A stretch of 64,000 nucleotides of DNA from the NCBI RefSeq assembly GCF_009882935.1, contig NZ_WTVA01000001.1, positions 1-64,000 of the forward strand. Reading direction: 5' to 3'. The DNA is from Sneathiella chungangensis. Lineage in GTDB: Bacteria > Pseudomonadota > Alphaproteobacteria > Sneathiellales > Sneathiellaceae. Positions 1-64,000 of this stretch are shown in pieces (the first letter of the stretch is position 1; each line of letters starts with the position of its first letter). Position numbers and translations under genes: made by a program. Below the pieces are notes generated by a model that was not told the origin of the DNA, did not search any database, and saw nothing but the letters and a program-made list of their open reading frames with translations.

Positions 1-60
1 ACTCCCAGCGCCGATGGTACTTTGTCTTAAGGCACGGAAGAGTAGGTCGCCGCCAGGCCC
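1..60 (+). rRNA. 5S ribosomal RNA, 3' part
   Basis: The first ~60 bases match the 3' half of an alphaproteobacterial 5S rRNA, including the conserved stretch GCCGATGGTACT and the later GAGTAGGTCGCCGCCAGG. The 5' half lies outside the window. The exact 3' end is estimated because the pairing partner at the 5' end is not visible. A hairpin terminator and an initiator tRNA follow, which is the usual end of an alphaproteobacterial rrn operon. Confidence 0.92.
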
Positions 61-96
61 GCAAAAAACAGAAGATCCTCTCACTCTATCAAACTC

Positions 97-121
97 AAAA
101 GCACCCAAACGGGTGCTTTTT
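97..121 (+). terminator. Rho-independent terminator after 5S rRNA
   Basis: A perfect 10-bp stem AAAAGCACCC / GGGTGCTTTT with loop AAAC ends in a T run. It lies between 5S rRNA and the tRNA, so it may act as a processing or partial termination hairpin if the tRNA is co-transcribed with the rRNA. Confidence 0.75.
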
Positions 122-134
122 ACATCCATACCAA

Positions 135-212
<78 letters not shown>

Positions 213-220
213 AACGTCAT

Positions 221-248
221 AACCCGGCCTCGCGCCGGGTTTGTCGTT
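221..248 (+). terminator. Terminator after tRNA-fMet
   Basis: An 8-bp G+C-rich stem AACCCGGC / GCCGGGTT with loop CTCGC is followed by a T-rich tract. It marks the end of the rrn/tRNA transcript. Confidence 0.75.
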
Positions 249-359
249 TTTGATGGGTGGGAGAAGGAATTGAAGCTTGGAAAAGGTTTGTGACGACAAA
301 GCTTTGACAGGTTCGCGGCCGAAGGACGCTACGGAGCACGGCAACGCCGCGCGCACGCT

Positions 360-379
360 AAATCCTGCCTCCGCAACCA
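360..379 (+). repeat. Relic copy of the tRNA-fMet 3' end
   Basis: The 20 bases here match the last 20 bases of the tRNA-fMet gene (192-211) at 19 of 20 positions, including the terminal CCA. No 5' tRNA half is recognisable in the 150 bp before it. This is either a decayed second tRNA copy or the far border of a lost element that integrated at the tRNA 3' end. Confidence 0.7.
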
Positions 380-411
380 GATCATTTGATACGCATATCA
401 CTATTTCAAGT

Positions 412-443
412 AACGCCCCGGACCGACAATCCGGGGCGTTTTC
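412..443 (+). terminator. Terminator between tRNA relic and azoreductase gene
   Basis: A perfect 11-bp stem AACGCCCCGGA / TCCGGGGCGTT with a 7-base loop is followed by TTTCT. It lies between the tRNA relic (plus strand) and the 3' end of the minus-strand azoreductase gene, so it may serve both directions. A strong terminator just after a tRNA relic suggests it once ended a real tRNA transcript. Confidence 0.75.
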
Positions 444-1126
444 TATCCATCGGAAAGCTCTCGGGAACGGGCCAGATTCAGGGCCAGCTCTTCAGCGGCT
501 CTATGGGCGTTGGCAACGGACCTTATGTGGCGCTCGTCGTTAAATTCCTGATATTCCGCGTTGATCTCGTGGACTGTTTCAACGCCCAGATAATGGCTCA
601 ATGTCCGTATATGGGGCCCCAGGTGGTTCATTTTTTCGCGGATACCGCCAATTCCGAAACCGAATTCACCGCTGGACGTTATCAGGACCAGTATTTTGCC
701 TGACATAATGGGTTCCAGCGGAAAGTCCCCGCGAGCCAGGTCAAAGGTGAATGTCTTGTTGAGGCGGATCACTTGATCAAACCAGGCCTTCAAGGCGGCG
801 GGCATGCCGTAATTATACATGGATGACGACATGACAATGATGTCCGCCTGCTCGACCTCCCGGATCAACGTATCCGACAGGGAAAGCAGCGCCTTCTGGT
901 CGTCGGTCTTGGCGGCATCCGACGTAAAGACAGCGGCAATCCAGTCCTGACTGATAAAGGCAGGCGGGTTCACGCCCACATCCCTATGGATGATTTTATC
1001 TTCTCTATCAATTGCACGCCATTTCCGTATGAATGTGGCGGCGACGGATTTGGATATGGAGTTGTATGCCGCAACTGAATTGGTTGTTTTTCGCGCACTC
1101 GCGTCGATATGAAGCAAAGTTTTCAT
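443..1126 (-). CDS. azoR: FMN-dependent NADH-azoreductase (AzoR type)
   Basis: A predicted cytoplasmic flavoprotein that uses NADH to reduce quinones and azo or nitro compounds by two-electron steps. The 227-residue product has the flavodoxin-like fold: the opening strand and phosphate loop LHIDASAR (residues 5-12) and the family motif MYNYGMPAALKAWFDQ near residue 103. I chose the ATG at 1126 because it starts just ahead of the first beta strand and has an AGGAAA ribosome-binding site. An in-frame start 48 bp upstream would add an unconserved leader. It is divergent from a LysR gene across 120 bp that holds a perfect palindrome, so it is probably that regulator's target. Substrate cannot be told from sequence. 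Confidence 0.88.
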   Translation of the reverse strand: MKTLLHIDASARKTTNSVAAYNSISKSVAATFIRKWRAIDREDKIIHRDVGVNPPAFISQDWIAAVFTSDAAKTDDQKALLSLSDTLIREVEQADIIVMSSSMYNYGMPAALKAWFDQVIRLNKTFTFDLARGDFPLEPIMSGKILVLITSSGEFGFGIGGIREKMNHLGPHIRTLSHYLGVETVHEINAEYQEFNDERHIRSVANAHRAAEELALNLARSRELSDG

Positions 1127-1210
1127 CTGTTTTCCTTTCATGGGGCCGATTGATCGTTGACGGAAATATGGCAATGGAAAGGACGTTTGACGAATGGTTA
1201 TTTCTTACTT

Positions 1211-1233
1211 ATAGATGAAATAAGTTCATCTAT
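1211..1233. promoter_or_regulatory. Perfect palindrome in the azoR-lysR divergent promoter
   Basis: ATAGATGAA / TTCATCTAT are 9-bp perfect inverted repeats with a 5-bp spacer, ending 13 bp before the LysR start codon. LysR-type regulators bind interrupted dyads, so this is the likely autoregulatory operator. Position so close to the regulator start suggests repression of its own gene. Confidence 0.6.
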
Positions 1234-1246
1234 TTAGAGGTGTTCA

Positions 1247-2149
1247 ATGGACGCGAGGCTACCCTCCCTTAATGTTCTTAGAACGTTTGATGCGGCGGCA
1301 AGACTGAAAAGCTTCAAAAAGGCGGCTGAGGCGTTACATGTGACGCCGACGGCGGTCTCTCACCAAATCAAGGCACTGGAGGAGGGGCTCGGGACCCGCC
1401 TGTTTGAGCGCCAGACCCGTGCCGTCAAGCTGACAAGGGAGGGGGAATTACTTGCCGATACCACCTTCAACGTCTTTCGCCAGCTTAACGACACCGTCAA
1501 CGAAATCGTCGGCGCCAAAGAGACGCTGACGATCAGTACAACATCGTCTTTCGCCTCCATGTGGCTGGTGCCGAACCTGGAAAAGTTTTACAGGGCACAT
1601 CCGGGTATCGATATTTCCCTTCAAACCGGAGAGCAGAAGATTGATGTCCTGCGCGACCGCCGCATCGATCTTGCGATCAGTTATGGGCAGTACGATCCCG
1701 CGTTGCCTCACACTGCAAAACTCGTCACGGAAAAATTTGGCCTGTACGCGACGCCGGCATATCTTGAAAAATTCACCGGCCTGAAGGATGCGCAACTCCT
1801 GGAGACGGTGTGGGTGAACAAATCCTTGCCATCAATTACCTGGGACGCGCTGATCAATGAACAAGGGCGCGCGGAAGGTCAGCCGAGCTACACGGTGCGG
1901 CGGTTTGATCAGGAACATCATGTCATTCAAGCCGCTCTGGCGGGCCAGGGAATTGCCCTCGTAAGCTCGATACTGGTCGGAAACGCCGTGAAAGAACAAT
2001 GGCTTGTTCCTTTTTCCGACACTGGCGTGAGGGGCGACATTGCCGGTTTGACATACTATCTTGTCGTGCCCCCGCATAATCAGCGTAACAAATCCGTTCT
2101 GGCCTTTACGGAATGGTTGTTGTCGGAATTCCAAAAGAGCCTTTCCTGA
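1247..2149 (+). CDS. LysR-family transcriptional regulator, GcvA-like
   Basis: A 300-residue DNA-binding regulator. The N-terminal winged helix-turn-helix spans about residues 1-65, with the GcvA-subgroup opening LPSLNVLRTFDAAARL and the recognition segment VTPTAVSHQIKALE. The rest is a LysR effector-binding domain of the periplasmic-binding-protein fold. It is divergent from the azoreductase gene and follows a palindromic operator. In this arrangement LysR proteins usually control the neighbour in response to a quinone or other electrophile. The effector is inferred only from context. Confidence 0.9.
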   Translation: MDARLPSLNVLRTFDAAARLKSFKKAAEALHVTPTAVSHQIKALEEGLGTRLFERQTRAVKLTREGELLADTTFNVFRQLNDTVNEIVGAKETLTISTTSSFASMWLVPNLEKFYRAHPGIDISLQTGEQKIDVLRDRRIDLAISYGQYDPALPHTAKLVTEKFGLYATPAYLEKFTGLKDAQLLETVWVNKSLPSITWDALINEQGRAEGQPSYTVRRFDQEHHVIQAALAGQGIALVSSILVGNAVKEQWLVPFSDTGVRGDIAGLTYYLVVPPHNQRNKSVLAFTEWLLSEFQKSLS

Positions 2150-2268
2150 TCGATATCCGGTTTTTTGCTTAGGCCCTGATCGGTCTGTTGTACGGTCGAT
2201 TGCCGTAGCCAGTGGCGATCCGGAAACAGGCGGCGGGGGCGGCATCCCGCGCGCCATGTCTCTTGCTG

Positions 2269-2892
2269 TTAGCTTGAGGAACCCGCCGCCTCGGCCCGCA
2301 GCCGCGCGATTTCCGCCTCAAGCTCGGCAATATGGGCGTCGCGCTCGTCAAGGGCGCGGGCGACATCCTCAGCCTCGATGCGCTGCGGGATATGCTTCGG
2401 GCAATTGATATCCCAGGTCAGGATATCGAAGAGCAGAACCTGTTCGGGACGCGCGTCGTAGCCGGGCGGCATCAGCCGCTCGATCAGCTCCGGGTCATCC
2501 TCGACAATCCGCGCCTCGCCCCAGATCTTGACCCGCCGGCGATGGACATAGTCGATCAGGAACAGATGCGCCTTCGGATTCTCCGCAAGATTTCCCTGCG
2601 AGATATACTGGCGGTTTCCCGTGAAATCGACGAAGCCGAGGGTGGTCGGGGAGACGATTTTCAGAAAACCCGGCGGGCCGCCGCGATGCTGGATATAGGG
2701 GGCGCCGTCGCTCGAGACGGTGGCAAGGAACAGGCTCCGCTGCGTCGCGATAAAGCCGGCGAGTTCCTCGGTGATTTCGCGCCGCTCCACGCCCTTTTCC
2801 TCCATCCGCGCATAGCCGTCCCGGGATCCCTTGCGGGTCTGGACCGCCTTGACGGCGGGAGTGAAGGCGAATTTCCCAAGAAGTGAGGACAT
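2269..2892 (-). CDS. PPOX-class flavin-binding (pyridoxamine-phosphate-oxidase-like) protein
   Basis: A 207-residue protein with the FMN-binding split-barrel fold. Recognisable elements are ELAGFIATQRSLFLATVSSDG (residues ~43-60), the segment GGPPGFLKIV and the region NRQYISQGNLAENPKAHLFLID, where flavin phosphate contacts normally lie. The C-terminal ~35 residues form an acidic/charged coiled coil (ERDAHIAELEAEIARLRAEA). It is the last gene of a three-gene minus-strand operon with an AhpD-like protein and a DUF1348 protein, with a 13-bp gap and an AGGAG ribosome-binding site. A role in redox detoxification is likely from context. Substrate unknown. Confidence 0.82.
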   Translation of the reverse strand: MSSLLGKFAFTPAVKAVQTRKGSRDGYARMEEKGVERREITEELAGFIATQRSLFLATVSSDGAPYIQHRGGPPGFLKIVSPTTLGFVDFTGNRQYISQGNLAENPKAHLFLIDYVHRRRVKIWGEARIVEDDPELIERLMPPGYDARPEQVLLFDILTWDINCPKHIPQRIEAEDVARALDERDAHIAELEAEIARLRAEAAGSSS

Positions 2893-2905
2893 CTGTCAGC
2901 TCCTG

Positions 2906-3367
2906 TTACAGCCCAAGCTCGGTCAGTCCCGGATGGTCGGCGGGTCGGGGACCCTGAACCCAGCGAAACAACCGCTCATCCTCGCGAATGGCGAGGTCAT
3001 TGATACTGGCGTAACGGTGCCGCATCAGGCCCTCGGCGTCAAATTCCCAGTTCTCGTTGCCGTAGGCGCGGAACCAGTTGCCTGCCGGGTCGCAATATTC
3101 ATAGGCATAGCGGACCGCGATCCTGTTGCCATCGAAGGCGAAGAGCTCCTTGATCAGGCGGTAGTCTCTCTCCTGTTGCCATTTACGGGTCAGGAAGCGG
3201 ACGATCTCCTCCCGGCCCTGGAGGAAGTTATCGCGGTTACGCCAGCGGCTGTCTTCGCTATAGGCGAGCGAGACCGCCTCCGGATTGCGGCTGTTCCAGC
3301 CGTTTTCGGCAAGGCGGACTTTTTCCATGGCGGTGTCGCGGGTAAAGGGGGGAAGCGGGGGACGCAT
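2906..3367 (-). CDS. DUF1348 / NTF2-like protein
   Basis: A 153-residue protein of the nuclear-transport-factor-2-like superfamily (DUF1348/YybH-like). The pattern [27 protein letters not shown] near residues 21-47 and the closing [10 protein letters not shown] are typical. These cone-shaped alpha+beta folds bind small hydrophobic ligands or act as small hydrolases or isomerases, and this family has no assigned reaction. An AAGGAG ribosome-binding site lies 9 bp before the ATG. It is the middle gene of the operon, 65 bp after the AhpD-like gene with a stable hairpin in the gap. Confidence 0.82.
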
Positions 3368-3396
3368 GATAGATATCTCCTTTCGGCGGTCATCGA

Positions 3397-3417
3397 CCCC
3401 GGTCCGACGGACCGGGG
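3397..3417 (-). other. Intercistronic hairpin
   Basis: A perfect 9-bp stem CCCCGGTCC / GGACCGGGG with a 3-base loop lies between the first and second genes of the minus-strand operon. There is no T run on either side, so it is not a typical terminator. It could protect the upstream message from 3' exonucleases or tune the ratio of the two products. Confidence 0.55.
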
Positions 3418-3432
3418 CCTCGCATGTCCTGG

Positions 3433-3981
3433 TCAGGCGGCGATTTTCGAGACGGTCGGAAAATCGATCGCGGTGTCGAGCACTGAATTCATGTAATTGG
3501 TCAGCGTATTGAGCGCGACATGGGCGATGATTTCGACGATCTCGGCGTCGCTATAGCCCGCGGCCTTGACCTTCTCGACCGCTTCGGCGGGGACGCCGCC
3601 ACGGCTGAGGACAATCTCGACGGCGAAGCGCACAGCGGCGTCGGCCTTGGCATCGGAGGAGCCGCCCTTGCGGTTGGCGAGGATTTCCGCGCCCGTCAGC
3701 TTTGCGATATGCTCCGCCAGGTAGCTATGGGCGGCGAGGCAGTAGTCGCATCCGTTGATCTCAGCAACGGCGAGGGCGATCCGCTCCCGCGTGGGTGCGG
3801 AGAGGGCGCCTTTTGCGAGCGCGCCGTTGAGGCCGAGATATCCCTCCAGCGCCGCCGGGCTGTTGGAGACGATGCGGAACAGGTTGGGGGCGCTGCCCAG
3901 CTGTTTCTGGACGGCCTGGAGCAACTCCCGGGAGGCTTCCGGGGCGGCGTCGATGGAGGAGGGGGTCGGGATTCGGGACAT
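3433..3981 (-). CDS. Carboxymuconolactone decarboxylase family / AhpD-like protein
   Basis: A 182-residue all-helical protein with the AhpD-type redox motif GCDYCLAAH near residues 77-85, where the CxxC pair and downstream His form the peroxidase relay. The preceding segment [18 protein letters not shown] is the family's conserved helix. Such proteins reduce peroxides or act as disulfide reductases in the cytoplasm. It is the first gene of a three-gene operon and has an AGGAAG ribosome-binding site before the ATG. The operon is divergent from a LysR gene, which is the likely regulator. A peroxidase role is inferred. Decarboxylase activity is unlikely because CxxC is present. Confidence 0.86.
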
Positions 3982-4085
3982 TGGATCTTCCTTTCTCTGT
4001 TTATCGAAACGTTGGTTTTAAACCGCGCCAATCGCGCTCCCCACAAGATGATAACTTGCCAATAAAGAAACAATAATGTAAAAAT

Positions 4086-4113
4086 AAAATAGAATATTTC
4101 AGAAAATAGAATA
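4086..4113. repeat. Direct repeat in the divergent AhpD-LysR promoter
   Basis: The 11-mer AAAATAGAATA occurs twice, at 4086-4096 and 4103-4113, with a 17-bp period, just ahead of the LysR start codon. The surrounding ~110 bp is strongly A+T-rich against G+C-rich genes. It is a plausible regulator-binding region. The period is not a whole number of helical turns, which weakens the case for side-by-side binding. Confidence 0.4.
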
Positions 4114-4123
4114 ATAAAAAGCC

Positions 4124-5017
4124 ATGGATCATATCCGCGCCCTGGAGACATTCATCGCCGTCGCCGATAGCGGCAGCTTTTCGGGGGCCGGGCGCAAGCT
4201 GGGGATCAGCGCGCCGTCGGTGACCCGCGTCATTGGCGAGCTTGAGGCCGATCTTGGCGTTTTGCTGCTTCACCGGACGACGCGGGCGGTCTCGCTCACC
4301 GATCCGGGGCAGACCTATCTGCAGGATGCCCGCCGGCTCGTGCAGGAATTTGCCGCCGCGCGCGATGCCATGCGCGGCCGCCATGGCGAACCGACGGGCT
4401 GTCTGCGCATCACCGCGCCGGTGCTGTTCGGGCAGCATTATGTCTCGCCGCTGTTGATGGAATTTCTCGACCGCTTTCCGGCGGCCAGCGTCGAGGCGAC
4501 CTTCCTCGATCGCGTCGTCAATGTCGTCGAGGAGGGGTTTGATGTGGCGATCCGCATCGGCCCGCTCATGGATTCAAGCCTGATGGCGACCCGCATCGGC
4601 GCGGTGCGCCGGGTCGTCTGCGGCTGTCCCGATTATTTCGAGAAATATGGCCTGCCCGCGGTTCCGGCCGACCTGACGCGCCACCGGATTATCGCCGCCC
4701 GCTCGCTCGGCACCACCGGCGACTGGCGCTTTGCCGGGGATGTCGCGGTGCGGCTCCAGCCCAGATATATCGTCAATCACGTGCCGGCGGCCATTGCGGC
4801 GGCGAAATCGGGCTGGGGGCTGACGCGGGTTTTATCCTATCAGATCGGCCCGGAGCTCGGCGATGGCGGATTGCAGACGGTCCTTGGCGAGTATGAACCG
4901 GAATCCCTGCCGATCCATATCGTCCATCCGGAAGGGCATGCGGCCTCCGCGAAGGTGCGCGCCTTCGTCGACCTGGCGCGCGAGCGGATCCGCGCCAACG
5001 CCTATCTGAACAGCTAG
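4124..5017 (+). CDS. LysR-family transcriptional regulator
   Basis: A 297-residue regulator. The N-terminal helix-turn-helix (residues ~1-60) contains MDHIRALETFIAVADSGSF and ISAPSVTRVIGELE. The remainder is the LysR substrate-binding domain with the subgroup motif LRITAPVLFGQHYVSPLL near residue 92. This is the CrgA/YafC-like subgroup, often beside oxidoreductase genes. It is divergent from the AhpD/DUF1348/PPOX operon across an A+T-rich 142-bp gap. No strong ribosome-binding site is seen before the ATG, so the message may be close to leaderless. The start is fixed by the conserved N-terminus. Confidence 0.9.
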   Translation: MDHIRALETFIAVADSGSFSGAGRKLGISAPSVTRVIGELEADLGVLLLHRTTRAVSLTDPGQTYLQDARRLVQEFAAARDAMRGRHGEPTGCLRITAPVLFGQHYVSPLLMEFLDRFPAASVEATFLDRVVNVVEEGFDVAIRIGPLMDSSLMATRIGAVRRVVCGCPDYFEKYGLPAVPADLTRHRIIAARSLGTTGDWRFAGDVAVRLQPRYIVNHVPAAIAAAKSGWGLTRVLSYQIGPELGDGGLQTVLGEYEPESLPIHIVHPEGHAASAKVRAFVDLARERIRANAYLNS

Positions 5018-5032
5018 CGCCCGGCCATCGCG

Positions 5033-5746
5033 TCAGGGACTGTCGTGGGTTACCTTCGGGGTGAAGACGTAACCGGCGCCATAGATGGTCCGGATCATGC
5101 TCGGGTTCTTCGAATCATCATTCAGTTTCTTGCGAAGCCGCGATATCCGCGTATCGATGGAACGATCGAAGACATCCGCCGCGACGATCTGGCAGCGGTC
5201 CAGCAGCGCATCGCGCGTCAGCACCTTGCCCGGCGATTCGACGAAGGCCTTCAGCAGGCTGGCGTCGGCGGCACTCATCGTTTCCTCGGCATTATCCGGG
5301 GAGGTCAGCACATAGGTCGAAAAATCCACCGTCCAGCCGGCGAAATGGAACACCGGGCTGTCGTCCGCCGCGCGCGCCGCCGAGGCCCGCCGGCGCAGCA
5401 TCGAGCGGACCCGGGCCGCAAGCTCGAGGGCATCAACCGGCTTGACCAGATAGTCGTCGGCACCGAGATCGAGCCCGCGGATCTTGTCACTGAGCGTGCC
5501 GCGGCCGCTGACAATTATAGCGGGAATGGAATGGCCCTTGAGCGTCTGCTGGAGGACATTCAGCCCGTCGCCGTCGGGCAGGGTGAGATCGAGGATGCAG
5601 AGATCGGGCAGGCGCTCCGCCAGCAGGTCGGAAAATCCGGAGATCGTATGGGCGGCGGCAACATCGAATCCCTGATGCGTGAGTTCCCGTTCGAAGACAG
5701 CGGCCACATCCCTATTGTCTTCCAGTATGTAGATCAGCGTTTTCAT
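5033..5746 (-). CDS. OmpR/PhoB-type response regulator
   Basis: A 237-residue DNA-binding response regulator. The receiver domain (residues 1-115) has the acidic pocket ED near residue 10, the phospho-acceptor D53 in ILDLTLPDGDG, the switch Ser in IIVSGRG and Lys102 in YLVKPVDA. A winged-helix output domain follows (~130-230), ending with the TIYGAGYVF strand. Its start overlaps the end of the hybrid kinase gene by 35 bp, so the two are translationally coupled and probably form one pathway. Target genes are unknown. The HAAT transporter operon on the other side of the kinase is the nearest candidate. Confidence 0.92.
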   Translation of the reverse strand: MKTLIYILEDNRDVAAVFERELTHQGFDVAAAHTISGFSDLLAERLPDLCILDLTLPDGDGLNVLQQTLKGHSIPAIIVSGRGTLSDKIRGLDLGADDYLVKPVDALELAARVRSMLRRRASAARAADDSPVFHFAGWTVDFSTYVLTSPDNAEETMSAADASLLKAFVESPGKVLTRDALLDRCQIVAADVFDRSIDTRISRLRKKLNDDSKNPSMIRTIYGAGYVFTPKVTHDSP

Positions 5747-7685
5747 TGACTCCGTTTCCCGATGTCCCCGTCGTCGATACGTCCCGTATTGCGTCTTGCA
5801 GGGCTTTTATATCGAACGGCTTTCTTAGTATCGTCAGGGTATGGCCCTGAACTGATTTGGTTGTATAGGTATCTGCATGCCCCGTCATCAACACAATTTT
5901 GACGCCGGGTTTGGCGCGGATCACCTCGCTCGCCAGATCATAGCCCGATTGCCCGCCCGGCATGGCGATATCGCTGAGGACGAAGGAGATACCTTCCACG
6001 GCATCCAGAAGCGAGAGGGCGGCCTCGACGCTGTCGGCCTCAAGGACACCATAGCCGAGGCTGATGAGATCGCGCCGGCAGACCGCGCGCACTTCCTCCT
6101 CGTCATCGACCAAGAGGGCGATCTCCGGCTGCGTCAGGCGCGAGGGGAGGGCGTCGTCGGCGGATTCTGAATCCTCCGCCGGGGCGACGGTCGGCAGCAA
6201 TATGGTGATCTGCGTGCCCTCGCCGGGTTTCGAGGTGATATCGAGATCGCCCTTCGACTGCTCGACGAAGCTTTGCGCCATGCTGAGGCCGAGACCGGTG
6301 CCGCCGTTATCGCCCTTGGTGGTGAAGAAGGGATCGAAAATCTTTTTCACCAGCTCTTCATCCATCCCGACGCCGTTATCCAAGACGCGGATCTGCGCCA
6401 TGCCGTCGATCTCGGCGAGGGAGATTTCGATGCGGCCATGCCCGGTGATCGCCTGCAGCGCATTGATCAGCAGGTTGAGAAGGGAGCTTTCAAGCTGACT
6501 GCGATCGAGATGCGCATATATCGGTCCCTCCGGCAGCTGGTCGATCAGCTCGACCCCGCCCGGCAGCGAGGATTTCATGATCTTGACGACGCTTTGCAGG
6601 CAGTCGGACAGTTCGATGACTTTCGGAGTCAGAGGCTGGCGGCGGGCGAAGGCGAGCAGCTGCTCGGTCAGGCCGGCGCCGCGCTGCGCCGCCCGGAGCG
6701 CGGGCTCGATCATGTCGGTTTTCAGATGCTCCGTCTCGATGGCGTCATAGAGCGCGCGGAGATTGCCGAGGATGATCGTCAGCAGATTGTTGAAATCATG
6801 GGCGATGCCGCTCGACAGCCGGCCGACGGCCTCCATTTTCTGGGCTTGGGCGAGGGCGGCCTCCGCCTGTTTCTGGCGCGTGACATTGACCGAGAGGACG
6901 TAGAAACCGCGCGCCGAACCGTCCTGGCGGAAATCGGGATGCAGATAGGTCTGGATATACCGCTCCTTGCCGTCGACCAGCGTGATCTCCATGCCGAAAT
7001 CCGAATGCTTGCCGGCGATGGCGAGCTCGAACCGCGACCGCGCGACGCTGAAGGTCTTGTCGCCCAGCAGATCCTGCGCCGGGGTGCCGATCGTCTCATC
7101 GGGGGTCTTGCCGTAGCCGCGCGCGAAACGGATATTGGCAAAGCGGATGATAAAGTCGGAATCAAGATAGGCGATGCCCGCCGGCACCTCGTTGGCGATT
7201 AGGCGGAGCCGTTCCTCGCTATGCCGGAGTTCGCGGGTGCGTTCGGTGATCAGCATTTCCTGCTTGATCTCATGCTGCCGCTGGGCGGTGATGTCCGTAT
7301 AGATCGTCGCGAAGCCGCCGATATCGAGCGGCTGGCCGCTGACCCGGATGAAGATGCCGTTCGGCCGCTGCCGCTCGACGACGTGGGATTCGAACTTTCT
7401 GGCGGTTTCCATGCGGATATTGACCATCTCGTCGATATCGCCGATGCCATATTCGCCGATCATCGCGTTGTAGCGGAATATCGATTCCAGCGTCGTTCCC
7501 TTGACCATATATTCGTAGGGCAGGCCAAGCAGGTCATGCACCCGCGAATTCGCATAGACGAGATTGAGGTCCTGGTCGAAGATGGTCATGGCCTGGTCGA
7601 TATTGTCGAGCCCCGCCATGATCATGTTCAACTGATCGGTTACCGCTGATGCCGCCTCGCTCCTGAGCGGATTGATGTCACCCAT
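5712..7685 (-). CDS. Hybrid sensor histidine kinase / response regulator with two PAS domains
   Basis: A cytoplasmic sensor of about 657 residues without membrane segments. Order: PAS-7-type domain (~15-130), second PAS domain (~155-275), HisKA with phospho-acceptor His in [12 protein letters not shown] (~296), ATPase with N box ([12 protein letters not shown]), G1 (DNGVGM), F (FDPFFTTK) and G2 (GTGLGLS), then a receiver domain (~525-640) with Asp in LSDIAMPGG and Lys in LRKPF. The ATG at 7685 is preferred over a GTG 9 bp upstream because AGGT lies at a good distance. The DFNNLL H box is typical of soluble PAS kinases. The receiver tail and the separate regulator suggest a phosphorelay or feedback branch. 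Signal unknown. Confidence 0.9.
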
Positions 7686-8072
7686 GTCCTGCACCTGTCG
7701 ATCTGCGCCTGGTCCGTTAAAATCAGGAAAAGATTATGAAACATTATGCGGGCGGGGAAAAGGTCCGATATTGCCCGCGCCGTGGCACCGCCTTTGCGGG
7801 CCGGTGATGAATTTGTCTGCGATGGTGGCCTGCGTTATGATAGAATGAGTAAATAAAAGCTGTCGTGGACGGCACCCCCGGGAGGGCCGCCACCGCATCG
7901 TTTCCATCCGTGAACGGCGCGGCGGCGTAAATTTTTTCACCTGACACATTTGCGTACATTCTGGAAATATTTGCGACAATGTGGCGGTGTATAAGGGGGT
8001 CAACTAAGCAGGAACCGCCCCGGAGTAGGGAGCCGTTGTAAAAACGGTAAAGGGGCGTTGGGGAGAAAAACT
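7686..8072. other. Divergent intergenic region, hybrid kinase / HAAT operon
   Basis: About 387 bp between the kinase start (minus strand) and the first transporter gene (plus strand). Small open frames here have no ribosome-binding sites or family features and look spurious. It should hold both promoters. A sigma-54-type element lies at 7783-7797, and a long A+T-rich stretch lies at ~7920-7990. I see no riboswitch or terminator. Confidence 0.6.
7783..7797 (+). promoter_or_regulatory. Candidate sigma-54 (-24/-12) promoter
   Basis: TGGCACCGCCTTTGC matches TGGCAC-N5-TTGC, with GG and GC 12 bp apart as RpoN requires. It points toward the HAAT operon, which starts about 275 bp downstream, implying a long leader. 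No NtrC-type activator gene is in the window, so this is only a candidate. Confidence 0.35.
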
Positions 8073-8876
8073 GTGTCGACCAATGATCCGATGCTGGACG
8101 TGCGGAACGTTTCGATCCGCTTCGGCGGCGTTTCCGCGCTGACGGATGTATCGTTCTATGTCAACCGCAACGAAATCTTTTCGCTGATCGGTCCGAACGG
8201 CGCGGGAAAGACGTCCATGCTGAACTGCATTTCCGGGCGTTACAAGCCGCAGCAGGGCGAGATCCTGTTCAAGGGCGAGCATCTGCTGCCGCGCAGCATC
8301 AACGACCGGGCGCATCTCGGCATCGGCCGGACCTTCCAGAACCTCGCGGTTTTCAGCCATATGTCGGTGATCGACAATATCATGGTCGGGCTGCATCACA
8401 AGCTGAAGAACAATTTCCTGACCGGGATGTTCTACTGGGTCGGCGGCGCCCAGAAGGAGGAGGCCGAGGCCCGCCTCAAGGTCGAGGACATCATCGATTT
8501 TCTGGAAATCCAGCATGTGCGCAACGAATCCGCGGGCTCGCTGTCCTACGGGCTGCGCAAGCGCGTCGAGCTGGCCCGCGCGATCGCCATCGGGCCGGAG
8601 CTGTTGCTGCTCGATGAGCCGATGGCGGGCATGAATCTCGAGGAGAAGGAGGATATGGCCCGCTATATCCTCGAGCTGAACGAGCAGTTCGGCATCACCG
8701 TGGTGATGATCGAGCATGACATGGCGGTGGTCGTGGATATTTCCGACCGGGTCGCGGTGCTTGATTTCGGAGAGAAGATCGCCGAGGGGCGCCCCGAAGA
8801 GGTCATGGCCGACGAGCGCGTCAAGACCGCCTATCTTGGCGTGGAAGAGTCAGCGGAAGCCAGGGAGGACGCCTGA
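8073..8876 (+). CDS. HAAT-family ABC transporter ATP-binding protein (LivG type)
   Basis: A 267-residue ATPase powering a branched-chain-amino-acid-type importer. It has Walker A GPNGAGKTS (~residue 41), the Q loop in GRTFQNL, signature LSYGLRKRVELARA (a variant of LSGGQ), Walker B LLLLDEPMAGMN and the switch His in MIEHDM. LivG traits are the Asn in MAGMN and the insertion before the signature. I chose the GTG at 8073 because GGGGAGA lies 6 bp ahead. A TTG 15 bp upstream overlaps that site. It is the first gene of an operon that alternates transporter subunits and CoA ligases. Confidence 0.9.
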   Translation: MSTNDPMLDVRNVSIRFGGVSALTDVSFYVNRNEIFSLIGPNGAGKTSMLNCISGRYKPQQGEILFKGEHLLPRSINDRAHLGIGRTFQNLAVFSHMSVIDNIMVGLHHKLKNNFLTGMFYWVGGAQKEEAEARLKVEDIIDFLEIQHVRNESAGSLSYGLRKRVELARAIAIGPELLLLDEPMAGMNLEEKEDMARYILELNEQFGITVVMIEHDMAVVVDISDRVAVLDFGEKIAEGRPEEVMADERVKTAYLGVEESAEAREDA

Positions 8877-10858
8877 TGACGGGGCCTGTGAATATGTCCG
8901 GCCTGTCAAGGGCCATGGTAACGGGAGAGATTGCGAACTGGGGTCCGGCCGGGGGCAACCTGCCGGATGTGACGGTTTATGACACCCTGCCCAAGCTGCT
9001 GCGCAAGAACGCGCAGGATGCCCCGAACGAGGTGGCGCAGCGCGAGAAGGATTTCGGCATCTGGAACGAGGTGACCTGGCGCGATTTCAACGATCATGTC
9101 TCGAAAATGGCGGTGGCCATGCGCGAGATGGGCGTTGAGGCCGGCGGTGTCGTCGCGCTGATCGGCGACAACCGGCCCGAATGGGTCTGGGGTGAGGTCG
9201 CGGCCCATGCGACCGGCGCGATGAGCATGGGGATCTACCGCGAGGCGCTTGAGGACGAAATCCTCTATCTGCTGAACTATACCAAGCCGCTGCTCGTCAT
9301 CGCCGAGGATGAAGAGCAGGTCGACAAGCTGCTGAACCTCGGGGATCGCATTCCCTATGTGCAGCGGATCGTCTATTCCGATCCGCGCGGCATGAGCAAA
9401 TATGACGATGAGCGGCTGTGGAACCTGGAGCGGTTCGAGGAAGCGGGGGCGGCGGCCCTGAAATCGGAGCCTGAGCTCTATGACCGGATGGTCGATGCGA
9501 CCAACGCCGAGGATGTCGCCATTCTCTGTACGACCTCGGGAACCACCTCCAATCCGAAGCTCGCGATGTGGCAGAGCCGGGCGTTTCTCGGCCATGCGGT
9601 GAATTACCTGAAGGCGGACCCGAAGGACAGTTCCGATGAATATCTGTCGATCCTGCCGCTGTCCTGGGTGATGGAGCAGATGTATGCGGTCGGCTGGAAC
9701 ATGATTGCCCGCATGACCGTCAATTTCCCCGAGGAGGAATCGACGGCGATGGCCGACATGCGCGAGATCGGCCCGAGTTTCGTTCTCCTGTCGCCGCGCG
9801 TCTGGGAAATCGTCGCGGCGGAGGTGCGGGCCCGCATGATGGAATCGACGCCCTGGAAACAGGCGATCTATTACTGGGCCGAGAAACGCGGCATGGAGGC
9901 CGTCAGCAAGGGCCAGAAAGACGGCCTGTCGGAATGGCTGCTGTTCCGGGCGCTGCGCGACCGCCTCGGTTTTTCGAACCTGAAATCGGCGGCGACCGGC
10001 GGCGCCGCGATGGGCCCCGAGATTTTCAAGTTTTTCCAGGCCATGGGCGTGCCGCTGAAACAGCTCTACGGACAGACCGAGGGGCTTGGCGCCTATACCA
10101 TCCACAAGAACGGCGCGGTCGATTACAACACCGTCGGCTTTCCGTTCCCCAACTGCACGCTGCAGGTCAAGGACCCGGATGTCGAGGGGGTCGGCGAAAT
10201 CCTCGTCAAGCATCCGCATATGATGCTCGGCTATTACAAGAACGAGGAGGCGACGCGGGAGGTGTTCGACGCGGAAGGCTACTTCCATACCGGCGATGCC
10301 GGCTATCTTGACGAGAACAAGCATCTGGTCGTCATCGACCGGATCAGTGACCTTGCGGAAACCTCCGAGGGCGTGCGCTTCTCGCCGCAGTTCATCGAGA
10401 ACAAGATCAAGTTCTCCACCTTCATCGCCGAGGCGGTGATCGTCGGCAAGGACCGGCCCTATCTGACGGCGATCATCTGCATCCGCTATCCCATCGTCTC
10501 GAAATGGGCGGAACAGAAACGGATCGCCTTCACCACCTATACCGACCTTGCCGCCCGTCCGGAAGTCTACGAGATGATGCGCGCCGAGGTGGAGCGGGTG
10601 AACGCCGACCTGCTGCCGGCGCAGCGGATCAAGAAATTCGTCCTGCTCTATAAGGAGCTCGATGCGGACGATGGCGAACTGACGCGGACGAAAAAGGTCC
10701 GCCGGAAGGTGATCGCGGAGAAATATGCCGACATTATCGGCAATCTCTATTCCGATACCGATTATGTCGACATCGACACCGTGATCAGCTTCCAGGATGG
10801 AACCAAGCAGAGAATCAAGACGAAGCTCAAAGTCGAAAAACTGGGAGATGCCGCATGA
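8876..10858 (+). CDS. AMP-dependent acyl-CoA ligase, long-chain type
   Basis: A 660-residue adenylate-forming enzyme activating a carboxylate to acyl-AMP and then acyl-CoA. The ATP loop TTSGTTSNPKL sits near residue 220, the aromatic-core motif YGQTEGLG near 400, the hinge region with YFHTGDAGYLDE near 470 and VIDRISDLAETSEG near 487. The length and insertions fit the Faa1/long-chain group. It overlaps the ATPase gene start-to-stop and overlaps the LivH-type permease gene by ATGA, so it is tightly co-translated with the importer. That coupling suggests it traps the imported carboxylate as a CoA ester. Substrate is not readable from sequence. Confidence 0.88.
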   Translation: MTGPVNMSGLSRAMVTGEIANWGPAGGNLPDVTVYDTLPKLLRKNAQDAPNEVAQREKDFGIWNEVTWRDFNDHVSKMAVAMREMGVEAGGVVALIGDNRPEWVWGEVAAHATGAMSMGIYREALEDEILYLLNYTKPLLVIAEDEEQVDKLLNLGDRIPYVQRIVYSDPRGMSKYDDERLWNLERFEEAGAAALKSEPELYDRMVDATNAEDVAILCTTSGTTSNPKLAMWQSRAFLGHAVNYLKADPKDSSDEYLSILPLSWVMEQMYAVGWNMIARMTVNFPEEESTAMADMREIGPSFVLLSPRVWEIVAAEVRARMMESTPWKQAIYYWAEKRGMEAVSKGQKDGLSEWLLFRALRDRLGFSNLKSAATGGAAMGPEIFKFFQAMGVPLKQLYGQTEGLGAYTIHKNGAVDYNTVGFPFPNCTLQVKDPDVEGVGEILVKHPHMMLGYYKNEEATREVFDAEGYFHTGDAGYLDENKHLVVIDRISDLAETSEGVRFSPQFIENKIKFSTFIAEAVIVGKDRPYLTAIICIRYPIVSKWAEQKRIAFTTYTDLAARPEVYEMMRAEVERVNADLLPAQRIKKFVLLYKELDADDGELTRTKKVRRKVIAEKYADIIGNLYSDTDYVDIDTVISFQDGTKQRIKTKLKVEKLGDAA

Positions 10859-11751
10859 ATACCGAACTTCTGCTCCAGCTTCTTGTCAATGGCGTGATCG
10901 TCGGCATGCTCTATGGCGTTGTCGCCATGTGTTTCGTGCTGATCTACAAATCGACGCAGGTCGTGAACTTCGCGCAAGGCGAATTCCTCGTGCTCGGCGG
11001 CTGGGTCTGCCTCTCCCTCGTCGTGCAGATGGGGCTGCCCTTCATCCTCGCCTTTATCTTCACCCTCGTCTTCATGGCGATCTTCGGCATCCTCGTCCAG
11101 CAGATCATCCTGCGGCCGCTGATCGGCGAGCCGATCATCTCGGTGATCATGGTGACGATCGGCCTGTCGATCTTCATGCAGTCGCTGATGAACTGGATTT
11201 TCGGCAATGACGCCAAGCGCTTCCCGGATATTTTCGGCTCGCTTTCCGTCATCACCATCGGCGGGCTCAATGTCGAGACGGCCTATGTGATGAGCCTGGT
11301 GCTGTCGCTGCTGATCATGGCGGTCTTCTACTTCTTCTTCCGCTTCACCCGGCACGGGCTGGCCATGCGGGCGACGGCCTTCAACCAGCAGATCGCCCAG
11401 TCGCTCGGCATTTCCGTCAAGCAGACCTTCGCCATGGCCTGGGCGATTTCGGCCCTGGTTTCGGGGGTTGCGGGCGTGGTGATGGGCATCGTCAGCGCGG
11501 TGTCGAACTCGCTCGCCTTCGTCGGCATCAAGGTGTTCCCGGCGGTGATTGTCGGCGGACTGGATTCGATCGTCGGCGCGGTGGTCGGCGGGTTGATCAT
11601 CGGCGTGCTTGAAAATCTCGCGGAATTTGCCGACGGCGAATATCTGCATATCGGCAACCTCTATACGATCGCGCCTTTCTACGTCCTGATCGTCATCCTC
11701 ATGATCAAGCCTTACGGCCTGTTCGGCACCAAAGACATCGAAAGGATCTAA
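10855..11751 (+). CDS. HAAT ABC transporter permease (LivH type)
   Basis: A 298-residue inner-membrane permease with about eight hydrophobic segments. The opening ELLLQLLVNGVIVGMLYGVVA, the motif VNFAQGEFLVLGG near residue 36 and the late ALVSGVAGVVMG and FVGIKVFPAVIVGGLDS stretches are LivH hallmarks. It pairs with the LivM-type gene 2 bp downstream. The ATG overlaps the ligase stop codon as ATGA, indicating translational coupling. Confidence 0.93.
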   Translation: MNTELLLQLLVNGVIVGMLYGVVAMCFVLIYKSTQVVNFAQGEFLVLGGWVCLSLVVQMGLPFILAFIFTLVFMAIFGILVQQIILRPLIGEPIISVIMVTIGLSIFMQSLMNWIFGNDAKRFPDIFGSLSVITIGGLNVETAYVMSLVLSLLIMAVFYFFFRFTRHGLAMRATAFNQQIAQSLGISVKQTFAMAWAISALVSGVAGVVMGIVSAVSNSLAFVGIKVFPAVIVGGLDSIVGAVVGGLIIGVLENLAEFADGEYLHIGNLYTIAPFYVLIVILMIKPYGLFGTKDIERI

Positions 11752-11753
11752 CC

Positions 11754-12818
11754 GTGGGTCACGTTCCAAATCCACGCCCCGCAGGCGATTTCCGCACCAG
11801 CTACATCGACGATGCGTCCCTGTTCAAGACACGGTTCGAGGGCCGGGCGGCGGTTGCGATCGTCGTCGCCCTCGCGGTCGCGGCCCCGTTTTTGAGCAAC
11901 TATATGCTGTCGCAGATGATCCTGATCGGCATCTACAGCATCGCCGCGCTCGGCCTGAATATCCTGGTCGGCATCACCGGACAGATTTCGCTCGGCCACG
12001 GCGCCTTCTTCGGCTTCGGCGCCTTCGCCAGCGCCTGGATCGTCAACAGCTTCGGCATTCCGGCGATCATCGCCATTCCGCTCGCCGGCGTGCTGACCAC
12101 CGCCATCGGCATGATCTTCGGCGTCCCGGCGGCGCGCATCAAGGGGCTGTATCTGGCCATCGCCACGCTGGCCTCGCAATTCATCCTCGAGGATTTCTTC
12201 GCCCGGGCCGACTGGTTTTCCGGCGGCGTCTATGGGTCGCTGGCGGCGCGGCCGTCGATCTTCGGCTTCGCCCTCGACACGGACCTGAGATATTTCTTCC
12301 TGGTCCTGTTCTGGACGGTGGTGTCGGTCGTTGCCGTCACCAACCTGCTGCGCAGCCGCGACGGGCGCGCGCTCGTCGCCGTGCGCGATCATTATCTCTC
12401 CGCCGAGATCATGGGCGTCAATCTCACGAAATACAGGATCCTGTCGTTCGGGATTTCGTCCTTCTTCGCCGGTCTCGCGGGCGCGCTGTTCGGCCATTAT
12501 CTGGAATTCGTCTCCGTCGAGGGATTCACCATCCTGCTGTCGATCCAGTTCCTGGCGATGATCATCATCGGCGGCCTGGGTTCGGTCTACGGCACCATTC
12601 TCGGCGTGATTTTCGTTCTGCTGCTGCCGCAGGTCATGGAAATGGCGGCGACTTCGGCGGCGGATCTGGTCCCGGCGCTTGCCTCGGGCAAGGCCTATAT
12701 CAAGGAAATGTCGGTCGGCGCGGCGATCATCCTGTTCCTGATCTTCGAGCCGGAAGGTCTCATCCATCGTTGGCGGGTTATTCGGGCGAGCTGGAAGCTC
12801 TTCCCGTTCGCACGGTAA
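11754..12818 (+). CDS. HAAT ABC transporter permease (LivM type)
   Basis: A 354-residue inner-membrane permease, the partner of the LivH-type protein. The family motif GINILVGITGQISLGHGAFFGFGA appears here as LNILVGITGQISLGHGA near residue 70. The conserved region YRILSFGISSFFAGLAGALFGHY and the loop IIIGGLGSVYGTILG follow. A GTG start 2 bp after the upstream stop is the only sensible choice. The ~35-residue N-terminal extension before the first membrane segment is polar and longer than usual. Confidence 0.92.
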   Translation: MGHVPNPRPAGDFRTSYIDDASLFKTRFEGRAAVAIVVALAVAAPFLSNYMLSQMILIGIYSIAALGLNILVGITGQISLGHGAFFGFGAFASAWIVNSFGIPAIIAIPLAGVLTTAIGMIFGVPAARIKGLYLAIATLASQFILEDFFARADWFSGGVYGSLAARPSIFGFALDTDLRYFFLVLFWTVVSVVAVTNLLRSRDGRALVAVRDHYLSAEIMGVNLTKYRILSFGISSFFAGLAGALFGHYLEFVSVEGFTILLSIQFLAMIIIGGLGSVYGTILGVIFVLLLPQVMEMAATSAADLVPALASGKAYIKEMSVGAAIILFLIFEPEGLIHRWRVIRASWKLFPFAR

Positions 12819-12861
12819 AAAAATGTTGAAGCAACTTTAAGTCTAACAAGGAGGAATGACA

Positions 12862-14088
12862 ATGAAGTTAAAATCACTCTCACTCGCGTTAATGGCCGGG
12901 AGCATGTTCGCGGCCAGCGCCCAGGCCGACTCGGTTTTCGTCGGCCATCTGGTGGATTATACCGGTCCGACGGCCTTCGTCGGAACGACCTACGGGCCCG
13001 GCGTTGCCGACGCCGTCAAATATATCAATGCCAACGGCGGTATCGACGGCACGACCATCGAGATTGAATCGATCGACTATGCCTACAAGGTGCCGGATGC
13101 CATCGCCAACTACAAACGCTGGCAGGGCAAGGGCATGGTCGCCATGCAGGGTTGGGGAACGGGCGATACCGAAGCCCTGATTTCCTTCGTCGCCAAGGAC
13201 GAGATCCCGGTCTATTCCGCGTCCTATTCCGCCCATCTGACGGACCCGACGGGGGCCAACCCGGCAACGAAAAAGCCGGCGCCCTATAACTTCTTCTACG
13301 GCCCGTCCTATTCCGACGCCTGCCGCGCGCTTGTCCAGTGGGCCGCGGGCGATGCCAAGAAGAAGGGCATAGAAAAGCCCATCTTCCTGCATACCGGGGA
13401 CAACCATCCCTATCCGAACGCCCCCAAGGAGGCCTGCGCCGCCTATGCGGAGGAACTTGGCATGACCGTCGCGACGCCGGTCGTCGTGCCGCTGAAGCCG
13501 GGTGATTTCAAGGCGCAATGCCTGACGATCAAGGAATCCGGCGCGCAGTATGTCTATATGGGCAACCTCGGCGGATCGGTGGTCTCGCTGCTGAAATCCT
13601 GCGGCACCGTCGGCGTTGACGTGAACTATATGGGCAATGTCTGGGCCGGCGACTACAAGACCGTCGAAAGCTCCGAGGCGAAGGAAATCATCTTCCCGTC
13701 CTCGACCCCCTTCTACGGCCAGGATGTTCCCGGCATGGAAACCGTCAAGGCCATTCTCGCCGGTGGCGGGGGTGAAGTCGGCGACCGCCCGACCCATCAC
13801 TATATCCGTGGCATCTGCTCCGCCTTCTATATGAAGGAAGCGATGGAATGGGCCAAGGCCAACGGCGGCATCACCGGTCCCAACATCAAGAAGGGCATGT
13901 ATGTGAAGAAGGACTGGGTTCCGGCCGGTCTTGAAGGCGTCTGCCTGCCGTCTACCTGGACGGAAAAGGACCATCGCGGCCTGATGACCGTCGCGATCAA
14001 CCGCGGTTCGTTCGAAAATGGCGAAGTCAAGATCGAACGGATCGAGGAAGTCCATCTGCCGCGCCGGGACGACTGGCTGGGTCAGTAA
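12862..14088 (+). CDS. HAAT ABC transporter periplasmic substrate-binding protein
   Basis: A 408-residue secreted binding protein. A Sec signal peptide (residues 1-~22) ends at SAQA before DSVFVGHLVDYTGPTAF, the start of the type I periplasmic binding fold (Peripla_BP_6). The ATG at 12862 is preferred over the one at 12856, since AAGGAGG at 12848-12854 is 7 bp from the former and 1 bp from the latter. Cysteines in the mature part (AACAAYAEEL, KAQCLTI, LKSCGT) could form disulfides. It sits inside the operon after LivM. Ligand unknown; the neighbouring CoA ligases point to a carboxylate rather than an amino acid. Confidence 0.9.
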   Translation: MKLKSLSLALMAGSMFAASAQADSVFVGHLVDYTGPTAFVGTTYGPGVADAVKYINANGGIDGTTIEIESIDYAYKVPDAIANYKRWQGKGMVAMQGWGTGDTEALISFVAKDEIPVYSASYSAHLTDPTGANPATKKPAPYNFFYGPSYSDACRALVQWAAGDAKKKGIEKPIFLHTGDNHPYPNAPKEACAAYAEELGMTVATPVVVPLKPGDFKAQCLTIKESGAQYVYMGNLGGSVVSLLKSCGTVGVDVNYMGNVWAGDYKTVESSEAKEIIFPSSTPFYGQDVPGMETVKAILAGGGGEVGDRPTHHYIRGICSAFYMKEAMEWAKANGGITGPNIKKGMYVKKDWVPAGLEGVCLPSTWTEKDHRGLMTVAINRGSFENGEVKIERIEEVHLPRRDDWLGQ

Positions 14089-14141
14089 TCGGGCCCGGTG
14101 GACCGGTAACCGTAATCTCAGAACGTAAACAGGGTAGGATA

Positions 14142-14996
14142 ATGTCAGCAGAAATTGAAACTGTAGTCAGCGAGGGAGCGGCAGGTGATGCTGCGTCAGG
14201 CGTTGCCGATGACGTTATCCTCTCTGTGAACAATGTCGAGGTCGTCTTCAACGAAGTGATCCTCGTCCTGAGAGGGCTTAATCTCAAGGCAAGGCGGGGC
14301 AAGATAACCGCCTTGCTTGGAACCAACGGCGCGGGGAAATCGACCTCGCTCAAGGCGATCACCAATCTTCTGGCAATGGAGGATGGCGAGGTGACGCGCG
14401 GTTCCATCGAATATGAAGGACAGAATGTCACCCATGTCGGGCCGGAAAAACTGGTCCGGCAGGGGATCTTCCTGGTCATGGAGGGACGCGGCATTCTTCA
14501 GGACATGACGGTGACGGAAAATCTGCGGCTCGGCGCCTATTCGCGCCCCAAGGTCAATATGAAATCCGAAATCGAGCGGGTCTATTCCTATTTCCCCCGG
14601 TTGCAGGAACGAACCGGGCTTGCCGGCTATCTGTCCGGCGGCGAACAGCAGATGCTGGCAATCGGCCGCGCCCTGATGGCGGAGCCGAAGCTGATCCTGA
14701 TGGACGAGCCGTCGATGGGCCTGTCGCCGCGGCTGGTGAAGGAGGTTTTCGAGATCATCCAGCGGCTGAACAAGGAACTCGGCATCACCATCCTGCTGGT
14801 CGAGCAGAACGCGAAAATGGCGCTGAAAATCGCCGATGACGCCTACATCATGGAAAACGGCAAGATCGTCCTCGACGGCAGTGCCGAAGAGCTGATGGAG
14901 AATGAGGACGTCAAGGAATTCTACCTCGGTGGCGGCGGCGAGCGGCGCTCCTTCAAGAATCTCAAAAGTTTCAAACGGCGCAAACGATGGCTCTAG
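14142..14996 (+). CDS. HAAT ABC transporter ATP-binding protein (LivF type)
   Basis: A 284-residue ATPase, the second of the importer. After a polar 25-residue N-terminal extension come Walker A GTNGAGKST (~64), the LivF-style Q-loop region FLVMEGRGILQDMTV, signature YLSGGEQQMLAIGRA, Walker B LILMDEPSMGLSP and switch region LLVEQNAKMAL. The end is basic (KSFKRRKRW). Both extensions are longer than in LivF. It is 53 bp after the binding-protein gene and 10 bp before the next ligase. Confidence 0.92.
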   Translation: MSAEIETVVSEGAAGDAASGVADDVILSVNNVEVVFNEVILVLRGLNLKARRGKITALLGTNGAGKSTSLKAITNLLAMEDGEVTRGSIEYEGQNVTHVGPEKLVRQGIFLVMEGRGILQDMTVTENLRLGAYSRPKVNMKSEIERVYSYFPRLQERTGLAGYLSGGEQQMLAIGRALMAEPKLILMDEPSMGLSPRLVKEVFEIIQRLNKELGITILLVEQNAKMALKIADDAYIMENGKIVLDGSAEELMENEDVKEFYLGGGGERRSFKNLKSFKRRKRWL

Positions 14997-15006
14997 GAAA
15001 ATGACA

Positions 15007-16248
15007 ATGAACAAGACAGCCGGAAAAAGCGGCGGCCACGGCGCACGCGCCGACGAACAGGACCTGCTGGCGAAGCTCCGGGCGCAGATCCGCAATGCCA
15101 AGGAAAATTCGCCCTACTGGTCGGCGACGCTGGCCGATATTGAGGCCGACTCCCTTGCCACGCTCGCCGATATCGGGCAGCTGCCGGTGCTGCGCAAGTC
15201 GCAGCTCATCGCGCTGCAGTCCGAACGTTATCTTGGCGATCTGGCAACCCGGAATTCCGGCCGGCCGAGCCATGTCTTCTTCTCGCCGGGACCGATTGTC
15301 GAGCCCGAACCGATCGCCGCGAAAGACGCCTGGCGGATGTCGGCGGCGCTGCTGAACGCCGGTTTCAAGCCCGAGGATACGGCGGCCAACTGCTTCAGCT
15401 ACCATCTCACGCCCGCCGGACTGATGTTCGACCAGGCGCTGCAGGTGGTCGGCTGCACGATCTTTCCCGCCGGCGTCCAGCGGGTCGAGACATTGATCGA
15501 CGCGTTTCACCAGCTGTCGGTCACGGCCTATGTCGGCACGCCCGATTTCCTCAAGATCATCCTGGAAAAGGCTGACGATCTCGGCCGGCCGATCGGCACC
15601 GTGCGCAAGGCCATGGTCTCCGGCGGCGCCCTGTTTCCAGAATTGAAGGACTGGTACATCCAGCGCGGCATCCGCGTGAAGCAAAGCTACGGCACGGCCG
15701 AGCTCGGGCTCATCGCCTATGAGACCGAGGATGACGAACCGGGCATGCGGGTCGCCGATGACTGCATCGTCGAGATTGTCCGCCCCGGCTCGAACGAGGC
15801 GGTGGAGGATGGCGAGGTGGGCGAGGTTGTCGTCACCACCTTCGATCCGCATTATCCGCTGATCCGCTTCGGCACTGGCGATCTGTCGGCCATCGTCACG
15901 CCCGCGCCGCCGCCGGGAACGGCGGGCAGGCGGCTTAAGGGCTGGATGGGGCGCGCCGACCAGACGACGAAGATCAAGGGGATGTTCGTTCATCCCGGAC
16001 AGGTCGAGAAGGCGATGCGGCAGATACCCGGGGCGCTCAAGGTGCGCGTCGAGGTCCGGCTGGTCGATGGTCGGGACCAGATGCTGTTCCTCTGCGAACG
16101 CGAAGACCAGTCGCAACGCTTCATCGCCGACATCAAGGAGATCGTCAAGGCCGAATGCCGCGTCAACGGCGAAATCCGCATCGTCCCCCCGAAAAGCCTG
16201 CCCAATGACGGCAAGGTGATCGACGATCTGCGCGCCGTCGGCGTCTGA
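15007..16248 (+). CDS. Phenylacetate-CoA-ligase-like protein (PaaK family)
   Basis: A 413-residue member of the PaaK branch of adenylate-forming enzymes. It retains the core motifs: SYGTAELG (~232), RFGTGDLS (~289), GRADQTTKIKGMFVHP (~317) and the closing NDGKVIDD with the catalytic-type Lys. The usual phosphate loop SSGTTGKP is replaced by FFSPGPIVEPEP, so the ATP grip is altered. The ATG at 15007 has AGGA 8 bp ahead; the ATG at 15001 is too close. This is the last gene of the transporter operon. It probably acts on the imported compound or has become a binding protein; activity is uncertain. Confidence 0.82.
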   Translation: MNKTAGKSGGHGARADEQDLLAKLRAQIRNAKENSPYWSATLADIEADSLATLADIGQLPVLRKSQLIALQSERYLGDLATRNSGRPSHVFFSPGPIVEPEPIAAKDAWRMSAALLNAGFKPEDTAANCFSYHLTPAGLMFDQALQVVGCTIFPAGVQRVETLIDAFHQLSVTAYVGTPDFLKIILEKADDLGRPIGTVRKAMVSGGALFPELKDWYIQRGIRVKQSYGTAELGLIAYETEDDEPGMRVADDCIVEIVRPGSNEAVEDGEVGEVVVTTFDPHYPLIRFGTGDLSAIVTPAPPPGTAGRRLKGWMGRADQTTKIKGMFVHPGQVEKAMRQIPGALKVRVEVRLVDGRDQMLFLCEREDQSQRFIADIKEIVKAECRVNGEIRIVPPKSLPNDGKVIDDLRAVGV

Positions 16249-16260
16249 TACCCGCCCGCG

Positions 16261-16698
16261 TTAGGTTCCGCTGGTGACTTTGGTGATCCGGCTCATGATG
16301 AAGTCCCGGGCCTGGTCGTAATCGGGCGTCGAAAAAGCCTCCGCGTGGATTGCTTTGGTGTCGGCGACCGCCTCCATCAGGCGATTGACGGGGGCAATGG
16401 AGTCATCGGGGGTGACGGAGACGGTAAAGACGCGCCGGATGCCGGCCTCGCGGAAAATATCCCCGAAATAGAGCAGCTGGACATAGGTGATGACGCTGTC
16501 ATGGTTGTCGCGGTTATCGAAGATGGAGAAGAAATTTTCGCTTGTGTTGAGGTCCAGCGCGAATTTGATGAAGGGAAACCGTTCTTCCTTGCCCACGGTG
16601 CCCATGATCCTGGCGGCATGGATATACTCGCCATGATACTCATAGGTGACATAGGTCAGATTCCGGGACGAGCCGGACGATATCTTGCGCCATTCCAT
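16261..16698 (-). CDS. Hypothetical protein, 145 aa
   Basis: I do not recognise this protein. It has no signal peptide or membrane segment and reads as a compact soluble alpha/beta domain (FALDLNTSENFFSIFDNRD, ITYVQLLYFGDIFREAG). The frame shows normal codon bias for the region. It ends 12 bp from the PaaK-like gene, convergently. No strong ribosome-binding site precedes the ATG at 16698. The next upstream gene on the same strand is the CDF exporter, about 100 bp away. Confidence 0.65.
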   Translation of the reverse strand: MEWRKISSGSSRNLTYVTYEYHGEYIHAARIMGTVGKEERFPFIKFALDLNTSENFFSIFDNRDNHDSVITYVQLLYFGDIFREAGIRRVFTVSVTPDDSIAPVNRLMEAVADTKAIHAEAFSTPDYDQARDFIMSRITKVTSGT

Positions 16699-16799
16699 TT
16701 GCGAACTGGGCCCTCAACTAATGGTAGATAAAAATCACTCTATCGGCAGATGGCACCGCTGGCAACACGGCGCTGCGCCGCCTCCGGCTGCGTATCCGC

Positions 16800-17462
16800 T
16801 TACGAGGCGGATATTTCCGCAAAGTTGTCCTTTGCGCGCAGTTCGGCAATTGCCTGCCTGATGATGATTGTGGCGCCCTGCAGGGCAAGCGCCGCGATGA
16901 TGATGGCGACGGCGATATCCGGCCATCCCGTGCCGGTGCTGAAGACGCCGAGAGCCGCCAGCAATACCGCCAGATTGCCGAGAACGTCATTGCGCGTGCA
17001 AATCCAGGCGGATCGCATATTCGCATCGCCGTCGCGATGCCGCCATAGCAGCCAGAAGGAGAGCGCATTGGCAATCAAAGCGGTCATGCCGATGCCACCC
17101 ATAGTCATGGCTCCGGGCAAGGTCCCCTCGAGGATATGCCACAAAGTGATACCAAGAACCCAGACACCGAAGAGCGCCATCGTCGCGCCCTTGATGAGGG
17201 CAGCGCGGGCACGGTAGCTCAGCGCCATGCCGACGACAATCAGGCTTATTGCGTAATTGGCGGCATCGCCGAAGAAGTCCAGCGCGTCTGCCAGCAGCGA
17301 GACGGAACCCGACATGAGACCCGCGCCAATTTCAACGATGAACATGACCGCGTTGATCGTTAGCACAGCCCACAACACACGCCGATAGATGGCCTGCTCG
17401 CGCGGATCGTCGCCGATGTTCTGTTCCTGGTGGCCGCAGCAATGCGTACCCATATCCATCAT
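16800..17462 (-). CDS. Cation diffusion facilitator (CDF) metal exporter, short form
   Basis: A 220-residue inner-membrane protein with six predicted segments and almost no C-terminal cytoplasmic domain, as in short CzcD-like proteins. Metal-site positions are ADALDFFGDA in segment 2 (DxxxD) and TRNDVLGN in segment 5. The N-terminal CCGHQEQ offers extra Cys/His ligands. It should export a divalent cation such as Zn(II), Cd(II) or Co(II) using proton exchange. It is divergent from a MerR gene, with a textbook MerR-type promoter between them, so metal induction is strongly implied. Confidence 0.9.
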   Translation of the reverse strand: MMDMGTHCCGHQEQNIGDDPREQAIYRRVLWAVLTINAVMFIVEIGAGLMSGSVSLLADALDFFGDAANYAISLIVVGMALSYRARAALIKGATMALFGVWVLGITLWHILEGTLPGAMTMGGIGMTALIANALSFWLLWRHRDGDANMRSAWICTRNDVLGNLAVLLAALGVFSTGTGWPDIAVAIIIAALALQGATIIIRQAIAELRAKDNFAEISAS

Positions 17463-17491
17463 TCACTTTCTTTTGTCGTCCTGGTTATCCA

Positions 17492-17522
17492 TATATAAAC
17501 CCTGTAGCAACTATAGGGTCAA
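17492..17522 (-). promoter_or_regulatory. MerR-type metal-responsive promoter and operator
   Basis: Reading on the minus strand, -35 TTGACC (17522-17517) and -10 TATATA (17497-17492) are separated by 19 bp, the over-long spacer of MerR-controlled promoters. Within it lies the dyad ACCCTATAG-TTG-CTACAGGGT (17519-17499), centred in the spacer. This drives the CDF exporter. Confidence 0.82.
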
Positions 17523-17525
17523 GCC

Positions 17526-17948
17526 ATGGGTAATATGACGATCGGCCGACTGGGACGGGAAACCTCGACCAAGGTTGAAACCATTCGCTATTACGAGAAA
17601 ATCGGGCTGCTGCCGGAGCCGCGCCGCACGGCAGCGAATTACCGGGTTTACACGGACGCCCATCTCAATTTGCTGGGATTCATCCGGCGCGCCCGGGAAC
17701 TCGGCTTTTCGATCGACGATATTCGGGACCTGCTGAGGCTCGCCGCCCATGGTGAGGCGCCCTGCGACGATATCGACAGGATCGCCGCGCAGCATCTGGA
17801 GACGACGGAGAAAAAGATCGCGTTGCTGATGCAATTGAGACGTGAGCTTCGGGACACGCTGGAGTCCTGTAAGGGCGGTCGGGTTGCCGAATGCAAGGTG
17901 ATAGTGGCGCTATCTCCCGAACCCAGAGGCGGCCAAACCGGAGCTTGA
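17526..17948 (+). CDS. MerR-family metal-responsive regulator
   Basis: A 140-residue dimeric activator. The N-terminal winged helix (MTIGRLGRETSTKVETIRYY, KIGLLPEPRR) is followed by the dimerisation coiled coil. Metal-binding candidates are Cys80, Cys115 and Cys123. A Cys at position ~80, from the partner chain, is the trait of divalent-metal (Zn/Cd/Pb) sensors; Cu(I) sensors have Ser there. The gene begins 7 bp from the operator it is expected to bind. Translation could also start at the in-frame ATG at 17535, which lies closer to the conserved N-terminus. Confidence 0.9.
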   Translation: MGNMTIGRLGRETSTKVETIRYYEKIGLLPEPRRTAANYRVYTDAHLNLLGFIRRARELGFSIDDIRDLLRLAAHGEAPCDDIDRIAAQHLETTEKKIALLMQLRRELRDTLESCKGGRVAECKVIVALSPEPRGGQTGA

Positions 17949-18115
17949 GCACGGAGCGCGGCGGCGCAGTGCTCCTGTGGGCGGCGCCTATACCAGACCC
18001 GCCTCCCGACCGCTTGCAGATGCGCCGTATTTGCCCGCACCCCTGCGGCCTCGGAGTATCTGCACCTGCCGGGAAGGGGGACATAGGGGAATATGATAGA
18101 TAACAAACGGTTTCG

Positions 18116-19720
18116 TCATGGGCTCTGTTGTATTTCGTTGTTTTTGCTGCCCGCCGGTTTGACGGATTTTTCGCTTTCCGCAAGATAGTCGAGCACCGCC
18201 GCGGGATGCAGGCGGCTCTGGCCGGCATAGGCAAAGATCACGAGGCTGAGCAGTGCGGCGAGGGCGAGGTCCCAGCCGAAGGGGATGAGCCCGCGGCCAT
18301 CGCCGAAATTCCCGAAATAGGAGAGCAGGCCGAGGCCGACAAGATAGGGCAGCAGCCAGAGCGCCTCGCGCAGGTCAAGGCTTTCCCGCGTGTCCGACAG
18401 GCGGCGGAACAGGAGGAACAGGACCAGCCCGGCGAGGATCAGGAAGAGCAGGAGGCGGATCGATGTCCAGCCGCTCCAGTACAGCGTGAGGGTGGCGGCG
18501 ATAAAGCCGAGATTGGCGAGCAGGCCGACGGCGGGCAGGCGGAAATAGCGGGGGCGGTCCGGCAGCTGGCGGCGCAGGGCATGGACGGCGATGGGCCCGG
18601 AGACCAGCGAGAGCACGATGGCCGCGCTCGTCAGGCTGACCATCTGCTGGAAGGTCGCGAGGGCGAGCGCCGCCGCGCCGATGCACCAGTTGAGCAGCAG
18701 CGCATAGAGCGGCACGCCTTCGGGCGAGATGCGGGCGATCAGCTTCGGAAACTGCCCGTTACTTGCCATCGCCATGGCGAGCCGCGCATTCGATCCCGTC
18801 GAGACGAGGCCGCCGCCGAAGGGCGCGATGATGGCGCTCGCATAGATCAGGCTCAACAACCAGACCAGCCCGAGCGACAGGCCGAGATCGGCGAACGGCC
18901 CGTAATCATGACCGAAGTCGAGCGCCTGCCAGCCGCCGCCGAGCTCCGTCCCGGTGAGAGCGCCGGTAAAGGCCGCCTGCGCGCCGATATAGATGACAAG
19001 GCAGAAGAGCAGCGCCGAGATCAGCGCGATCGGGATCGTCCGGTGCGGGCTCCGGACCTCCCCGGCGAGATCGATGGCATGGCGGAAGCCGAGAAAGGCG
19101 AAGATCACGCCGCCCGTCGAGACGCCGGTCAGGATGCCCTCATATCCGAACGGCGCGAAGGAGGGGGTGGTGAAATTGGCGAGATCGAACCGCTCGCTCA
19201 GGAAGGCGCCGACGATGATCGCCGGCAGCAGCACCTTGATCCAGGTCAGGCCGCTGTTCACCCGGGTGAAGATATGCACGCCCCAGGCGTTGATGAAGAC
19301 CATGACCGCAAGGATGCCGAGGCCGGCCAGCAGCGCCATGAGGGGCAGGCGGCCATCGCCCGCGCGCTCGAATTCGGGGATCCAGGCGGACATGTATTTC
19401 ATCATCGCCGACACCTCGATCGGCGCCGTCACCGCATAGCCGACCCAGGCCGTCCAGGCCATCACCGTGCTGACCAGCTTGCCGTGGCTGAACAGCGGCA
19501 CCTGCGCCAGCCCGCCGGCGACGGGGAGCATCCCGGACACCTCGGCGAAGGTGAGCGCGAGGAGGAGCATGATCACCGCGCCGATCACCCAGGAGAGGAT
19601 CGCCGCCGGCCCGGCATCGCGCGCCACCAGTTCCGGCGCAAACAACCAGCCCGAGCCCAGAATCCCCCCCGTCGCAATCAACGTCAACCCAACCAACCCG
19701 ATGGAACGATTAAGTTTCAT
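18116..19720 (-). CDS. APC-superfamily amino acid permease
   Basis: A 534-residue inner-membrane transporter with about 12-14 segments. The start SIGLVGLTLIATGGILGSGWLFAP contains the discontinuous TM1 substrate loop ATGGILGSG typical of the APC (amino acid-polyamine-organocation) family, followed by GPAAILSWVIGAVIMLLLAL. TM6-like VIFAFLGFRHAIDLAGEV carries the usual FxGF element. A polar 30-residue tail is cytoplasmic. The substrate is probably an amino acid. It is isolated, without an operon partner. Confidence 0.86.
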   Translation of the reverse strand: MKLNRSIGLVGLTLIATGGILGSGWLFAPELVARDAGPAAILSWVIGAVIMLLLALTFAEVSGMLPVAGGLAQVPLFSHGKLVSTVMAWTAWVGYAVTAPIEVSAMMKYMSAWIPEFERAGDGRLPLMALLAGLGILAVMVFINAWGVHIFTRVNSGLTWIKVLLPAIIVGAFLSERFDLANFTTPSFAPFGYEGILTGVSTGGVIFAFLGFRHAIDLAGEVRSPHRTIPIALISALLFCLVIYIGAQAAFTGALTGTELGGGWQALDFGHDYGPFADLGLSLGLVWLLSLIYASAIIAPFGGGLVSTGSNARLAMAMASNGQFPKLIARISPEGVPLYALLLNWCIGAAALALATFQQMVSLTSAAIVLSLVSGPIAVHALRRQLPDRPRYFRLPAVGLLANLGFIAATLTLYWSGWTSIRLLLFLILAGLVLFLLFRRLSDTRESLDLREALWLLPYLVGLGLLSYFGNFGDGRGLIPFGWDLALAALLSLVIFAYAGQSRLHPAAVLDYLAESEKSVKPAGSKNNEIQQSP

Positions 19721-19861
19721 GAGATTATGATTTCCAGTTTTCTAGTCAAAAAAGAACCGCAAATGACCGCGACAGATGTCGCTGTCCCTCTTTGGGTAGA
19801 AAATCAAGAATCGGTATGCGAGTAAAGGTATAATCTTGGAATCGCGGAAAAGATGCCGATT

Positions 19862-20905
19862 TTATGTTTGTTTACGGGACCTCGCGTTTTCGATTGTCTT
19901 CCGTATTTTCCTGTCAAGAAACCAGGATAAATGCCGCGTGTTTCGGTGGTTTCCGAGCTGGCTCATCGCCGTCAACATCTCCGGAAATATTTCCGTGGCC
20001 GTGTCCAGGTAAGGCTGGGCGGCGTATTCTCCGGATTCTGCCTCGATTGTGCTTGCTTTCGCGTAATAAGCGATGCCGGTAATGAAATTCGTGAAATATG
20101 TCGTCTCAAGTTCCATGGACCGCCGTCCGACTTCGATCGCTTTGTCAAAATCCGTTCGAATATAGATCAGGAATGAGGCGTATGTATTCAGATGGGAGGG
20201 GCGCGGTGCATAATCGATGGCTTTCAGGTACCAGACTTCCGCCTCGTCGTATCCTCTCGAAAAGCGGTAACTGTTGGCCAACTCAAAAAGCGCATGATGA
20301 TACGCAGATTTGTCGGTAACTTCCTGATCCAGCACGAACTGATAAAGCAGCTTCGCCGCATCATATTTTCTTTCACCGAACAGTATCTTCGCATTGTATA
20401 AATACAGCCACGGGGATTTTGATCCCAGTGCATCCGCCATTTGCAGGGCTTGCCGCGCCTGTTCGAACTCGCCCCAGTAAATATGGGCAAATGCGATAGG
20501 AAGATACGCATCCGCATAGGACGGCTCCAGGTTCAATGCCTGCCGCGCGGCGGCCTGAACTCTGTCCGTCGTTCCTTCCGCATAACTTGGTCGCAAATTA
20601 TTGCTTAATTGGCCGGGATCGAAACCCAAGAGAAATGTCAGACGCGCATAGGCAACGTAAGCCGGTGCGAAATTCAGGTTCGCCTTGATAATCTCACCAA
20701 GGAGGACATTTGCCTCCTTAAGACCTGCGGGGTTTCTGCCAGGGCTTTCGATAAGCGTCACCGCTTTGCTGTATTTCTCAAACAACGCCGGGTATTCGGC
20801 CTGATATTTCGCCTCAACAGGTGACAGGGGGCCGGCCGCATGAACGCCGCCAGTTGACAGGCAGAATAGGAATAGACAGATAAAGGCGCCCTTGCTGAAA
20901 TTCAT
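19862..20905 (-). CDS. Secreted tetratricopeptide-repeat protein
   Basis: A 347-residue exported protein. A Sec signal peptide (MNFSKGAFICLFLFCLSTGG, cleavage near HAA) is followed by a helical repeat domain. TPR-like 34-residue units are visible, for example AARQALNLEPSYADAYLPIA and EAEVWYLKAIDYAPRP. I chose the ATG at 20905 since the upstream open frame is Ser/Pro-rich and overlaps the neighbouring gene. It is probably a periplasmic scaffold. It follows a small membrane-protein gene by 58 bp, so the two may be co-transcribed. Partner unknown. Confidence 0.78.
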   Translation of the reverse strand: MNFSKGAFICLFLFCLSTGGVHAAGPLSPVEAKYQAEYPALFEKYSKAVTLIESPGRNPAGLKEANVLLGEIIKANLNFAPAYVAYARLTFLLGFDPGQLSNNLRPSYAEGTTDRVQAAARQALNLEPSYADAYLPIAFAHIYWGEFEQARQALQMADALGSKSPWLYLYNAKILFGERKYDAAKLLYQFVLDQEVTDKSAYHHALFELANSYRFSRGYDEAEVWYLKAIDYAPRPSHLNTYASFLIYIRTDFDKAIEVGRRSMELETTYFTNFITGIAYYAKASTIEAESGEYAAQPYLDTATEIFPEMLTAMSQLGNHRNTRHLSWFLDRKIRKTIENARSRKQT

Positions 20906-20963
20906 AATAATTCTCACTTTTTCCGTCGCATGGATGACCGGCAAACCTTTCCGTGACATCGCC

Positions 20964-21431
20964 TTAGTTGCAGAAATATTCCCTGTTTCTCCGGACGAGC
21001 CATAAATAATAGGCGGAGGGAAGCAGGATGACGATGAGTCCGACCTTGGCCCTGAGTTGCGTTGACGGCGCGGCGACGTATTCGGCGATGAATCCAATGT
21101 CTCGCTCGCTCGGCGGAGCGATAGCGAGCAAGTATTTCAACATGAAAGTTTCGTCGAGAATATTGACGACGCCGATTAAGAGGGCGACGGCGAAATTGAT
21201 GATGATGTAGGTAAAGGCGAGGGGATATCCCCATTCCTTCCGCGTCATTAAGGCAAAGAGAAGCGCCAAACCGCCCCAGAACGAAAAACCGAAATAGGCG
21301 TATAGGGGAAATTCGAAGTAATAGGATTCCGCAACGTCAAAAATGCCGGGAGTAAAGAAAACAGCGTCCACCGTTTCCCAGATTCCGAAAGAAATACTGA
21401 TTACCATAAGAAGTAGAAACCAAATCCGCAT
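20964..21431 (-). CDS. Small integral membrane protein, unknown function
   Basis: A 155-residue protein with four clear hydrophobic segments (about residues 2-20, 42-60, 68-90 and 128-145) and a short charged end. I do not recognise the family. The arrangement resembles small bacterial membrane proteins of the DoxX-like size class, but no diagnostic motif is seen. It lies upstream of the TPR protein gene on the same strand and may act with it. Confidence 0.65.
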   Translation of the reverse strand: MRIWFLLLMVISISFGIWETVDAVFFTPGIFDVAESYYFEFPLYAYFGFSFWGGLALLFALMTRKEWGYPLAFTYIIINFAVALLIGVVNILDETFMLKYLLAIAPPSERDIGFIAEYVAAPSTQLRAKVGLIVILLPSAYYLWLVRRNREYFCN

Positions 21432-21689
21432 CCTGAAGCCTCTGTAGCGGCGCGTCGTAAATTATCAAAGTGTCGCTACATTTCGTTAAAATTTAGTATT
21501 GATGGGAAAATTATACAATTTAAGGGTACGGATCGGCATCTTTGGTAATCAGGCGACATAGCGCCGTATTATCCCCCTCCATTTTTCCCATCTCCCGGCT
21601 TGCTATCGTCAAATTGACATGGCTATAGTAAGTCTCGTGTGTAAATGCGGAACAAATACGTCTTTAACAGGTAATAGGTGGACTAGAGG

Positions 21690-23360
21690 ATGGCTGAATT
21701 TTCCGGGAATATCCCTGTGGGTCTCGCGCTGCTGAGCGAGCCGGTTTTGAACAAGGGCACGGCCTTCACCCTTGATGAGCGGCAGAAATACGGGCTTCTC
21801 GGCCTGTTGCCGCCGCATATCGAGACGCTGGAGGAGCAGACGGACCGCGCCTACCGGGCGCTGCAGGCGAAGGATACGGACCTTGAGCGGCATATTTACC
21901 TCCGCGCCCTTCAGGACACCAACGAGGTGCTGTTCTACAACCTCGTCATCCGCCATGTCGCCGAGATGATGCCGCTGATCTATACGCCCGTGGTCGGCGA
22001 GGCCTGCGAGCAGTTCAGCGAGATTTACCGCCGCCCGCGCGGCCTGTTCATCTCCTATCCGCACCGCCACGAGATCGACCGGATCCTCGACAATGCGCTG
22101 AACGAGACGGTCGAGGCGATCGTGGTCACCGACGGCGAGCGCATCCTCGGCCTCGGCGACCAGGGCACCGGCGGCATGGGCATCCCGATCGGCAAGCTCG
22201 CGCTCTATACGGCGGCGGGCGGGGTCGATCCCTCTGTGACGCTGCCGATCATCCTCGATGTCGGCACCAATAACGAGGAGCGGCTGAAGGACCCGCTCTA
22301 TATCGGCTGGCGGCATGAGCGGATCACCGGCGATGACTATTTCGATTTCGTCGATCAGTTCATCCAGGCGGTGAAGCGCAAATGGCCGGGCGTGCTCCTG
22401 CAGTTCGAGGATTTCGCCCAGCCCCATGCCGAACCGCTGCTCGCGAAATACCGCGACGAGCTCTGCACCTATAACGATGATATCCAGGGCACGGCGGCGG
22501 TCGCGGCGGGCACGCTGCTGGCCGCCTGCAAGATGCTGGACAAGCCGCTTTCGGAGCATCATATCGCCTTCCTCGGCGCGGGCTCGGCGGGCGCCGGCAT
22601 CGCCGAGCAGCTGATCCGCGTGATGATCGACGAGGGGCTGTCGGATGCCGAGGCGCGAAAGCGCGTCTATATGGTCGACCGTTATGGCCTGCTGCACAGC
22701 GACATGGAGGGGTTGATGGCGTTCCAGGAACAGCTGACGCAGGATCATGCGAGCGTTGCCTCCTGGTCGAGCGCCGCCGATGGTTCGATCAGCCTGCTCG
22801 ATGTGGTCAAGAACGGCATGCCGAGCATCCTGATCGGCGTCTCCGGTCAGCATGGCCTGTTCACCGAGGAGATTATCCGCGAAATGGCGAAGAATACCGA
22901 GCGGCCGATCATCTTCCCGCTCTCCAACCCGACCTCGCGCGCCGAGGCGGTGCCCGAGGATATCCTCGAATGGACCGACGGCCAGGCCCTGATCGGCACG
23001 GGCAGCCCGTTCGAGCCCGTCACCTTCAAGGGTAAGACCCATCATATCTCCCAGAGCAACAACACCTATATCTTCCCCGGCGTCGGGCTCGGCGTGCTGG
23101 CAGGCGGGGCGACGCGGGTGACCGACAATATGTTCATGGCCTCCTCGCGCGCGCTTGCCGAGCTGTCACCGGCGCTGCAAGACCCGCATGCGGCGCTGCT
23201 GCCGCCGATTTCCGATATCCGCGAGGTCAGCAAGGCCGTCGCGCTTGCAGTCGCGAAGCAGGCGGTGCAGGATAAGGTCGCGCCGGATTTGAGCGGCGCC
23301 GAGCTCGTCCGGCGGATCGAGGAACGGTTCTGGACCCCGGCCTATCAGGAGCTGACGTAA
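21690..23360 (+). CDS. maeA: NAD-dependent malic enzyme
   Basis: A 556-residue cytoplasmic enzyme converting L-malate to pyruvate and CO2 with reduction of NAD. It is the long-form malic enzyme: [20 protein letters not shown] (~97), the substrate region [22 protein letters not shown] as [14 protein letters not shown] (~150), the dinucleotide fold [15 protein letters not shown] (~294) and [15 protein letters not shown] (~411). The length matches MaeA rather than the short MaeB fused to phosphotransacetylase. It starts a run of plus-strand genes but is a housekeeping enzyme that may be independently transcribed. Confidence 0.95.
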
Positions 23361-23430
23361 CGTGAGATGGGGCGAAAGGCGTATCGGATGTTTTACATCA
23401 TGACAATGTTAGGGACGCGGGAGTTCGTTA

Positions 23431-24822
23431 ATGTCGACCTCTGACGCACGGGACGGACAGGCCAACTCCCTGATTTACCTGTCGCTGATACTGGGCGGCG
23501 TGGTCGCGCTCACGTTTCTAAAGGAAATTTTCGGCGGCGACCCGCTCGACAGCATGGTGATACAATCTTTCGAGCATGTTTTTGCGCTCGATGCCGCTGC
23601 GGATTCATGGGCCCCCATGTATCTTGCGGCGCTCGAGAAAATCAACAACCCTGATGTGGGTATTTACCAGACAATTTTTTTCGAAAACCACGTCAAATTC
23701 CAATATCCACCGATAAGCCTGCTGCCCTTTATGGTGTTCGTCTGGCTCGATATAACCTATGAAAGCATCGTTTATTATCTGAACCTGGTCTCACTCGTCT
23801 CGATCGTCGGAATTGCGGTCTGTTTATATGTCCTGGCGATCAAGGTGGCGGAACAGTTTAACGGCCGCGTCGCGCATTCGATCGGCGTAAAGATCGTGTT
23901 TTTTCTTCTCATGCTGATCGGCACCTTTTCGTTTTATCCCCTTCTGAGGGGATACGAACTTGGGCAAATTCAGACACTGCTGGACTTTCTGATCAGCCTT
24001 GCCTTCGTGGCCTGGCTAATTAACGGCAAGCTGTTTGCCGGGGTCCTGATTGCCCTGGCGACGCTGGTGAAGCCGCATTTCGGTCTCCTGATAATCTGGG
24101 CCATGATTAGGAAAGAGGGCCGGTTTTGCGTAGGAATGCTCCTTGTTTTGATACCGGCGGGGATCGTTTCACTCCTTGTTTTCGGGTTTCGCGAACATCT
24201 GGATTATCTTTCCGTCCTGTCCCATATCGGCAAACATGGCGAGGTTTACTGGCCCAACCAGAGTATCAACGGACTGCTCAACCGCCTCTTCAGTGACATC
24301 AATCCGCTGGTTTGGATGGCAGAGAGCTATGCGCCGTATAATAGCTATGTACGTTTCGGCACGCTGATCTCTACAATAGGCTTCCTCCTGTTCGGGCTCC
24401 TGTATCGGCAGAGGAATGCGGCCAACAATCCCGTCCTGTCCGCTCTGGACCTGTCGATGATGATCATCCTGTTGACAATTGCCTCTCCGATTGCCTGGGA
24501 ACATCATTACGGCGCGATCTGGCCGGTTATTATCCTGGTACTGAGCGCCGCGATTAATCTTGCGAAGACAGCTCCGAACTGGACCGTGAAGCTGTGCCTT
24601 GCGTTGGCGGTGTTGGGGTACTATCTGGATGCCAATCTTTTTCAGTTTGTCACGCAGGAAAATTTCATCACGGCACCGGTAAATCTGATTCAGTCCTACT
24701 TTTTCTATGGCGCCCTTCTCCTGTTGGCGTCCGTAATTATCCTTCGCAAGCAGTTGAAATCGCTCTATGATCCGGTCAGGATGGGGGAAAACGACAATAA
24801 ATCTGTCCATAAGCCGGCCTGA
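23431..24822 (+). CDS. GT87 / DUF2029-type membrane glycosyltransferase-like protein
   Basis: A 463-residue polytopic membrane protein with about 10-12 hydrophobic segments. The pattern FQYPPISLLPFM near residue 91, the segment YELGQIQTLLDFLISLAF (~173), LATLVKPHFGLLIIWA (~210) and SPIAWEHHYGAIWPV (~353) are typical of DUF2029/GT87 proteins, which transfer sugars from polyprenyl donors on the outer face of the inner membrane. The acceptor is unknown. GGGAG precedes the ATG. It follows malic enzyme by 70 bp and precedes the HPPD-like gene by 43 bp. G+C content is lower than in its neighbours. Confidence 0.8.
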   Translation: MSTSDARDGQANSLIYLSLILGGVVALTFLKEIFGGDPLDSMVIQSFEHVFALDAAADSWAPMYLAALEKINNPDVGIYQTIFFENHVKFQYPPISLLPFMVFVWLDITYESIVYYLNLVSLVSIVGIAVCLYVLAIKVAEQFNGRVAHSIGVKIVFFLLMLIGTFSFYPLLRGYELGQIQTLLDFLISLAFVAWLINGKLFAGVLIALATLVKPHFGLLIIWAMIRKEGRFCVGMLLVLIPAGIVSLLVFGFREHLDYLSVLSHIGKHGEVYWPNQSINGLLNRLFSDINPLVWMAESYAPYNSYVRFGTLISTIGFLLFGLLYRQRNAANNPVLSALDLSMMIILLTIASPIAWEHHYGAIWPVIILVLSAAINLAKTAPNWTVKLCLALAVLGYYLDANLFQFVTQENFITAPVNLIQSYFFYGALLLLASVIILRKQLKSLYDPVRMGENDNKSVHKPA

Positions 24823-24865
24823 CCGGCCACAGGCGGAAAGCAAAATACGACAAAGGGAAGAGGCA

Positions 24866-26113
24866 ATGGCGTTTGATTACCAGAACTACCAGCCGAAGGG
24901 AGACAAGAAGAACTCCGATTTCTTCAACGAGTTCCGCCCGAAAATCTACGAGCGGCGGAAATCGAGCGGGATCGAGGATCTGGTCGGCGGCATGCGCGTC
25001 GTGGTCATGCAGGTGGAGCCGGGAACCAGCGTCGAGACCATGGTCGAGCTCTATGCGATGACGCCCTATCGCCATGCGGCGAGCTATATTGGCGAGACGC
25101 ACCGCTTCCATGTGCTGCACAGCCGCCCGGTCTTCCCGGCGATCATTCTGATGGAGCCCTTAAGCCCGTCGTTCGAGGAATATGTCACGCGCATTAACCG
25201 CATGTATCCGCTCTCGCGCGCGACGCCGCACAGCCGCTATATCGGCGAGATATACGAGGGCGGGCCGCTTGACGAGATCCGCGGCGCCCTCGAGGATCAG
25301 GCGGTCCGCTTCGAATATCCGGGGGAGGTCGAGAATCCCTTCTACACGGCGGAGGGCTTTCTGTTCTCCATGCCCTCCGACTTCACCGGCAACCGCATCG
25401 GCTACAGCGGCCATGATTTCAACGATCCGGACAGCCTTGGCCTCGGCGGGCGGTTCGCGCTGACGGCGGCGGAGCAGGCAAGGCTCGATGCGGCGGCGGA
25501 TTTTGCTGAAAGCTCGGGCGTCGGCGAGCTCCTGCTCGGTATCGACCATATGGCGACGCGCATTCTCGCCGCCGACCGGGAGGATGCGATCCTCGAATTC
25601 CTGACCCAGGTGCCCTATTATTTCTGGGGCGCCTATAACATCAAGGACATGAATTCCTCGACCAACGTCAACCGCAACGGCTCGGTCATGGATGACAAGC
25701 TGTCGCCGGCCAAGGTCTTCACCGCCAACAACACGCCGTCCTTCGTCAATTCCTTCGAGAACCGGCCGATGCCGACGGAGACGTTCGTGCGCAACTACGG
25801 CCGACGCATGCATCATATCGCGATCGAGGTGCAGGACGGCGATCATGCCGCGGGCGAGAAGAATGTCGATTTCGTCGTCGAGGCGCTGAAGGAAAGGGGC
25901 GTGCCGTTCCTTGCCCATGTGGTCGGCGAATGCAAGGACGAGCCGAACCTCAAGCAGATCTTCTCGAAACATTCGAAAAACACCCTCCTGATCACCGAAT
26001 ATGTCGAGCGTTGCCATGGCTTCGATGGCTTCTTCACCAAGGACAATGTCGCCGCGCTGACCGAGGCGGCGGGACAGGATGAGCAATTCAAGCATGGACA
26101 GGTCTTCGACTGA
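24866..26113 (+). CDS. 4-hydroxyphenylpyruvate-dioxygenase-like (VOC-fold) protein
   Basis: A 415-residue protein whose C-terminal half matches the HPPD/hydroxymandelate synthase branch of the vicinal-oxygen-chelate superfamily. The likely Fe(II) facial triad is His228 (GIDHMAT), His317 (MHHIAIEV) and Glu378 (LLITEYVERC), ending with an HPPD-like GFDGFFTKDNVAALTEA. The N-terminal ~200 residues are not a close match to HPPD and lack its usual spacing. I chose the ATG at 24866 because AGGGAAGAGG lies just ahead. It is paired with an FMN-binding glutamate-synthase-like gene 44 bp downstream. It is probably an aromatic or keto-acid dioxygenase, but the substrate may differ from HPPD. Confidence 0.65.
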   Translation: MAFDYQNYQPKGDKKNSDFFNEFRPKIYERRKSSGIEDLVGGMRVVVMQVEPGTSVETMVELYAMTPYRHAASYIGETHRFHVLHSRPVFPAIILMEPLSPSFEEYVTRINRMYPLSRATPHSRYIGEIYEGGPLDEIRGALEDQAVRFEYPGEVENPFYTAEGFLFSMPSDFTGNRIGYSGHDFNDPDSLGLGGRFALTAAEQARLDAAADFAESSGVGELLLGIDHMATRILAADREDAILEFLTQVPYYFWGAYNIKDMNSSTNVNRNGSVMDDKLSPAKVFTANNTPSFVNSFENRPMPTETFVRNYGRRMHHIAIEVQDGDHAAGEKNVDFVVEALKERGVPFLAHVVGECKDEPNLKQIFSKHSKNTLLITEYVERCHGFDGFFTKDNVAALTEAAGQDEQFKHGQVFD

Positions 26114-26157
26114 CGGGGTAGCCTGAGGAGGGTTTTACAAATAGGGGACGGGTACAT

Positions 26158-27735
26158 ATGGCGCGAAATATTTTCTGGGGAATATCCGTTACCGGCTTCG
26201 TCCTGATTTTTCTCGTTCAGTTCTTCTGGCCCTGGGTTCTGCATCTTCTCTGGATTCTGGTGCCCTATTTCCTGCTCGGCCTTTATGACATGCGCTTTGC
26301 CCGTCATAATGTGCTCCGGAATTATCCGGTGGTCGGGCATCTGCGCTACGCGTTTGAGTTCATCAGCCCGGAAATCCAGCAATATTTCATCGAAACCAAC
26401 GAGAGCGGCCGTCCCTATAACCGGATGCAGCGCAATCTCGTCTATGCGCGGGCGCGGCGCGGCCTCGATACGCAGCCCTTCGGCACGCAATGGGATATCC
26501 GCGCGGTCGGCTATCAGCGGGCCAGCCATTCGCTCTCGCCCAAGCATGTCGCGCCGGAGAAGGCGCGGATCACGGTCGGCGGCCCGCAATGCAAGCGGCC
26601 CTATAACGCCTCGCGCCTCAATATCTCGGCGATGAGCTTCGGCGCCCTCAGCCCGAACGCGATCCATGCCCTCAACGCCGGGGCGAAGCGCGGCGGTTTT
26701 GCCCATAACACCGGGGAAGGGGGGCTCAGCCCCTATCACCTGGCGGGTGGCGGCGACATCATCTGGCAGATCGGCACCGGCTATTTCGGCTGCCGGACGG
26801 AGGATGGCAATTTCGACGCGGAGAAATTCAAGGTGAATGCCAATCGCGACGTCGTCAAGATGATCGAGATCAAGCTCAGCCAGGGCGCCAAGCCGGCCCA
26901 TGGCGGTGTGCTGCCGGCGGCCAAGGTGGATGAGGAAATCTCCCGCATCCGCGGTGTGCCCATGGGCAAGGACGTGCTCTCGCCGCCCGCCCATTCCGCC
27001 TTCTCGACGCCGGAGGGGCTGCTGCAGTTCGTCGCTGAACTCCGCGAGATGACCGACGGCAAGCCGATCGGCTTCAAGCTCTGCATCGGGCGGCGGAGCG
27101 AGTTCATGGGTATCTGCAAGGCGATGCTGAAAACCGGCATCCTCCCCGATTTCATCACCGTCGACGGGGCGGAAGGCGGCACCGGCGCGGCGCCGCTCGA
27201 ATTTTCCAACCGTCTCGGCGTGCCCATCGACGAGGCGCTGATCTTCGTGCATAACTGCCTGGTCGGCACCGGGTTTCGCAAGGATATCCGCATCATCGCC
27301 AGCGGCAAGGTGGTCACTGGCTTCGACCTGATGGAGAAGGTCGCGCTCGGCGCCGATATGTGCAATGTCGCCCGGCCGATGATGTTCGCGCTCGGCTGTA
27401 TCCAGTCGCTCCGCTGCAACACCAACACCTGCCCGACGGGCATCGCGACGCAGGACCGCATCCGCGCCCGCGCCGTCGATATCGAGACGCGGCAAGTACA
27501 TGTCGCCAATTACCATGACGCCACGATCGAGAGTTTCCGCGAATTGCTCGGCGCCATCGGCCTCGACGATCCGGAGGATCTGACGCCGCATCATATCTAT
27601 CAGCGCATCGCCGATCAGACCGAACTCACCACAGACCAGATCTATGAATATCTGGACAACGGGGAGCTGCTCTCGGATACCATCCGGCCGAGCTATCTCG
27701 CCGACTGGACAAACGCCCGAGCCGAAGCCTTTTAG
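26158..27735 (+). CDS. FMN-binding glutamate-synthase-like protein
   Basis: A 525-residue protein with two N-terminal membrane segments (about 5-45) followed by the FMN/3Fe-4S synthase domain of glutamate synthase. Seen are LNISAMSFGALSPNAIHALN (~156), the flavin barrel element HNTGEGGLSPYH (~180), KPAHGGVLPAAKV, DGAEGGTGAAPLEF and the Cys cluster LGCIQSLRCNTNTCPTGIATQ (~418), consistent with a 3Fe-4S cluster. The glutaminase half is absent. Such orphan domains are membrane-anchored oxidoreductases of unknown reaction. The preceding HPPD-like gene is the only obvious partner. Confidence 0.85.
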   Translation: MARNIFWGISVTGFVLIFLVQFFWPWVLHLLWILVPYFLLGLYDMRFARHNVLRNYPVVGHLRYAFEFISPEIQQYFIETNESGRPYNRMQRNLVYARARRGLDTQPFGTQWDIRAVGYQRASHSLSPKHVAPEKARITVGGPQCKRPYNASRLNISAMSFGALSPNAIHALNAGAKRGGFAHNTGEGGLSPYHLAGGGDIIWQIGTGYFGCRTEDGNFDAEKFKVNANRDVVKMIEIKLSQGAKPAHGGVLPAAKVDEEISRIRGVPMGKDVLSPPAHSAFSTPEGLLQFVAELREMTDGKPIGFKLCIGRRSEFMGICKAMLKTGILPDFITVDGAEGGTGAAPLEFSNRLGVPIDEALIFVHNCLVGTGFRKDIRIIASGKVVTGFDLMEKVALGADMCNVARPMMFALGCIQSLRCNTNTCPTGIATQDRIRARAVDIETRQVHVANYHDATIESFRELLGAIGLDDPEDLTPHHIYQRIADQTELTTDQIYEYLDNGELLSDTIRPSYLADWTNARAEAF

Positions 27736-27738
27736 GGA

Positions 27739-29460
27739 TTACTGCAGGACCGCCGCGTCTTTCAGCGCGCTTGAAATCTCCGCCGCCGTGACGACGCCGG
27801 TGATATCGGCGGCGGTCGCCGCGTTCGGCGCGCGCGAGACGAGGGCGATATCCGCCTGCACCTCCCGCAGCTGTTGCAGCACGTCAATCATGCTGGCGGT
27901 CTCGGCGACGATCACGTAATTCTCCGGCGCGCCGGCCGACAGCGATTCCCCGGGCCGGTTCCGATCGACGAAGCGCCGCTCCGTCACGGCGACCGTGCCG
28001 CCGCGCGTCCAGATCACGATGCCCGGGCGGTCGGGCGGCGTCTCGCCTTCACCCAGCACCGTGAAATCGCGGCTCATGATGTCGCGGATGGCCTTGGCCG
28101 CGAGAAAGGCGGAGGTCAGCCCCTCCGGCACCGAATGGCCGCGGCGGTTGAGCTTGAGCGTATAGATGCTGGCCGGTGAGAGATGGCGGCGCACAACGTA
28201 GGCGACCCCCGTCGCGAGGACCGTCGGCAGCACCGTATTGTGATCGCCGGTCATCTCCGCCAGCATCACGACGCTGGTGAAGACCGCGCCGGTGGTCGAG
28301 CCGATCATTGCCGCCATGCCGGCGATGGCGAAGACGGGTATACCGACGGCGAGCCCCGGAAAGATCATATGCATGACGCTGCCGAACGCCGCGCCGAGCG
28401 TCGCGCCCATGAAGAGGGAGGGCGAGAATACGCCGCCCGAGGCGCCGGAGCCGAGGGTGAGGCAGGTCGCGATCATTTTGAGCGCGAACAGCAGCAGCAG
28501 GAACCACGGGTCCGACAGCGCGCCGACCAGCACGTCGAGGATGGTCGCATAGCCGACGCCCTGCACATAGAAATGCCCGGCATAGAGCTGGATCAGGTAG
28601 ATCATCACGCCGACCACCGCCATGCCGATCATATGGCGGCTGTAGTAATTGCCGGGCATGGCGTCGAACTTGTCCTCCGCCCAGTAGATTGCCCGCACGA
28701 ACAGCGTACCCGCAAGCCCGCAAAGTATCCCGAAGGGCAGGAACAGGATCAGGCCCCAGTTCGCGCCGATCCCGAAATCCGGAATCTGCAGCGCCGGCAC
28801 ATCGAAGCTGGGCGTCATGCCGAGCAGCTGGCGGCCGATATAGGTCGCCATGATGGTCGAGGCGGCGACGAGGAAAATGCTTTGGGCGCTGACCGAGACC
28901 AGCAGCAGTTCCACCGCGAAGAGGATGCCGCCCAAGGGCGCGTTGAAGGTTGCCGCGATCCCGGCGCCGGCGCCCGCCGCCATCAGGATCACCCGCTGGC
29001 GCGCCGGCATCTCCACCCAGCTGCCGATCATCGAGCCGAAAGTCGCGCCGATCTGGATGATCGGCCCCTCCCGGCCGATGGCGCCGCCGCTGCCGATGGA
29101 AAGGGCGGAGGCGAGGGACTTCACGATCACGACGACCGGGCGAATGCGCCCCTCGTTATAATAGATGGCGTCCATCACCTCGGGTACGCCATGGCCCTTG
29201 GCTTCCGGCGCGAAGGTCTTGACCAGCCAGGCGACGCCGACGGCGCCGATCACCGGCACCAGGATCACCCAGGGCCCCCAGACGTCGGTCGGGGTATGGA
29301 CATTGGCGTCATATTGCAGGCTGAACTCGCCGAGGAACAGGAGATTATGGAATAATCCGATCAGCAGCCGGAAGATCCAGGCGCCGATACCGCCGACGAC
29401 GCCGACCACCACGGCCAGCACACAGAGCAGAATGATGCTCCGGTTGTTAGTTGACACCAT
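27739..29460 (-). CDS. ClC-family chloride channel/transporter with CBS-like tail
   Basis: A 573-residue inner-membrane anion transporter. ClC signatures: GHGVPEVM (in place of GSGIP), GSGGAIGREGPIIQIGA with the gating Glu retained, APLGGILFAVELLL and the helix N element GSGASGGVFSPSLFMGA. The position equal to the proton-pathway Glu of E. coli ClC appears to be Leu, so it may be a channel or uncoupled. The final ~110 residues look like a pair of CBS-type repeats, with TVLGEGETPPDRPG and ITGVVTAAEISS. The ATG at 29460 follows AAGGGG; an upstream in-frame ATG lacks one. Confidence 0.88.
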   Translation of the reverse strand: MVSTNNRSIILLCVLAVVVGVVGGIGAWIFRLLIGLFHNLLFLGEFSLQYDANVHTPTDVWGPWVILVPVIGAVGVAWLVKTFAPEAKGHGVPEVMDAIYYNEGRIRPVVVIVKSLASALSIGSGGAIGREGPIIQIGATFGSMIGSWVEMPARQRVILMAAGAGAGIAATFNAPLGGILFAVELLLVSVSAQSIFLVAASTIMATYIGRQLLGMTPSFDVPALQIPDFGIGANWGLILFLPFGILCGLAGTLFVRAIYWAEDKFDAMPGNYYSRHMIGMAVVGVMIYLIQLYAGHFYVQGVGYATILDVLVGALSDPWFLLLLFALKMIATCLTLGSGASGGVFSPSLFMGATLGAAFGSVMHMIFPGLAVGIPVFAIAGMAAMIGSTTGAVFTSVVMLAEMTGDHNTVLPTVLATGVAYVVRRHLSPASIYTLKLNRRGHSVPEGLTSAFLAAKAIRDIMSRDFTVLGEGETPPDRPGIVIWTRGGTVAVTERRFVDRNRPGESLSAGAPENYVIVAETASMIDVLQQLREVQADIALVSRAPNAATAADITGVVTAAEISSALKDAAVLQ

Positions 29461-29561
29461 TTTTTCCCCTTTTGCGAAAATTTCCGACATCATAGCCATT
29501 TTACGGGCTGGATAAAGTCATTATCCGGCAAGGCGGAAATTACCGGCGAACCGGGGGAAAC

Positions 29562-30554
29562 TCAGCCGTAGACCGCCGTGCCCCAGAGCTGGCTGTCCGT
29601 ATAGCGGGCGCCATGGGCGAATCCGACGGGGAGGATCCTCTCAATTTCGGCAAGGTCGGATGCCGTCAGGGTCATTTCCGCCGCGTCCGCACATTCCTTG
29701 AGATGCGCCGCCGTTCGCGTGCCGGGGATCGGGATCATGTCGCCCGGTTGCGCGAGCAGCCAGGCAATGGCGAGGGTTGCCGGGGACACACCCTTATCGG
29801 CGGCCATCTCATTAAACGGCTCCAACGCCTTCATATTGTAAGAGAAATTCGGCTCGACGAAGCGCGGGTTATGCTTCCGGAAATCCGTTTCCTTGAAGGT
29901 CGCGGGATCGAGCGGTTTTTTGCTGAAGATGCCGCGCCCGACCGGCGAGAAGGGCACGAAGGTGACGCCAAGTTCCTCGCAGGTCTGCACCATGCCGAGT
30001 TCGGGCAACCGGGTCCAGAGGGAATATTCGCTCTGCACCGCCATCACCGGATGCACCGCCTGGGCCCGGCGGAGGGTTGCGGGCGCAATCTCGGAAAACC
30101 CGAAACCGCCGATCTTGCCTTCCTGCTTGAACTTCGCCAGCGTTTCCGTCACTTCCTCGATGGGGCGACTCTGGTCCTGCCGGTGGATGTAATAGAGATC
30201 GACATATTCGACGCCAAGCCGTTTAAGTGATTTCTCAAGTTCACCGCGTAAATAGGCTTCACTGTTATCAAATGTTCGCTCTGTTGCGCCGGGTTCGCGC
30301 TTGATGCCGCCCTTGGTCGCGATCTTGAAGAAATTCGGATGATCCTTGATGAAGGCGCCGATAATCTCCTCCGACTTGCCCGCGCCATAGACATTGGCGG
30401 TATCGAGGAAATCGACCCCGAGCTCCATCGCCGCGGCCAGCGTTGCGTGGCTTTCCTTGATATCCGTGGATCCGTAGAACCCGGCGAAACTCATACATCC
30501 AAGGCCCACGGCCCCGACCTTCAGGCCGTTTTTTCCAAGCGGTCGCTTTTGCAT
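29562..30554 (-). CDS. Aldo/keto reductase
   Basis: A 330-residue NADPH-dependent carbonyl reductase with a TIM barrel. The catalytic set is visible: Asp in LDTANVYGAGKSEE with Tyr, Lys in KIATKGGI and His in YYIHRQD. It has YakC/YajO-type features and the ending EIERILPVG. Translation from ATG at 30554 has AGGAAG ahead; a TTG one codon upstream is less likely. It is a single gene, divergent from a two-gene HCCA isomerase/GST module, which may be co-regulated in electrophile metabolism. Confidence 0.9.
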   Translation of the reverse strand: MQKRPLGKNGLKVGAVGLGCMSFAGFYGSTDIKESHATLAAAMELGVDFLDTANVYGAGKSEEIIGAFIKDHPNFFKIATKGGIKREPGATERTFDNSEAYLRGELEKSLKRLGVEYVDLYYIHRQDQSRPIEEVTETLAKFKQEGKIGGFGFSEIAPATLRRAQAVHPVMAVQSEYSLWTRLPELGMVQTCEELGVTFVPFSPVGRGIFSKKPLDPATFKETDFRKHNPRFVEPNFSYNMKALEPFNEMAADKGVSPATLAIAWLLAQPGDMIPIPGTRTAAHLKECADAAEMTLTASDLAEIERILPVGFAHGARYTDSQLWGTAVYG

Positions 30555-30657
30555 CAAATCTTCTTCCTTTTTCCGCGTCTTGTGTTTTTTTCCGAGATGT
30601 TACTATGTTAGGATCACGGCGCAACAGGTAAAACAATAAATAGAAGGGCCTGCCCCG

Positions 30658-31272
30658 ATGCATAAACTCGAATTTTTCTTTGATTGTTCCAGCCCCTGGA
30701 CCTATCTCGGCTTTGAAAGCCTGCAACAGATGATCGCCCGCCACCCCGATCTCGAGGTCAGCTATCACCCGTTTCTGGTCGGCGGCGTCTTCAATACGGT
30801 CAATCCGTCGGTCTATGCCTCGCGCGAGAATCCGGTGATCCCGAAGCAGCGCTACATGCAGAAGGATTTGCAGGACTGGGCGGCCTTTGTCGGCATCAAG
30901 ATCATCCCGACGTCGAAACTTCCGGTCTTTCCGGTCAACAGCGTGAAGGCCATGCGCGGCGCCTTCGTCGCGATTGAGGAAGGCTGCATCGTACCCTACG
31001 CCCGCCGGGTGTTCGAGCGCTACTGGAGCGAGGGCGGGGATATCTCCGAGGATGAGGTGATTGCGGGGATTGCCGCCGATGTCGGGCTGGGCAAGGCGGA
31101 TTTCTTCGCGAAAATCAACGATCCCGCCTATAAGGACCGGCTCAAGGCGACGACCGCCGAGGTGATCGAGCGCGGCGGCTTCGGCACGCCGACCATGTTC
31201 CTCGACAAGAGCGACATGTTCTTCGGCAACGACCGCTTCCCCCTCATCGAAGCGAAAATTTCGGGAAAGTAA
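30658..31272 (+). CDS. 2-hydroxychromene-2-carboxylate isomerase, DsbA-like fold
   Basis: A 204-residue glutathione-dependent isomerase of the GST-kappa/DsbA-like group. The active-site entrance FFDCSSPWTYLG has the Ser-Pro-Trp seen in this family instead of CxxC, and the cis-Pro loop FGTPTMFLDKSDMFFGNDR closes the site. The name comes from naphthalene breakdown, but homologues act on many glutathione adducts. It is 4 bp ahead of a glutathione S-transferase gene, which supports joint thiol-adduct chemistry. Confidence 0.85.
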   Translation: MHKLEFFFDCSSPWTYLGFESLQQMIARHPDLEVSYHPFLVGGVFNTVNPSVYASRENPVIPKQRYMQKDLQDWAAFVGIKIIPTSKLPVFPVNSVKAMRGAFVAIEEGCIVPYARRVFERYWSEGGDISEDEVIAGIAADVGLGKADFFAKINDPAYKDRLKATTAEVIERGGFGTPTMFLDKSDMFFGNDRFPLIEAKISGK

Positions 31273-31276
31273 CCGC

Positions 31277-31975
31277 ATGATCGATCTTTATTACTGGCCG
31301 ACGCCGAACGGGTGGAAAATCTCCATCGCGCTAGAGGAAATGGGCCTCGACTATCGCGTTATCCCGATCAATATCGGCAAGGGGGAGCAGTTCGAACCGG
31401 ACTTCCTCGCCATCAGCCCCAACAACCGCATGCCCGCGATCATCGACCAAAATCCGGCGGACGGCGGCGCGTCCATCTCCGTCTTCGAGACCGGGGCGAT
31501 CCTGATTTACCTTGCCGAGAAGACGGGGAAATTCATGCCCGCCGACTTGCGCGGGCGCAAAGAAGTGATTGAATGGGTGATGTGGCAGATGGCCGGCCTC
31601 GGCCCGATGCTTGGCCAGAACGGCCATTTCAAATTCTATGCGCCGGAGAAAATCCCGTACGCGCAGGAGCGCTACACCACGGAAGTGCTGCGGCTCTTCG
31701 ATGTGTTGAATTCGCGTCTGGAGGGGCGGGACTATATCTGCGGCGATTATTCCATCGCCGACATGGCCTGCTGGCCCTGGATTCTCACCTACAAGCGCCA
31801 GGAGATCGACCTCAGCGAATTTCCCAATATCCGCCGCTGGTACGACAGCCTCAAGACGCGACCGGCGCTCCGGCGCGGCTACGAGGTCGGGCGGGAGTTC
31901 GGCAAACCCTCCGGCAACTGGGATGAGGAGGCGCGCAAGAACCTGATGGCGCAGCGCCGTCCCGCCAAAACCTGA
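31277..31975 (+). CDS. Glutathione S-transferase, YfcG/nu-class-like
   Basis: A 232-residue two-domain cytoplasmic enzyme. The thioredoxin-like N-terminal domain begins IDLYYWPTPNGWKISIALEE, where Thr and Asn replace the catalytic Tyr or Ser, as in YfcG/YghU disulfide-bond oxidoreductases. The cis-Pro loop reads NNRMPAI and the glutathione-binding pair is FETGAILIYLAEK. The helical C-terminal domain ends about residue 210. It sits 4 bp after the isomerase gene, so the two are co-translated. Disulfide reductase or conjugase roles are both possible. Confidence 0.9.
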   Translation: MIDLYYWPTPNGWKISIALEEMGLDYRVIPINIGKGEQFEPDFLAISPNNRMPAIIDQNPADGGASISVFETGAILIYLAEKTGKFMPADLRGRKEVIEWVMWQMAGLGPMLGQNGHFKFYAPEKIPYAQERYTTEVLRLFDVLNSRLEGRDYICGDYSIADMACWPWILTYKRQEIDLSEFPNIRRWYDSLKTRPALRRGYEVGREFGKPSGNWDEEARKNLMAQRRPAKT

Positions 31976-31984
31976 CGGTGGAGG

Positions 31985-32425
31985 ATGAGCGCGGCGGCCG
32001 CGTATGCGAGCCTGTTCCTCAGCGCCTTTCTCTCGGCGACCTTGCTTCCCGGCACGTCGGAGGCTTTGTTTACCGGTTTCATCCTTGAAGAGGTGGGAAC
32101 GCCGACCGGACTCCTGATCGCGGCGGTCACCGGTAATGTACTGGGCTCTCTCGTCAACTGGATTCTCGGGCGGTTCTTCGCGGAATTCCGGGACCGCAAA
32201 TGGTTCCCGGTGAAAGAGCGGCATTATGAGCGGGCGGTCCGCTGGTTCGCAAAATACGGGAAATGGTCGCTGCTGCTTGCCTGGGCGCCGATTGTCGGTG
32301 ATCCGCTCACCATCGTCGCCGGTGCCCTCCGGGTGCCGTTCGGCCCCTTCCTGCTGCTGGTGAGCATTGGCAAGCTGGCGCGCTACCTGTTCATTCTTCA
32401 GGCCGCGCTTTTCTGGATGGGGTAG
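31985..32425 (+). CDS. YqaA-family membrane protein (DedA/SNARE-associated type)
   Basis: A 146-residue inner-membrane protein with about four segments. The sequence FLSATLLPGTSEALFTGFIL near residue 15 and the loop GSLVNWILGRFF plus KYGKWSLLLAWAPIVGDPLTIVAGALR are typical of YqaA, the short relative of DedA flippase-like proteins. The GDP motif and reentrant loops are conserved. A role in lipid or envelope balance is plausible but unproven. It closes the plus-strand run 9 bp after the GST gene. Confidence 0.87.
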   Translation: MSAAAAYASLFLSAFLSATLLPGTSEALFTGFILEEVGTPTGLLIAAVTGNVLGSLVNWILGRFFAEFRDRKWFPVKERHYERAVRWFAKYGKWSLLLAWAPIVGDPLTIVAGALRVPFGPFLLLVSIGKLARYLFILQAALFWMG

Positions 32426-32428
32426 TCT

Positions 32429-32457
32429 GCGCGGTCCGGATATTCCCGGGACCGCGC
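32429..32457. terminator. Hairpin between convergent genes, possible bidirectional terminator
   Basis: Stem GCGCGGTCC / GGACCGCGC (9 bp) with an 11-base loop lies between the YqaA-like gene and the convergent SH3-domain gene. There is no clear T run, so it may need help from Rho. Confidence 0.45.
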
Positions 32458-32473
32458 TATTTCGGGGGCCGTC

Positions 32474-32896
32474 CTACTCCGGGCGGTCGGCCTCGAGATA
32501 CTGGCCGGCGGTCCAGCCGACCATGCCGTTATACTGGATATTGCACCATTTGCGCCGCGTCTCGACCTTGCGGATGGCGGTGGTGGAATTGCGCCATTCA
32601 AGATAGGGCATGCCGACATGACAGCCGAGATTGACGATTCCCTGCGCCTCGGCGGGGAGGGAGCCGATCTTCTTGGCTTTCAGCGACGGATCCTGACGGA
32701 CATTCAGGCTCGCGCCCGGCTTCATATTGACGCGGAAATAATCCGGATCATCGGGTTCAGCGGACGCCGTTGACACGAGAGGGGAAAGGGCAAAACCGAG
32801 CCCCGCGGTCAACACGCCGACATAGAGGGCGGATTTAACGGCGGCGGCGGACTTTGCGGTAACTTCTTGCAGTAAATGGCTCACAATACACCTCAT
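32474..32896 (-). CDS. Secreted SH3-domain protein
   Basis: A 140-residue exported protein. A hydrophobic segment (about 20-42) ends at STASA and is followed by a bacterial SH3 domain with LNVRQDPSLKAKKIGSLPAEA and the closing KWCNIQYNGMVGWTAGQYLE. Bacterial SH3 domains bind cell-wall peptides or partner proteins in the periplasm. Translation could also start at the GTG at 32884, since GAGG is 6 bp ahead of it. A CtrA-type box lies about 72-84 bp upstream. Confidence 0.85.
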   Translation of the reverse strand: MRCIVSHLLQEVTAKSAAAVKSALYVGVLTAGLGFALSPLVSTASAEPDDPDYFRVNMKPGASLNVRQDPSLKAKKIGSLPAEAQGIVNLGCHVGMPYLEWRNSTTAIRKVETRRKWCNIQYNGMVGWTAGQYLEADRPE

Positions 32897-33352
32897 CGGA
32901 AATGTAATCTAAATTGACAATTTCCAATGATCAACAAGAGTTATTAAAAAACGGTTTTTAATGAAGGTTAAGAGGAGGTTAATCGGTTGCAAGCGGGGCC
33001 GGATCGGGCGGTGAAGGCCATGACGATTCCCCGATTTGAGCCTCTGTCACGAGCGGAAATAGCGCTTTAAAAACATCGGCACTAGCTGTCGGCGGGAGCG
33101 TTTCGGGCATCATCTCCGCCGGGCGCGGAGGGTGGGCCTTTAGAAAATCCGGCCGTTCATTTTTTGTTAACCGTAAATGAAGAAAACCCTCTAATGCATT
33201 GAATTTTATTAAATTTATTTTTTTGAAAAAAAACGCATCCATCCCCTGAATGAGGTATGCGCGGGGCACTTTTCCTGTCTATTTTGATCAGACTGCAAGA
33301 CCCGTCGGCGGACATACTGTCCCGTTCGGGCGGGCATTCGATGGAATGAGTG
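32897..33352. other. Long intergenic region with A+T-rich core
   Basis: About 456 bp between divergent genes. It contains a CtrA-type box and TTAA repeats at 32958-32982. A 96-codon minus-strand frame (32979-33269) has no ribosome-binding site or recognisable domain, and I do not count it as a gene. Promoters for the SH3-domain gene and the acidic orphan should lie here. Confidence 0.55.
32968..32982. promoter_or_regulatory. Candidate CtrA box (TTAA-N7-TTAA)
   Basis: TTAAGAGGAGGTTAA fits the TTAA-N7-TTAA half-site pair bound by the alphaproteobacterial cell-cycle regulator CtrA. A third TTAA precedes it at 32958-32961 with a 6-bp gap. It is 72-84 bp upstream of the SH3-domain gene, depending on its start. 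Confidence 0.45.
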
Positions 33353-33892
33353 ATGGTCAAGGAAGACGCAGCAGTCGTGACGATTTTTGCCGGTGACGAG
33401 AGTGACGGTCTCTTCATCGCGTCCGTTGCGCATGACCCGGCGGTCCTCGAAATTATTAACGAATTTTCACCCATGCTCGGCAGTGAAGGCGAGGAATTCG
33501 TCCTTGATGTGGCGGCCTATGAGGTTGCCGACGAGATGTCGGATATCCCGGTGGAGTTCGATGAGGGGGGCTTCGATGTCGATCTCGTCATCGCCCGGGC
33601 GACCGGCGAGAGCGTCGAGCCGCTGCCCGACTGGGACGGCGATCCGCTGCTGCCCGATGTCGCCGAGGTGCCGGTCAATCTCGATCAGATCTTCGATTCC
33701 GTCCAGGCCGGCAGTGTCCCGGATGCGGGGGATATCGCCTATATGGACGCGCAGCTGCCGCCCTTGAGCCCGCCCGCGCAGACCGTGGCGCTCGAGAGCA
33801 GCTTCCTGCCGGCAACCGGCGCCGAGCTTCTCGATCCCGGCGTCGCGCTCGAAAATCTCTTCAAGTCGCTGGTCACTGCCGACGAAAGCTGA
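33353..33892 (+). CDS. Acidic orphan protein, unknown function
   Basis: A 179-residue product that is strongly acidic (for example AYEVADEMSDIPVEFDEGG) and Pro-rich near the end. There is no signal peptide, membrane segment or motif that I recognise. G+C-rich third positions support real coding use. A GTG lies one codon before the ATG, and the ribosome-binding site is weak. A hairpin terminator follows 38 bp after the stop. It may be an intrinsically disordered partner protein, but no partner is indicated. Confidence 0.6.
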   Translation: MVKEDAAVVTIFAGDESDGLFIASVAHDPAVLEIINEFSPMLGSEGEEFVLDVAAYEVADEMSDIPVEFDEGGFDVDLVIARATGESVEPLPDWDGDPLLPDVAEVPVNLDQIFDSVQAGSVPDAGDIAYMDAQLPPLSPPAQTVALESSFLPATGAELLDPGVALENLFKSLVTADES

Positions 33893-33929
33893 CCGCCCGC
33901 CAAGATATACCCTGTAGACGCCTCATGCT

Positions 33930-33953
33930 CCCGGTCCCCCGCCGGGTGTTTTT
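33930..33953 (+). terminator. Probable terminator after acidic orphan gene
   Basis: Short stem CCCGG / CCGGG with a 7-base loop, followed by TGTTTTTA. The stem is short but G+C-rich. Confidence 0.5.
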
Positions 33954-34066
33954 ATTCGCCCCCGGATCGCACCAACAAGGGCGGGCGCAGGATCGGCTTT
34001 GACGCCGCCACCGGTTCCGCTATCATTCTCTCAGCATCGCAAGAGCAATAATAAAGAGGAGCGACG

Positions 34067-35608
34067 ATGATCGACCATGCCAATGTCTTCCTGCCCCAGG
34101 TCTATGCGACCTACGCCCGTTTTCACCCGGACAAGGAGGCGGTCATCTGCGGCGAGGCACGGCGGACATGGGGGGCGTTCGATGCCAACATGAGCCGTAT
34201 CGCGAATGCGCTGATTGCCCGCGGGATCGGCCGCGGCGACAAGGTCGCGGTGCTGGTCGGCAATAATATCGAGGGGCTGGAGGTCATGCTCGGCACCGTG
34301 CGCGCCGGGGCCTGCATCGTCCCGTTGAGCGGGCTGCTGACGGCGGCGCAGCTGCTCACGCTCGTCGATGACTGCGACGCCTGCTTCCTGATCGGGGCGG
34401 AGACCTACCGCGCGCGCATCGATGAAATCCGTGCGAAGCTCGATAAAATACCGGCGGGGAATTTCGTCGCCATGGATTTCACCGCGCCGGGATGGGAGAG
34501 TTATGAGAGTTTCCTCGCCGGGGCCTCCAGTGACATGCCGCCCGTCGCCTATGAGCTCGAGGATGACTATAACATCATCTATTCCTCCGGCACCACGGGG
34601 CTGCCGAAGGGCATCGTCCAGACCCACCGGGTGCGCCAGCAATGGTCCTACAGCAACGCCATCGAGCTGCGCTTTCACGAGGAGGCGCGGGCGATGACCA
34701 CCACCTCGCTCTATTCGAACGGCACCATGCTGATGGCGCTGCCGATCCTGTTCGTCGGCGGCACCCTCGTGATCATGCCGGAATTCAGCCCCAAGGCCTT
34801 TCTCGAGACCGTGGTGCGCGAGAAGATCACCCATACCTTCATGGTGCCGACGCAGTTTATCGTCACCCTCGACCATCCGGACTTCGATGATTATGACCTC
34901 TCGGGGCTGGAGGCGGTGCTCTCCGCCGGATCGCCGCTCCGCCGCGACACCAAGGAGACGGCGCTGAAACGCTTGACGCCGAATATTTACGAGCTCTATG
35001 GCTATTCGGAAGGGTTCGCCTCGCTCTGCAAGCCGCATATGCATGCCACGAAGCCCGACAGCGTCGGCTTTCCCGTGCTCGGCTTCGATGTGAAGATCTT
35101 CGATGACACGGGCAACGAGCTGCCACGCGGGGAGATTGGCGAGATCTGCGGCTATGGCGCGGGCATGATGAAGGAATATCACAGGCGCGACGACCTGACC
35201 GAGGCGATGATCGTCCGCGCGGCCGACGGGCGGACCTTCCTCCGCTCGGGCGATATCGGGCGGCTGGACGCGGAGGGATATCTCTATATCATGGATCGCA
35301 AGAAGGATATGATCATCTCCGGCGGCTTCAACATCTTTCCCGCCGATATCGAGGAGGTCATCGGCGAGCATCCGGACGTTCTCGACGTGACGGTGATCGG
35401 CGTGCCGCATGAGAAATGGGGCGAGAGCCCGTTCGCCCTCGTCATCGGGCGGAAAGGCGTCACCGATACCGCCGCCCTGGTCGACTGGGCCAACCAGCGG
35501 CTTGCCAAGAACCAGCGGATCATCGGCGCGGAGCTGCGCGAGGACTTTCCGCGAAATGCGCTCGGCAAGGTCTTGAAACGGGAGCTGCGCGACCCCTATT
35601 GGAAATAG
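34067..35608 (+). CDS. Class I adenylate-forming acyl-CoA ligase
   Basis: A 513-residue cytoplasmic CoA ligase. The ATP loop YSSGTTGLPKG is at ~169, the core motif YGYSEGF at ~310, the hinge FLRSGDIGRLDAEGYLYIMDRKKDMIISGG at ~387-416 (given in parts as FLRSGDIG and MDRKKDMI), and the catalytic Lys in NALGKVLKREL near the end. AGGAG precedes the ATG. It is followed 28 bp later by a hydrolase-OsmC fusion, so the two form an operon. The substrate is likely a medium-chain or aromatic acid. No specificity code can be read from sequence alone. Confidence 0.9.
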   Translation: MIDHANVFLPQVYATYARFHPDKEAVICGEARRTWGAFDANMSRIANALIARGIGRGDKVAVLVGNNIEGLEVMLGTVRAGACIVPLSGLLTAAQLLTLVDDCDACFLIGAETYRARIDEIRAKLDKIPAGNFVAMDFTAPGWESYESFLAGASSDMPPVAYELEDDYNIIYSSGTTGLPKGIVQTHRVRQQWSYSNAIELRFHEEARAMTTTSLYSNGTMLMALPILFVGGTLVIMPEFSPKAFLETVVREKITHTFMVPTQFIVTLDHPDFDDYDLSGLEAVLSAGSPLRRDTKETALKRLTPNIYELYGYSEGFASLCKPHMHATKPDSVGFPVLGFDVKIFDDTGNELPRGEIGEICGYGAGMMKEYHRRDDLTEAMIVRAADGRTFLRSGDIGRLDAEGYLYIMDRKKDMIISGGFNIFPADIEEVIGEHPDVLDVTVIGVPHEKWGESPFALVIGRKGVTDTAALVDWANQRLAKNQRIIGAELREDFPRNALGKVLKRELRDPYWK

Positions 35609-35636
35609 AGGCAGGATTTTAACGAAGGAGCGGGAC

Positions 35637-36854
35637 GTGCGGACGGATAAAGTGACTTTTGAAGGAACGGACGGCACGCTCGCGGCGCGGCTCGACCTGC
35701 CGGTCGGCAAGCCGTTGACCTATGCGCTCTTCGCCCATTGCTTCACCTGCTCGAAGGATATCCATGCGGCCTCCCGCGTGTCCGGCGCGCTTGCCGCCCT
35801 CGGCATCGCCACCTTGCGCTTCGATTTCACCGGCCTTGGCGAGAGCGACGGGGAATTCGCCAACACCAATTTCACTTCCAACATCGCCGATCTTCTGAAG
35901 GCGGCGGAATTTCTGCAATCGGAGCATGAGGCGCCGAGCCTGCTGATCGGCCACAGCCTCGGCGGCGCGGCGGTGCTGGCGGCGGCGACGGAGCTGCCGG
36001 CGGTGAGCGCGGTGGCGACCATCGGCGCGCCCTTTGATCCCGCCCATGCGGGCCATCATTTTCTGGACGCCCATGAGAAGATCCGCGCCGACGGAGCCGT
36101 TACCGTCGATATCGGCGGCCGCCCGTTCAAGGTCAGCCGGCAGTTCCTTGAGGATATCGAGGACCAGAACCAGGAAGCGCGGCTTAAACATCTGCGCAAG
36201 GCCCTGCTGATCTTCCACAGCCCGCTGGATAACGTGGTCGGCATCAATAACGCGACGAATATTTTCGTCGCCGCCAAGCATCCGAAAAGCTTTATCTCCC
36301 TCGACGGGGCGGATCATCTCCTGAGCCGGCCGGCCGATGCCGCCTATGTTGCCGATGTGATCGCGAGCTGGGCGACGCGCTATATCCCGGCGCTCAACGA
36401 GGATATGCCGAAAAGCGGCCTCAACGCGGCGGCGGGCGATACGCTGGTGATCGAGGCGGGGACGGGGTTCCTCCAGCATATCGACAGCAACGATCACCGG
36501 CTGCTCGCCGATGAACCCTTCACTGTCGGCGGCACCAATCGCGGCCCGTCGCCCTATGACCTGCTGCTGTCCGGGCTCGGCGCCTGTACCTCGATGACGA
36601 TCCGGATGTATGCGGCGCGCAAGAAATGGCCGCTGACGAAAGTGGCGGTGCGCCTGCACCATGATAAAATCCATGCGGAGGATTGCGCCGACTGCGAAAC
36701 CCGGGAGGGGAAAATCGACTTTATCGAGCGCGAGATCGAGCTGTCCGGCGATCTGACGGAGGAACAGCGGGCGCGGCTGATGGAAATTGCCGACCGCTGC
36801 CCGGTCCATCGCACGCTGCATTCGGAAGTCAAGATCGAGACGCGCCTCGTCTAA
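35637..36854 (+). CDS. Bifunctional alpha/beta hydrolase - OsmC family protein
   Basis: A 405-residue fusion. The N-terminal alpha/beta hydrolase (~1-255) has the nucleophile elbow LIGHSLGGAA (Ser ~104). The C-terminal OsmC domain (~265-405) has the two thiols in LGACTSM and ADRCPVHR used to reduce organic hydroperoxides. GTG start at 35637 with GAAGGAG 7 bp ahead. The fusion is a known arrangement. The product may hydrolyse an ester and remove a peroxide generated with it. It follows an acyl-CoA ligase gene by 28 bp. Confidence 0.9.
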   Translation: MRTDKVTFEGTDGTLAARLDLPVGKPLTYALFAHCFTCSKDIHAASRVSGALAALGIATLRFDFTGLGESDGEFANTNFTSNIADLLKAAEFLQSEHEAPSLLIGHSLGGAAVLAAATELPAVSAVATIGAPFDPAHAGHHFLDAHEKIRADGAVTVDIGGRPFKVSRQFLEDIEDQNQEARLKHLRKALLIFHSPLDNVVGINNATNIFVAAKHPKSFISLDGADHLLSRPADAAYVADVIASWATRYIPALNEDMPKSGLNAAAGDTLVIEAGTGFLQHIDSNDHRLLADEPFTVGGTNRGPSPYDLLLSGLGACTSMTIRMYAARKKWPLTKVAVRLHHDKIHAEDCADCETREGKIDFIEREIELSGDLTEEQRARLMEIADRCPVHRTLHSEVKIETRLV

Positions 36855-37051
36855 GACGCCCTCGGCGCGGGCGGAAGATCCCCGTTCCGGCGGCATCGGG
36901 CGGGGAAATTTCCCTGAATCACCGCCCGACCATAGTTTCGCCATGATTGTATTGCATAATCTTAAAATTAGATAAATTTTTATCCAAATGCCACACAAAA
37001 GCCACGCTTTTTAACCCCCCGAAAATATACTTCAGCCCCCGCCACCCGATC

Positions 37052-37066
37052 TTAACGAAATGTTAA
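37052..37066. promoter_or_regulatory. Candidate CtrA box (TTAA-N7-TTAA)
   Basis: TTAACGAAATGTTAA matches TTAA-N7-TTAA and is part of a 17-bp near-palindrome CTTAAC-GAAAT-GTTAAG. It lies 79 bp before the GTG start of the sensor kinase gene, a normal distance for CtrA activation or repression. Confidence 0.5.
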
Positions 37067-37144
37067 GAGTTTCGTCGCAAAGTATCGGGAGGACCATTGT
37101 ATCCATCGTTTTTGTATTGAGTATCGATGTAAGGGCATATTCTC

Positions 37145-38959
37145 GTGACTGAACAATTTCATAGGAATTTTGGGGTAATACTGGCTTTTCTTGCAGCCCT
37201 TTTTGCGTTGCTGTTTTTCTGGACCTACCAGGTTTATTCATTGAACGCGCCGGCGCGGTGGATGGATGCCGACCGGCATTTCTCGGACACCACAAACACC
37301 AGCGAACAGGTGACGAGCCTTGTCGGCTTCCATAGCATGATCCACAACTTCAAGGATTATTTGCTGCGTGGGGAGACGGCGGACAAGGAACAATTCTTCA
37401 CGCATTTCGAGGACGCCCGGCTGGAGCTGAAGGCGCTGCGCGATCATTTCGGCGCGGAGGTGGAACCGCAGATCGAGGCGATCGATGCGACCCTTCGCGA
37501 CTATTTCGTCTCCATCAACCGCATCGACCAGCTGCGCGAGGCGGGCGAAAGTATCGCCGGCATCGACAGCAGCATCTCGATCAATGACGACAAGGCGTTC
37601 GAAGCGTTCCGGGAAATCCTCAAGATGTATGAGCAGGAAAAGGCGGAGGTCCGCACCCTCGTGCTGTCGGCCATGGATCAGGACCGCAGCAACCTGCAAT
37701 CCCTCTATACGACGCTTTTCGCCATCGGGCTGTTGCTGGTGGTCGCCGTGGTCATGGGGCTTCGGTTCGAATATCTCAAGCGCCGCGCGATGCAGGAACG
37801 CTCCGAAACCAAGTCGCTGCTGGAGACCTTTCTCGATAATTCGACGGTGCCCTTCCTGATCGCCGGGTCCGACCGGATCATCCGCCATTGCAATGTCGCC
37901 GCGGCGAAGCTGCTGGAGACGCAGCCCGCCAATCTCGTCGGCGCCTCGCTCACGCAGATTCTCGAGGAGGATTTGTCGGATGCGGAGGCGCAGACGCTGG
38001 CCGCCGGCCGGGCCAAGCGCATCCGCACGGCGATCGAGCTGCAGAGCGGGCGGCGCATCCCGGTGCATGCCGATTTCTCGACCAACCGCGACGGCACCAT
38101 GCGCATCGTCGCGCTGTTCGACCAGAGTTCCGAGCTCCGCCTGCGCGAGCGGATCCTGTTCGAGGCCGAGCACAAGCTGACCAACGAGACAATCGACGGC
38201 AGCCTGTCGATCCGCCGCGATATCCAGAAGTTCAATGACCTGGTCGCCGAGTTCACCTCTCATGTCGGGCGCGACGAGAAGGATTTCGCCGACCGCGCGC
38301 TCGAAATTTCCGGGGCGCTCAAATCCCATGTCGCGGATTTCCTCGCGCTCGCCAATCCGGTGACGGAAGGCCGCCTCGCGGTCAATCTCGACGGCCCGGC
38401 CACCCAGAAGATCAACGAGACGATCTCGGCGACGCTGGATCGCTTCACCACGGTCATCGAGGACAAGCAGCTGATGTTCAACTGGGTCAACCGCGTGCCG
38501 GAGGGCCGCGAGATCGACTTCCCGGCGCAGCTGCAGCGGATCGTGCAGAACCTCGTCAGCAATGCGGTCAACTACACCAAGCCCGGCGGCGCGGTGAAGA
38601 TCACCACGTCACTTGAGGAGGAATCGCTCATTCTCAAGGTCGAGGATACGGGTATCGGTATCGAGGAGGAGGATGTGCCGCGCATTTTTGAGCGGGGCGT
38701 GCGCATGAAGAATGCGGCGCAGATGGCCGGCGGCCTCGGCATCGGGCTCTATTCGGTGCAGGAGACGCTCCGCAATCTCGGCGGCGAGATTACCTGCAGC
38801 TCCTACGCCGGGATCGGCTCCGACTTTGTCGTCCGCATCCCGACGGGACCGCAGACCGGCAATGTCATCGCCATCCCGCGCCTGCGGAAAGATCGGGCGG
38901 ACGCCGCGCCCGCGAAAAAAATGAAGGAATTGAAAGAGGCGGAGATCAGAGACGCGTAA
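37145..38959 (+). CDS. Membrane sensor histidine kinase with atypical phospho-acceptor region
   Basis: A 604-residue sensor. TM1 (~9-31), periplasmic sensor helix bundle (~32-185), TM2 (~189-208), a PAS-like segment (~220-330) and a C-terminal ATPase with N box QRIVQNLVSNAVNYTKPGG, G1 VEDTGIGI, F box IFERGVR and G2 GGLGIGLYS. The usual H box is not present; the only candidate His is in EAEHKLTNETI near residue 338. The GTG at 37145 starts just ahead of TM1. A CtrA-type box lies 79 bp upstream. No cognate regulator is adjacent; the 3' end overlaps the convergent GntR gene by 14 bp. Confidence 0.8.
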   Translation: MTEQFHRNFGVILAFLAALFALLFFWTYQVYSLNAPARWMDADRHFSDTTNTSEQVTSLVGFHSMIHNFKDYLLRGETADKEQFFTHFEDARLELKALRDHFGAEVEPQIEAIDATLRDYFVSINRIDQLREAGESIAGIDSSISINDDKAFEAFREILKMYEQEKAEVRTLVLSAMDQDRSNLQSLYTTLFAIGLLLVVAVVMGLRFEYLKRRAMQERSETKSLLETFLDNSTVPFLIAGSDRIIRHCNVAAAKLLETQPANLVGASLTQILEEDLSDAEAQTLAAGRAKRIRTAIELQSGRRIPVHADFSTNRDGTMRIVALFDQSSELRLRERILFEAEHKLTNETIDGSLSIRRDIQKFNDLVAEFTSHVGRDEKDFADRALEISGALKSHVADFLALANPVTEGRLAVNLDGPATQKINETISATLDRFTTVIEDKQLMFNWVNRVPEGREIDFPAQLQRIVQNLVSNAVNYTKPGGAVKITTSLEEESLILKVEDTGIGIEEEDVPRIFERGVRMKNAAQMAGGLGIGLYSVQETLRNLGGEITCSSYAGIGSDFVVRIPTGPQTGNVIAIPRLRKDRADAAPAKKMKELKEAEIRDA

Positions 38960-39656
38960 CGCCCTTTTCCAAAAGTGTCTCCGTGATGAGGCCGCGCAGC
39001 CAGTCGCTATGATCAAGATAGCTCTCGCGCGCGGCCTTTTCATTGGCGGCGAGGAGCAGCTCCTTGACGGCGTTGTGATCGCGCAGGCAGCGTTCCTTGT
39101 CCCGCCGCGCAAGATGGCGCAGCGCCTCCAGGTTGGCCCGCTGGATCACGTCGCGAAAGAAGAGGCCGGTTTCCTGTAGCTTCGCATTGCCGTTGAGGAT
39201 AAAGAGGCTGCGGTGGAATTTCTCGTCCGCGTCCGCCCAGACGTCGTGATTATCTCCGCGCAGCGCCGTTTCCTCGCCCGAGAGCGCATAGAGCAGCGGC
39301 ATGATGTCCGTGCGGGAGAGTTTGCGCGCACAGATATTGCCAATCGCCTGGAGCTCGAGGCCTGTCACGACCTGGTAGTAATCGCTCAGCTCCCCGGCGG
39401 TGAGGGCGAGAATGCGGATGCCGCGCTTGGGCACGATCTCCACCACCTTCTCCGTCTGCAGGCGCAGCATCGCCTCGCGGATCGGCGTCCGGCTCATGTC
39501 GAGTTGGCGTTCGATTTCCGGAATATCGATGAAGCTGTCGAGCGGAATTTTCCCGGCATTGATCTCGGCCTTGATGGCGGAATAGGCCATGTCGGTCAGC
39601 GACTGTTTCTTCGGGACGAGCGACGGGCGTGCCCTGTAATTCAATGCGGATGTCAT
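38946..39656 (-). CDS. GntR-family regulator, FCD subfamily
   Basis: A 236-residue repressor-type regulator. The winged helix (~15-80) has MAYSAIKAEINAGKI and MSRTPIREAMLRLQTEKVVEI. The FCD effector domain (~90-225) has metal-site residues in ADADEKFHRSLF and YLDHSDWL. It ends the minus-strand run that encodes nagK, nagA and the SsuABC-type importer and most likely controls it, responding to a small acid. The 85-bp gap to the permease gene allows but does not prove co-transcription. Confidence 0.9.
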   Translation of the reverse strand: MTSALNYRARPSLVPKKQSLTDMAYSAIKAEINAGKIPLDSFIDIPEIERQLDMSRTPIREAMLRLQTEKVVEIVPKRGIRILALTAGELSDYYQVVTGLELQAIGNICARKLSRTDIMPLLYALSGEETALRGDNHDVWADADEKFHRSLFILNGNAKLQETGLFFRDVIQRANLEALRHLARRDKERCLRDHNAVKELLLAANEKAARESYLDHSDWLRGLITETLLEKGVTRL

Positions 39657-39741
39657 AATGCAGGCAGTTTTGCACCCGGATGGTTGCGAAAGCGTTAATT
39701 AAAACGGGGATTTCCGTAAAATTTTACAGAAGAATCGCCGC

Positions 39742-40554
39742 CTAGCGCCATTTCAGGAAATATTTCTCGGCCCGGCCGATGATCCAGGCGAAAATCAGCC
39801 CTAGGATCGAGAGAAGGGCGACGCCGGTGATCAACTGGTCCGTCGCCATCAGGCTGCCGGCGAGCAGGATATAGGCGCCGATGCCATATTCGGCCGCGAT
39901 CATCTCGGCGGCGACAAGCAGGATAATGGCGATGGCGGCGGAAATGCGCGCACCCGAAAGAATGGCGGGCAGGGCGCCCGGCAGGATGATCTTGCGGATG
40001 ATCGACATCCGGGTAAGCCCGAAGGACTGCCCCATGCGGATCAGGCCGCGATCCACATTATCGATGCCGCCATAGGTGGCGATCACGGTGGGGAAGAAGG
40101 TGCCGAACAGGATGGTCGCGACCTTCGATCCCTCGCCAATGCCGAACCAGATAATAAAGAGCGGCAGCAGCGCGATTTTCGGGATGGGGAAGATGGCGGA
40201 GACCAGCGGCGACAGGCCGGAGCGGGCGAGCGAGAAAAGCCCGATCAGGGTGCCGACGATAATGCCGAGCAGGGTGCCCGAGAACCAGCCGATCAGCAGC
40301 CGTTGCAGAGAGGCCGCTAAATGCTGCCAGAGCAGGCCCGTGTTTACGAGATTGAGGAAGGCATCGAACGCCTCCGACGGGGCGGGCAGGACCAGCGGGC
40401 TGATGAAGCCGCTGCGCGATCCGAATTCCCAGAAGGCGATCAGGGCGATAAAGACGACGGGCGCGACAATTTTCTTAGGGCGGGGCAGGAACCCGCCGCC
40501 GCGAAACGGGACGGGCTTGCCCTCATGGTTTTTTTCGGCCGTCTTGTCACTCAT
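39742..40554 (-). CDS. ABC transporter permease, SsuC/TauC type
   Basis: A 270-residue inner-membrane permease with about six segments. The cytoplasmic EAA loop is visible around AYGGIDNVDRGLIRMGQSFGLTRM and the following IILPGALPAILSGARIS, as in nitrate/sulfonate/taurine-type permeases. It overlaps the ATPase gene by 8 bp (translational coupling) and is followed by the GntR gene. The ligand is set by the binding protein encoded two genes upstream. Confidence 0.92.
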   Translation of the reverse strand: MSDKTAEKNHEGKPVPFRGGGFLPRPKKIVAPVVFIALIAFWEFGSRSGFISPLVLPAPSEAFDAFLNLVNTGLLWQHLAASLQRLLIGWFSGTLLGIIVGTLIGLFSLARSGLSPLVSAIFPIPKIALLPLFIIWFGIGEGSKVATILFGTFFPTVIATYGGIDNVDRGLIRMGQSFGLTRMSIIRKIILPGALPAILSGARISAAIAIILLVAAEMIAAEYGIGAYILLAGSLMATDQLITGVALLSILGLIFAWIIGRAEKYFLKWR

Positions 40555-41314
40555 CGACCAGCTCCATATCGGCGGCGCGGGCCTCGTCGCGCATCAGCTG
40601 CCAGAGCCGTTTCTGGATGGCTTCGAGCTCCGTATTCTCAGTGGTGCGCGCGGACAGCGGCATGTCGATCTCGACGATATCGCGGATTTCCCCCGGGCGG
40701 CGGGAGAGGACGACGATCTTGTGCCCGAGCCGGACGGCTTCCGCCAGGTTATGCGTGACGTAGGCGGCGGTGTAATTTTCCTTCTCCCACAGATCGACGA
40801 GGTCATCCATCAGCAGCTCCCGCGTCTGGCTATCGAGCGCCGACAGGGGCTCGTCCATCAGGAGCACGGCGGGGCGGACAGCGAGTGCACGGGCGATGGC
40901 GACGCGCTGCTTCATGCCGCCCGAAAGCTGGCGCGGATAGGCTTTTCTGAAATCACTGAGCTTGGTGCGGGCAAGCACATCCTGGATAATCTCTTGGCGC
41001 GCCGCGGCGTCCATCGGGTGATCCTCCAGCACCAGGCTGACATTTCCCTCCACCGTCCGCCAGGGCAGCAGCGCGAAATCCTGGAAGATATAGGTGAGCG
41101 GGTTCAGGCAGTCGGCGGGCGGAACGCCAAGTTGCAGCACCTCACCGGCGGTTGGCCGCTCGAGCCCGCCGATCATGCGCAGCAGGGTCGACTTGCCGCA
41201 GCCGGACGGCCCGATGATGCAGACGATCTGACCGCGGCGGATATCGAGATTGATATCGCGAAGGACCTCAACGTCGTCATAACGATGGGAAATATGGCGA
41301 AGATTGAGGTCCAT
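40547..41314 (-). CDS. ABC transporter ATP-binding protein, SsuB/TauB type
   Basis: A 255-residue ATPase. Walker A GPSGCGKST (~36), the Q loop in TYIFQDFALL, signature QLSGGMKQRVAIARAL, Walker B VLLMDEPLSALD and the switch His in YVTHNLAEA. SsuB/TauB-type traits include the DSQTRELL after the D loop. It is 9 bp after the binding-protein gene and overlaps the permease gene. It powers a nitrate/sulfonate-class importer. Confidence 0.93.
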   Translation of the reverse strand: MDLNLRHISHRYDDVEVLRDINLDIRRGQIVCIIGPSGCGKSTLLRMIGGLERPTAGEVLQLGVPPADCLNPLTYIFQDFALLPWRTVEGNVSLVLEDHPMDAAARQEIIQDVLARTKLSDFRKAYPRQLSGGMKQRVAIARALAVRPAVLLMDEPLSALDSQTRELLMDDLVDLWEKENYTAAYVTHNLAEAVRLGHKIVVLSRRPGEIRDIVEIDMPLSARTTENTELEAIQKRLWQLMRDEARAADMELVDE

Positions 41315-41322
41315 CGGCCGGG

Positions 41323-42357
41323 TTAGAAAATCTCGACGTAGTCGGTATTGACCAGCGTTTCGATGGCGATATCGTTGGAGACGAGGCCTTCCGCCTTGAA
41401 CCAGTCGAGCTGGTCCTTGACATTCGTCAGGTTGAGCGCCGCATCCTTGTTGATGCGCATGGCGCCGTTCTTGATCGACGGACCGGCCTTTTCGATCGGC
41501 TGGTCGGCATAGACATATTTATGGATCAGCTCGACCATCGCCGCGGCGCCGGCCTCTCCCTCGGTATTATCGACGAGGGCGGCGTTAAAGTCATCCGCGC
41601 CCTTCGAGAAGGCCTTGAGGAAACGCTTCACGAGATCGGGCTTGGTTTCGGCAATCTCGGTCGAGGTGAAGACCGTCGTCACCTGATAATCGGGGATATA
41701 ATCCGCGACCATGCCGATCTGCATGATTTCGCCGCCCTTCAGAAGCGCCTTGGCGATATGCGGGACGATGGACCAGCTATCGACCTGGCCGGATTTCAGC
41801 GCACCGATGATCGCGCCCACCTTCTGCAGCGGCACGAGCTTGATGTCGGCGGTGGCGAAGCCTTCCTTCTCGGCGATTTTGGACGCCATGTAATGGAAGG
41901 AGGACCCGGCCTGCGTGATGCCGAAGCTGCGGCTCTTCAATTTGGCCGGGCTGGTGACGCCCTCATCATAGGCGGCTTTGGAGACGAGGATGATCTGCCC
42001 GTCGATGCCCGGCTCCTCCTGCAACGCGCCGCCGATCACCTTGATCGCACCCTTTTCGGCGAGATTGATCAGCCCGCCGGAAATCGCCGTGATGCCGAAA
42101 TCCACATCGCCCGAGGCAATGGCGACGGCCATCGGCTGCGCGGCTTGGAAGAATTTGAACTCGACCTCCAGCCCCTCGTCGGTGAAATAGCCCTTCTCGA
42201 AGGCGACGAAGCTCGGCGCATGCGAGGTGAAGCGGAGCGCGCCCACGGTGATCTTGTCCGCGGCCAGCGCCGGGACCGTCAGGGCGGAGAGGGCAACAAG
42301 GGCGGCGAGGGAGCCCAGCGCCGCCTTTTTGAAAGACCGTCTTGTCATCGAAATCAT
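41323..42357 (-). CDS. ABC transporter substrate-binding protein, NMT1/SsuA-like
   Basis: A 344-residue secreted binding protein. The signal contains the Tat-like TRRSFKKAALGS followed by a hydrophobic stretch and ALAA cleavage, then the NMT1-type opening ITVGALRFTSHAPSFVAFEKGYF. The segment IASGDVDFGITAISGGLINL is typical for SsuA/ThiY relatives. I chose the ATG at 42357 because GGGAGGAA lies about 8 bp ahead. An alternative start 9 bp downstream is MTRRSF. The ligand may be an amine, sulfonate or pyrimidine. It follows nagA by ~98 bp on the same strand. Confidence 0.88.
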   Translation of the reverse strand: MISMTRRSFKKAALGSLAALVALSALTVPALAADKITVGALRFTSHAPSFVAFEKGYFTDEGLEVEFKFFQAAQPMAVAIASGDVDFGITAISGGLINLAEKGAIKVIGGALQEEPGIDGQIILVSKAAYDEGVTSPAKLKSRSFGITQAGSSFHYMASKIAEKEGFATADIKLVPLQKVGAIIGALKSGQVDSWSIVPHIAKALLKGGEIMQIGMVADYIPDYQVTTVFTSTEIAETKPDLVKRFLKAFSKGADDFNAALVDNTEGEAGAAAMVELIHKYVYADQPIEKAGPSIKNGAMRINKDAALNLTNVKDQLDWFKAEGLVSNDIAIETLVNTDYVEIF

Positions 42358-42455
42358 GTAAATATTCCTCCCGAAAGGATAGGGTTCTTGTTCTGCCTTA
42401 TTACGCATGTTCTACGGGGTTCGCGGCGGCAAAGTCAACGAAATAACGGCGCGCC

Positions 42456-43586
42456 TCAGACGCCGCCGATCCAGCTTTTGAGGAGGCGCAGATCGCCATC
42501 CATCAGCACCAGATCGGCGCGGAAACCGGGGGCTATGCGGCCATGGGTCTGATCGAGGCCGAGGAAGGCCGCCGGGTTTTCTGTCGCCAGTCCCGCCGCC
42601 TCGGCCAGCGGGAGGCCAAGCAACGCGACCGCATTGCGCACGGCGCCCGCCATATTGAGGTTCGAGCCCGCGAGCGTGCCGTCCGCCGTCGTCAGCCGCC
42701 CGCCGTCAATTCGGATCTCCGTCTCGCCAAGTCGGAAGGAGATCATCTCCGTGCCGACCGAGGCCATGGCGTCGGTCACCAGCATCATGCGCGCCGGTCC
42801 CTTGATGGTGAGGGCGGCTTTCAGCGTTGCCGGATGGACATGGTGGCCGTCATTGATGATGCCGCAATAGCAGCCGGAGGAGAGCAGCGCCGCGCCGACG
42901 AGGCCGGGCTCCCGCGACTGCATCGGCGGCATGCCGTTATAGAGATGGGTAATGCCGGTGATCCCCGCCTCGAACGCCGCGACCGCCTCGTCATAGGTGG
43001 CGGCGCTATGTCCGGCGGAGACGATCACGCCCTTCGCGGCCAGCTCGCGGATGACATCCATCGGCACTCTTTCCGGGGCGAGGGTGACAACCACTCGGCC
43101 GAGATCGCCCGCCGTCACCAGCTCCACGAATTTCTCGTCCAACCGGCGGATTTTCGCCTCATCATGCACGCCTTTTCGCGCAGGGTTGAGATAGGGTCCC
43201 TCGAAATGCACACCGAGAAGGCCGGGAAGGCCGTCCGCCATCGCCCCGCGGATCAGCGCGGCGGTCTCCGTCATCCGCGCCCAGTCGTCGGTGATCAGGG
43301 TCGGCAGCAGGCCGGTCGTGCCGAAGCGCCGGTGCGCCCGGGCAATCATCGCAATATCGGCGACGCTGCGCGCGTCGTTCAGCATCATGCCGCCGCCGCC
43401 GTTCACCTGCACATCGATGAAGCCGGGCAGCAGCCGCCCGCCTGCCAGATCCTCGATTTCGTATCCCGGCGGTATTTCGCTGTCGGCAACCACTTTTTCG
43501 ATGTGATCACCATCGATCAGCAGCGCGGCCTGGTTTTGCCAGGCGCCGCCGGTCAGGATCTGGGCGTTGGTGAGCGCCTTTTTCAT
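42456..43586 (-). CDS. nagA: N-acetylglucosamine-6-phosphate deacetylase
   Basis: A 376-residue amidohydrolase removing the acetyl group from GlcNAc-6-P. The metal/substrate motifs are present: PGFIDVQVNGGGG (~55), HFEGPYLNPARKGVH (~126) with the metal-binding Glu, SAGHSAATYDEA (~192), THLYNGMPPM (~214), NDGHHV and the catalytic Asp in LVTDAM (~269). It overlaps the kinase gene by 4 bp (ATGA). No nagB deaminase is in the window. It is the second gene of a run that leads into an SsuABC-type importer. Confidence 0.93.
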   Translation of the reverse strand: MKKALTNAQILTGGAWQNQAALLIDGDHIEKVVADSEIPPGYEIEDLAGGRLLPGFIDVQVNGGGGMMLNDARSVADIAMIARAHRRFGTTGLLPTLITDDWARMTETAALIRGAMADGLPGLLGVHFEGPYLNPARKGVHDEAKIRRLDEKFVELVTAGDLGRVVVTLAPERVPMDVIRELAAKGVIVSAGHSAATYDEAVAAFEAGITGITHLYNGMPPMQSREPGLVGAALLSSGCYCGIINDGHHVHPATLKAALTIKGPARMMLVTDAMASVGTEMISFRLGETEIRIDGGRLTTADGTLAGSNLNMAGAVRNAVALLGLPLAEAAGLATENPAAFLGLDQTHGRIAPGFRADLVLMDGDLRLLKSWIGGV

Positions 43587-44494
43587 ACCCGCGCCTTTCC
43601 CGATTTATTGATGAGCCCGGTGCGGTTGTTAACCAGCCGCAGCGCCCCGTCGAAGACATCGCCTCGCGGCTGCGCCGTATAGCGCCCGAGGGACTTGTCG
43701 AGCCAGGGTTGGATCGGTTCGGCCAGGCCGCCGATATGATGCACCTCCTCGACGTCGCGCTTGACCAGTGCCCGGATGAGCTGGTTGATCTCCTCGGCGA
43801 TCGTGCGCACAAGATTGACCGCCACCTCGTCCTCCTTCTTCGCGTAAGTGAAGACGATCCGGGTGAGCGCCGCGTAATCGGCGGGCCGCGCGCTGAAGGA
43901 CCAGCGGGCGATTTCCGGCGGGTGGGTGCCGACCTCTTTCAGGATCGCCTTGCAGAAGGGGGAGCTCGGCAGGATTTCGTCATAGGCCTGCAACGCCCGG
44001 CGAAGGGCGAGATGGCCAAGGCGCGCGCCCGATCCCTGGTCGGACACCGGAAAGCCCCAGCCGCCGATATAGAATTTCTCGCTGCCCGCCACCGCGAAGC
44101 CGCAGGAGCCGGTGCCGGTGATCAGGATCCCGCCGTCACCGCCGGCAAAGGCGCCAAGCTGGGCGACGAAGGCGTCGGTTTCCGCGGTCATCGAGGCGAA
44201 GGGATGGGGAATCCGCACGAATTCCTCGCGCCGCTCCTGCTCGATCAGTCCGGCGACGGCAAGGCCGGCATGCAGGCGGGAGAGGGGGATCGTCTCGCCG
44301 TCGAGCTTGCCAAGCGCCGCCCGCGTCGCCCGGAAAATCTCGCTCATCACCTGATCGAGGCCGAGCGAGGCATTGGCCGGGCCGCCGCGCCCCTCCGCCA
44401 GCATCATGCCATCCTCGTCATACAGCCGGACGCGACAATGGCTGCCGCCACAGTCCGCCGCCAGATAGACCGGTGTGTCCTCCGTTGTTGCCAT
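43583..44494 (-). CDS. BadF/BadG-type ATPase family, N-acetylglucosamine/glucosamine kinase-like
   Basis: A 303-residue sugar kinase of the ASKHA fold. The phosphate-1 loop ADCGGSHCRVRLYD (~14), the acceptor-side AGLAVAGL (~76) and phosphate-2 loop ITGTGSCGF (~134) with GGWGFPVSDQGSGARLG place it with GspK/NagK-type glucosamine kinases. It phosphorylates the free sugar so that NagA, translated from the overlapping next gene, can deacetylate it. This fits import of unphosphorylated GlcNAc. GlcN versus GlcNAc cannot be told from sequence. Confidence 0.87.
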   Translation of the reverse strand: MATTEDTPVYLAADCGGSHCRVRLYDEDGMMLAEGRGGPANASLGLDQVMSEIFRATRAALGKLDGETIPLSRLHAGLAVAGLIEQERREEFVRIPHPFASMTAETDAFVAQLGAFAGGDGGILITGTGSCGFAVAGSEKFYIGGWGFPVSDQGSGARLGHLALRRALQAYDEILPSSPFCKAILKEVGTHPPEIARWSFSARPADYAALTRIVFTYAKKEDEVAVNLVRTIAEEINQLIRALVKRDVEEVHHIGGLAEPIQPWLDKSLGRYTAQPRGDVFDGALRLVNNRTGLINKSGKARV

Positions 44495-44554
44495 GAAATG
44501 CCGACGCCCGCTTCAACCTTAAAGAATTTTCTTATTCCCTTTGTTCCAAAATGA

Positions 44555-45811
<1,257 letters not shown>

Positions 45812-45817
45812 AGGCTG

Positions 45818-47125
45818 TTAAGGCGGTGTCGGCGAATAAACGCCGATCGGTTCACTGAGGCCGCGCACCTCGGTCTCGCCAATCCGCTGCAGCAGGCCCG
45901 GCCGGACCTGTTTTGCCGTGGAGTCCGCCACCAGCAGGGAAGTGCCGAATTCCTTGTTCAGGTTTTCCAGCCGGGCCGCGAGATTGACCGGATCGCCATA
46001 GACCGTGTAACTCTGCCGCCCGCCGCCGCCCACATTCCCGGCGATTACCGGGCCGGAACTGATGCCGATCCGAATAGTGAGCCGTTCTCCGGCAAAGCTC
46101 TCGTTTTCCGCCATTTTCAGCAGGTCCATCGCCGCATCGAGGGCGCGCTGCGCATGCTCGCCGTCCTCAATCGGGACATTGAAGGTAGCGAGAATGGCAT
46201 CGCCCAGAAACTGCGTGACGACGCCGTTATGGCGGCCGATAATCTCGGATGAGGCATCGAAGAAGGCATTGAAGGTATCGACAATCGCCCGCGGCCCCTT
46301 GCTTTCCGTCATCCGGGTGAAACCCGCGACATCCGTGAACAGGATCGTCGCGTGACGCTCGACTGGGTTCAGAACGCCGTCGTCCTTGATCATCTCCTCG
46401 GCCACCGCCTTGGGCACGAACCGGCCGAACATCTGTGAAATCAGCGATGTCTCGCGTTCCGCCGCCAGTTGCCGCCGCACCGTTTGCCTTGCCCGGCGCA
46501 TGACGATGGCGATCAGCACCGCCACCACCAGGAAGAGGAGGGCTTCCTGCAGCCGGGTGCCGGTGCCGGCAAACGCGGGGCTCAGAAAAATATCGAGAAA
46601 CTCCTGCGGGGTGGGCGCGGCCGGCATATCCGTCCATTCGAGCCTCTGCTCCATGCCCGAGCGAACCCGGAGGAAGGCGCCGAACCAACCGGCGGCGCCG
46701 ACGAGCCCGGTCCAGAGGAGAAGCCCCGGCGAAAAGCTGAAGGCCGCGACGCCGAGAAACAGGAAATAAATGGGGAAGACGCCGAAGCGGAAAATCATGA
46801 TTTGCGGAAGATCGGTTGACGGCTCCGGCGGAAGCAGGGCCACCGCCGCGGACAGCAGGGCGATGTCGATGGTCATAAAGACATATTTCACCCAGCTGCG
46901 GTCATACCGGGATCCGATGATCAGGTAATGGGCGATCCCGAGAGCGCCGAACAGGAGCCCGGCCATGATATAATCGGGCGCCCGGTCGGCACCGCGCGTG
47001 AGGGACATCAGCAGCGTCAGCAGCAGCACGGTGACAAGCCGCCCCTTGATGGCAAGCTTCAGGCCCGCCTGCTCGGCGGCGTTAAAGAGGTCTTCCGATT
47101 GTTGCGCGGACGCCTTGACGGTCAT
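45818..47125 (-). CDS. Class III adenylate cyclase, membrane-anchored
   Basis: A 435-residue protein. The N-terminal ~215 residues hold about six hydrophobic segments, followed by a short linker and a class III cyclase domain (~250-430) with ILFTDVAGFTRMTE (metal Asp), VTQFLGDAILATFN, the metal-binding second Asp and YTVYGDPVNLAARLENL. It probably makes cAMP as a homodimer. Nothing in the sequence shows the signal. It is 85 bp downstream of the sulfatase-like gene on the same strand. Confidence 0.9.
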   Translation of the reverse strand: MTVKASAQQSEDLFNAAEQAGLKLAIKGRLVTVLLLTLLMSLTRGADRAPDYIMAGLLFGALGIAHYLIIGSRYDRSWVKYVFMTIDIALLSAAVALLPPEPSTDLPQIMIFRFGVFPIYFLFLGVAAFSFSPGLLLWTGLVGAAGWFGAFLRVRSGMEQRLEWTDMPAAPTPQEFLDIFLSPAFAGTGTRLQEALLFLVVAVLIAIVMRRARQTVRRQLAAERETSLISQMFGRFVPKAVAEEMIKDDGVLNPVERHATILFTDVAGFTRMTESKGPRAIVDTFNAFFDASSEIIGRHNGVVTQFLGDAILATFNVPIEDGEHAQRALDAAMDLLKMAENESFAGERLTIRIGISSGPVIAGNVGGGGRQSYTVYGDPVNLAARLENLNKEFGTSLLVADSTAKQVRPGLLQRIGETEVRGLSEPIGVYSPTPP

Positions 47126-47210
47126 ATCGAAAAGCTTGCCAGCAGTTTGGCCACAAGTAAATCCTCATTGCGGGACAATGTGTCCGCCGTCATAAAGAAG
47201 GCTGTTCGCG

Positions 47211-48785
47211 CTACCAGACGCCGAAATAGATTCCGCGCTTCTTGGCCGTATCGGTCCGCTCCTCGATGACGTCATGAGCCATTGTCGTGCGATTGCGCCG
47301 ATGGCGGAGCCAGTGGTTGAGCGTTTCCTCCATCTCATTGCGGATTTCCGCATGCAATTCGCTCGTGCCGAGATCGATCAGCTCATTCGGGTCTTTCTCA
47401 AGATCGAACAATTGCGGGCGGAACTGATCATAGGAGATATATTTCCACCGCTCCGTGCGGATCATATAGGCGCGGGTCTGATCGGGCGGCAGCTTCAGCG
47501 CGAGGCGGGCGCCGCGCCAGGCGTAATCGGCCTCGCTCACCGCAAAGTCCCGCCAGCCAGCCGGATTTTCTCCCCGCAACAGCGGCAGGAGGGACTTTCC
47601 TTCCAGAACATGCGGCTTGGCCTCCCCACCCAGGGCGTCCACGAAGGTCGGGATCAGGTCGATCGCCTCAGTCAGCGCATGAATGCGGCCGCCGCGCGTT
47701 GCGTCGCAGTCGCGGCTCGGATCGACAATAATCATCGGGATGCGGACGCTTTCCTCATGGAACATCTCCTTCTCGCCGAGCCAGTGATCGCCGAGATAAT
47801 CGCCATGATCGCTGGTGAACACGATAAGGGTATCGTCAAGCCGGCCCTGTTCCTCGAGGAAGGCCATCAGCCGGCCGATATGGTCATCAATCTCCGTGAT
47901 CAGGCCCATATAGGCCGGGATCACATGGCGGCGCTTTTCCTCGTCGGAGAAATTGACGCTTTCCTCATGGCCCATGAAGGCTTTGATCACCGGATGTGGA
48001 TCGGCTTTCTCCTTTTCCCCGCGATTGGCGGCGATCACGTCCTGCGGCGAATACATATTGTGATAGGGCGCGGGCGCGATATAGGGCCAATGCGGCTTGA
48101 TATAGCTGAGATGCAGACACCAGGGCGTGTCGCCAAGCTCCGCGATCTTGTCCATGGCGCGGTTGGTCATATAGGCGGTTTCCGAATGCGCCTTGTCGAT
48201 CCGGGCGGCGAGATGGGCGTTGCGCAGGTACCAACCGCTCGCCACCTCGCCCTTTTCGTCGATGCCGGAATTGGCGAAGCTGTGCCAGGGATTGTCGCCC
48301 TCATAGCCCTGCTCGCGCAGATAGTCATTATAGGCGAGATTGGGATCGACGAAGGCGTCCGGATGCAGGCCGTCATCGCGCTCCCACGGTTCGAACCCGC
48401 ATTCGGCGGCGAGGACGCCCTGAATGCTGCCCTTATCGATACCGAGCCGCTTCATTCCCGCAAGATCGGCCTGCATATGGGTCTTGCCGATGAGGCCGGT
48501 GGAAACGCCGAGCTCGCGCATATGATCGCCGACGGTCCGCTCACCGATTTTGAGCGGCACATTATTATAGGTCGCGCCATGCGACTGCACGTAACGCCCG
48601 GTGTAGAAGGACATCCGCGACGAGCCGCAGACCGGCGCCTGACAGAAGGCGTTGGTGAAGATCACGCCGCGCGCCGCCAGTGCGTCGATATTCGGCGTCT
48701 TGAGCGTCGGGTGACCGGTGCAGGCGAGGTAATCGGCGCGCAGCTGGTCGCACATGATGAAGAGGATGTTTTTTACGCGACTCAT
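47211..48785 (-). CDS. Sulfatase-like hydrolase, formylglycine-type with variant CGSSR core
   Basis: A 524-residue alkaline-phosphatase-superfamily enzyme. The metal-binding start is NILFIMCDQLRADYL, the nucleophile region is PVCGSSRMSFYTGRY with Cys53, and FTSDHGDYLGDHWL provides the second metal set. Sulfatases and phosphonate monoester hydrolases use CxPxR or CxAxR, recognised by the formylglycine-generating enzyme; here the third position is Ser. It has no signal peptide, so it acts in the cytoplasm. Substrate could be a sulfate ester or a phosphonate/phosphodiester. Confidence 0.88.
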   Translation of the reverse strand: MSRVKNILFIMCDQLRADYLACTGHPTLKTPNIDALAARGVIFTNAFCQAPVCGSSRMSFYTGRYVQSHGATYNNVPLKIGERTVGDHMRELGVSTGLIGKTHMQADLAGMKRLGIDKGSIQGVLAAECGFEPWERDDGLHPDAFVDPNLAYNDYLREQGYEGDNPWHSFANSGIDEKGEVASGWYLRNAHLAARIDKAHSETAYMTNRAMDKIAELGDTPWCLHLSYIKPHWPYIAPAPYHNMYSPQDVIAANRGEKEKADPHPVIKAFMGHEESVNFSDEEKRRHVIPAYMGLITEIDDHIGRLMAFLEEQGRLDDTLIVFTSDHGDYLGDHWLGEKEMFHEESVRIPMIIVDPSRDCDATRGGRIHALTEAIDLIPTFVDALGGEAKPHVLEGKSLLPLLRGENPAGWRDFAVSEADYAWRGARLALKLPPDQTRAYMIRTERWKYISYDQFRPQLFDLEKDPNELIDLGTSELHAEIRNEMEETLNHWLRHRRNRTTMAHDVIEERTDTAKKRGIYFGVW

Positions 48786-48825
48786 GGAATTCTGTTCTTA
48801 TTGTTGTTGTTGGTGGTAAGGGCGC

Positions 48826-49212
48826 CTAGAGCAGCGGATCGTCTAGCCGGTTCACAAAGAAGGAGATATATCCCTTGATGTCCAGCATCTCGCGGAACGG
48901 TTCCTCATAGGACCAGGCGATATTCTTCTCGGTGCCGAAGGTCCAGTAGCTGGCGATTCCCTTGTACGGGCAATAGGTGTCCTTGTCGGTCATATGCGCC
49001 TGCTTGAGCTGGACATCGGCGGGCGGGAAATAGACGACGGGCGGATAATTCCCCTCCCGCAGGACGATCGCCTGGTGGCTGCGGGCGATCTCGACACCCT
49101 CAAGCGTCGCGACAAACTCGCGATCGGGCTTTTCAAGGATAATCTGGTACTCGGGATTTTTGGCGAAACCGGGGGCGGCCTCGATCCCGGCCGTCTGTGA
49201 TTCTGTTTCCAT
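48826..49212 (-). CDS. DUF427 protein
   Basis: A 128-residue protein of the DUF427 family. Hallmarks are NPEYQIILEKPDREFVATLEGV near residue 20, YPPVVYFPPADV, and the core TYCPYKGIASYWTF (~76) with AWSYEEPF near 97. The family is a small beta barrel of unknown biochemical role. There are three consecutive ATGs; the third (49212) is best spaced from AAGGGAG. It precedes the sulfatase-like gene by ~40 bp and may be in its operon. Confidence 0.85.
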   Translation of the reverse strand: METESQTAGIEAAPGFAKNPEYQIILEKPDREFVATLEGVEIARSHQAIVLREGNYPPVVYFPPADVQLKQAHMTDKDTYCPYKGIASYWTFGTEKNIAWSYEEPFREMLDIKGYISFFVNRLDDPLL

Positions 49213-49277
49213 CATCATCTCCCTTTTCCGTAAAGTTCGGGATGGGTGTCCAGTATGACCACGCGCGGGCCTCGAGT

Positions 49278-49973
49278 TCAAGCAGCTTTTTTTACCATTG
49301 GACCGGCGAGGTCATGGGGTGCCGCTAGGGTCATTTTTTCGGCCGTGAAAGGGTGAATGAATTCAAGGCGTTCCGCGTGAAGTTGCAGGCGGGCCGCGCG
49401 CCGCCGGTTTTCCGCGTCCGCATAAAAACGATCGCCAAGGATCGGATGGCCGATGGCGGCGCAATGCAGGCGAAGCTGATGGGTACGCCCGGTCTCGGGG
49501 TTGAGCGCGAGCAGGCTGGCATTGTCGCGCCGGTCGAGAACCCGCCAGCGGGTGAGGGCGGGCTTGCCGTTTTCCAAATCGATCTTCTGAAGCGGCCGGT
49601 TCGGCCAGTCGACCATCAGCGGCAGATCGATCTCGCCGTCCTCTTCCAAAGGCCCGCCCGCGACCCAGGCGAGATAACGTTTTTCGACGGCCCGCCGCTG
49701 AAAGAGGAGGCTGAGCTGCCGGTGCGCCGCCGCGCCCTTGCCAAAGAGCAGCAGGCCGGAGGTATCCATATCGAGCCGGTGGACCGTGCGGGCGTTGCGG
49801 TCATGGGCCTTCGCCCGCGCCTCCGCGCAGTCCTGAAGATGCGCCTCGCGTCCCGGCACCGACAGCAGCCCACTCGGCTTGTTGACGGCGATCAGGAACT
49901 CATCTTCGAAAAGGATATCGCGCGGGCGGGGCGCGGGCGGGTCGTAGGCGAGATCTGCCGGGCGATCAAGCAT
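49278..49973 (-). CDS. RluA-family pseudouridine synthase
   Basis: A 231-residue RNA-modifying enzyme of the RluA type. The catalytic Asp is in the motif TVHRLDMDTSGLLLF (~64-78). LLSVPGRE near 36 and RTHQLRLHCAAIGHPILGD near 163 are family-typical. It lacks an S4 domain, as in RluA, which modifies 23S rRNA and some tRNAs. It overlaps the sugE stop by 8 bp, so expression may follow the guanidine-II riboswitch of the upstream exporter gene. Confidence 0.88.
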   Translation of the reverse strand: MLDRPADLAYDPPAPRPRDILFEDEFLIAVNKPSGLLSVPGREAHLQDCAEARAKAHDRNARTVHRLDMDTSGLLLFGKGAAAHRQLSLLFQRRAVEKRYLAWVAGGPLEEDGEIDLPLMVDWPNRPLQKIDLENGKPALTRWRVLDRRDNASLLALNPETGRTHQLRLHCAAIGHPILGDRFYADAENRRRAARLQLHAERLEFIHPFTAEKMTLAAPHDLAGPMVKKAA

Positions 49974-50286
49974 CGCTCGAGAGTTTCATCAGCACGAGGC
50001 CGGAGACGATCAGTGCTGCCGCGCCTAAGCGCATCGGGTTCGCCGCCTCGCCAAGGATCATGATGCCGACAAGAAACGCCCCGACGGCGCCGATGCCGGT
50101 CCAGACCGTATAGGCGGTGCCGAGCGGCAGGGAGCGCATGGCGAGTGCCAGCAGCGCGAAACTCGCGATCATGGTGACGAGGGTGACGATGGACGGGGTG
50201 AGGCGGGAGAAGCCCTCGGATTGCTTCATGGAATAAGCCCAGATCACTTCGAGGATCCCGGCGGCGACAACATAAATCCAGGCCAT
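49966..50286 (-). CDS. sugE: SMR-family guanidinium exporter (Gdx/SugE type)
   Basis: A 106-residue four-helix SMR protein that exchanges guanidinium for protons as an antiparallel homodimer. The coupling Glu is in GILEVIWAYSMKQSEGFS, and the Gdx-type run FSRLTPSIVTLVTMIAS, GTAYTVWTGIGAVGAFLVG and ANPMRLGAAALIVSG distinguish it from EmrE-type multidrug pumps. A guanidine-II riboswitch precedes it, giving independent support. GGAG lies 8 bp before the ATG. The stop overlaps the pseudouridine synthase start. Confidence 0.95.
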   Translation of the reverse strand: MAWIYVVAAGILEVIWAYSMKQSEGFSRLTPSIVTLVTMIASFALLALAMRSLPLGTAYTVWTGIGAVGAFLVGIMILGEAANPMRLGAAALIVSGLVLMKLSSDA

Positions 50287-50305
50287 TTCATGGCTCCTTC
50301 AAATG

Positions 50306-50349
50306 GCCGGGTCGTCCCGGAAATCACACTCATGAGAGGGTCGTCCCTT
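50306..50349 (-). promoter_or_regulatory. Guanidine-II riboswitch (mini-ykkC)
   Basis: Reading on the minus strand there are two hairpins with the ACGA loop: first AGGG-ACGA-CCCT (50348-50337), second CCGGG-ACGA-CCCGG (50320-50307), separated by about 16 bases. Two short G+C-rich stems with ACGR tetraloops define guanidine-II riboswitches, and the next gene is a SugE/Gdx exporter whose ribosome-binding site follows by about 8 bases. Ligand binding would keep that site accessible, raising export. Confidence 0.93.
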
Positions 50350-50357
50350 TCCCCGCC

Positions 50358-50386
50358 TAGATAATATATGCGGTGCGCCGGTGCAA
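50358..50386 (-). promoter_or_regulatory. Promoter of the guanidine-II riboswitch transcript
   Basis: On the minus strand -35 TTGCAC (50386-50381) and -10 TATCTA (50363-50358) are separated by 17 bp. Transcription should start near 50351, within two bases of the first riboswitch stem. This fits a short leader made for the riboswitch alone. Confidence 0.7.
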
Positions 50387-50405
50387 GGGGAATTGGCGGC
50401 GATGC

Positions 50406-51089
50406 TCAGCCGCGCTCCAGCATCACCGCATTGACCTTCGTGCGCGTGCGGAAACCGAGATTCTCATAGACGCGGATGGCGCGGGTATTGGTGGCGAACA
50501 CCTGCAAATAGGGCTGCTCCCCGCGCGCCATGATCTGCTCCGCCACCTTCACGCAGAGCGCATGGGCGAGGCCGCGGCCGAGGTAATCGGGATGGGTGCA
50601 GACGCCGCTTATCTCGCTATAGCCCGGATGCTTGAACCGTTCTCCCGCCATGGCGATGAGCTTGCCGTCCTCCTTCACGCCCCAGAAATCGCCAAGAAGG
50701 CGGGTATCGCGAAGATACGGTCCGGGCTTGGTCAGCGTCGCGAGATTGAGCATATCTTCCGCGTCCGCCTCGGTCAGCCGTATAATTTCAGGCGCGCTCC
50801 TTGCCAGGGCTTTCAGATTTTCCAGCACCATCTGGCAGCCTTCCGCGGCTTTGGCGGCGCGGACCCCGTCCGGCAGGACCACCGGCGCCACCTGGATCAG
50901 GAAGAGATTCCCGTCCTCCGGCATCAGGCGGGCGAGCGCGGCGAGGCTGTCCGCGCTCTCATCCCGGACGCCCGCGAAGATACTGACGTTTGGCGTGAAG
51001 CGGCGGGCGCCGCCGTCGCCGATGGCGAAGGGGCCATGCGCCGTGGTGAGCGAGTTCCAGATCGGCCGATCGAGAATATGGTCATTCAT
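50406..51089 (-). CDS. GNAT-family N-acetyltransferase (FR47-like)
   Basis: A 227-residue cytoplasmic acyltransferase. The C-terminal GNAT domain (~120-225) has the acetyl-CoA motif A region CTHPDYLGRGLAHALCVKV and motif B NTRAIRVYENLGFRTR. The N-terminal half (~1-110) is less conserved. I chose the ATG at 51089 since AAGGAGGG lies 8 bp ahead and the upstream open frame is an alternate-frame copy of the MarR gene. It overlaps the MarR gene end by 8 bp. Substrate unknown. Confidence 0.85.
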   Translation of the reverse strand: MNDHILDRPIWNSLTTAHGPFAIGDGGARRFTPNVSIFAGVRDESADSLAALARLMPEDGNLFLIQVAPVVLPDGVRAAKAAEGCQMVLENLKALARSAPEIIRLTEADAEDMLNLATLTKPGPYLRDTRLLGDFWGVKEDGKLIAMAGERFKHPGYSEISGVCTHPDYLGRGLAHALCVKVAEQIMARGEQPYLQVFATNTRAIRVYENLGFRTRTKVNAVMLERG

Positions 51090-51582
51090 TGGTATTGCCC
51101 TCCTTCGTTTCCATGACACGGCTATAGAGCGATTTTTCCTGCAGGCGGGTCTCGAGCGCGTCGAGCTGATCGAGGAGCGGGCCGTCCGTGTCGGCGCAGA
51201 TATCGGCAAGATGCGTCTCGATCAGCGGCCAGATGGTTTGGCGTCCGTCGGCGACCAAAGTGCGGCCTTTCTCCGTTAGCTCGACACGTCTTTTCCGTTG
51301 ATCGCGCGATCCACGCCGGACGGTGACGACACCCTGTTTGGCGAGCTGGCCGACGCTGCGCGTGACGCCGGGCTGACTGACACCGAGCGCGGCGGCGAGA
51401 TCGCCGATGGTCATCGGGCCCATCTCGTCGAGCGCGGCGAGAAGAGGATATTGCCCCGTCTGCACCGCGAGTCCCGCCGCGTCTATCAATTGCTGGACAT
51501 CCGCCTGAAGCCGGTCCCCGATGCGCTTGAACCGGGTGCCGAGAGTGAGATAGCCCTTGCCGCGAACAAAATCCTCAACCAT
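51082..51582 (-). CDS. MarR-family transcriptional regulator
   Basis: A 166-residue dimeric winged-helix protein. The recognition region MTIGDLAAALGVSQPGVTRSVGQL is near residues 57-80, and the wing is VRRGSRDQRKRRVELTEKG. I chose the ATG at 51582 because the extended frame begins with TTG and GGGAAAGG lies ahead of the ATG. It is co-translated with the GNAT acetyltransferase gene and most likely regulates that operon. Ligand unknown. Confidence 0.88.
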   Translation of the reverse strand: MVEDFVRGKGYLTLGTRFKRIGDRLQADVQQLIDAAGLAVQTGQYPLLAALDEMGPMTIGDLAAALGVSQPGVTRSVGQLAKQGVVTVRRGSRDQRKRRVELTEKGRTLVADGRQTIWPLIETHLADICADTDGPLLDQLDALETRLQEKSLYSRVMETKEGNTNE

Positions 51583-51718
51583 TGCCTTTCCCGATTTTGC
51601 CAAATTCAGCGCATAATATATAACAGGTTATATAAACCGTCAATATCCTGAAATAGGGGAGGGACGGGACAGCCGCAAGGCGGTTCACTGCGGGCGGGGT
51701 CTGTGGTAGTCTCTTTCC

Positions 51719-52612
51719 ATGGAGGATACCTTCGCATCGCTGGCAAGACTGGAGCTGGACGGCGTTTCCCTTGCCTATGACGACAGCGGGACGGGCGCGC
51801 CGGTCGTTCTCGTGCATGGCGGGGCGTCGGATATCCGCACCTGGTCGGGGCAGGTCCCGGCTTTGTCGCCGCATTTCCGCGTGATCAGCTACAGCCGCCG
51901 CTACGCCCGGCCCAATGCGCCCTTACTCGATGGCGCCGACGATCCCATCGACGTTCATATCGAGGACCTCGCGCGCCTGCTGGACAGGCTGGACGCCAGC
52001 CCCGCGCATCTGGTCGGGCATTCCTGGGGCGGGCTGATCGTTTTGTTACTGGCGCTGCGGCAGCCCGAAAGGCTCCGCTCCATGACCCTGATCGAGCCGC
52101 CGGTCCTGCCGCTCTTTACCGATGTGCCGCCGAAGCTGTCGCAGCTCCTGCCGCTTCTGATCAGCGACCCGCGCACCGCCATTGCCATCCTCAAATTCGG
52201 CCTCGGTGTCATGGCCCCGGTCGAGCGGGCGTTCCGGCGCGGGGACGACAAAAAAGCCATAGAGATATTCGGCAAGGGCGTGCTGGGGCCGGAAAAATTT
52301 GCCGGGCTGTCCGACGCGCGCTATGCGCAAGTCTGGGACAACCGCGCCACCGATAAGGCGCAGATGCTCGGGCAGAATTTCCCAAGCCTGGACGCGGACG
52401 CAATAAAACGCCTGAACATCCCGACCCTGCTGCTGGCGGGGGCGGAGAGCCCGCCGCTCTTTCACCGGCTATGCGAGGCCCTTGGCGATCTGCTACCCGA
52501 GGCCGAACTTCATGTCTTGCCCGGCGCCTCCCATATCGTGCAGGAGGACGCGCGGGAAGAGATGAATGCCCGGCTGCTCGATTTCCTCAGTCGGCAAGCA
52601 GGTCGCGGCTGA
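51719..52612 (+). CDS. Alpha/beta hydrolase
   Basis: A 297-residue serine hydrolase. HGG in LVHGGASDIRTW forms the oxyanion hole, the nucleophile is in LVGHSWGGLI (~101), and the His is in LPGASHIVQED (~270). No signal peptide. It is divergent from the MarR gene by about 135 bp and overlaps the acyl-CoA dehydrogenase gene convergently by 26 bp. Substrate is not indicated; it may be an ester, epoxide or haloalkane. Confidence 0.88.
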   Translation: MEDTFASLARLELDGVSLAYDDSGTGAPVVLVHGGASDIRTWSGQVPALSPHFRVISYSRRYARPNAPLLDGADDPIDVHIEDLARLLDRLDASPAHLVGHSWGGLIVLLLALRQPERLRSMTLIEPPVLPLFTDVPPKLSQLLPLLISDPRTAIAILKFGLGVMAPVERAFRRGDDKKAIEIFGKGVLGPEKFAGLSDARYAQVWDNRATDKAQMLGQNFPSLDADAIKRLNIPTLLLAGAESPPLFHRLCEALGDLLPEAELHVLPGASHIVQEDAREEMNARLLDFLSRQAGRG

Positions 52613-53729
52613 TAATTTCCTTCATGATCTCGGTGGTGCCGCCGGCGATGCGGGCCATGCGGTTATCGGCCCAGGCGCGGCAGATGGGATATTCCCACAT
52701 ATAGCCATAACCGCCGTGGAGCTGCACGCAGTCATCGAGAACCTCCCAGAGAACCTCCGTCGATTGCATCTTGGCCATGGCGGCGGTAACGGAATCGAGC
52801 TCGCCCTTCAGATGCGCGGCAATGCAGCGATCGACAAAGGCGCGCATCATCACCGCCTTCGACTTGATCTCGGCGAGCTTGAAGCGGGTGTTCTGGAAAT
52901 CCGCGATGCTCTGGCCGAACGCCTTGCGTTCCTTGGTGTATTCAACGGTCCAGTCCAGCGCCGTCTCGATACTGGTGGCGGAGCGCACGGCGATGACCAG
53001 CCGCTCCTGCGGGAGTTGCTGCATAAGCTGCTTGAAGCCGCGCCCTTCGACGCCCAGCAGGTTCGATTTCGGCACCCGCACGTCGTTGAAGAAGAGTTCG
53101 GACGTGTCCTGCGCCTTGTAGCCTGCTTTCTCAAGGTTACGACCGCGCGAGAACCCTTCCCGGTCGCCCTCGACCAGCACCAGCGAAACCCCCTTACCGC
53201 CCGCAGAAGGGTCCGTCTTGCAGGCAAGCACGACAAGATCGGCAAGCTGGCCATTGCTGATAAAGACCTTCTGGCCGTTGATCACATAGTCATCGCCATC
53301 GGCAATGGCGGTGGTGCGGATATTCTGCAAATCCGACCCCGCGCCGGGCTCGCTCATGGCGACGGCCGCAATGGCTTCGCCCTTCACCAGCTTGGGCAGC
53401 CAGTGCTTTTTTTGCTCCTCCGTGCCATAGGCGGTGATATAGGGGGCGACAATCTCCGAATGCAGATGAAACGACGGGCCGCTGGTTCCGGCGCGCGCAA
53501 GTTCCTCAAGGAAGATCGCGCCAAACAGGAAATCACCGCCCGCGCCGCCATATTCCTCCGGCACCGAACAGCAGAGAAATCCACCTTCGCCGGCCTCGCG
53601 CCAGACCTCCCGGCTGACCTGGCCGTCTTTTTCCCACTGGGCGTGGAAGGGGACAATCCGCTCCTCGACGAAGCGGCGGGCGGAGGCCCGGAATAGCTCA
53701 TGTTCTTCACTGAATAGGTCGCGCTGCAT
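52587..53729 (-). CDS. Acyl-CoA dehydrogenase
   Basis: A 380-residue FAD enzyme introducing a double bond into an acyl-CoA. Recognisable are the FAD-proximal VAMSEPGAGSDLQNIRTTA (~122), the substrate-pocket YKAQDTSELFFNDVRVP (~206), the helix VQLHGGYGYMWEYPICRAWAD and closing AGGTTEIMKEIISRDLL. An acyl chain preference is not determined. It is the only beta-oxidation enzyme here and could act downstream of one of the window's acyl-CoA ligases. It lies convergent to the alpha/beta hydrolase gene, with a 26-bp overlap. Confidence 0.93.
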   Translation of the reverse strand: MQRDLFSEEHELFRASARRFVEERIVPFHAQWEKDGQVSREVWREAGEGGFLCCSVPEEYGGAGGDFLFGAIFLEELARAGTSGPSFHLHSEIVAPYITAYGTEEQKKHWLPKLVKGEAIAAVAMSEPGAGSDLQNIRTTAIADGDDYVINGQKVFISNGQLADLVVLACKTDPSAGGKGVSLVLVEGDREGFSRGRNLEKAGYKAQDTSELFFNDVRVPKSNLLGVEGRGFKQLMQQLPQERLVIAVRSATSIETALDWTVEYTKERKAFGQSIADFQNTRFKLAEIKSKAVMMRAFVDRCIAAHLKGELDSVTAAMAKMQSTEVLWEVLDDCVQLHGGYGYMWEYPICRAWADNRMARIAGGTTEIMKEIISRDLLAD

Positions 53730-53872
53730 GGGGTTTCCCCTTGTTCTTGTTATTTTTTCCCGATTGCCCCGTTATACCCCCGCGCCGCGGCAAAGTAAAT
53801 TCCCGCCATCGCCGCCCCGCGACGACCGCAATGCGGGTCGCTACCGCAAATTGCCGTGGTTAACATCTATGG

Positions 53873-53887
53873 TTAATTTATATTTAA
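53873..53887. promoter_or_regulatory. Candidate CtrA box (TTAA-N7-TTAA)
   Basis: TTAATTTATATTTAA fits the spacing rule but lies in an A+T-rich stretch, where chance matches are likelier. It is about 103 bp upstream of the VPLPA-CTERM gene. Confidence 0.3.
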
Positions 53888-53989
53888 AATCAAATAATTG
53901 ACAGTTGTATAAAATTTGTCATAAAACAAGGGCATGCTGGGAATCGATAAAGATTCGTTTGTTCATTCAATCATGACGTGGGGGTTTTC

Positions 53990-54610
53990 ATGAAAAAATT
54001 ACTCGGACTGGCATTGCTCGGCAGCCTGGTGTTCGCAGGCGCCGCCGACGCGGCCTTCTACCGCGTCGATTTCAGCGGCGCCGTTATTTCTAATGGTTCT
54101 GTAAGTGGGAGCTATGATGGTTATTTCACTTATGACACGGATGGCCTTAATTTGGATGGATCAAATGGGACTGCTGCGACACCCGATGGTGCAGATGATC
54201 TTCCCAGCGCGGGTTTTGAATCAGAATTGCTTTTCAACTATAGTTTTCCAGGCGTAGGCGGAAGCTTCGATGAGAACAGTGGTGGTGTTGGATACTTATC
54301 CTTCTCTTCTGGTAAATTAATCAATTGGTTCATTGGGGGCAACACAAGGAGCCTTAATACAGTTTTCTTGGGTGGCCCTAACAATGATTCCTTTGACCTC
54401 GGTCTTTGCGGGAACTGTTCGAACTTCTCAGGTTACCTTGCCACACTGAATTATGACGAAGTTCCTCTTACTTTTCCCAATTGGCAAGTAACCGAAATCT
54501 CGGCTGTGCCTTTGCCCGCTGCGGTCTGGGCCTTTGGCGCCGGATTGCTTGGCCTGCTCGGGCTGAAGCGGCGGCGGAAGATGAAGATGCTGCGCACGGC
54601 GACGGCCTGA
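53990..54610 (+). CDS. VPLPA-CTERM sorted extracellular protein
   Basis: A 206-residue exported protein. A Sec signal peptide (residues 1-~20, ending ADAA) leads a low-complexity, Gly/Asn/Ser-rich beta-type domain. The C-terminal sorting signal is VPLPAAVWAFGAG, a membrane segment and basic KRRRK. VPLPA-CTERM tails are processed by an exosortase-type system and are tied to exopolysaccharide. One Cys pair LCGNC could be a disulfide or metal site. The signal and tail are G+C-rich but the middle (~54090-54480) is A+T-rich, giving a mosaic look. GTGGGGG precedes the ATG at 53990. Ligand unknown. Confidence 0.9.
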   Translation: MKKLLGLALLGSLVFAGAADAAFYRVDFSGAVISNGSVSGSYDGYFTYDTDGLNLDGSNGTAATPDGADDLPSAGFESELLFNYSFPGVGGSFDENSGGVGYLSFSSGKLINWFIGGNTRSLNTVFLGGPNNDSFDLGLCGNCSNFSGYLATLNYDEVPLTFPNWQVTEISAVPLPAAVWAFGAGLLGLLGLKRRRKMKMLRTATA

Positions 54611-54630
54611 TCGCTCTCCTCCTCAACTCA

Positions 54631-54657
54631 AAACCCGGCCCCGCGCCGGGTTTTTTT
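54631..54657 (+). terminator. Strong Rho-independent terminator
   Basis: A 9-bp stem AAACCCGGC / GCCGGGTTT with loop CCCGC and a T run follows the VPLPA-CTERM gene by about 20 bp. Its sequence resembles that of the terminator after tRNA-fMet. Confidence 0.88.
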
Positions 54658-55244
54658 ACGCCTCGGCAGGGTGGGCACCGCGACAGGCCGGGGAGGGGCG
54701 ATGACGATCGTGAGTTGACTTGCGGTGAATTTCTTCTACTTTTGTCGGAAGGCGAGCGCAAAAGGGCCGGGGATCCGCCGGCACCGCCGCGACAGCGGAG
54801 CGCGAGGGAAGGCCGCGCGAGAAGTAACCACAGTAATAAATCAGTAAAAAATCCTTATATTACTTCGACAGTTTTACGTAAAATAATCCTTCTTGGTAAA
54901 AGTAAAATATCTGTTCAGTTTTGTAAGTATAACTATATCATTCCTGCTGTTTTTACGTGTTTTCACTATATTTAAGCACCATTTTTTAATAATGATTTCA
55001 TATCGGTATCAGGCAAATAATATTTTTGTCTATGTCCATTGACGAGGCCGGTTCGGTTTCACTATGCTGGGGACCAACTCAGGCAAAAATGATTGAAATC
55101 GCGACATTATTTGCGTCGAAGAGGAAAATTATGGTCGCAAAATGAACAAAAAGGCTTCTGAAAAAATGTGAAAATCGCAGAATCCGGACATCTATTAAAA
55201 CGTAACTGCAAATTGAAAATTAATCGGATAGGGAGATAAGCAAT
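54658..55244. other. Long intergenic region before the Dpp-type operon
   Basis: About 587 bp. The first ~150 bp are G+C-rich without a credible gene; the rest is strongly A+T-rich. The only open frames extend from the VPLPA gene in another frame. A sigma-70-type promoter candidate is at 55039-55067. I saw no riboswitch. Confidence 0.6.
55039..55067 (+). promoter_or_regulatory. Candidate promoter of the Dpp-type operon
   Basis: TTGACG (55039-55044) and CTATGC (55062-55067) are separated by 17 bp. The -10 is weak. The leader to the first gene would be about 170 nt. Confidence 0.4.
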
Positions 55245-56951
55245 ATGTCAGTAAAAAAGATGGATCATGAAGCGCCAGGGCGCATCCATCCCATGATCGA
55301 AGACGTCAAGGAACAATACAAGAGCGGCAAGATGGACCGCCGGGAATTCCTCCGCACCTCAACCTTGCTCGGCCTGTCGGCCGCCGCCGCCTATTCTTTC
55401 GTCGGCATTGCGGACCCGACGATGGAGGCAAAGGCGGCAACGCCGAAAAAGGGCGGCATCCTGAAAATCTCCATGGAAGTGCAGGAGATGAACGATCCGG
55501 CCGTCTATAGCTGGACGCCGCCGTCCAACGTTGCGCGGCAGATGTGCGAATATCTCGTCATGACCGGCCCGGACAATGTCACGCGGCCGTATCTGGCGGA
55601 AAGCTGGTCCGCATCGGACGATCTCAAGACCTGGACCTTCAAGTTGCGCCAAGGCGTCAAATGGCATAACGGCGATGATTTCAACGCCGATGACGTGATG
55701 TTCAACTTCACCCGCTGGCTCGATCCGAACACCGGCTCGTCCAACGTCGGGCTGTTCGATTCCATGCTCACGACCGTGGGCGAGGGCGACAATGCCAAGA
55801 AGGTGATGACGGAAGGCGCGCTCGAAAAGGTCGATGACTATACCATCCGCCTGCATCTGAATTCGCCGGTGCTGTCGATCCCGGAAAACCTTTATAACTA
55901 TCCGACAATGATCGTCCATCGCGACTTCAAGGGTAACCTGGTCGAGCAGCCGAACGGCACGGGCCCCTTCACTCTCGTTGACTTCGCGGTCGGGGAAAAG
56001 GCGGTTCTCAAGCGCGTTGATCAGCCCTACTGGGGTGAAAAATACCCGGACGAGCCCTTCTGGGGCGGCGAGGTCTATCTCGACGAGATCCATTATTTCG
56101 ACCATGGCGCCGGGTCCGCGGCCCAGCTGGCCGCCGTTGCCTCCGGTCAGGTGGATATGAACTACGAGTTCGATATCGCCTCCCTCGGCATGGCGCAGTC
56201 GATCCCGGGCATGAAAATCCTCGAGGCCCGGACGGCGCAGACCGGCGTGATGCGCATGAACATCACGCAGAAGCCGTTTGATGACAAGCGGGTGCGTCAG
56301 GCCCTGATGGCCTGCGTCGATGCGGAAAAATACAACGAGTTGGTCTATCAGGGACGCGGCGATGTCGGTGAACATCACCATGTGTCCCCGATCCATCCGG
56401 AATATTTCGCGCTGAACCGGCGGGAGCGGGATATCGACAAAGCGAAGCTTCTGCTCGCCGAGGCGGGTTATCCGGACGGTATCGAGCTGACCATCGATGT
56501 CGGTAACACCAACGGCCCGTGGCAGCAGCAGGTCTGTGAAATCCTGAAGGAGCAGGCCGCCGAAGCCGGGATCACGCTCAACCTCAACCTGATGCCGGCC
56601 TCGAAATACTGGGAAATCTGGGCAACGACGCCGTTCGGCATCACCGCCTGGACCCATCGTCCGCTCGGCACCATGGTGCTCAGCCTGGCCTATCGCGCCG
56701 GGGTGCCGTGGAACGAAACCGGGTATAACAACCCCGCATTCGAGAAGGCCCTCGACAAGGCGGAATCCCTGGTCGACGCGGAGAAGCGCAAGGCCGCGAT
56801 GGAGGAAGTCGAGAAAATCCTCCAGGACGACGCCATCATCATTCAGCCGATCTGGCAGCCGAAATTCTTCCTGGCGAGCGAGAAGGTCATGAATGTGGAG
56901 GCGCATCCGACCCAGTACCACCAGCTTTATAAAGTCTGGATCAACAGCTAA
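55245..56951 (+). CDS. Dpp/Opp-type ABC transporter substrate-binding protein
   Basis: A 568-residue secreted protein of the SBP_bac_5 family. The N-terminus has a Tat-like motif [13 protein letters not shown] (~31) preceded by a 30-residue polar leader and ends with AKAA cleavage. The mature part starts [17 protein letters not shown] and includes [27 protein letters not shown], typical for dipeptide/oligopeptide binding proteins. It leads the operon and is separated from the permeases by an internal terminator, so it should be made in excess. Ligand could be a peptide, opine or glycoside. Confidence 0.92.
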
Positions 56952-56964
56952 ACCGGACAGTCAA

Positions 56965-57000
56965 GATAAGGGCGATATTTTATCGCCCTTATCTGTTTTC
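56965..57000 (+). terminator. Internal terminator between binding protein and permease genes
   Basis: A perfect 14-bp stem AGATAAGGGCGATA / TATCGCCCTTATCT with a 3-base loop and GTTTT tail. Its place inside the operon suggests partial termination, raising the ratio of binding protein to membrane subunits. Confidence 0.85.
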
Positions 57001-57032
57001 TGCGCTATTTTGCCCCAGGGGGGAGCAAACAC

Positions 57033-57965
57033 ATGCTGATACTGGCGTTTCGTCGATTTCTTTCAATGGCCCTGATCATGGTCATTGTCTCCTTTACGCT
57101 TTTCGCGATTTTCGAATCCGATAAACTCGCCGTCGCCGGCAAGGTCCTTGGACCCTATTCAAGCACCGAACAGCGGGAGCTGTGGCTGGAGAATAACGGC
57201 TATAACGAACCATTTCTGGAACGCTACGTCACCTGGGTCGGCAATGCGCTCACCGGTGATTTCGGCTATTCCATCCAGTACAAGTCGCCGGTCGCCGACG
57301 TGCTCTGGCCGCGGCTTGCCAATACGGCCATCCTTGCGGGGCTCTATATGGCCTTCATGATCCCGCTCTCGCTCACCCTCGGGGTGATCGCCGGCATGAA
57401 GGAAGGCTCATTCCAGGATCGCGCGGTCTCGGTGGGATCAGTGCTCACCACATCGGTTCCGGAATTCGCGAGCGCCACCTTCTTCTCCGCCATCTTTGTC
57501 TTCTGGCTGGGCTGGCTGCCCGGCACCTCGGCGATGACCAGCGGTTTCAGTTGGGCGGAGATCTTCCTGCCTGTCTTCGTGCTGGTGATCTACGGCTTCG
57601 GCTATACGGCGCGGATGACCCGCGCGTCCATGGCGGAGGTCATGACATCGCATTATATCCGCACGGCGGTCCTCAAGGGCATTCCCTATCGCCGGGTGAT
57701 CATGCGCCATGCGCTGCGCAACGCGCTGATCGCGCCCTTTACGGTCATCATCCTGCAGCTTAACTGGCTGCTCTCGGGCGTCATCGTGGTCGAGGTGTTC
57801 TTCGCCTACAAGGGCTTCGGCAAGCTGCTCCTCGACGGGGCGCTGTTCGGCGATATCTTCGTGATCGAGGCCTGCACACTCGTCGCCGTGTTCGTCGCGG
57901 TGTTCTCGCAATTCATCTCGGATATCGGCTATACGCTGCTGAATCCGCGGATCCGGTTCACATAA
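57033..57965 (+). CDS. Dpp/Opp-type ABC transporter permease 1 (DppB type)
   Basis: A 310-residue inner-membrane permease with six segments. The EAA loop is around RASMAEVMTSHYIRTAVLKGIPYRRVIMRHALRNALI (given in parts), typical for DppB. The periplasmic stretch between TM1 and TM2 is short. It is 13 bp ahead of the DppC-type gene. Confidence 0.92.
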   Translation: MLILAFRRFLSMALIMVIVSFTLFAIFESDKLAVAGKVLGPYSSTEQRELWLENNGYNEPFLERYVTWVGNALTGDFGYSIQYKSPVADVLWPRLANTAILAGLYMAFMIPLSLTLGVIAGMKEGSFQDRAVSVGSVLTTSVPEFASATFFSAIFVFWLGWLPGTSAMTSGFSWAEIFLPVFVLVIYGFGYTARMTRASMAEVMTSHYIRTAVLKGIPYRRVIMRHALRNALIAPFTVIILQLNWLLSGVIVVEVFFAYKGFGKLLLDGALFGDIFVIEACTLVAVFVAVFSQFISDIGYTLLNPRIRFT

Positions 57966-57978
57966 GGGAGGGACGGTC

Positions 57979-58863
57979 ATGACTGCTGATGTTCAGAATA
58001 ACGACGCTTCTCCCTCCGCGATCGGGAAGTTCTTCAAATCCCTCGGCCTGCTCAGGGAAAGCCCGATTGCCATTTTCGGCCTCGCGCTGATCCTGTTCTG
58101 GGTGATCCTCGCGATCCTCGCGCCGGTGCTCCCGCTTTACGATCCGAACGCCCCGCTGGAGCCGTTCAAATTCCCGATGTCGGAGGCGCGCGATGGCGGG
58201 CTCTACTGGCTCGGCACCGACCATAAGGGCCGGGATATCCTCTCGCGCGTCATCTTCGGCGCGCAGCAGGTGCTGATCTGGGCGACCACGGCCACGGCCG
58301 TCGCCTATATCGTCGGCATGCTGATGGGGGTTGTCGCGGGCTATCTCGGCGGCTGGTACGACGAGGTTATTTCCTTTATCTCCAACGTCCTGCTCTCCTT
58401 CCCGGTGATCGTGCTTTATATCATCATCATCACCTATCTCGGCGCGACGGGCTTCAACATCGTGCTCGCTGTGACCTTTGCGTCAGCCCCCGGCATCATG
58501 CGTATCGTGCGCGGCCTCGTGCTCGATCTTCGAACGCGGGACTATATCTTCGCGGCGCAGACAAGGGGCGAGAGCGCCATGTATATCATGCTGGTCGAAT
58601 TGCTCCCGAACGCCCGCGGGCCGCTCATCGTCGATGCCTGCCTGCGGCTTGGCTATACGACCATCACCATCGCCATGCTCGGCTATCTCGGCCTCGGCCT
58701 GCCGCCACCAGATCCCGACTGGGGCAAGATGATCGCCGAAACCCAGCCGCTCGGCAGCTTCGCCGGTCATATGGCGGTGGTCCCGGCGGCGGCGATTTCC
58801 TCGCTCGTGCTCGGCTTTAACCTGCTGGCCGACGGCCTTCGCGAAATTTCATTGAAGGATTAG
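57979..58863 (+). CDS. Dpp/Opp-type ABC transporter permease 2 (DppC type)
   Basis: A 294-residue inner-membrane permease with six segments. It has the DppC/OppC start (LLRESPIAIFGLALILFWV), the motif WLGTDHKGRDILSRVIFGAQ (~75) and an EAA loop (IFAAQTRGESAMYIMLVELLPN). GGGAGG precedes the ATG. It forms the channel with the DppB-type protein. Confidence 0.92.
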   Translation: MTADVQNNDASPSAIGKFFKSLGLLRESPIAIFGLALILFWVILAILAPVLPLYDPNAPLEPFKFPMSEARDGGLYWLGTDHKGRDILSRVIFGAQQVLIWATTATAVAYIVGMLMGVVAGYLGGWYDEVISFISNVLLSFPVIVLYIIIITYLGATGFNIVLAVTFASAPGIMRIVRGLVLDLRTRDYIFAAQTRGESAMYIMLVELLPNARGPLIVDACLRLGYTTITIAMLGYLGLGLPPPDPDWGKMIAETQPLGSFAGHMAVVPAAAISSLVLGFNLLADGLREISLKD

Positions 58864-58873
58864 GAGAAAAGCG

Positions 58874-60955
58874 ATGGAACAGACACCCATTCTGGAATGC
58901 CGCGATCTCTGCATCTCCTATGAGACCCGCGCCGGCGAAATACCGGCGGTCATTGATTTCAACATGAAGGTGATGCCGGGGCAGGGCGTCGGCATCGTCG
59001 GCGAAAGCGGCTGCGGCAAGTCCACGGTCGCCCTCGCCATCATGCAGTATCTCGGCTCCAACGGCTATATCAAGAGCGGCGAGATATTCTTCCATGGCCG
59101 CGACATGCGCACCATGAGCGAAGAGGAACTGCGCAGCATCCGCGGATCCAAGATCGCCATGATCTATCAGGAGCCGATGGCCTCGCTCAACCCGTCGATG
59201 AAGATCGGCGACCAGCTGGCCGAGGTGCCGCTCTTTCATGAGGATGTGACGCGGGCCGAAGCATTGGAGCGGGCGCTTGCCCTGCTGGAGGCGGTGAAGC
59301 TGCCCGATCCGAAGCGGATCATGGACGCCTATCCGCACCAGATTTCCGGCGGCCAGCAGCAGCGCGTGGTGATCGCCATGGCGCTCTTGTCCAAGCCCGA
59401 TCTCCTGCTGCTTGACGAGCCGACCACCGCGCTTGACGTGACGGTGGAGCGGGGGATTGTCGAGCTGGTCAAGGAAATCTCCGAGGAATTCGGCACGGCG
59501 ATGATCTATATCTCGCATAATCTCGGGCTGATCCTGGATACCTGCGACCGGGTGACGGTCATGTATTCCGGCGAGGCGGTCGAGGACGGCACCATCAACG
59601 AGGTGTTCGATGCCATGTGCCATCCCTATACGAGCGGGCTGTTCGCCTCGATCCCGCTGCCCGGCGCCGACAAGAACGAACGGCCGCTGGTCCCCATTCC
59701 GGGGCAGCTTCCGCTCCCGCATCAGCGGCCGAAGGGCTGCTTCTTCGGGCCGCGCTGCGCCTTCTTCAAGGCGGGGACCTGCGATCAGGACAAGGTCCCC
59801 ATGCGCTCCGTCGCCGGGGAGGAGGGGCATAAGGTCCGCTGCGCCCGGTTCGAGGAGATCGACTGGGCCGAGGGCGATCATACGGCGGTAACGGTGAAAT
59901 CCGTGAAGTCGGGCAAGGTCGTGCTTGAAGTGCGCAACATGAAGAAATATTACGAGATCCGCTCAAGTTCGATCCTCGCGATGATCCGCGGCGATGCGGT
60001 GAAAACCGTGAAGGCGAACGAGGATATCAATTTCAATGCGCGCGAGGCGGAGACCGTCGCCATCGTCGGGGAATCGGGCTGCGGCAAGTCGACCTTCGCC
60101 AAGGTACTGATGGGCCTGGAAGAAGCGACAGGCGGCGAGGTGATCCTCAACGGGGAGGATCTCGCCCATGTTTCCGTGCAGAAACGCAAGGCGCGCACCG
60201 TCGGGCATCTGCAGATGGTCTTCCAGAACCCCTTCGATACGCTCAATCCCTCGCATTCGGTAGGCAGCCAGATCGCCCGCGTGATCCGTAAATTCGGTGT
60301 CGAGACGGACAAGGAAAAGGTCCGCCAGAAGGTCAATGACCTCTTGGATCTCGTGAAACTGCCGCGAGATTTCGCGCATCGCCGGCCGCGCCAGCTCTCG
60401 GGCGGTCAGAAACAGCGGATCGGCATCGCCCGCGCCTTCGCCGGCAACCCGGCCGTGGTGGTGGCGGACGAGCCTGTCTCGGCGCTCGATGTGTCGGTGC
60501 AGGCGGCGGTGACGGGGCTGCTCACGGAAATCCAGAACGAGCTCCGCTCGACGCTGCTCTTCATCAGCCATGACTTGAGCGTCGTCCGCTATCTCTCTGA
60601 TCGCGTTGTGGTTATGTATCTTGGGCATATCGTGGAGCAGGGGACGACGGACGAGGTGTTCTCGCCGCCCTATCATCCCTATACGGAGGCGCTCCTGTCC
60701 GCGGTGCCGATTGCCGATACCTCGGTCGAGCAAAAACAGATCATCCTGAAAGGCGATATTCCGTCTGCGATGAACCCGCCGCCCGGCTGCCCGTTCCAGA
60801 CCCGCTGCCCACGCAAGATCGGCGCGATCTGCGAGACGGAAGTGCCGCCGGTCAAGGAACTTTCCCCCGGCCATACGATCTTCTGCCATCTCGAGGAAGA
60901 GGTGCTGAACGCCATGGAACCGGTCATCGTCATGCATGACGAAGCCGCGGAATAA
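58874..60955 (+). CDS. Fused Dpp/Opp ABC ATPase (DppD-DppF in one protein)
   Basis: A 693-residue double ATPase. The first unit (~1-340) has Walker [10 protein letters not shown] at 43-51, signature [14 protein letters not shown] and Walker [12 protein letters not shown], then a C-terminal oligopeptide domain with [16 protein letters not shown] (Cys cluster as in DppD). The second (~350-693) has Walker [10 protein letters not shown] at ~399-407, signature [15 protein letters not shown], Walker [12 protein letters not shown] and another Cys-rich tail, [16 protein letters not shown]. Separate DppD and DppF genes are more common; the fusion fixes a 1:1 heterodimer. GGAG precedes the ATG. Confidence 0.93.
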
Positions 60956-60973
60956 CCCCCTCACATAAAACGC

Positions 60974-61002
60974 AAAAAGGCGCTCCTCGGGGCGCCTTTT
61001 TT
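60974..61002 (+). terminator. Terminator of the Dpp-type operon
   Basis: A 10-bp stem AAAAAGGCGC / GCGCCTTTTT with an 8-base loop follows the stop by 20 bp and ends in T residues. Confidence 0.88.
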
Positions 61003-61088
61003 GTGGGCGGAGAAAATCGGGGAAAATCCGGCGATATTAACGGTTTGTTTATCCTGACTGGTTAGGCTCGGGGCCTGATCATGAAAAA

Positions 61089-61880
61089 ATGAGCCCTCGG
61101 GACGTTAGAATGACGCCGGACAAACCGAAATATTCGCAATATGTCGTGCAGACGCTGTTTGACACCAAATGGCGCAGTTTCGGCCGCTACGACGCGGAAA
61201 TGCCGGCGCAGGACATCGCGCGCCAGCTCGTCGAAGAGTGGGGCAAGGCGCGGGTGCGCATTCTCGGCGGCTATTTCTCGCCCAAAAAGGACCGCATGGT
61301 CTATTACAAGGTCGATATCCGCGACGCCTTCCGCCTGCGCTCCTCGCGCGCGTTCCAGACGTCGAAATTCCTGATCGGCAGCACGGCCCTTGGCGGGGCG
61401 ATGCTGGCGGTCTTCCTGGTGGCCTATAACATTATCACTCCCATGTCATCGATGGCGGCAGACGGGAAGGGACCGGAGCTGGCGTCAAACGGACGACCGA
61501 CCCCGGTCGCTCCCATTGCGAAGCCCGTCAATTTGCGCGCGCGCTTTACTGAAGTGATCAAAGTCCCCTACGACAAGGTCTGGGACTTCGATACCGTGCC
61601 CTTGCGGCTACGGGGAGCCTGGAGCACGGCTTGCAATGCAGACGGAAGGAAAGTCGTCCTCGGCGAGCGGGATCTGATGCGCTCTGCGCAGGGAGACACC
61701 GCCGAACCGTTGACATCCGTCTGGCAGACCGGCCAGCGCTACGGCCTGGTCCGTGAAAGCGGCTCTGTTGAGATGGTGGACATGATCTCCGCCGATCGAC
61801 TGCGGAAAATCGGCACCATGAGCCGCGACGGCGAATTCCTCGCCGATACCTCCGGGGCCATCCTGTACCGCTGCCTCTGA
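61089..61880 (+). CDS. Membrane-anchored hypothetical protein
   Basis: A 263-residue protein I do not recognise. A cytoplasmic N-terminal domain (~15-90, YVVQTLFDTKWRSFGRYD) is followed by one membrane segment (~93-113) and a periplasmic domain (~120-263) with three Cys (STACNAD and ILYRCL). Type II topology is likely. The ATG at 61089 is the longest option; an ATG at 61110 is also possible and has GGGACG ahead. An imperfect CtrA-type box (TTAA-N7-TTTA) lies about 45 bp upstream. No operon partner. Confidence 0.65.
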   Translation: MSPRDVRMTPDKPKYSQYVVQTLFDTKWRSFGRYDAEMPAQDIARQLVEEWGKARVRILGGYFSPKKDRMVYYKVDIRDAFRLRSSRAFQTSKFLIGSTALGGAMLAVFLVAYNIITPMSSMAADGKGPELASNGRPTPVAPIAKPVNLRARFTEVIKVPYDKVWDFDTVPLRLRGAWSTACNADGRKVVLGERDLMRSAQGDTAEPLTSVWQTGQRYGLVRESGSVEMVDMISADRLRKIGTMSRDGEFLADTSGAILYRCL

Positions 61881-62242
61881 AGGCCGGACCCTCATCAACC
61901 CGCTCTCAGTCGTCGGATTGACCGTTCCGGTAGCTCTCGGGGCCGATCAAACCCCCGGCAGACGGCGTCCGGCACGCCGAATTACGAATACCCGCAAGAC
62001 TTACCTAACGAACGCCGGGTACCCTTTATTCACATATATATGGAATTCAGCTGAAAGGGGCAGCCACCCCTTGCCACGCACCGCGACCTCTCAAGCCGCA
62101 ACGTGGAGATGTAATTATATAGGAATATTGCGTGGTATGCAAGTAAATAGATAGCCGAATTTTGACTTTATACTAATTATGGCTGTGCTAAAATTTGCAA
62201 TAGTTAAAATGTGCAAAAAGTTTTAGGGCGGGTATAAATGAG
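61881..62242. other. Intergenic region, G+C-rich then A+T-rich
   Basis: About 362 bp. The first ~220 bp have the genome's usual G+C content; from ~62110 the sequence becomes A+T-rich and leads into the DUF2971 gene. I see no tRNA, repeat, integrase remnant or attachment site, and no other gene. Confidence 0.5.
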
Positions 62243-63169
62243 ATGAACGCTGACGAAAAATTGCATGTAATTCCTGAGCATTGGAAAAATGGTAGATTGC
62301 ATTTTTTTAAGTACGTCTCTGCGAAAACTGCAAAAATTATTCTTGAAAACAGAACACTTCGATGGACAACTCCAATCAATTTAAACGATCCATTTGATTT
62401 GCAATTCGGACTAAAGGTAAAAGTAGATTTTTTTAAGCTAAAAAAGATATGTCGTGAAAAGCTTTGGGAAATATACAAACAAGATAAAACAGAGAACTCC
62501 ATAAATATGATTGGGGGAATGGTAAAAACGATCAAATCCATACCCATTGATTTGAATAAAGAAGAATTTATAGAAATTATCGATGCCGGAATAGAAACGG
62601 CATACAACACTATATATGAGCGTCTTCCAGAATTTAATGCGGGTCTAATAGAAGGATTATCTAATAGTAAAATTCTTTGTATGACCATCAAGCCAAACAA
62701 TAAGCTAATGTGGGCGCACTATGCGGATAATCATCGCGGAGTAGTATTGAGATTTCGCTCTGTTCCTGCATTTGATAGTGCATATGGTTCAGCGATGCCT
62801 ATGAACTATGTCGATGAAATTCCAGAATTGATGGATTTGGACTATATGGCCGATTTTGTATGTGGCTTTAGAACCTTTGATCATGATGAAAGGATGAAAA
62901 TTATGGACAAGGTTGTTTATACAAAATCTTCGGAGTGGCGATACGAAGATGAATGGCGTATGCATGCTGGTTCCGGCCGAAGCCATTCAGCGTCATTTGA
63001 AGATATACCATTTAGTAAGAATGAATTAGACGGAATAGTTTTCGGTTTAAAAATTTCAGATAGAGATAGGGCAGAAATAGAGAGTTTATCAAAAAACTAT
63101 CCTAATATTCAATTGATGTCCGCAAAGCGTTCGGACGGGGAGTTTAATATAATTGTAGAAAATTATTAG
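62243..63169 (+). CDS. DUF2971 domain protein, A+T-rich
   Basis: A 308-residue cytoplasmic protein of the DUF2971 family. Family hallmarks are an N-terminal FFKYVSAKTAKIILENRTLRW and TPINLNDPFD (~45) and later LMWAHYADNHRGVVLRF (~154-170) and EWRYEDEWRM (~232). The function of DUF2971 is unknown. Codon use is strongly A+T-rich, unlike every other gene here, so it was probably gained recently by transfer. The ribosome-binding site is weak. Nothing beside it identifies a partner. Confidence 0.85.
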   Translation: MNADEKLHVIPEHWKNGRLHFFKYVSAKTAKIILENRTLRWTTPINLNDPFDLQFGLKVKVDFFKLKKICREKLWEIYKQDKTENSINMIGGMVKTIKSIPIDLNKEEFIEIIDAGIETAYNTIYERLPEFNAGLIEGLSNSKILCMTIKPNNKLMWAHYADNHRGVVLRFRSVPAFDSAYGSAMPMNYVDEIPELMDLDYMADFVCGFRTFDHDERMKIMDKVVYTKSSEWRYEDEWRMHAGSGRSHSASFEDIPFSKNELDGIVFGLKISDRDRAEIESLSKNYPNIQLMSAKRSDGEFNIIVENY

Positions 63170-63470
63170 AATTTTTTTACTTTTTGCGTTTCTATCTCTC
63201 ATCAATTACTTCTATATTATAGGCCCTAATCCCCCATCCAAAAATTTCACACGCCAAATATCCCCGTAAAGTTGCGAGGCCCCGCATTCGCGTCGCTGAG
63301 TTTACTCTACGTCCGGCTTTCACGCTCCACCCAACTTTTGAACACCGGCGGGTGGCGGGTTGGGAGGGGGCGCCCTGGAGGACCGAGTTGTTATTTGTAT
63401 TAAGCGATTACTCAGGATAACATGACCGTCGAGCAGGCCCTTTTCATCTACATCATTATCAGGAGCTGGA
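63170..63470. other. Intergenic region after DUF2971
   Basis: About 301 bp with no credible gene or RNA. It starts A+T-rich and turns G+C-rich, marking the right edge of the A+T-rich island. Confidence 0.5.
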
Positions 63471-63851
63471 ATGTTTAGTCATATTATGGTTGGCGCGGAC
63501 GATGTCGAGGCCGCGAAAGTCTTTTACGATGCCGTTCTTGGCGCCCTCGGCCATGCGCCGGGCGTGATTGACGCAAAAGGGCGGTGCTTTTACCGCACGA
63601 AAACAGGTGTGTTCGCGATCAGCAAACCGATCGATGGCGACCCCGCCTGTCACGGCAACGGCAGCACGATCGGTTTCGCGGCCTCTGATCCCGCGGCGGC
63701 GGACAGGTGGCATGCCGCCGGTCTCGCAAATGGCGGCGTGACTTGCGAGGACCCTCCCGGCGTTCGCGAAGGGGCAAACGGTAATCTTTACCTTGCCTAT
63801 CTCCGCGATCCATCGGGCAATAAGATTTGCGCCCTGCATCGCATGGGGTAG
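63471..63851 (+). CDS. VOC-family (glyoxalase-like) protein
   Basis: A 126-residue vicinal-oxygen-chelate protein. The repeat FSHIMVGADDVEAAKVFYDAVLGALG near the start and NLYLAYLRDPSGNKICALH at the end are the usual paired beta-alpha-beta-beta-beta elements. His4 and a later Glu-position residue may bind a metal, but the second site (YLAYLRD) has Ala where a Glu would be expected in glyoxalase I, so enzymatic role is doubtful. An AGGAG ribosome-binding site lies ahead. It is followed 4 bp later by a sulfotransferase gene. Confidence 0.87.
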   Translation: MFSHIMVGADDVEAAKVFYDAVLGALGHAPGVIDAKGRCFYRTKTGVFAISKPIDGDPACHGNGSTIGFAASDPAAADRWHAAGLANGGVTCEDPPGVREGANGNLYLAYLRDPSGNKICALHRMG

Positions 63852-63855
63852 TGCC

Positions 63856-64000
63856 ATGTCATTAAAAGTGATCAGCTTGGGCGTCGGCAGAACGGGCACA
63901 TATTCCCTTAAGCTCGCGATCAATCAGGTCGGGCTGGGACCCTGTCACCATATGGAAGAAGTGCTTCATCATCATCCGGTGCAAGTCCCTCTGTGGTTGG
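63856..64000 (+). CDS. Sulfotransferase family protein, N-terminal part
   Basis: Only the first 48 codons are in the window; the frame continues past the right edge. The start LKVISLGVGRTGTYSLKLA is the P-loop-like PAPS-binding element of a bacterial sulfotransferase family, followed by LGPCHHMEEVL. It probably forms an operon with the VOC gene 4 bp upstream. Confidence 0.8.
   Translation, partial: MSLKVISLGVGRTGTYSLKLAINQVGLGPCHHMEEVLHHHPVQVPLWL

Follow-up and report, generated by a model that had tools for sequence, protein, structure and literature searches.

The stretch analysed here (the window, 64,000 nt of the Sneathiella chungangensis genome) probably carries an ordinary guanidine-II ON riboswitch that, together with its own promoter, drives the exporter gene sugE, with a modelled hairpin at the start codon as the most likely switch, and any effect on the pseudouridine synthase gene rluA behind sugE would be a by-product of position. 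New here is a well-supported guanidine-II/gdx unit in Sneathiella; the riboswitch class and its exporter target were already known.

Search of the whole window with cmscan against all 4,227 Rfam families identified the guanidine-II (mini-ykkC) aptamer RF01068 on the minus strand at 50352..50307, with 34.9 bits against a gathering cut-off of 32 (E 0.0028) and coverage of the full model (1-48). The aptamer (50307..50352) has the order P1-linker-P2 with ACGA in both loops; the 5-bp stem of P2 is fully paired, that of P1 has 4 bp with an A-C mismatch beneath, and the sugE start codon lies 20 nt past the aptamer end. In line with the class, each of the two hairpins carries an ACGR loop and the gene immediately behind them encodes an SMR exporter; the weak P1 with its A-C mismatch departs from the class. 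Nine guanidine-II matches were found in the 3.8-Mb genome (15 contigs), and only the window aptamer exceeded the cut-off (E 4e-5); no second riboswitch was recognized in this genome, the eight other RF01068 matches all staying under the cut-off at 22.9 bits or less. A preliminary description had placed a complete guanidine-II riboswitch with its promoter at 50306-50386, with two ACGA-loop hairpins between promoter and sugE, and had named a covariance-model search as the check. The search bore out the riboswitch, both loops were as described, and aptamer plus promoter agree with that stretch to within one base.

The score stands just 2.9 bits above the cut-off in a GC-rich genome, as might be expected if the aptamer were a pair of GC hairpins arisen by chance. 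This origin is nevertheless extremely improbable, given that the aptamer lies directly upstream of sugE, that the promoter spacing is conserved, and that both ACGA loops are invariant among six aligned Sneathiella copies in which the P1 stem and linker differ. The seventh copy in the genus, the first of the two in genome G001, has ACGG as its P2 loop. The element is, judged from sequence, a guanidine-II riboswitch with the usual exporter target behind it.

The promoter assignment rests on a −35-like box, TTGCAC (50381..50386, minus strand), and a −10-like box, TATCTA (50358..50363, minus strand). The pattern TTGC-N19-TATCTA, which was derived from the site itself, has a single match in the 64 kb, where shuffled sequence would give 0.05. 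Five of the seven Sneathiella aptamer copies (G000, G002, G013, G021 and the first G001 copy) agree in the box, in its 17-nt spacer and in the 13 nt that separate the box from the first ACGA loop, and among them the 5′ part of the spacer varies; the pattern was not matched at G017 or at the second G001 copy. A generic sigma-70 scan did not list TTGCAC-17-TATCTA because TATCTA fails its −10 rule; it listed a single site in the region (51643, elsewhere) against 0.8 expected, and conservation of the boxes among relatives was used in its place. TTGCAC-17-TATCTA (50386..50358) is a credible promoter, and the spacing would put the transcription start about 7 nt past the −10 box, inside the 5′ strand of P1. 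Both the promoter ahead of sugE and the start at the first stem had been proposed beforehand; the promoter holds up on this comparison, and the start agrees with the spacing.

The gene behind the aptamer, sugE/gdx (49966..50286, minus strand), encodes a protein of 106 aa of the SMR family. The product scored 132.1 bits with NCBIfam NF008512 (cut-off 126) and matched Pfam PF00893, and its best solved chains were 8vxu and 6wk5, both named as SMR family and ranked ahead of EmrE; 6wk5 we take to be Gdx-Clo. Residues E13, W16, S42, Y59 and W62 are all present, with N at position 42 in the SugE of G013. For Gdx-Clo, PMC9574504 describes roles of E13, W16, S42 and W62. The window protein resembles the Gdx/SugE exporters in its NF008512 score, these five residues and its closest chains, and no notable difference from them was seen. 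It is thus predicted to be a Gdx-type guanidinium exporter, in line with the earlier naming of SugE/Gdx as the riboswitch target.

Guanidine-II riboswitches are described as acting on translation (PMC7544219 and PMC9561414), and several platforms have been put forward: an anti-Shine-Dalgarno (anti-SD) sequence in the linker between P1 and P2 for Escherichia coli sugE (PMC9300104, PMC9094411), a P0 helix formed by the flanks in Pseudomonas aeruginosa (PMC9561414), and, in Gloeobacter violaceus, a stem that overlaps both P2 and the ribosome site (PMC5486947). The platform proposed for the window (50281..50308, minus strand), based on folds, shuffles and the leaders of relatives, would place the 3′ flank of P2 on the start codon and is closer to the overlapping stem of Gloeobacter violaceus than to the E. 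coli linker model. In this leader GGCCAUUU (50308..50301) can pair with AAAUGGCC (50288..50281), which contains the sugE start codon; the GG of GGCCAUUU doubles as the end of P2, and the SD sequence GAAGGAG lies in the loop of the start-codon hairpin. Transcription would begin at or just before P1, as the conserved spacing suggests. In the modelled state without guanidine, pairing of the P2 3′ flank with AAAUGGCC would keep ribosomes off the sugE start. Guanidinium, whose binding here is predicted from the literature on the class, would lock the loops of P1 and P2 together, which would secure P2, reclaim the shared GG and weaken the start-codon hairpin, so that sugE would be translated and guanidinium exported.

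Mononucleotide shuffles of the leader stretch that runs from P2 to the SD sequence lowered start-codon sequestration in the window (p 0.010), in G021 (p 0.027) and in G001b (p 0.027). The effect was weak in G013 (p 0.073) and G002 (p 0.116), and G017 showed none relative to its shuffles (p 0.734). Among the 46 loci that could be tested, 9 had p<0.05 and 34 had p<0.5; the leaders of 3 of the 49 loci were too short, one hairpin was recognized alone in three, and the loci are related, so that these counts are not independent trials. In G013 the start-codon helix is kept with an altered inner pair, AUUG/CAAU for AUUU/AAAU. When P1 and P2 were enforced, the probability of an unpaired AUG rose from 0.00 to 0.10 in the window, from 0.01 to 0.45 in G021, from 0.03 to 0.82 in G013 and from 0.41 to 0.62 in G001b; the AUG was not freed in G002 (0.18 to 0.16) or G017 (0.00 in both states). 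Accessibility of the SD sequence fell under the same constraint, from 0.92 to 0.40 in the window, and was lower also in G002, G021 and G013. Leaders with P1 and P2 enforced did not stand out from their shuffles (23 of 43 with p<0.5). The stability of the whole leader did not exceed that of shuffles (z −0.52) and was discarded as evidence of structure. The competition between P2 and the start-codon hairpin is the most likely of the switch models tested, with modelled evidence that is modest, mixed and partly contrary. The published alternative, pairing of the P1-P2 linker with the SD sequence as proposed for E. coli sugE in the two reports cited above, is unlikely here: with P1 and P2 enforced, linker shuffles altered SD accessibility at chance level in the window (p 0.71), and over all loci 22 of 46 had p<0.5 and one of 46 (G001b) p<0.05. 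With no excess over shuffles, the linker anti-SD was rejected as the switch.

The preferred unit, in which promoter, aptamer and start-codon hairpin serve sugE, stands in a row of genes on the minus strand. Upstream are a gene for a MarR-type regulator (51082..51582) and a GNAT acetyltransferase gene (50406..51089), the latter also adjacent in relatives, whether or not they have the riboswitch. Downstream follow rluA (49278..49973), whose longest ORF has 231 aa, a DUF427 gene (48826..49218; PF04248) and a sulfatase or PehA-like esterase gene (47211..48785; PF00884), which reached 329 bits with NF045661, below its cut-off of 900. The rluA product scored 194 bits with the RluA-family model TIGR00005 (cut-off 192.7), and its best-scoring model was PRK10158 RluA. 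A phmmer comparison matched it to RluA 2i82 over residues 10-221 (5.3e-59), including the motif HRLDMDTSG; the HRLDxxTSG motif has a catalytic role in RluA enzymes. The aligned residues and the motif are shared with 2i82, whereas the PRK10158 score of 215 bits stays below the equivalog cut-off of 286, and its place after a riboswitch-sugE unit, seen in a single clade, is a further difference. The gene is likely an RluA orthologue, of the tRNA Ψ32/23S rRNA Ψ746 type by model name. The pseudouridine synthase domain PF00849 occurs over cut-off at five places in the genome.

The longest rluA ORF starts at 49973 and overlaps the sugE stop by 8 bp. The overlap reported in the preliminary description is therefore correct for that ORF, but the true start may differ: the distance from the sugE stop to the mechanically chosen rluA start is −8 nt in G000 and G013 and +4 nt in G002, G017 and G021. 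No promoter-like site was listed inside sugE by the consensus scan, which also missed the conserved riboswitch promoter. Two terminator-like sites on the minus strand, at 50093..50081 in sugE and 49935..49919 in rluA, are at chance level, since shuffling gives 2.1 ± 1.6 sites of this kind and the whole region holds 4. Co-transcription of sugE and rluA is likely, because the genes share a strand, their frames overlap or nearly abut in five genomes and no promoter was listed in sugE; translational coupling is possible, the frames being close. A shared transcript would be insufficient for guanidine control of rluA, because the riboswitch class acts on translation, and rluA would thus sense guanidine only through coupling to sugE or through polarity. 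Guanidine may raise RluA in this way, rluA lying behind the unit on the same strand and probably on the same transcript; such a rise would be a by-product of position and not a conserved guanidine response.

Within Sneathiella, the aptamer exceeded the cut-off in 6 of 24 genomes, the window's own included. Intact sugE and then rluA follow it in five (G000, G002, G013, G017 and G021), and sugE is degraded in G001; in G015 a contig edge falls inside sugE just upstream of rluA. An RluA-family match was present in all 24 genomes and reached at least 175 bits in 22, the two lower ones being G005 and G012 (66% and 70% complete). G007 and G019 have GNAT, rluA, DUF427 and sulfatase genes in the same order as the window; neither a SugE match nor a canonical ACGR hairpin was found there. 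These two genomes form one branch, with support of 97/95 in the RluA tree and 100/99 in the tree of four joined neighbours. The branch lies inside the sugE-bearing clade in both: the forks concerned have 94/81 and 92/85 in the RluA tree, just short of the tool's star, and its exact place is not fixed in the joined tree. Loss of the unit in G007 and G019 is the simplest reading, because the branch sits inside that clade. In the SugE tree, which has 106 columns and 114 rows and is mostly without resolution, the G013 protein was not joined with the other four Sneathiella SugEs; the riboswitch-sugE unit may not have been inherited once.

In G007 and G019 rluA directly follows GNAT after a gap of about 65-85 nt, and a common TTATGCTATTGA box in these gaps (L036:1424-1489 and L039:357-443) is a candidate rluA promoter. 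G001 holds two aptamers on one contig (L105 / L048:493-1480); none of sugE stands behind the first, and the second is followed by a degraded sugE remnant of 30 codons and then by rluA. The contig with both aptamers measures 6.3 kb in a 220-contig draft, and the arrangement may reflect decay or an assembly effect. The same site can thus be compared in three states, carrying the unit, carrying a decayed form of it (G001) and lacking it (G007, G019), a small natural experiment in a setting that can tell regulated targets from bystanders among the downstream genes on a riboswitch transcript. The comparison suggests that rluA exists independently of the promoter-riboswitch-sugE unit and is a bystander.

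Beyond the genus, guanidine-II matched at E ≤0.001 in 41 of 386 genomes of the class (37 over the cut-off), at 44 places, of which the four under the cut-off (in G115, G089, G046 and G125) were kept in the counts. The 44 places together with G017, G021, G013 and G024 gave 48 loci for the first gene; the first- and second-gene counts exclude the two G001 copies and the matches under the cut-off in G039, G057, G040 and G000. The first genes comprised 30 SMR, 11 DUF1989 and 5 PACE (PF05232) genes, one gene for an ACT-domain protein and one for a CBU_0592-type membrane protein. The second gene was chosen mechanically as the longest ORF starting within 300 nt, so that the 46 probably include several ORFs that are no genes, and two of the 48 loci gave no second ORF of 60 aa. 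Five of these 46 second genes encode pseudouridine synthases, and all five are from Sneathiella; this count holds, whereas the other second ORFs carry little information. Among the best 80 listed SugE loci of named genomes, a listing that may miss records near the window's own genome, RluA was found within the 8-kb locus once, at the Sneathiella one. On both counts, no linkage of rluA to the riboswitch unit was found beyond one lineage, and RluA was rejected as a general gene of the guanidine regulon. In two genomes of one genus (L066, L069), guanidine-II and sugE are followed by a DUF455 gene at a 4-nt gap or overlap, which looks passenger-like. At L077:1576-1983 guanidine-II stands upstream of the ACT-domain protein gene, which a further ORF overlaps by 4 nt.

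With rluA apparently a long-established neighbour in a few related species, the link between riboswitch and rluA looks incidental, because it was seen only in Sneathiella and because G007 and G019 keep rluA without riboswitch or sugE. The suggestion that the riboswitch also controls the pseudouridine synthase gene is accordingly supported as far as a likely shared transcript; the further idea that RNA modification is tied to guanidine status is not supported, since rluA is present with or without sugE and the adjacency was seen only in this genus. A functional part for RluA could be imagined, since guanidinium is a chaotrope that loosens RNA, and a Ψ32/Ψ746 enzyme co-induced with the exporter would stabilize it. 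The shared strand, the close spacing of the two frames (−8 or +4 nt) in five genomes, the sixth genome G015 with its contig edge inside sugE just before rluA, and the persistence of rluA behind the riboswitch in G001 despite the degraded sugE would all fit. Such a role is very unlikely all the same: the adjacency was seen only in Sneathiella (5 of 46 second genes, one of the best 80 SugE loci), two species retain rluA without the unit, the two copies on a 6.3-kb contig of the 220-contig G001 draft are perhaps an assembly effect, and no paper joining guanidine, riboswitch, sugE and pseudouridine synthase was found in the literature searched. Very unlikely too is that, in this Sneathiella clade, guanidine does increase RluA by way of the sugE transcript and the additional Ψ32 in tRNA and Ψ746 in 23S rRNA makes cells more tolerant of RNA-loosening guanidinium.

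A less remote alternative, possible although we consider it doubtful, is that expression of rluA does not depend on the riboswitch and comes from marR-GNAT read-through or from an unrecognized promoter in sugE. All six genes from marR to the sulfatase gene lie on one strand, and rluA can do without the unit in G007 and G019, where it comes directly after GNAT with the TTATGCTATTGA box between them. The overlapping or nearly abutting frames favour coupling instead, and no promoter-like site was listed in sugE, although the scan also missed the conserved promoter. Guanidine-driven expression of sugE with rluA as a positional by-product is the reading retained.

Guanidine-II can nonetheless recruit genes outside its textbook regulon, because it was found before a second ATP-synthase a-subunit gene and before PACE genes, and these two settings may outweigh the main finding. 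In Hyphomicrobiales, guanidine-II lies just upstream of a second gene for ATP-synthase subunit a near sugE (L117:3078-3886, L151:3087-3895, L112:2991-3908, L118:2992-3901, L152:3094-3906, L183:3089-, L142:4393-5239, L143:4368- and L153:4420-). In L112, L142 and L152 the cmscan score of the element exceeded the cut-off, and in the others it was recognized by motif only; a motif test missed the riboswitch before the L196 copy, which is the Kaistia locus that cmscan detected in L152. The four riboswitch-linked proteins scanned scored 350-367 bits with NF004482 (cut-off 225), and exactly two subunit-a matches were present in each of the six genomes searched. No other ATP-synthase subunit gene was recognized by eye among ORFs of at least 70 aa at seven loci, a length at which a small subunit could escape. 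The linked copies read RLFAV or RLFSV in five of six genomes, and the six other copies RLFAN or RLFGN; five of the six thus have valine in place of asparagine four positions past the conserved arginine, which is presumably the stator arginine, and the Bosea copy keeps RLFAN. Near Rhizobium setariae a second subunit-a gene is rare, being present in 1 of 61 genomes, R. setariae itself. The linked protein is possibly a guanidine-tolerant spare subunit, and no paper with both ‘guanidine riboswitch’ and ‘ATP synthase subunit’ was found in the literature searched.

In five further genomes (L014, L082, L084, L091 and L095), one of them in the window's own family, a PACE (chlorhexidine-type) efflux gene stands immediately behind a guanidine-II element that exceeds the cut-off; no paper joining ‘PACE transporter’, guanidine and riboswitch was found in the literature searched. 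Among the best 80 listed SugE loci, 30 passed the strict two-hairpin motif, and many, though not all, of the other 50 resemble leaders with a normal P2 and an enlarged P1 loop, GAGG-A-ACGA-CCUC or GAGG-CC-ACGU/ACGA-CCUC. Such leaders occur at L106, L119, L121, L125, L174, L176, L180, L182 and others, for example in Stenotrophomonas, Afipia, Mesorhizobium and Sphingopyxis. In a permissive scan of eight, four were not listed at E 5 and four scored 22.9-25.0 bits against the cut-off of 32; these leaders possibly represent a riboswitch variant or a gap in the Rfam model.
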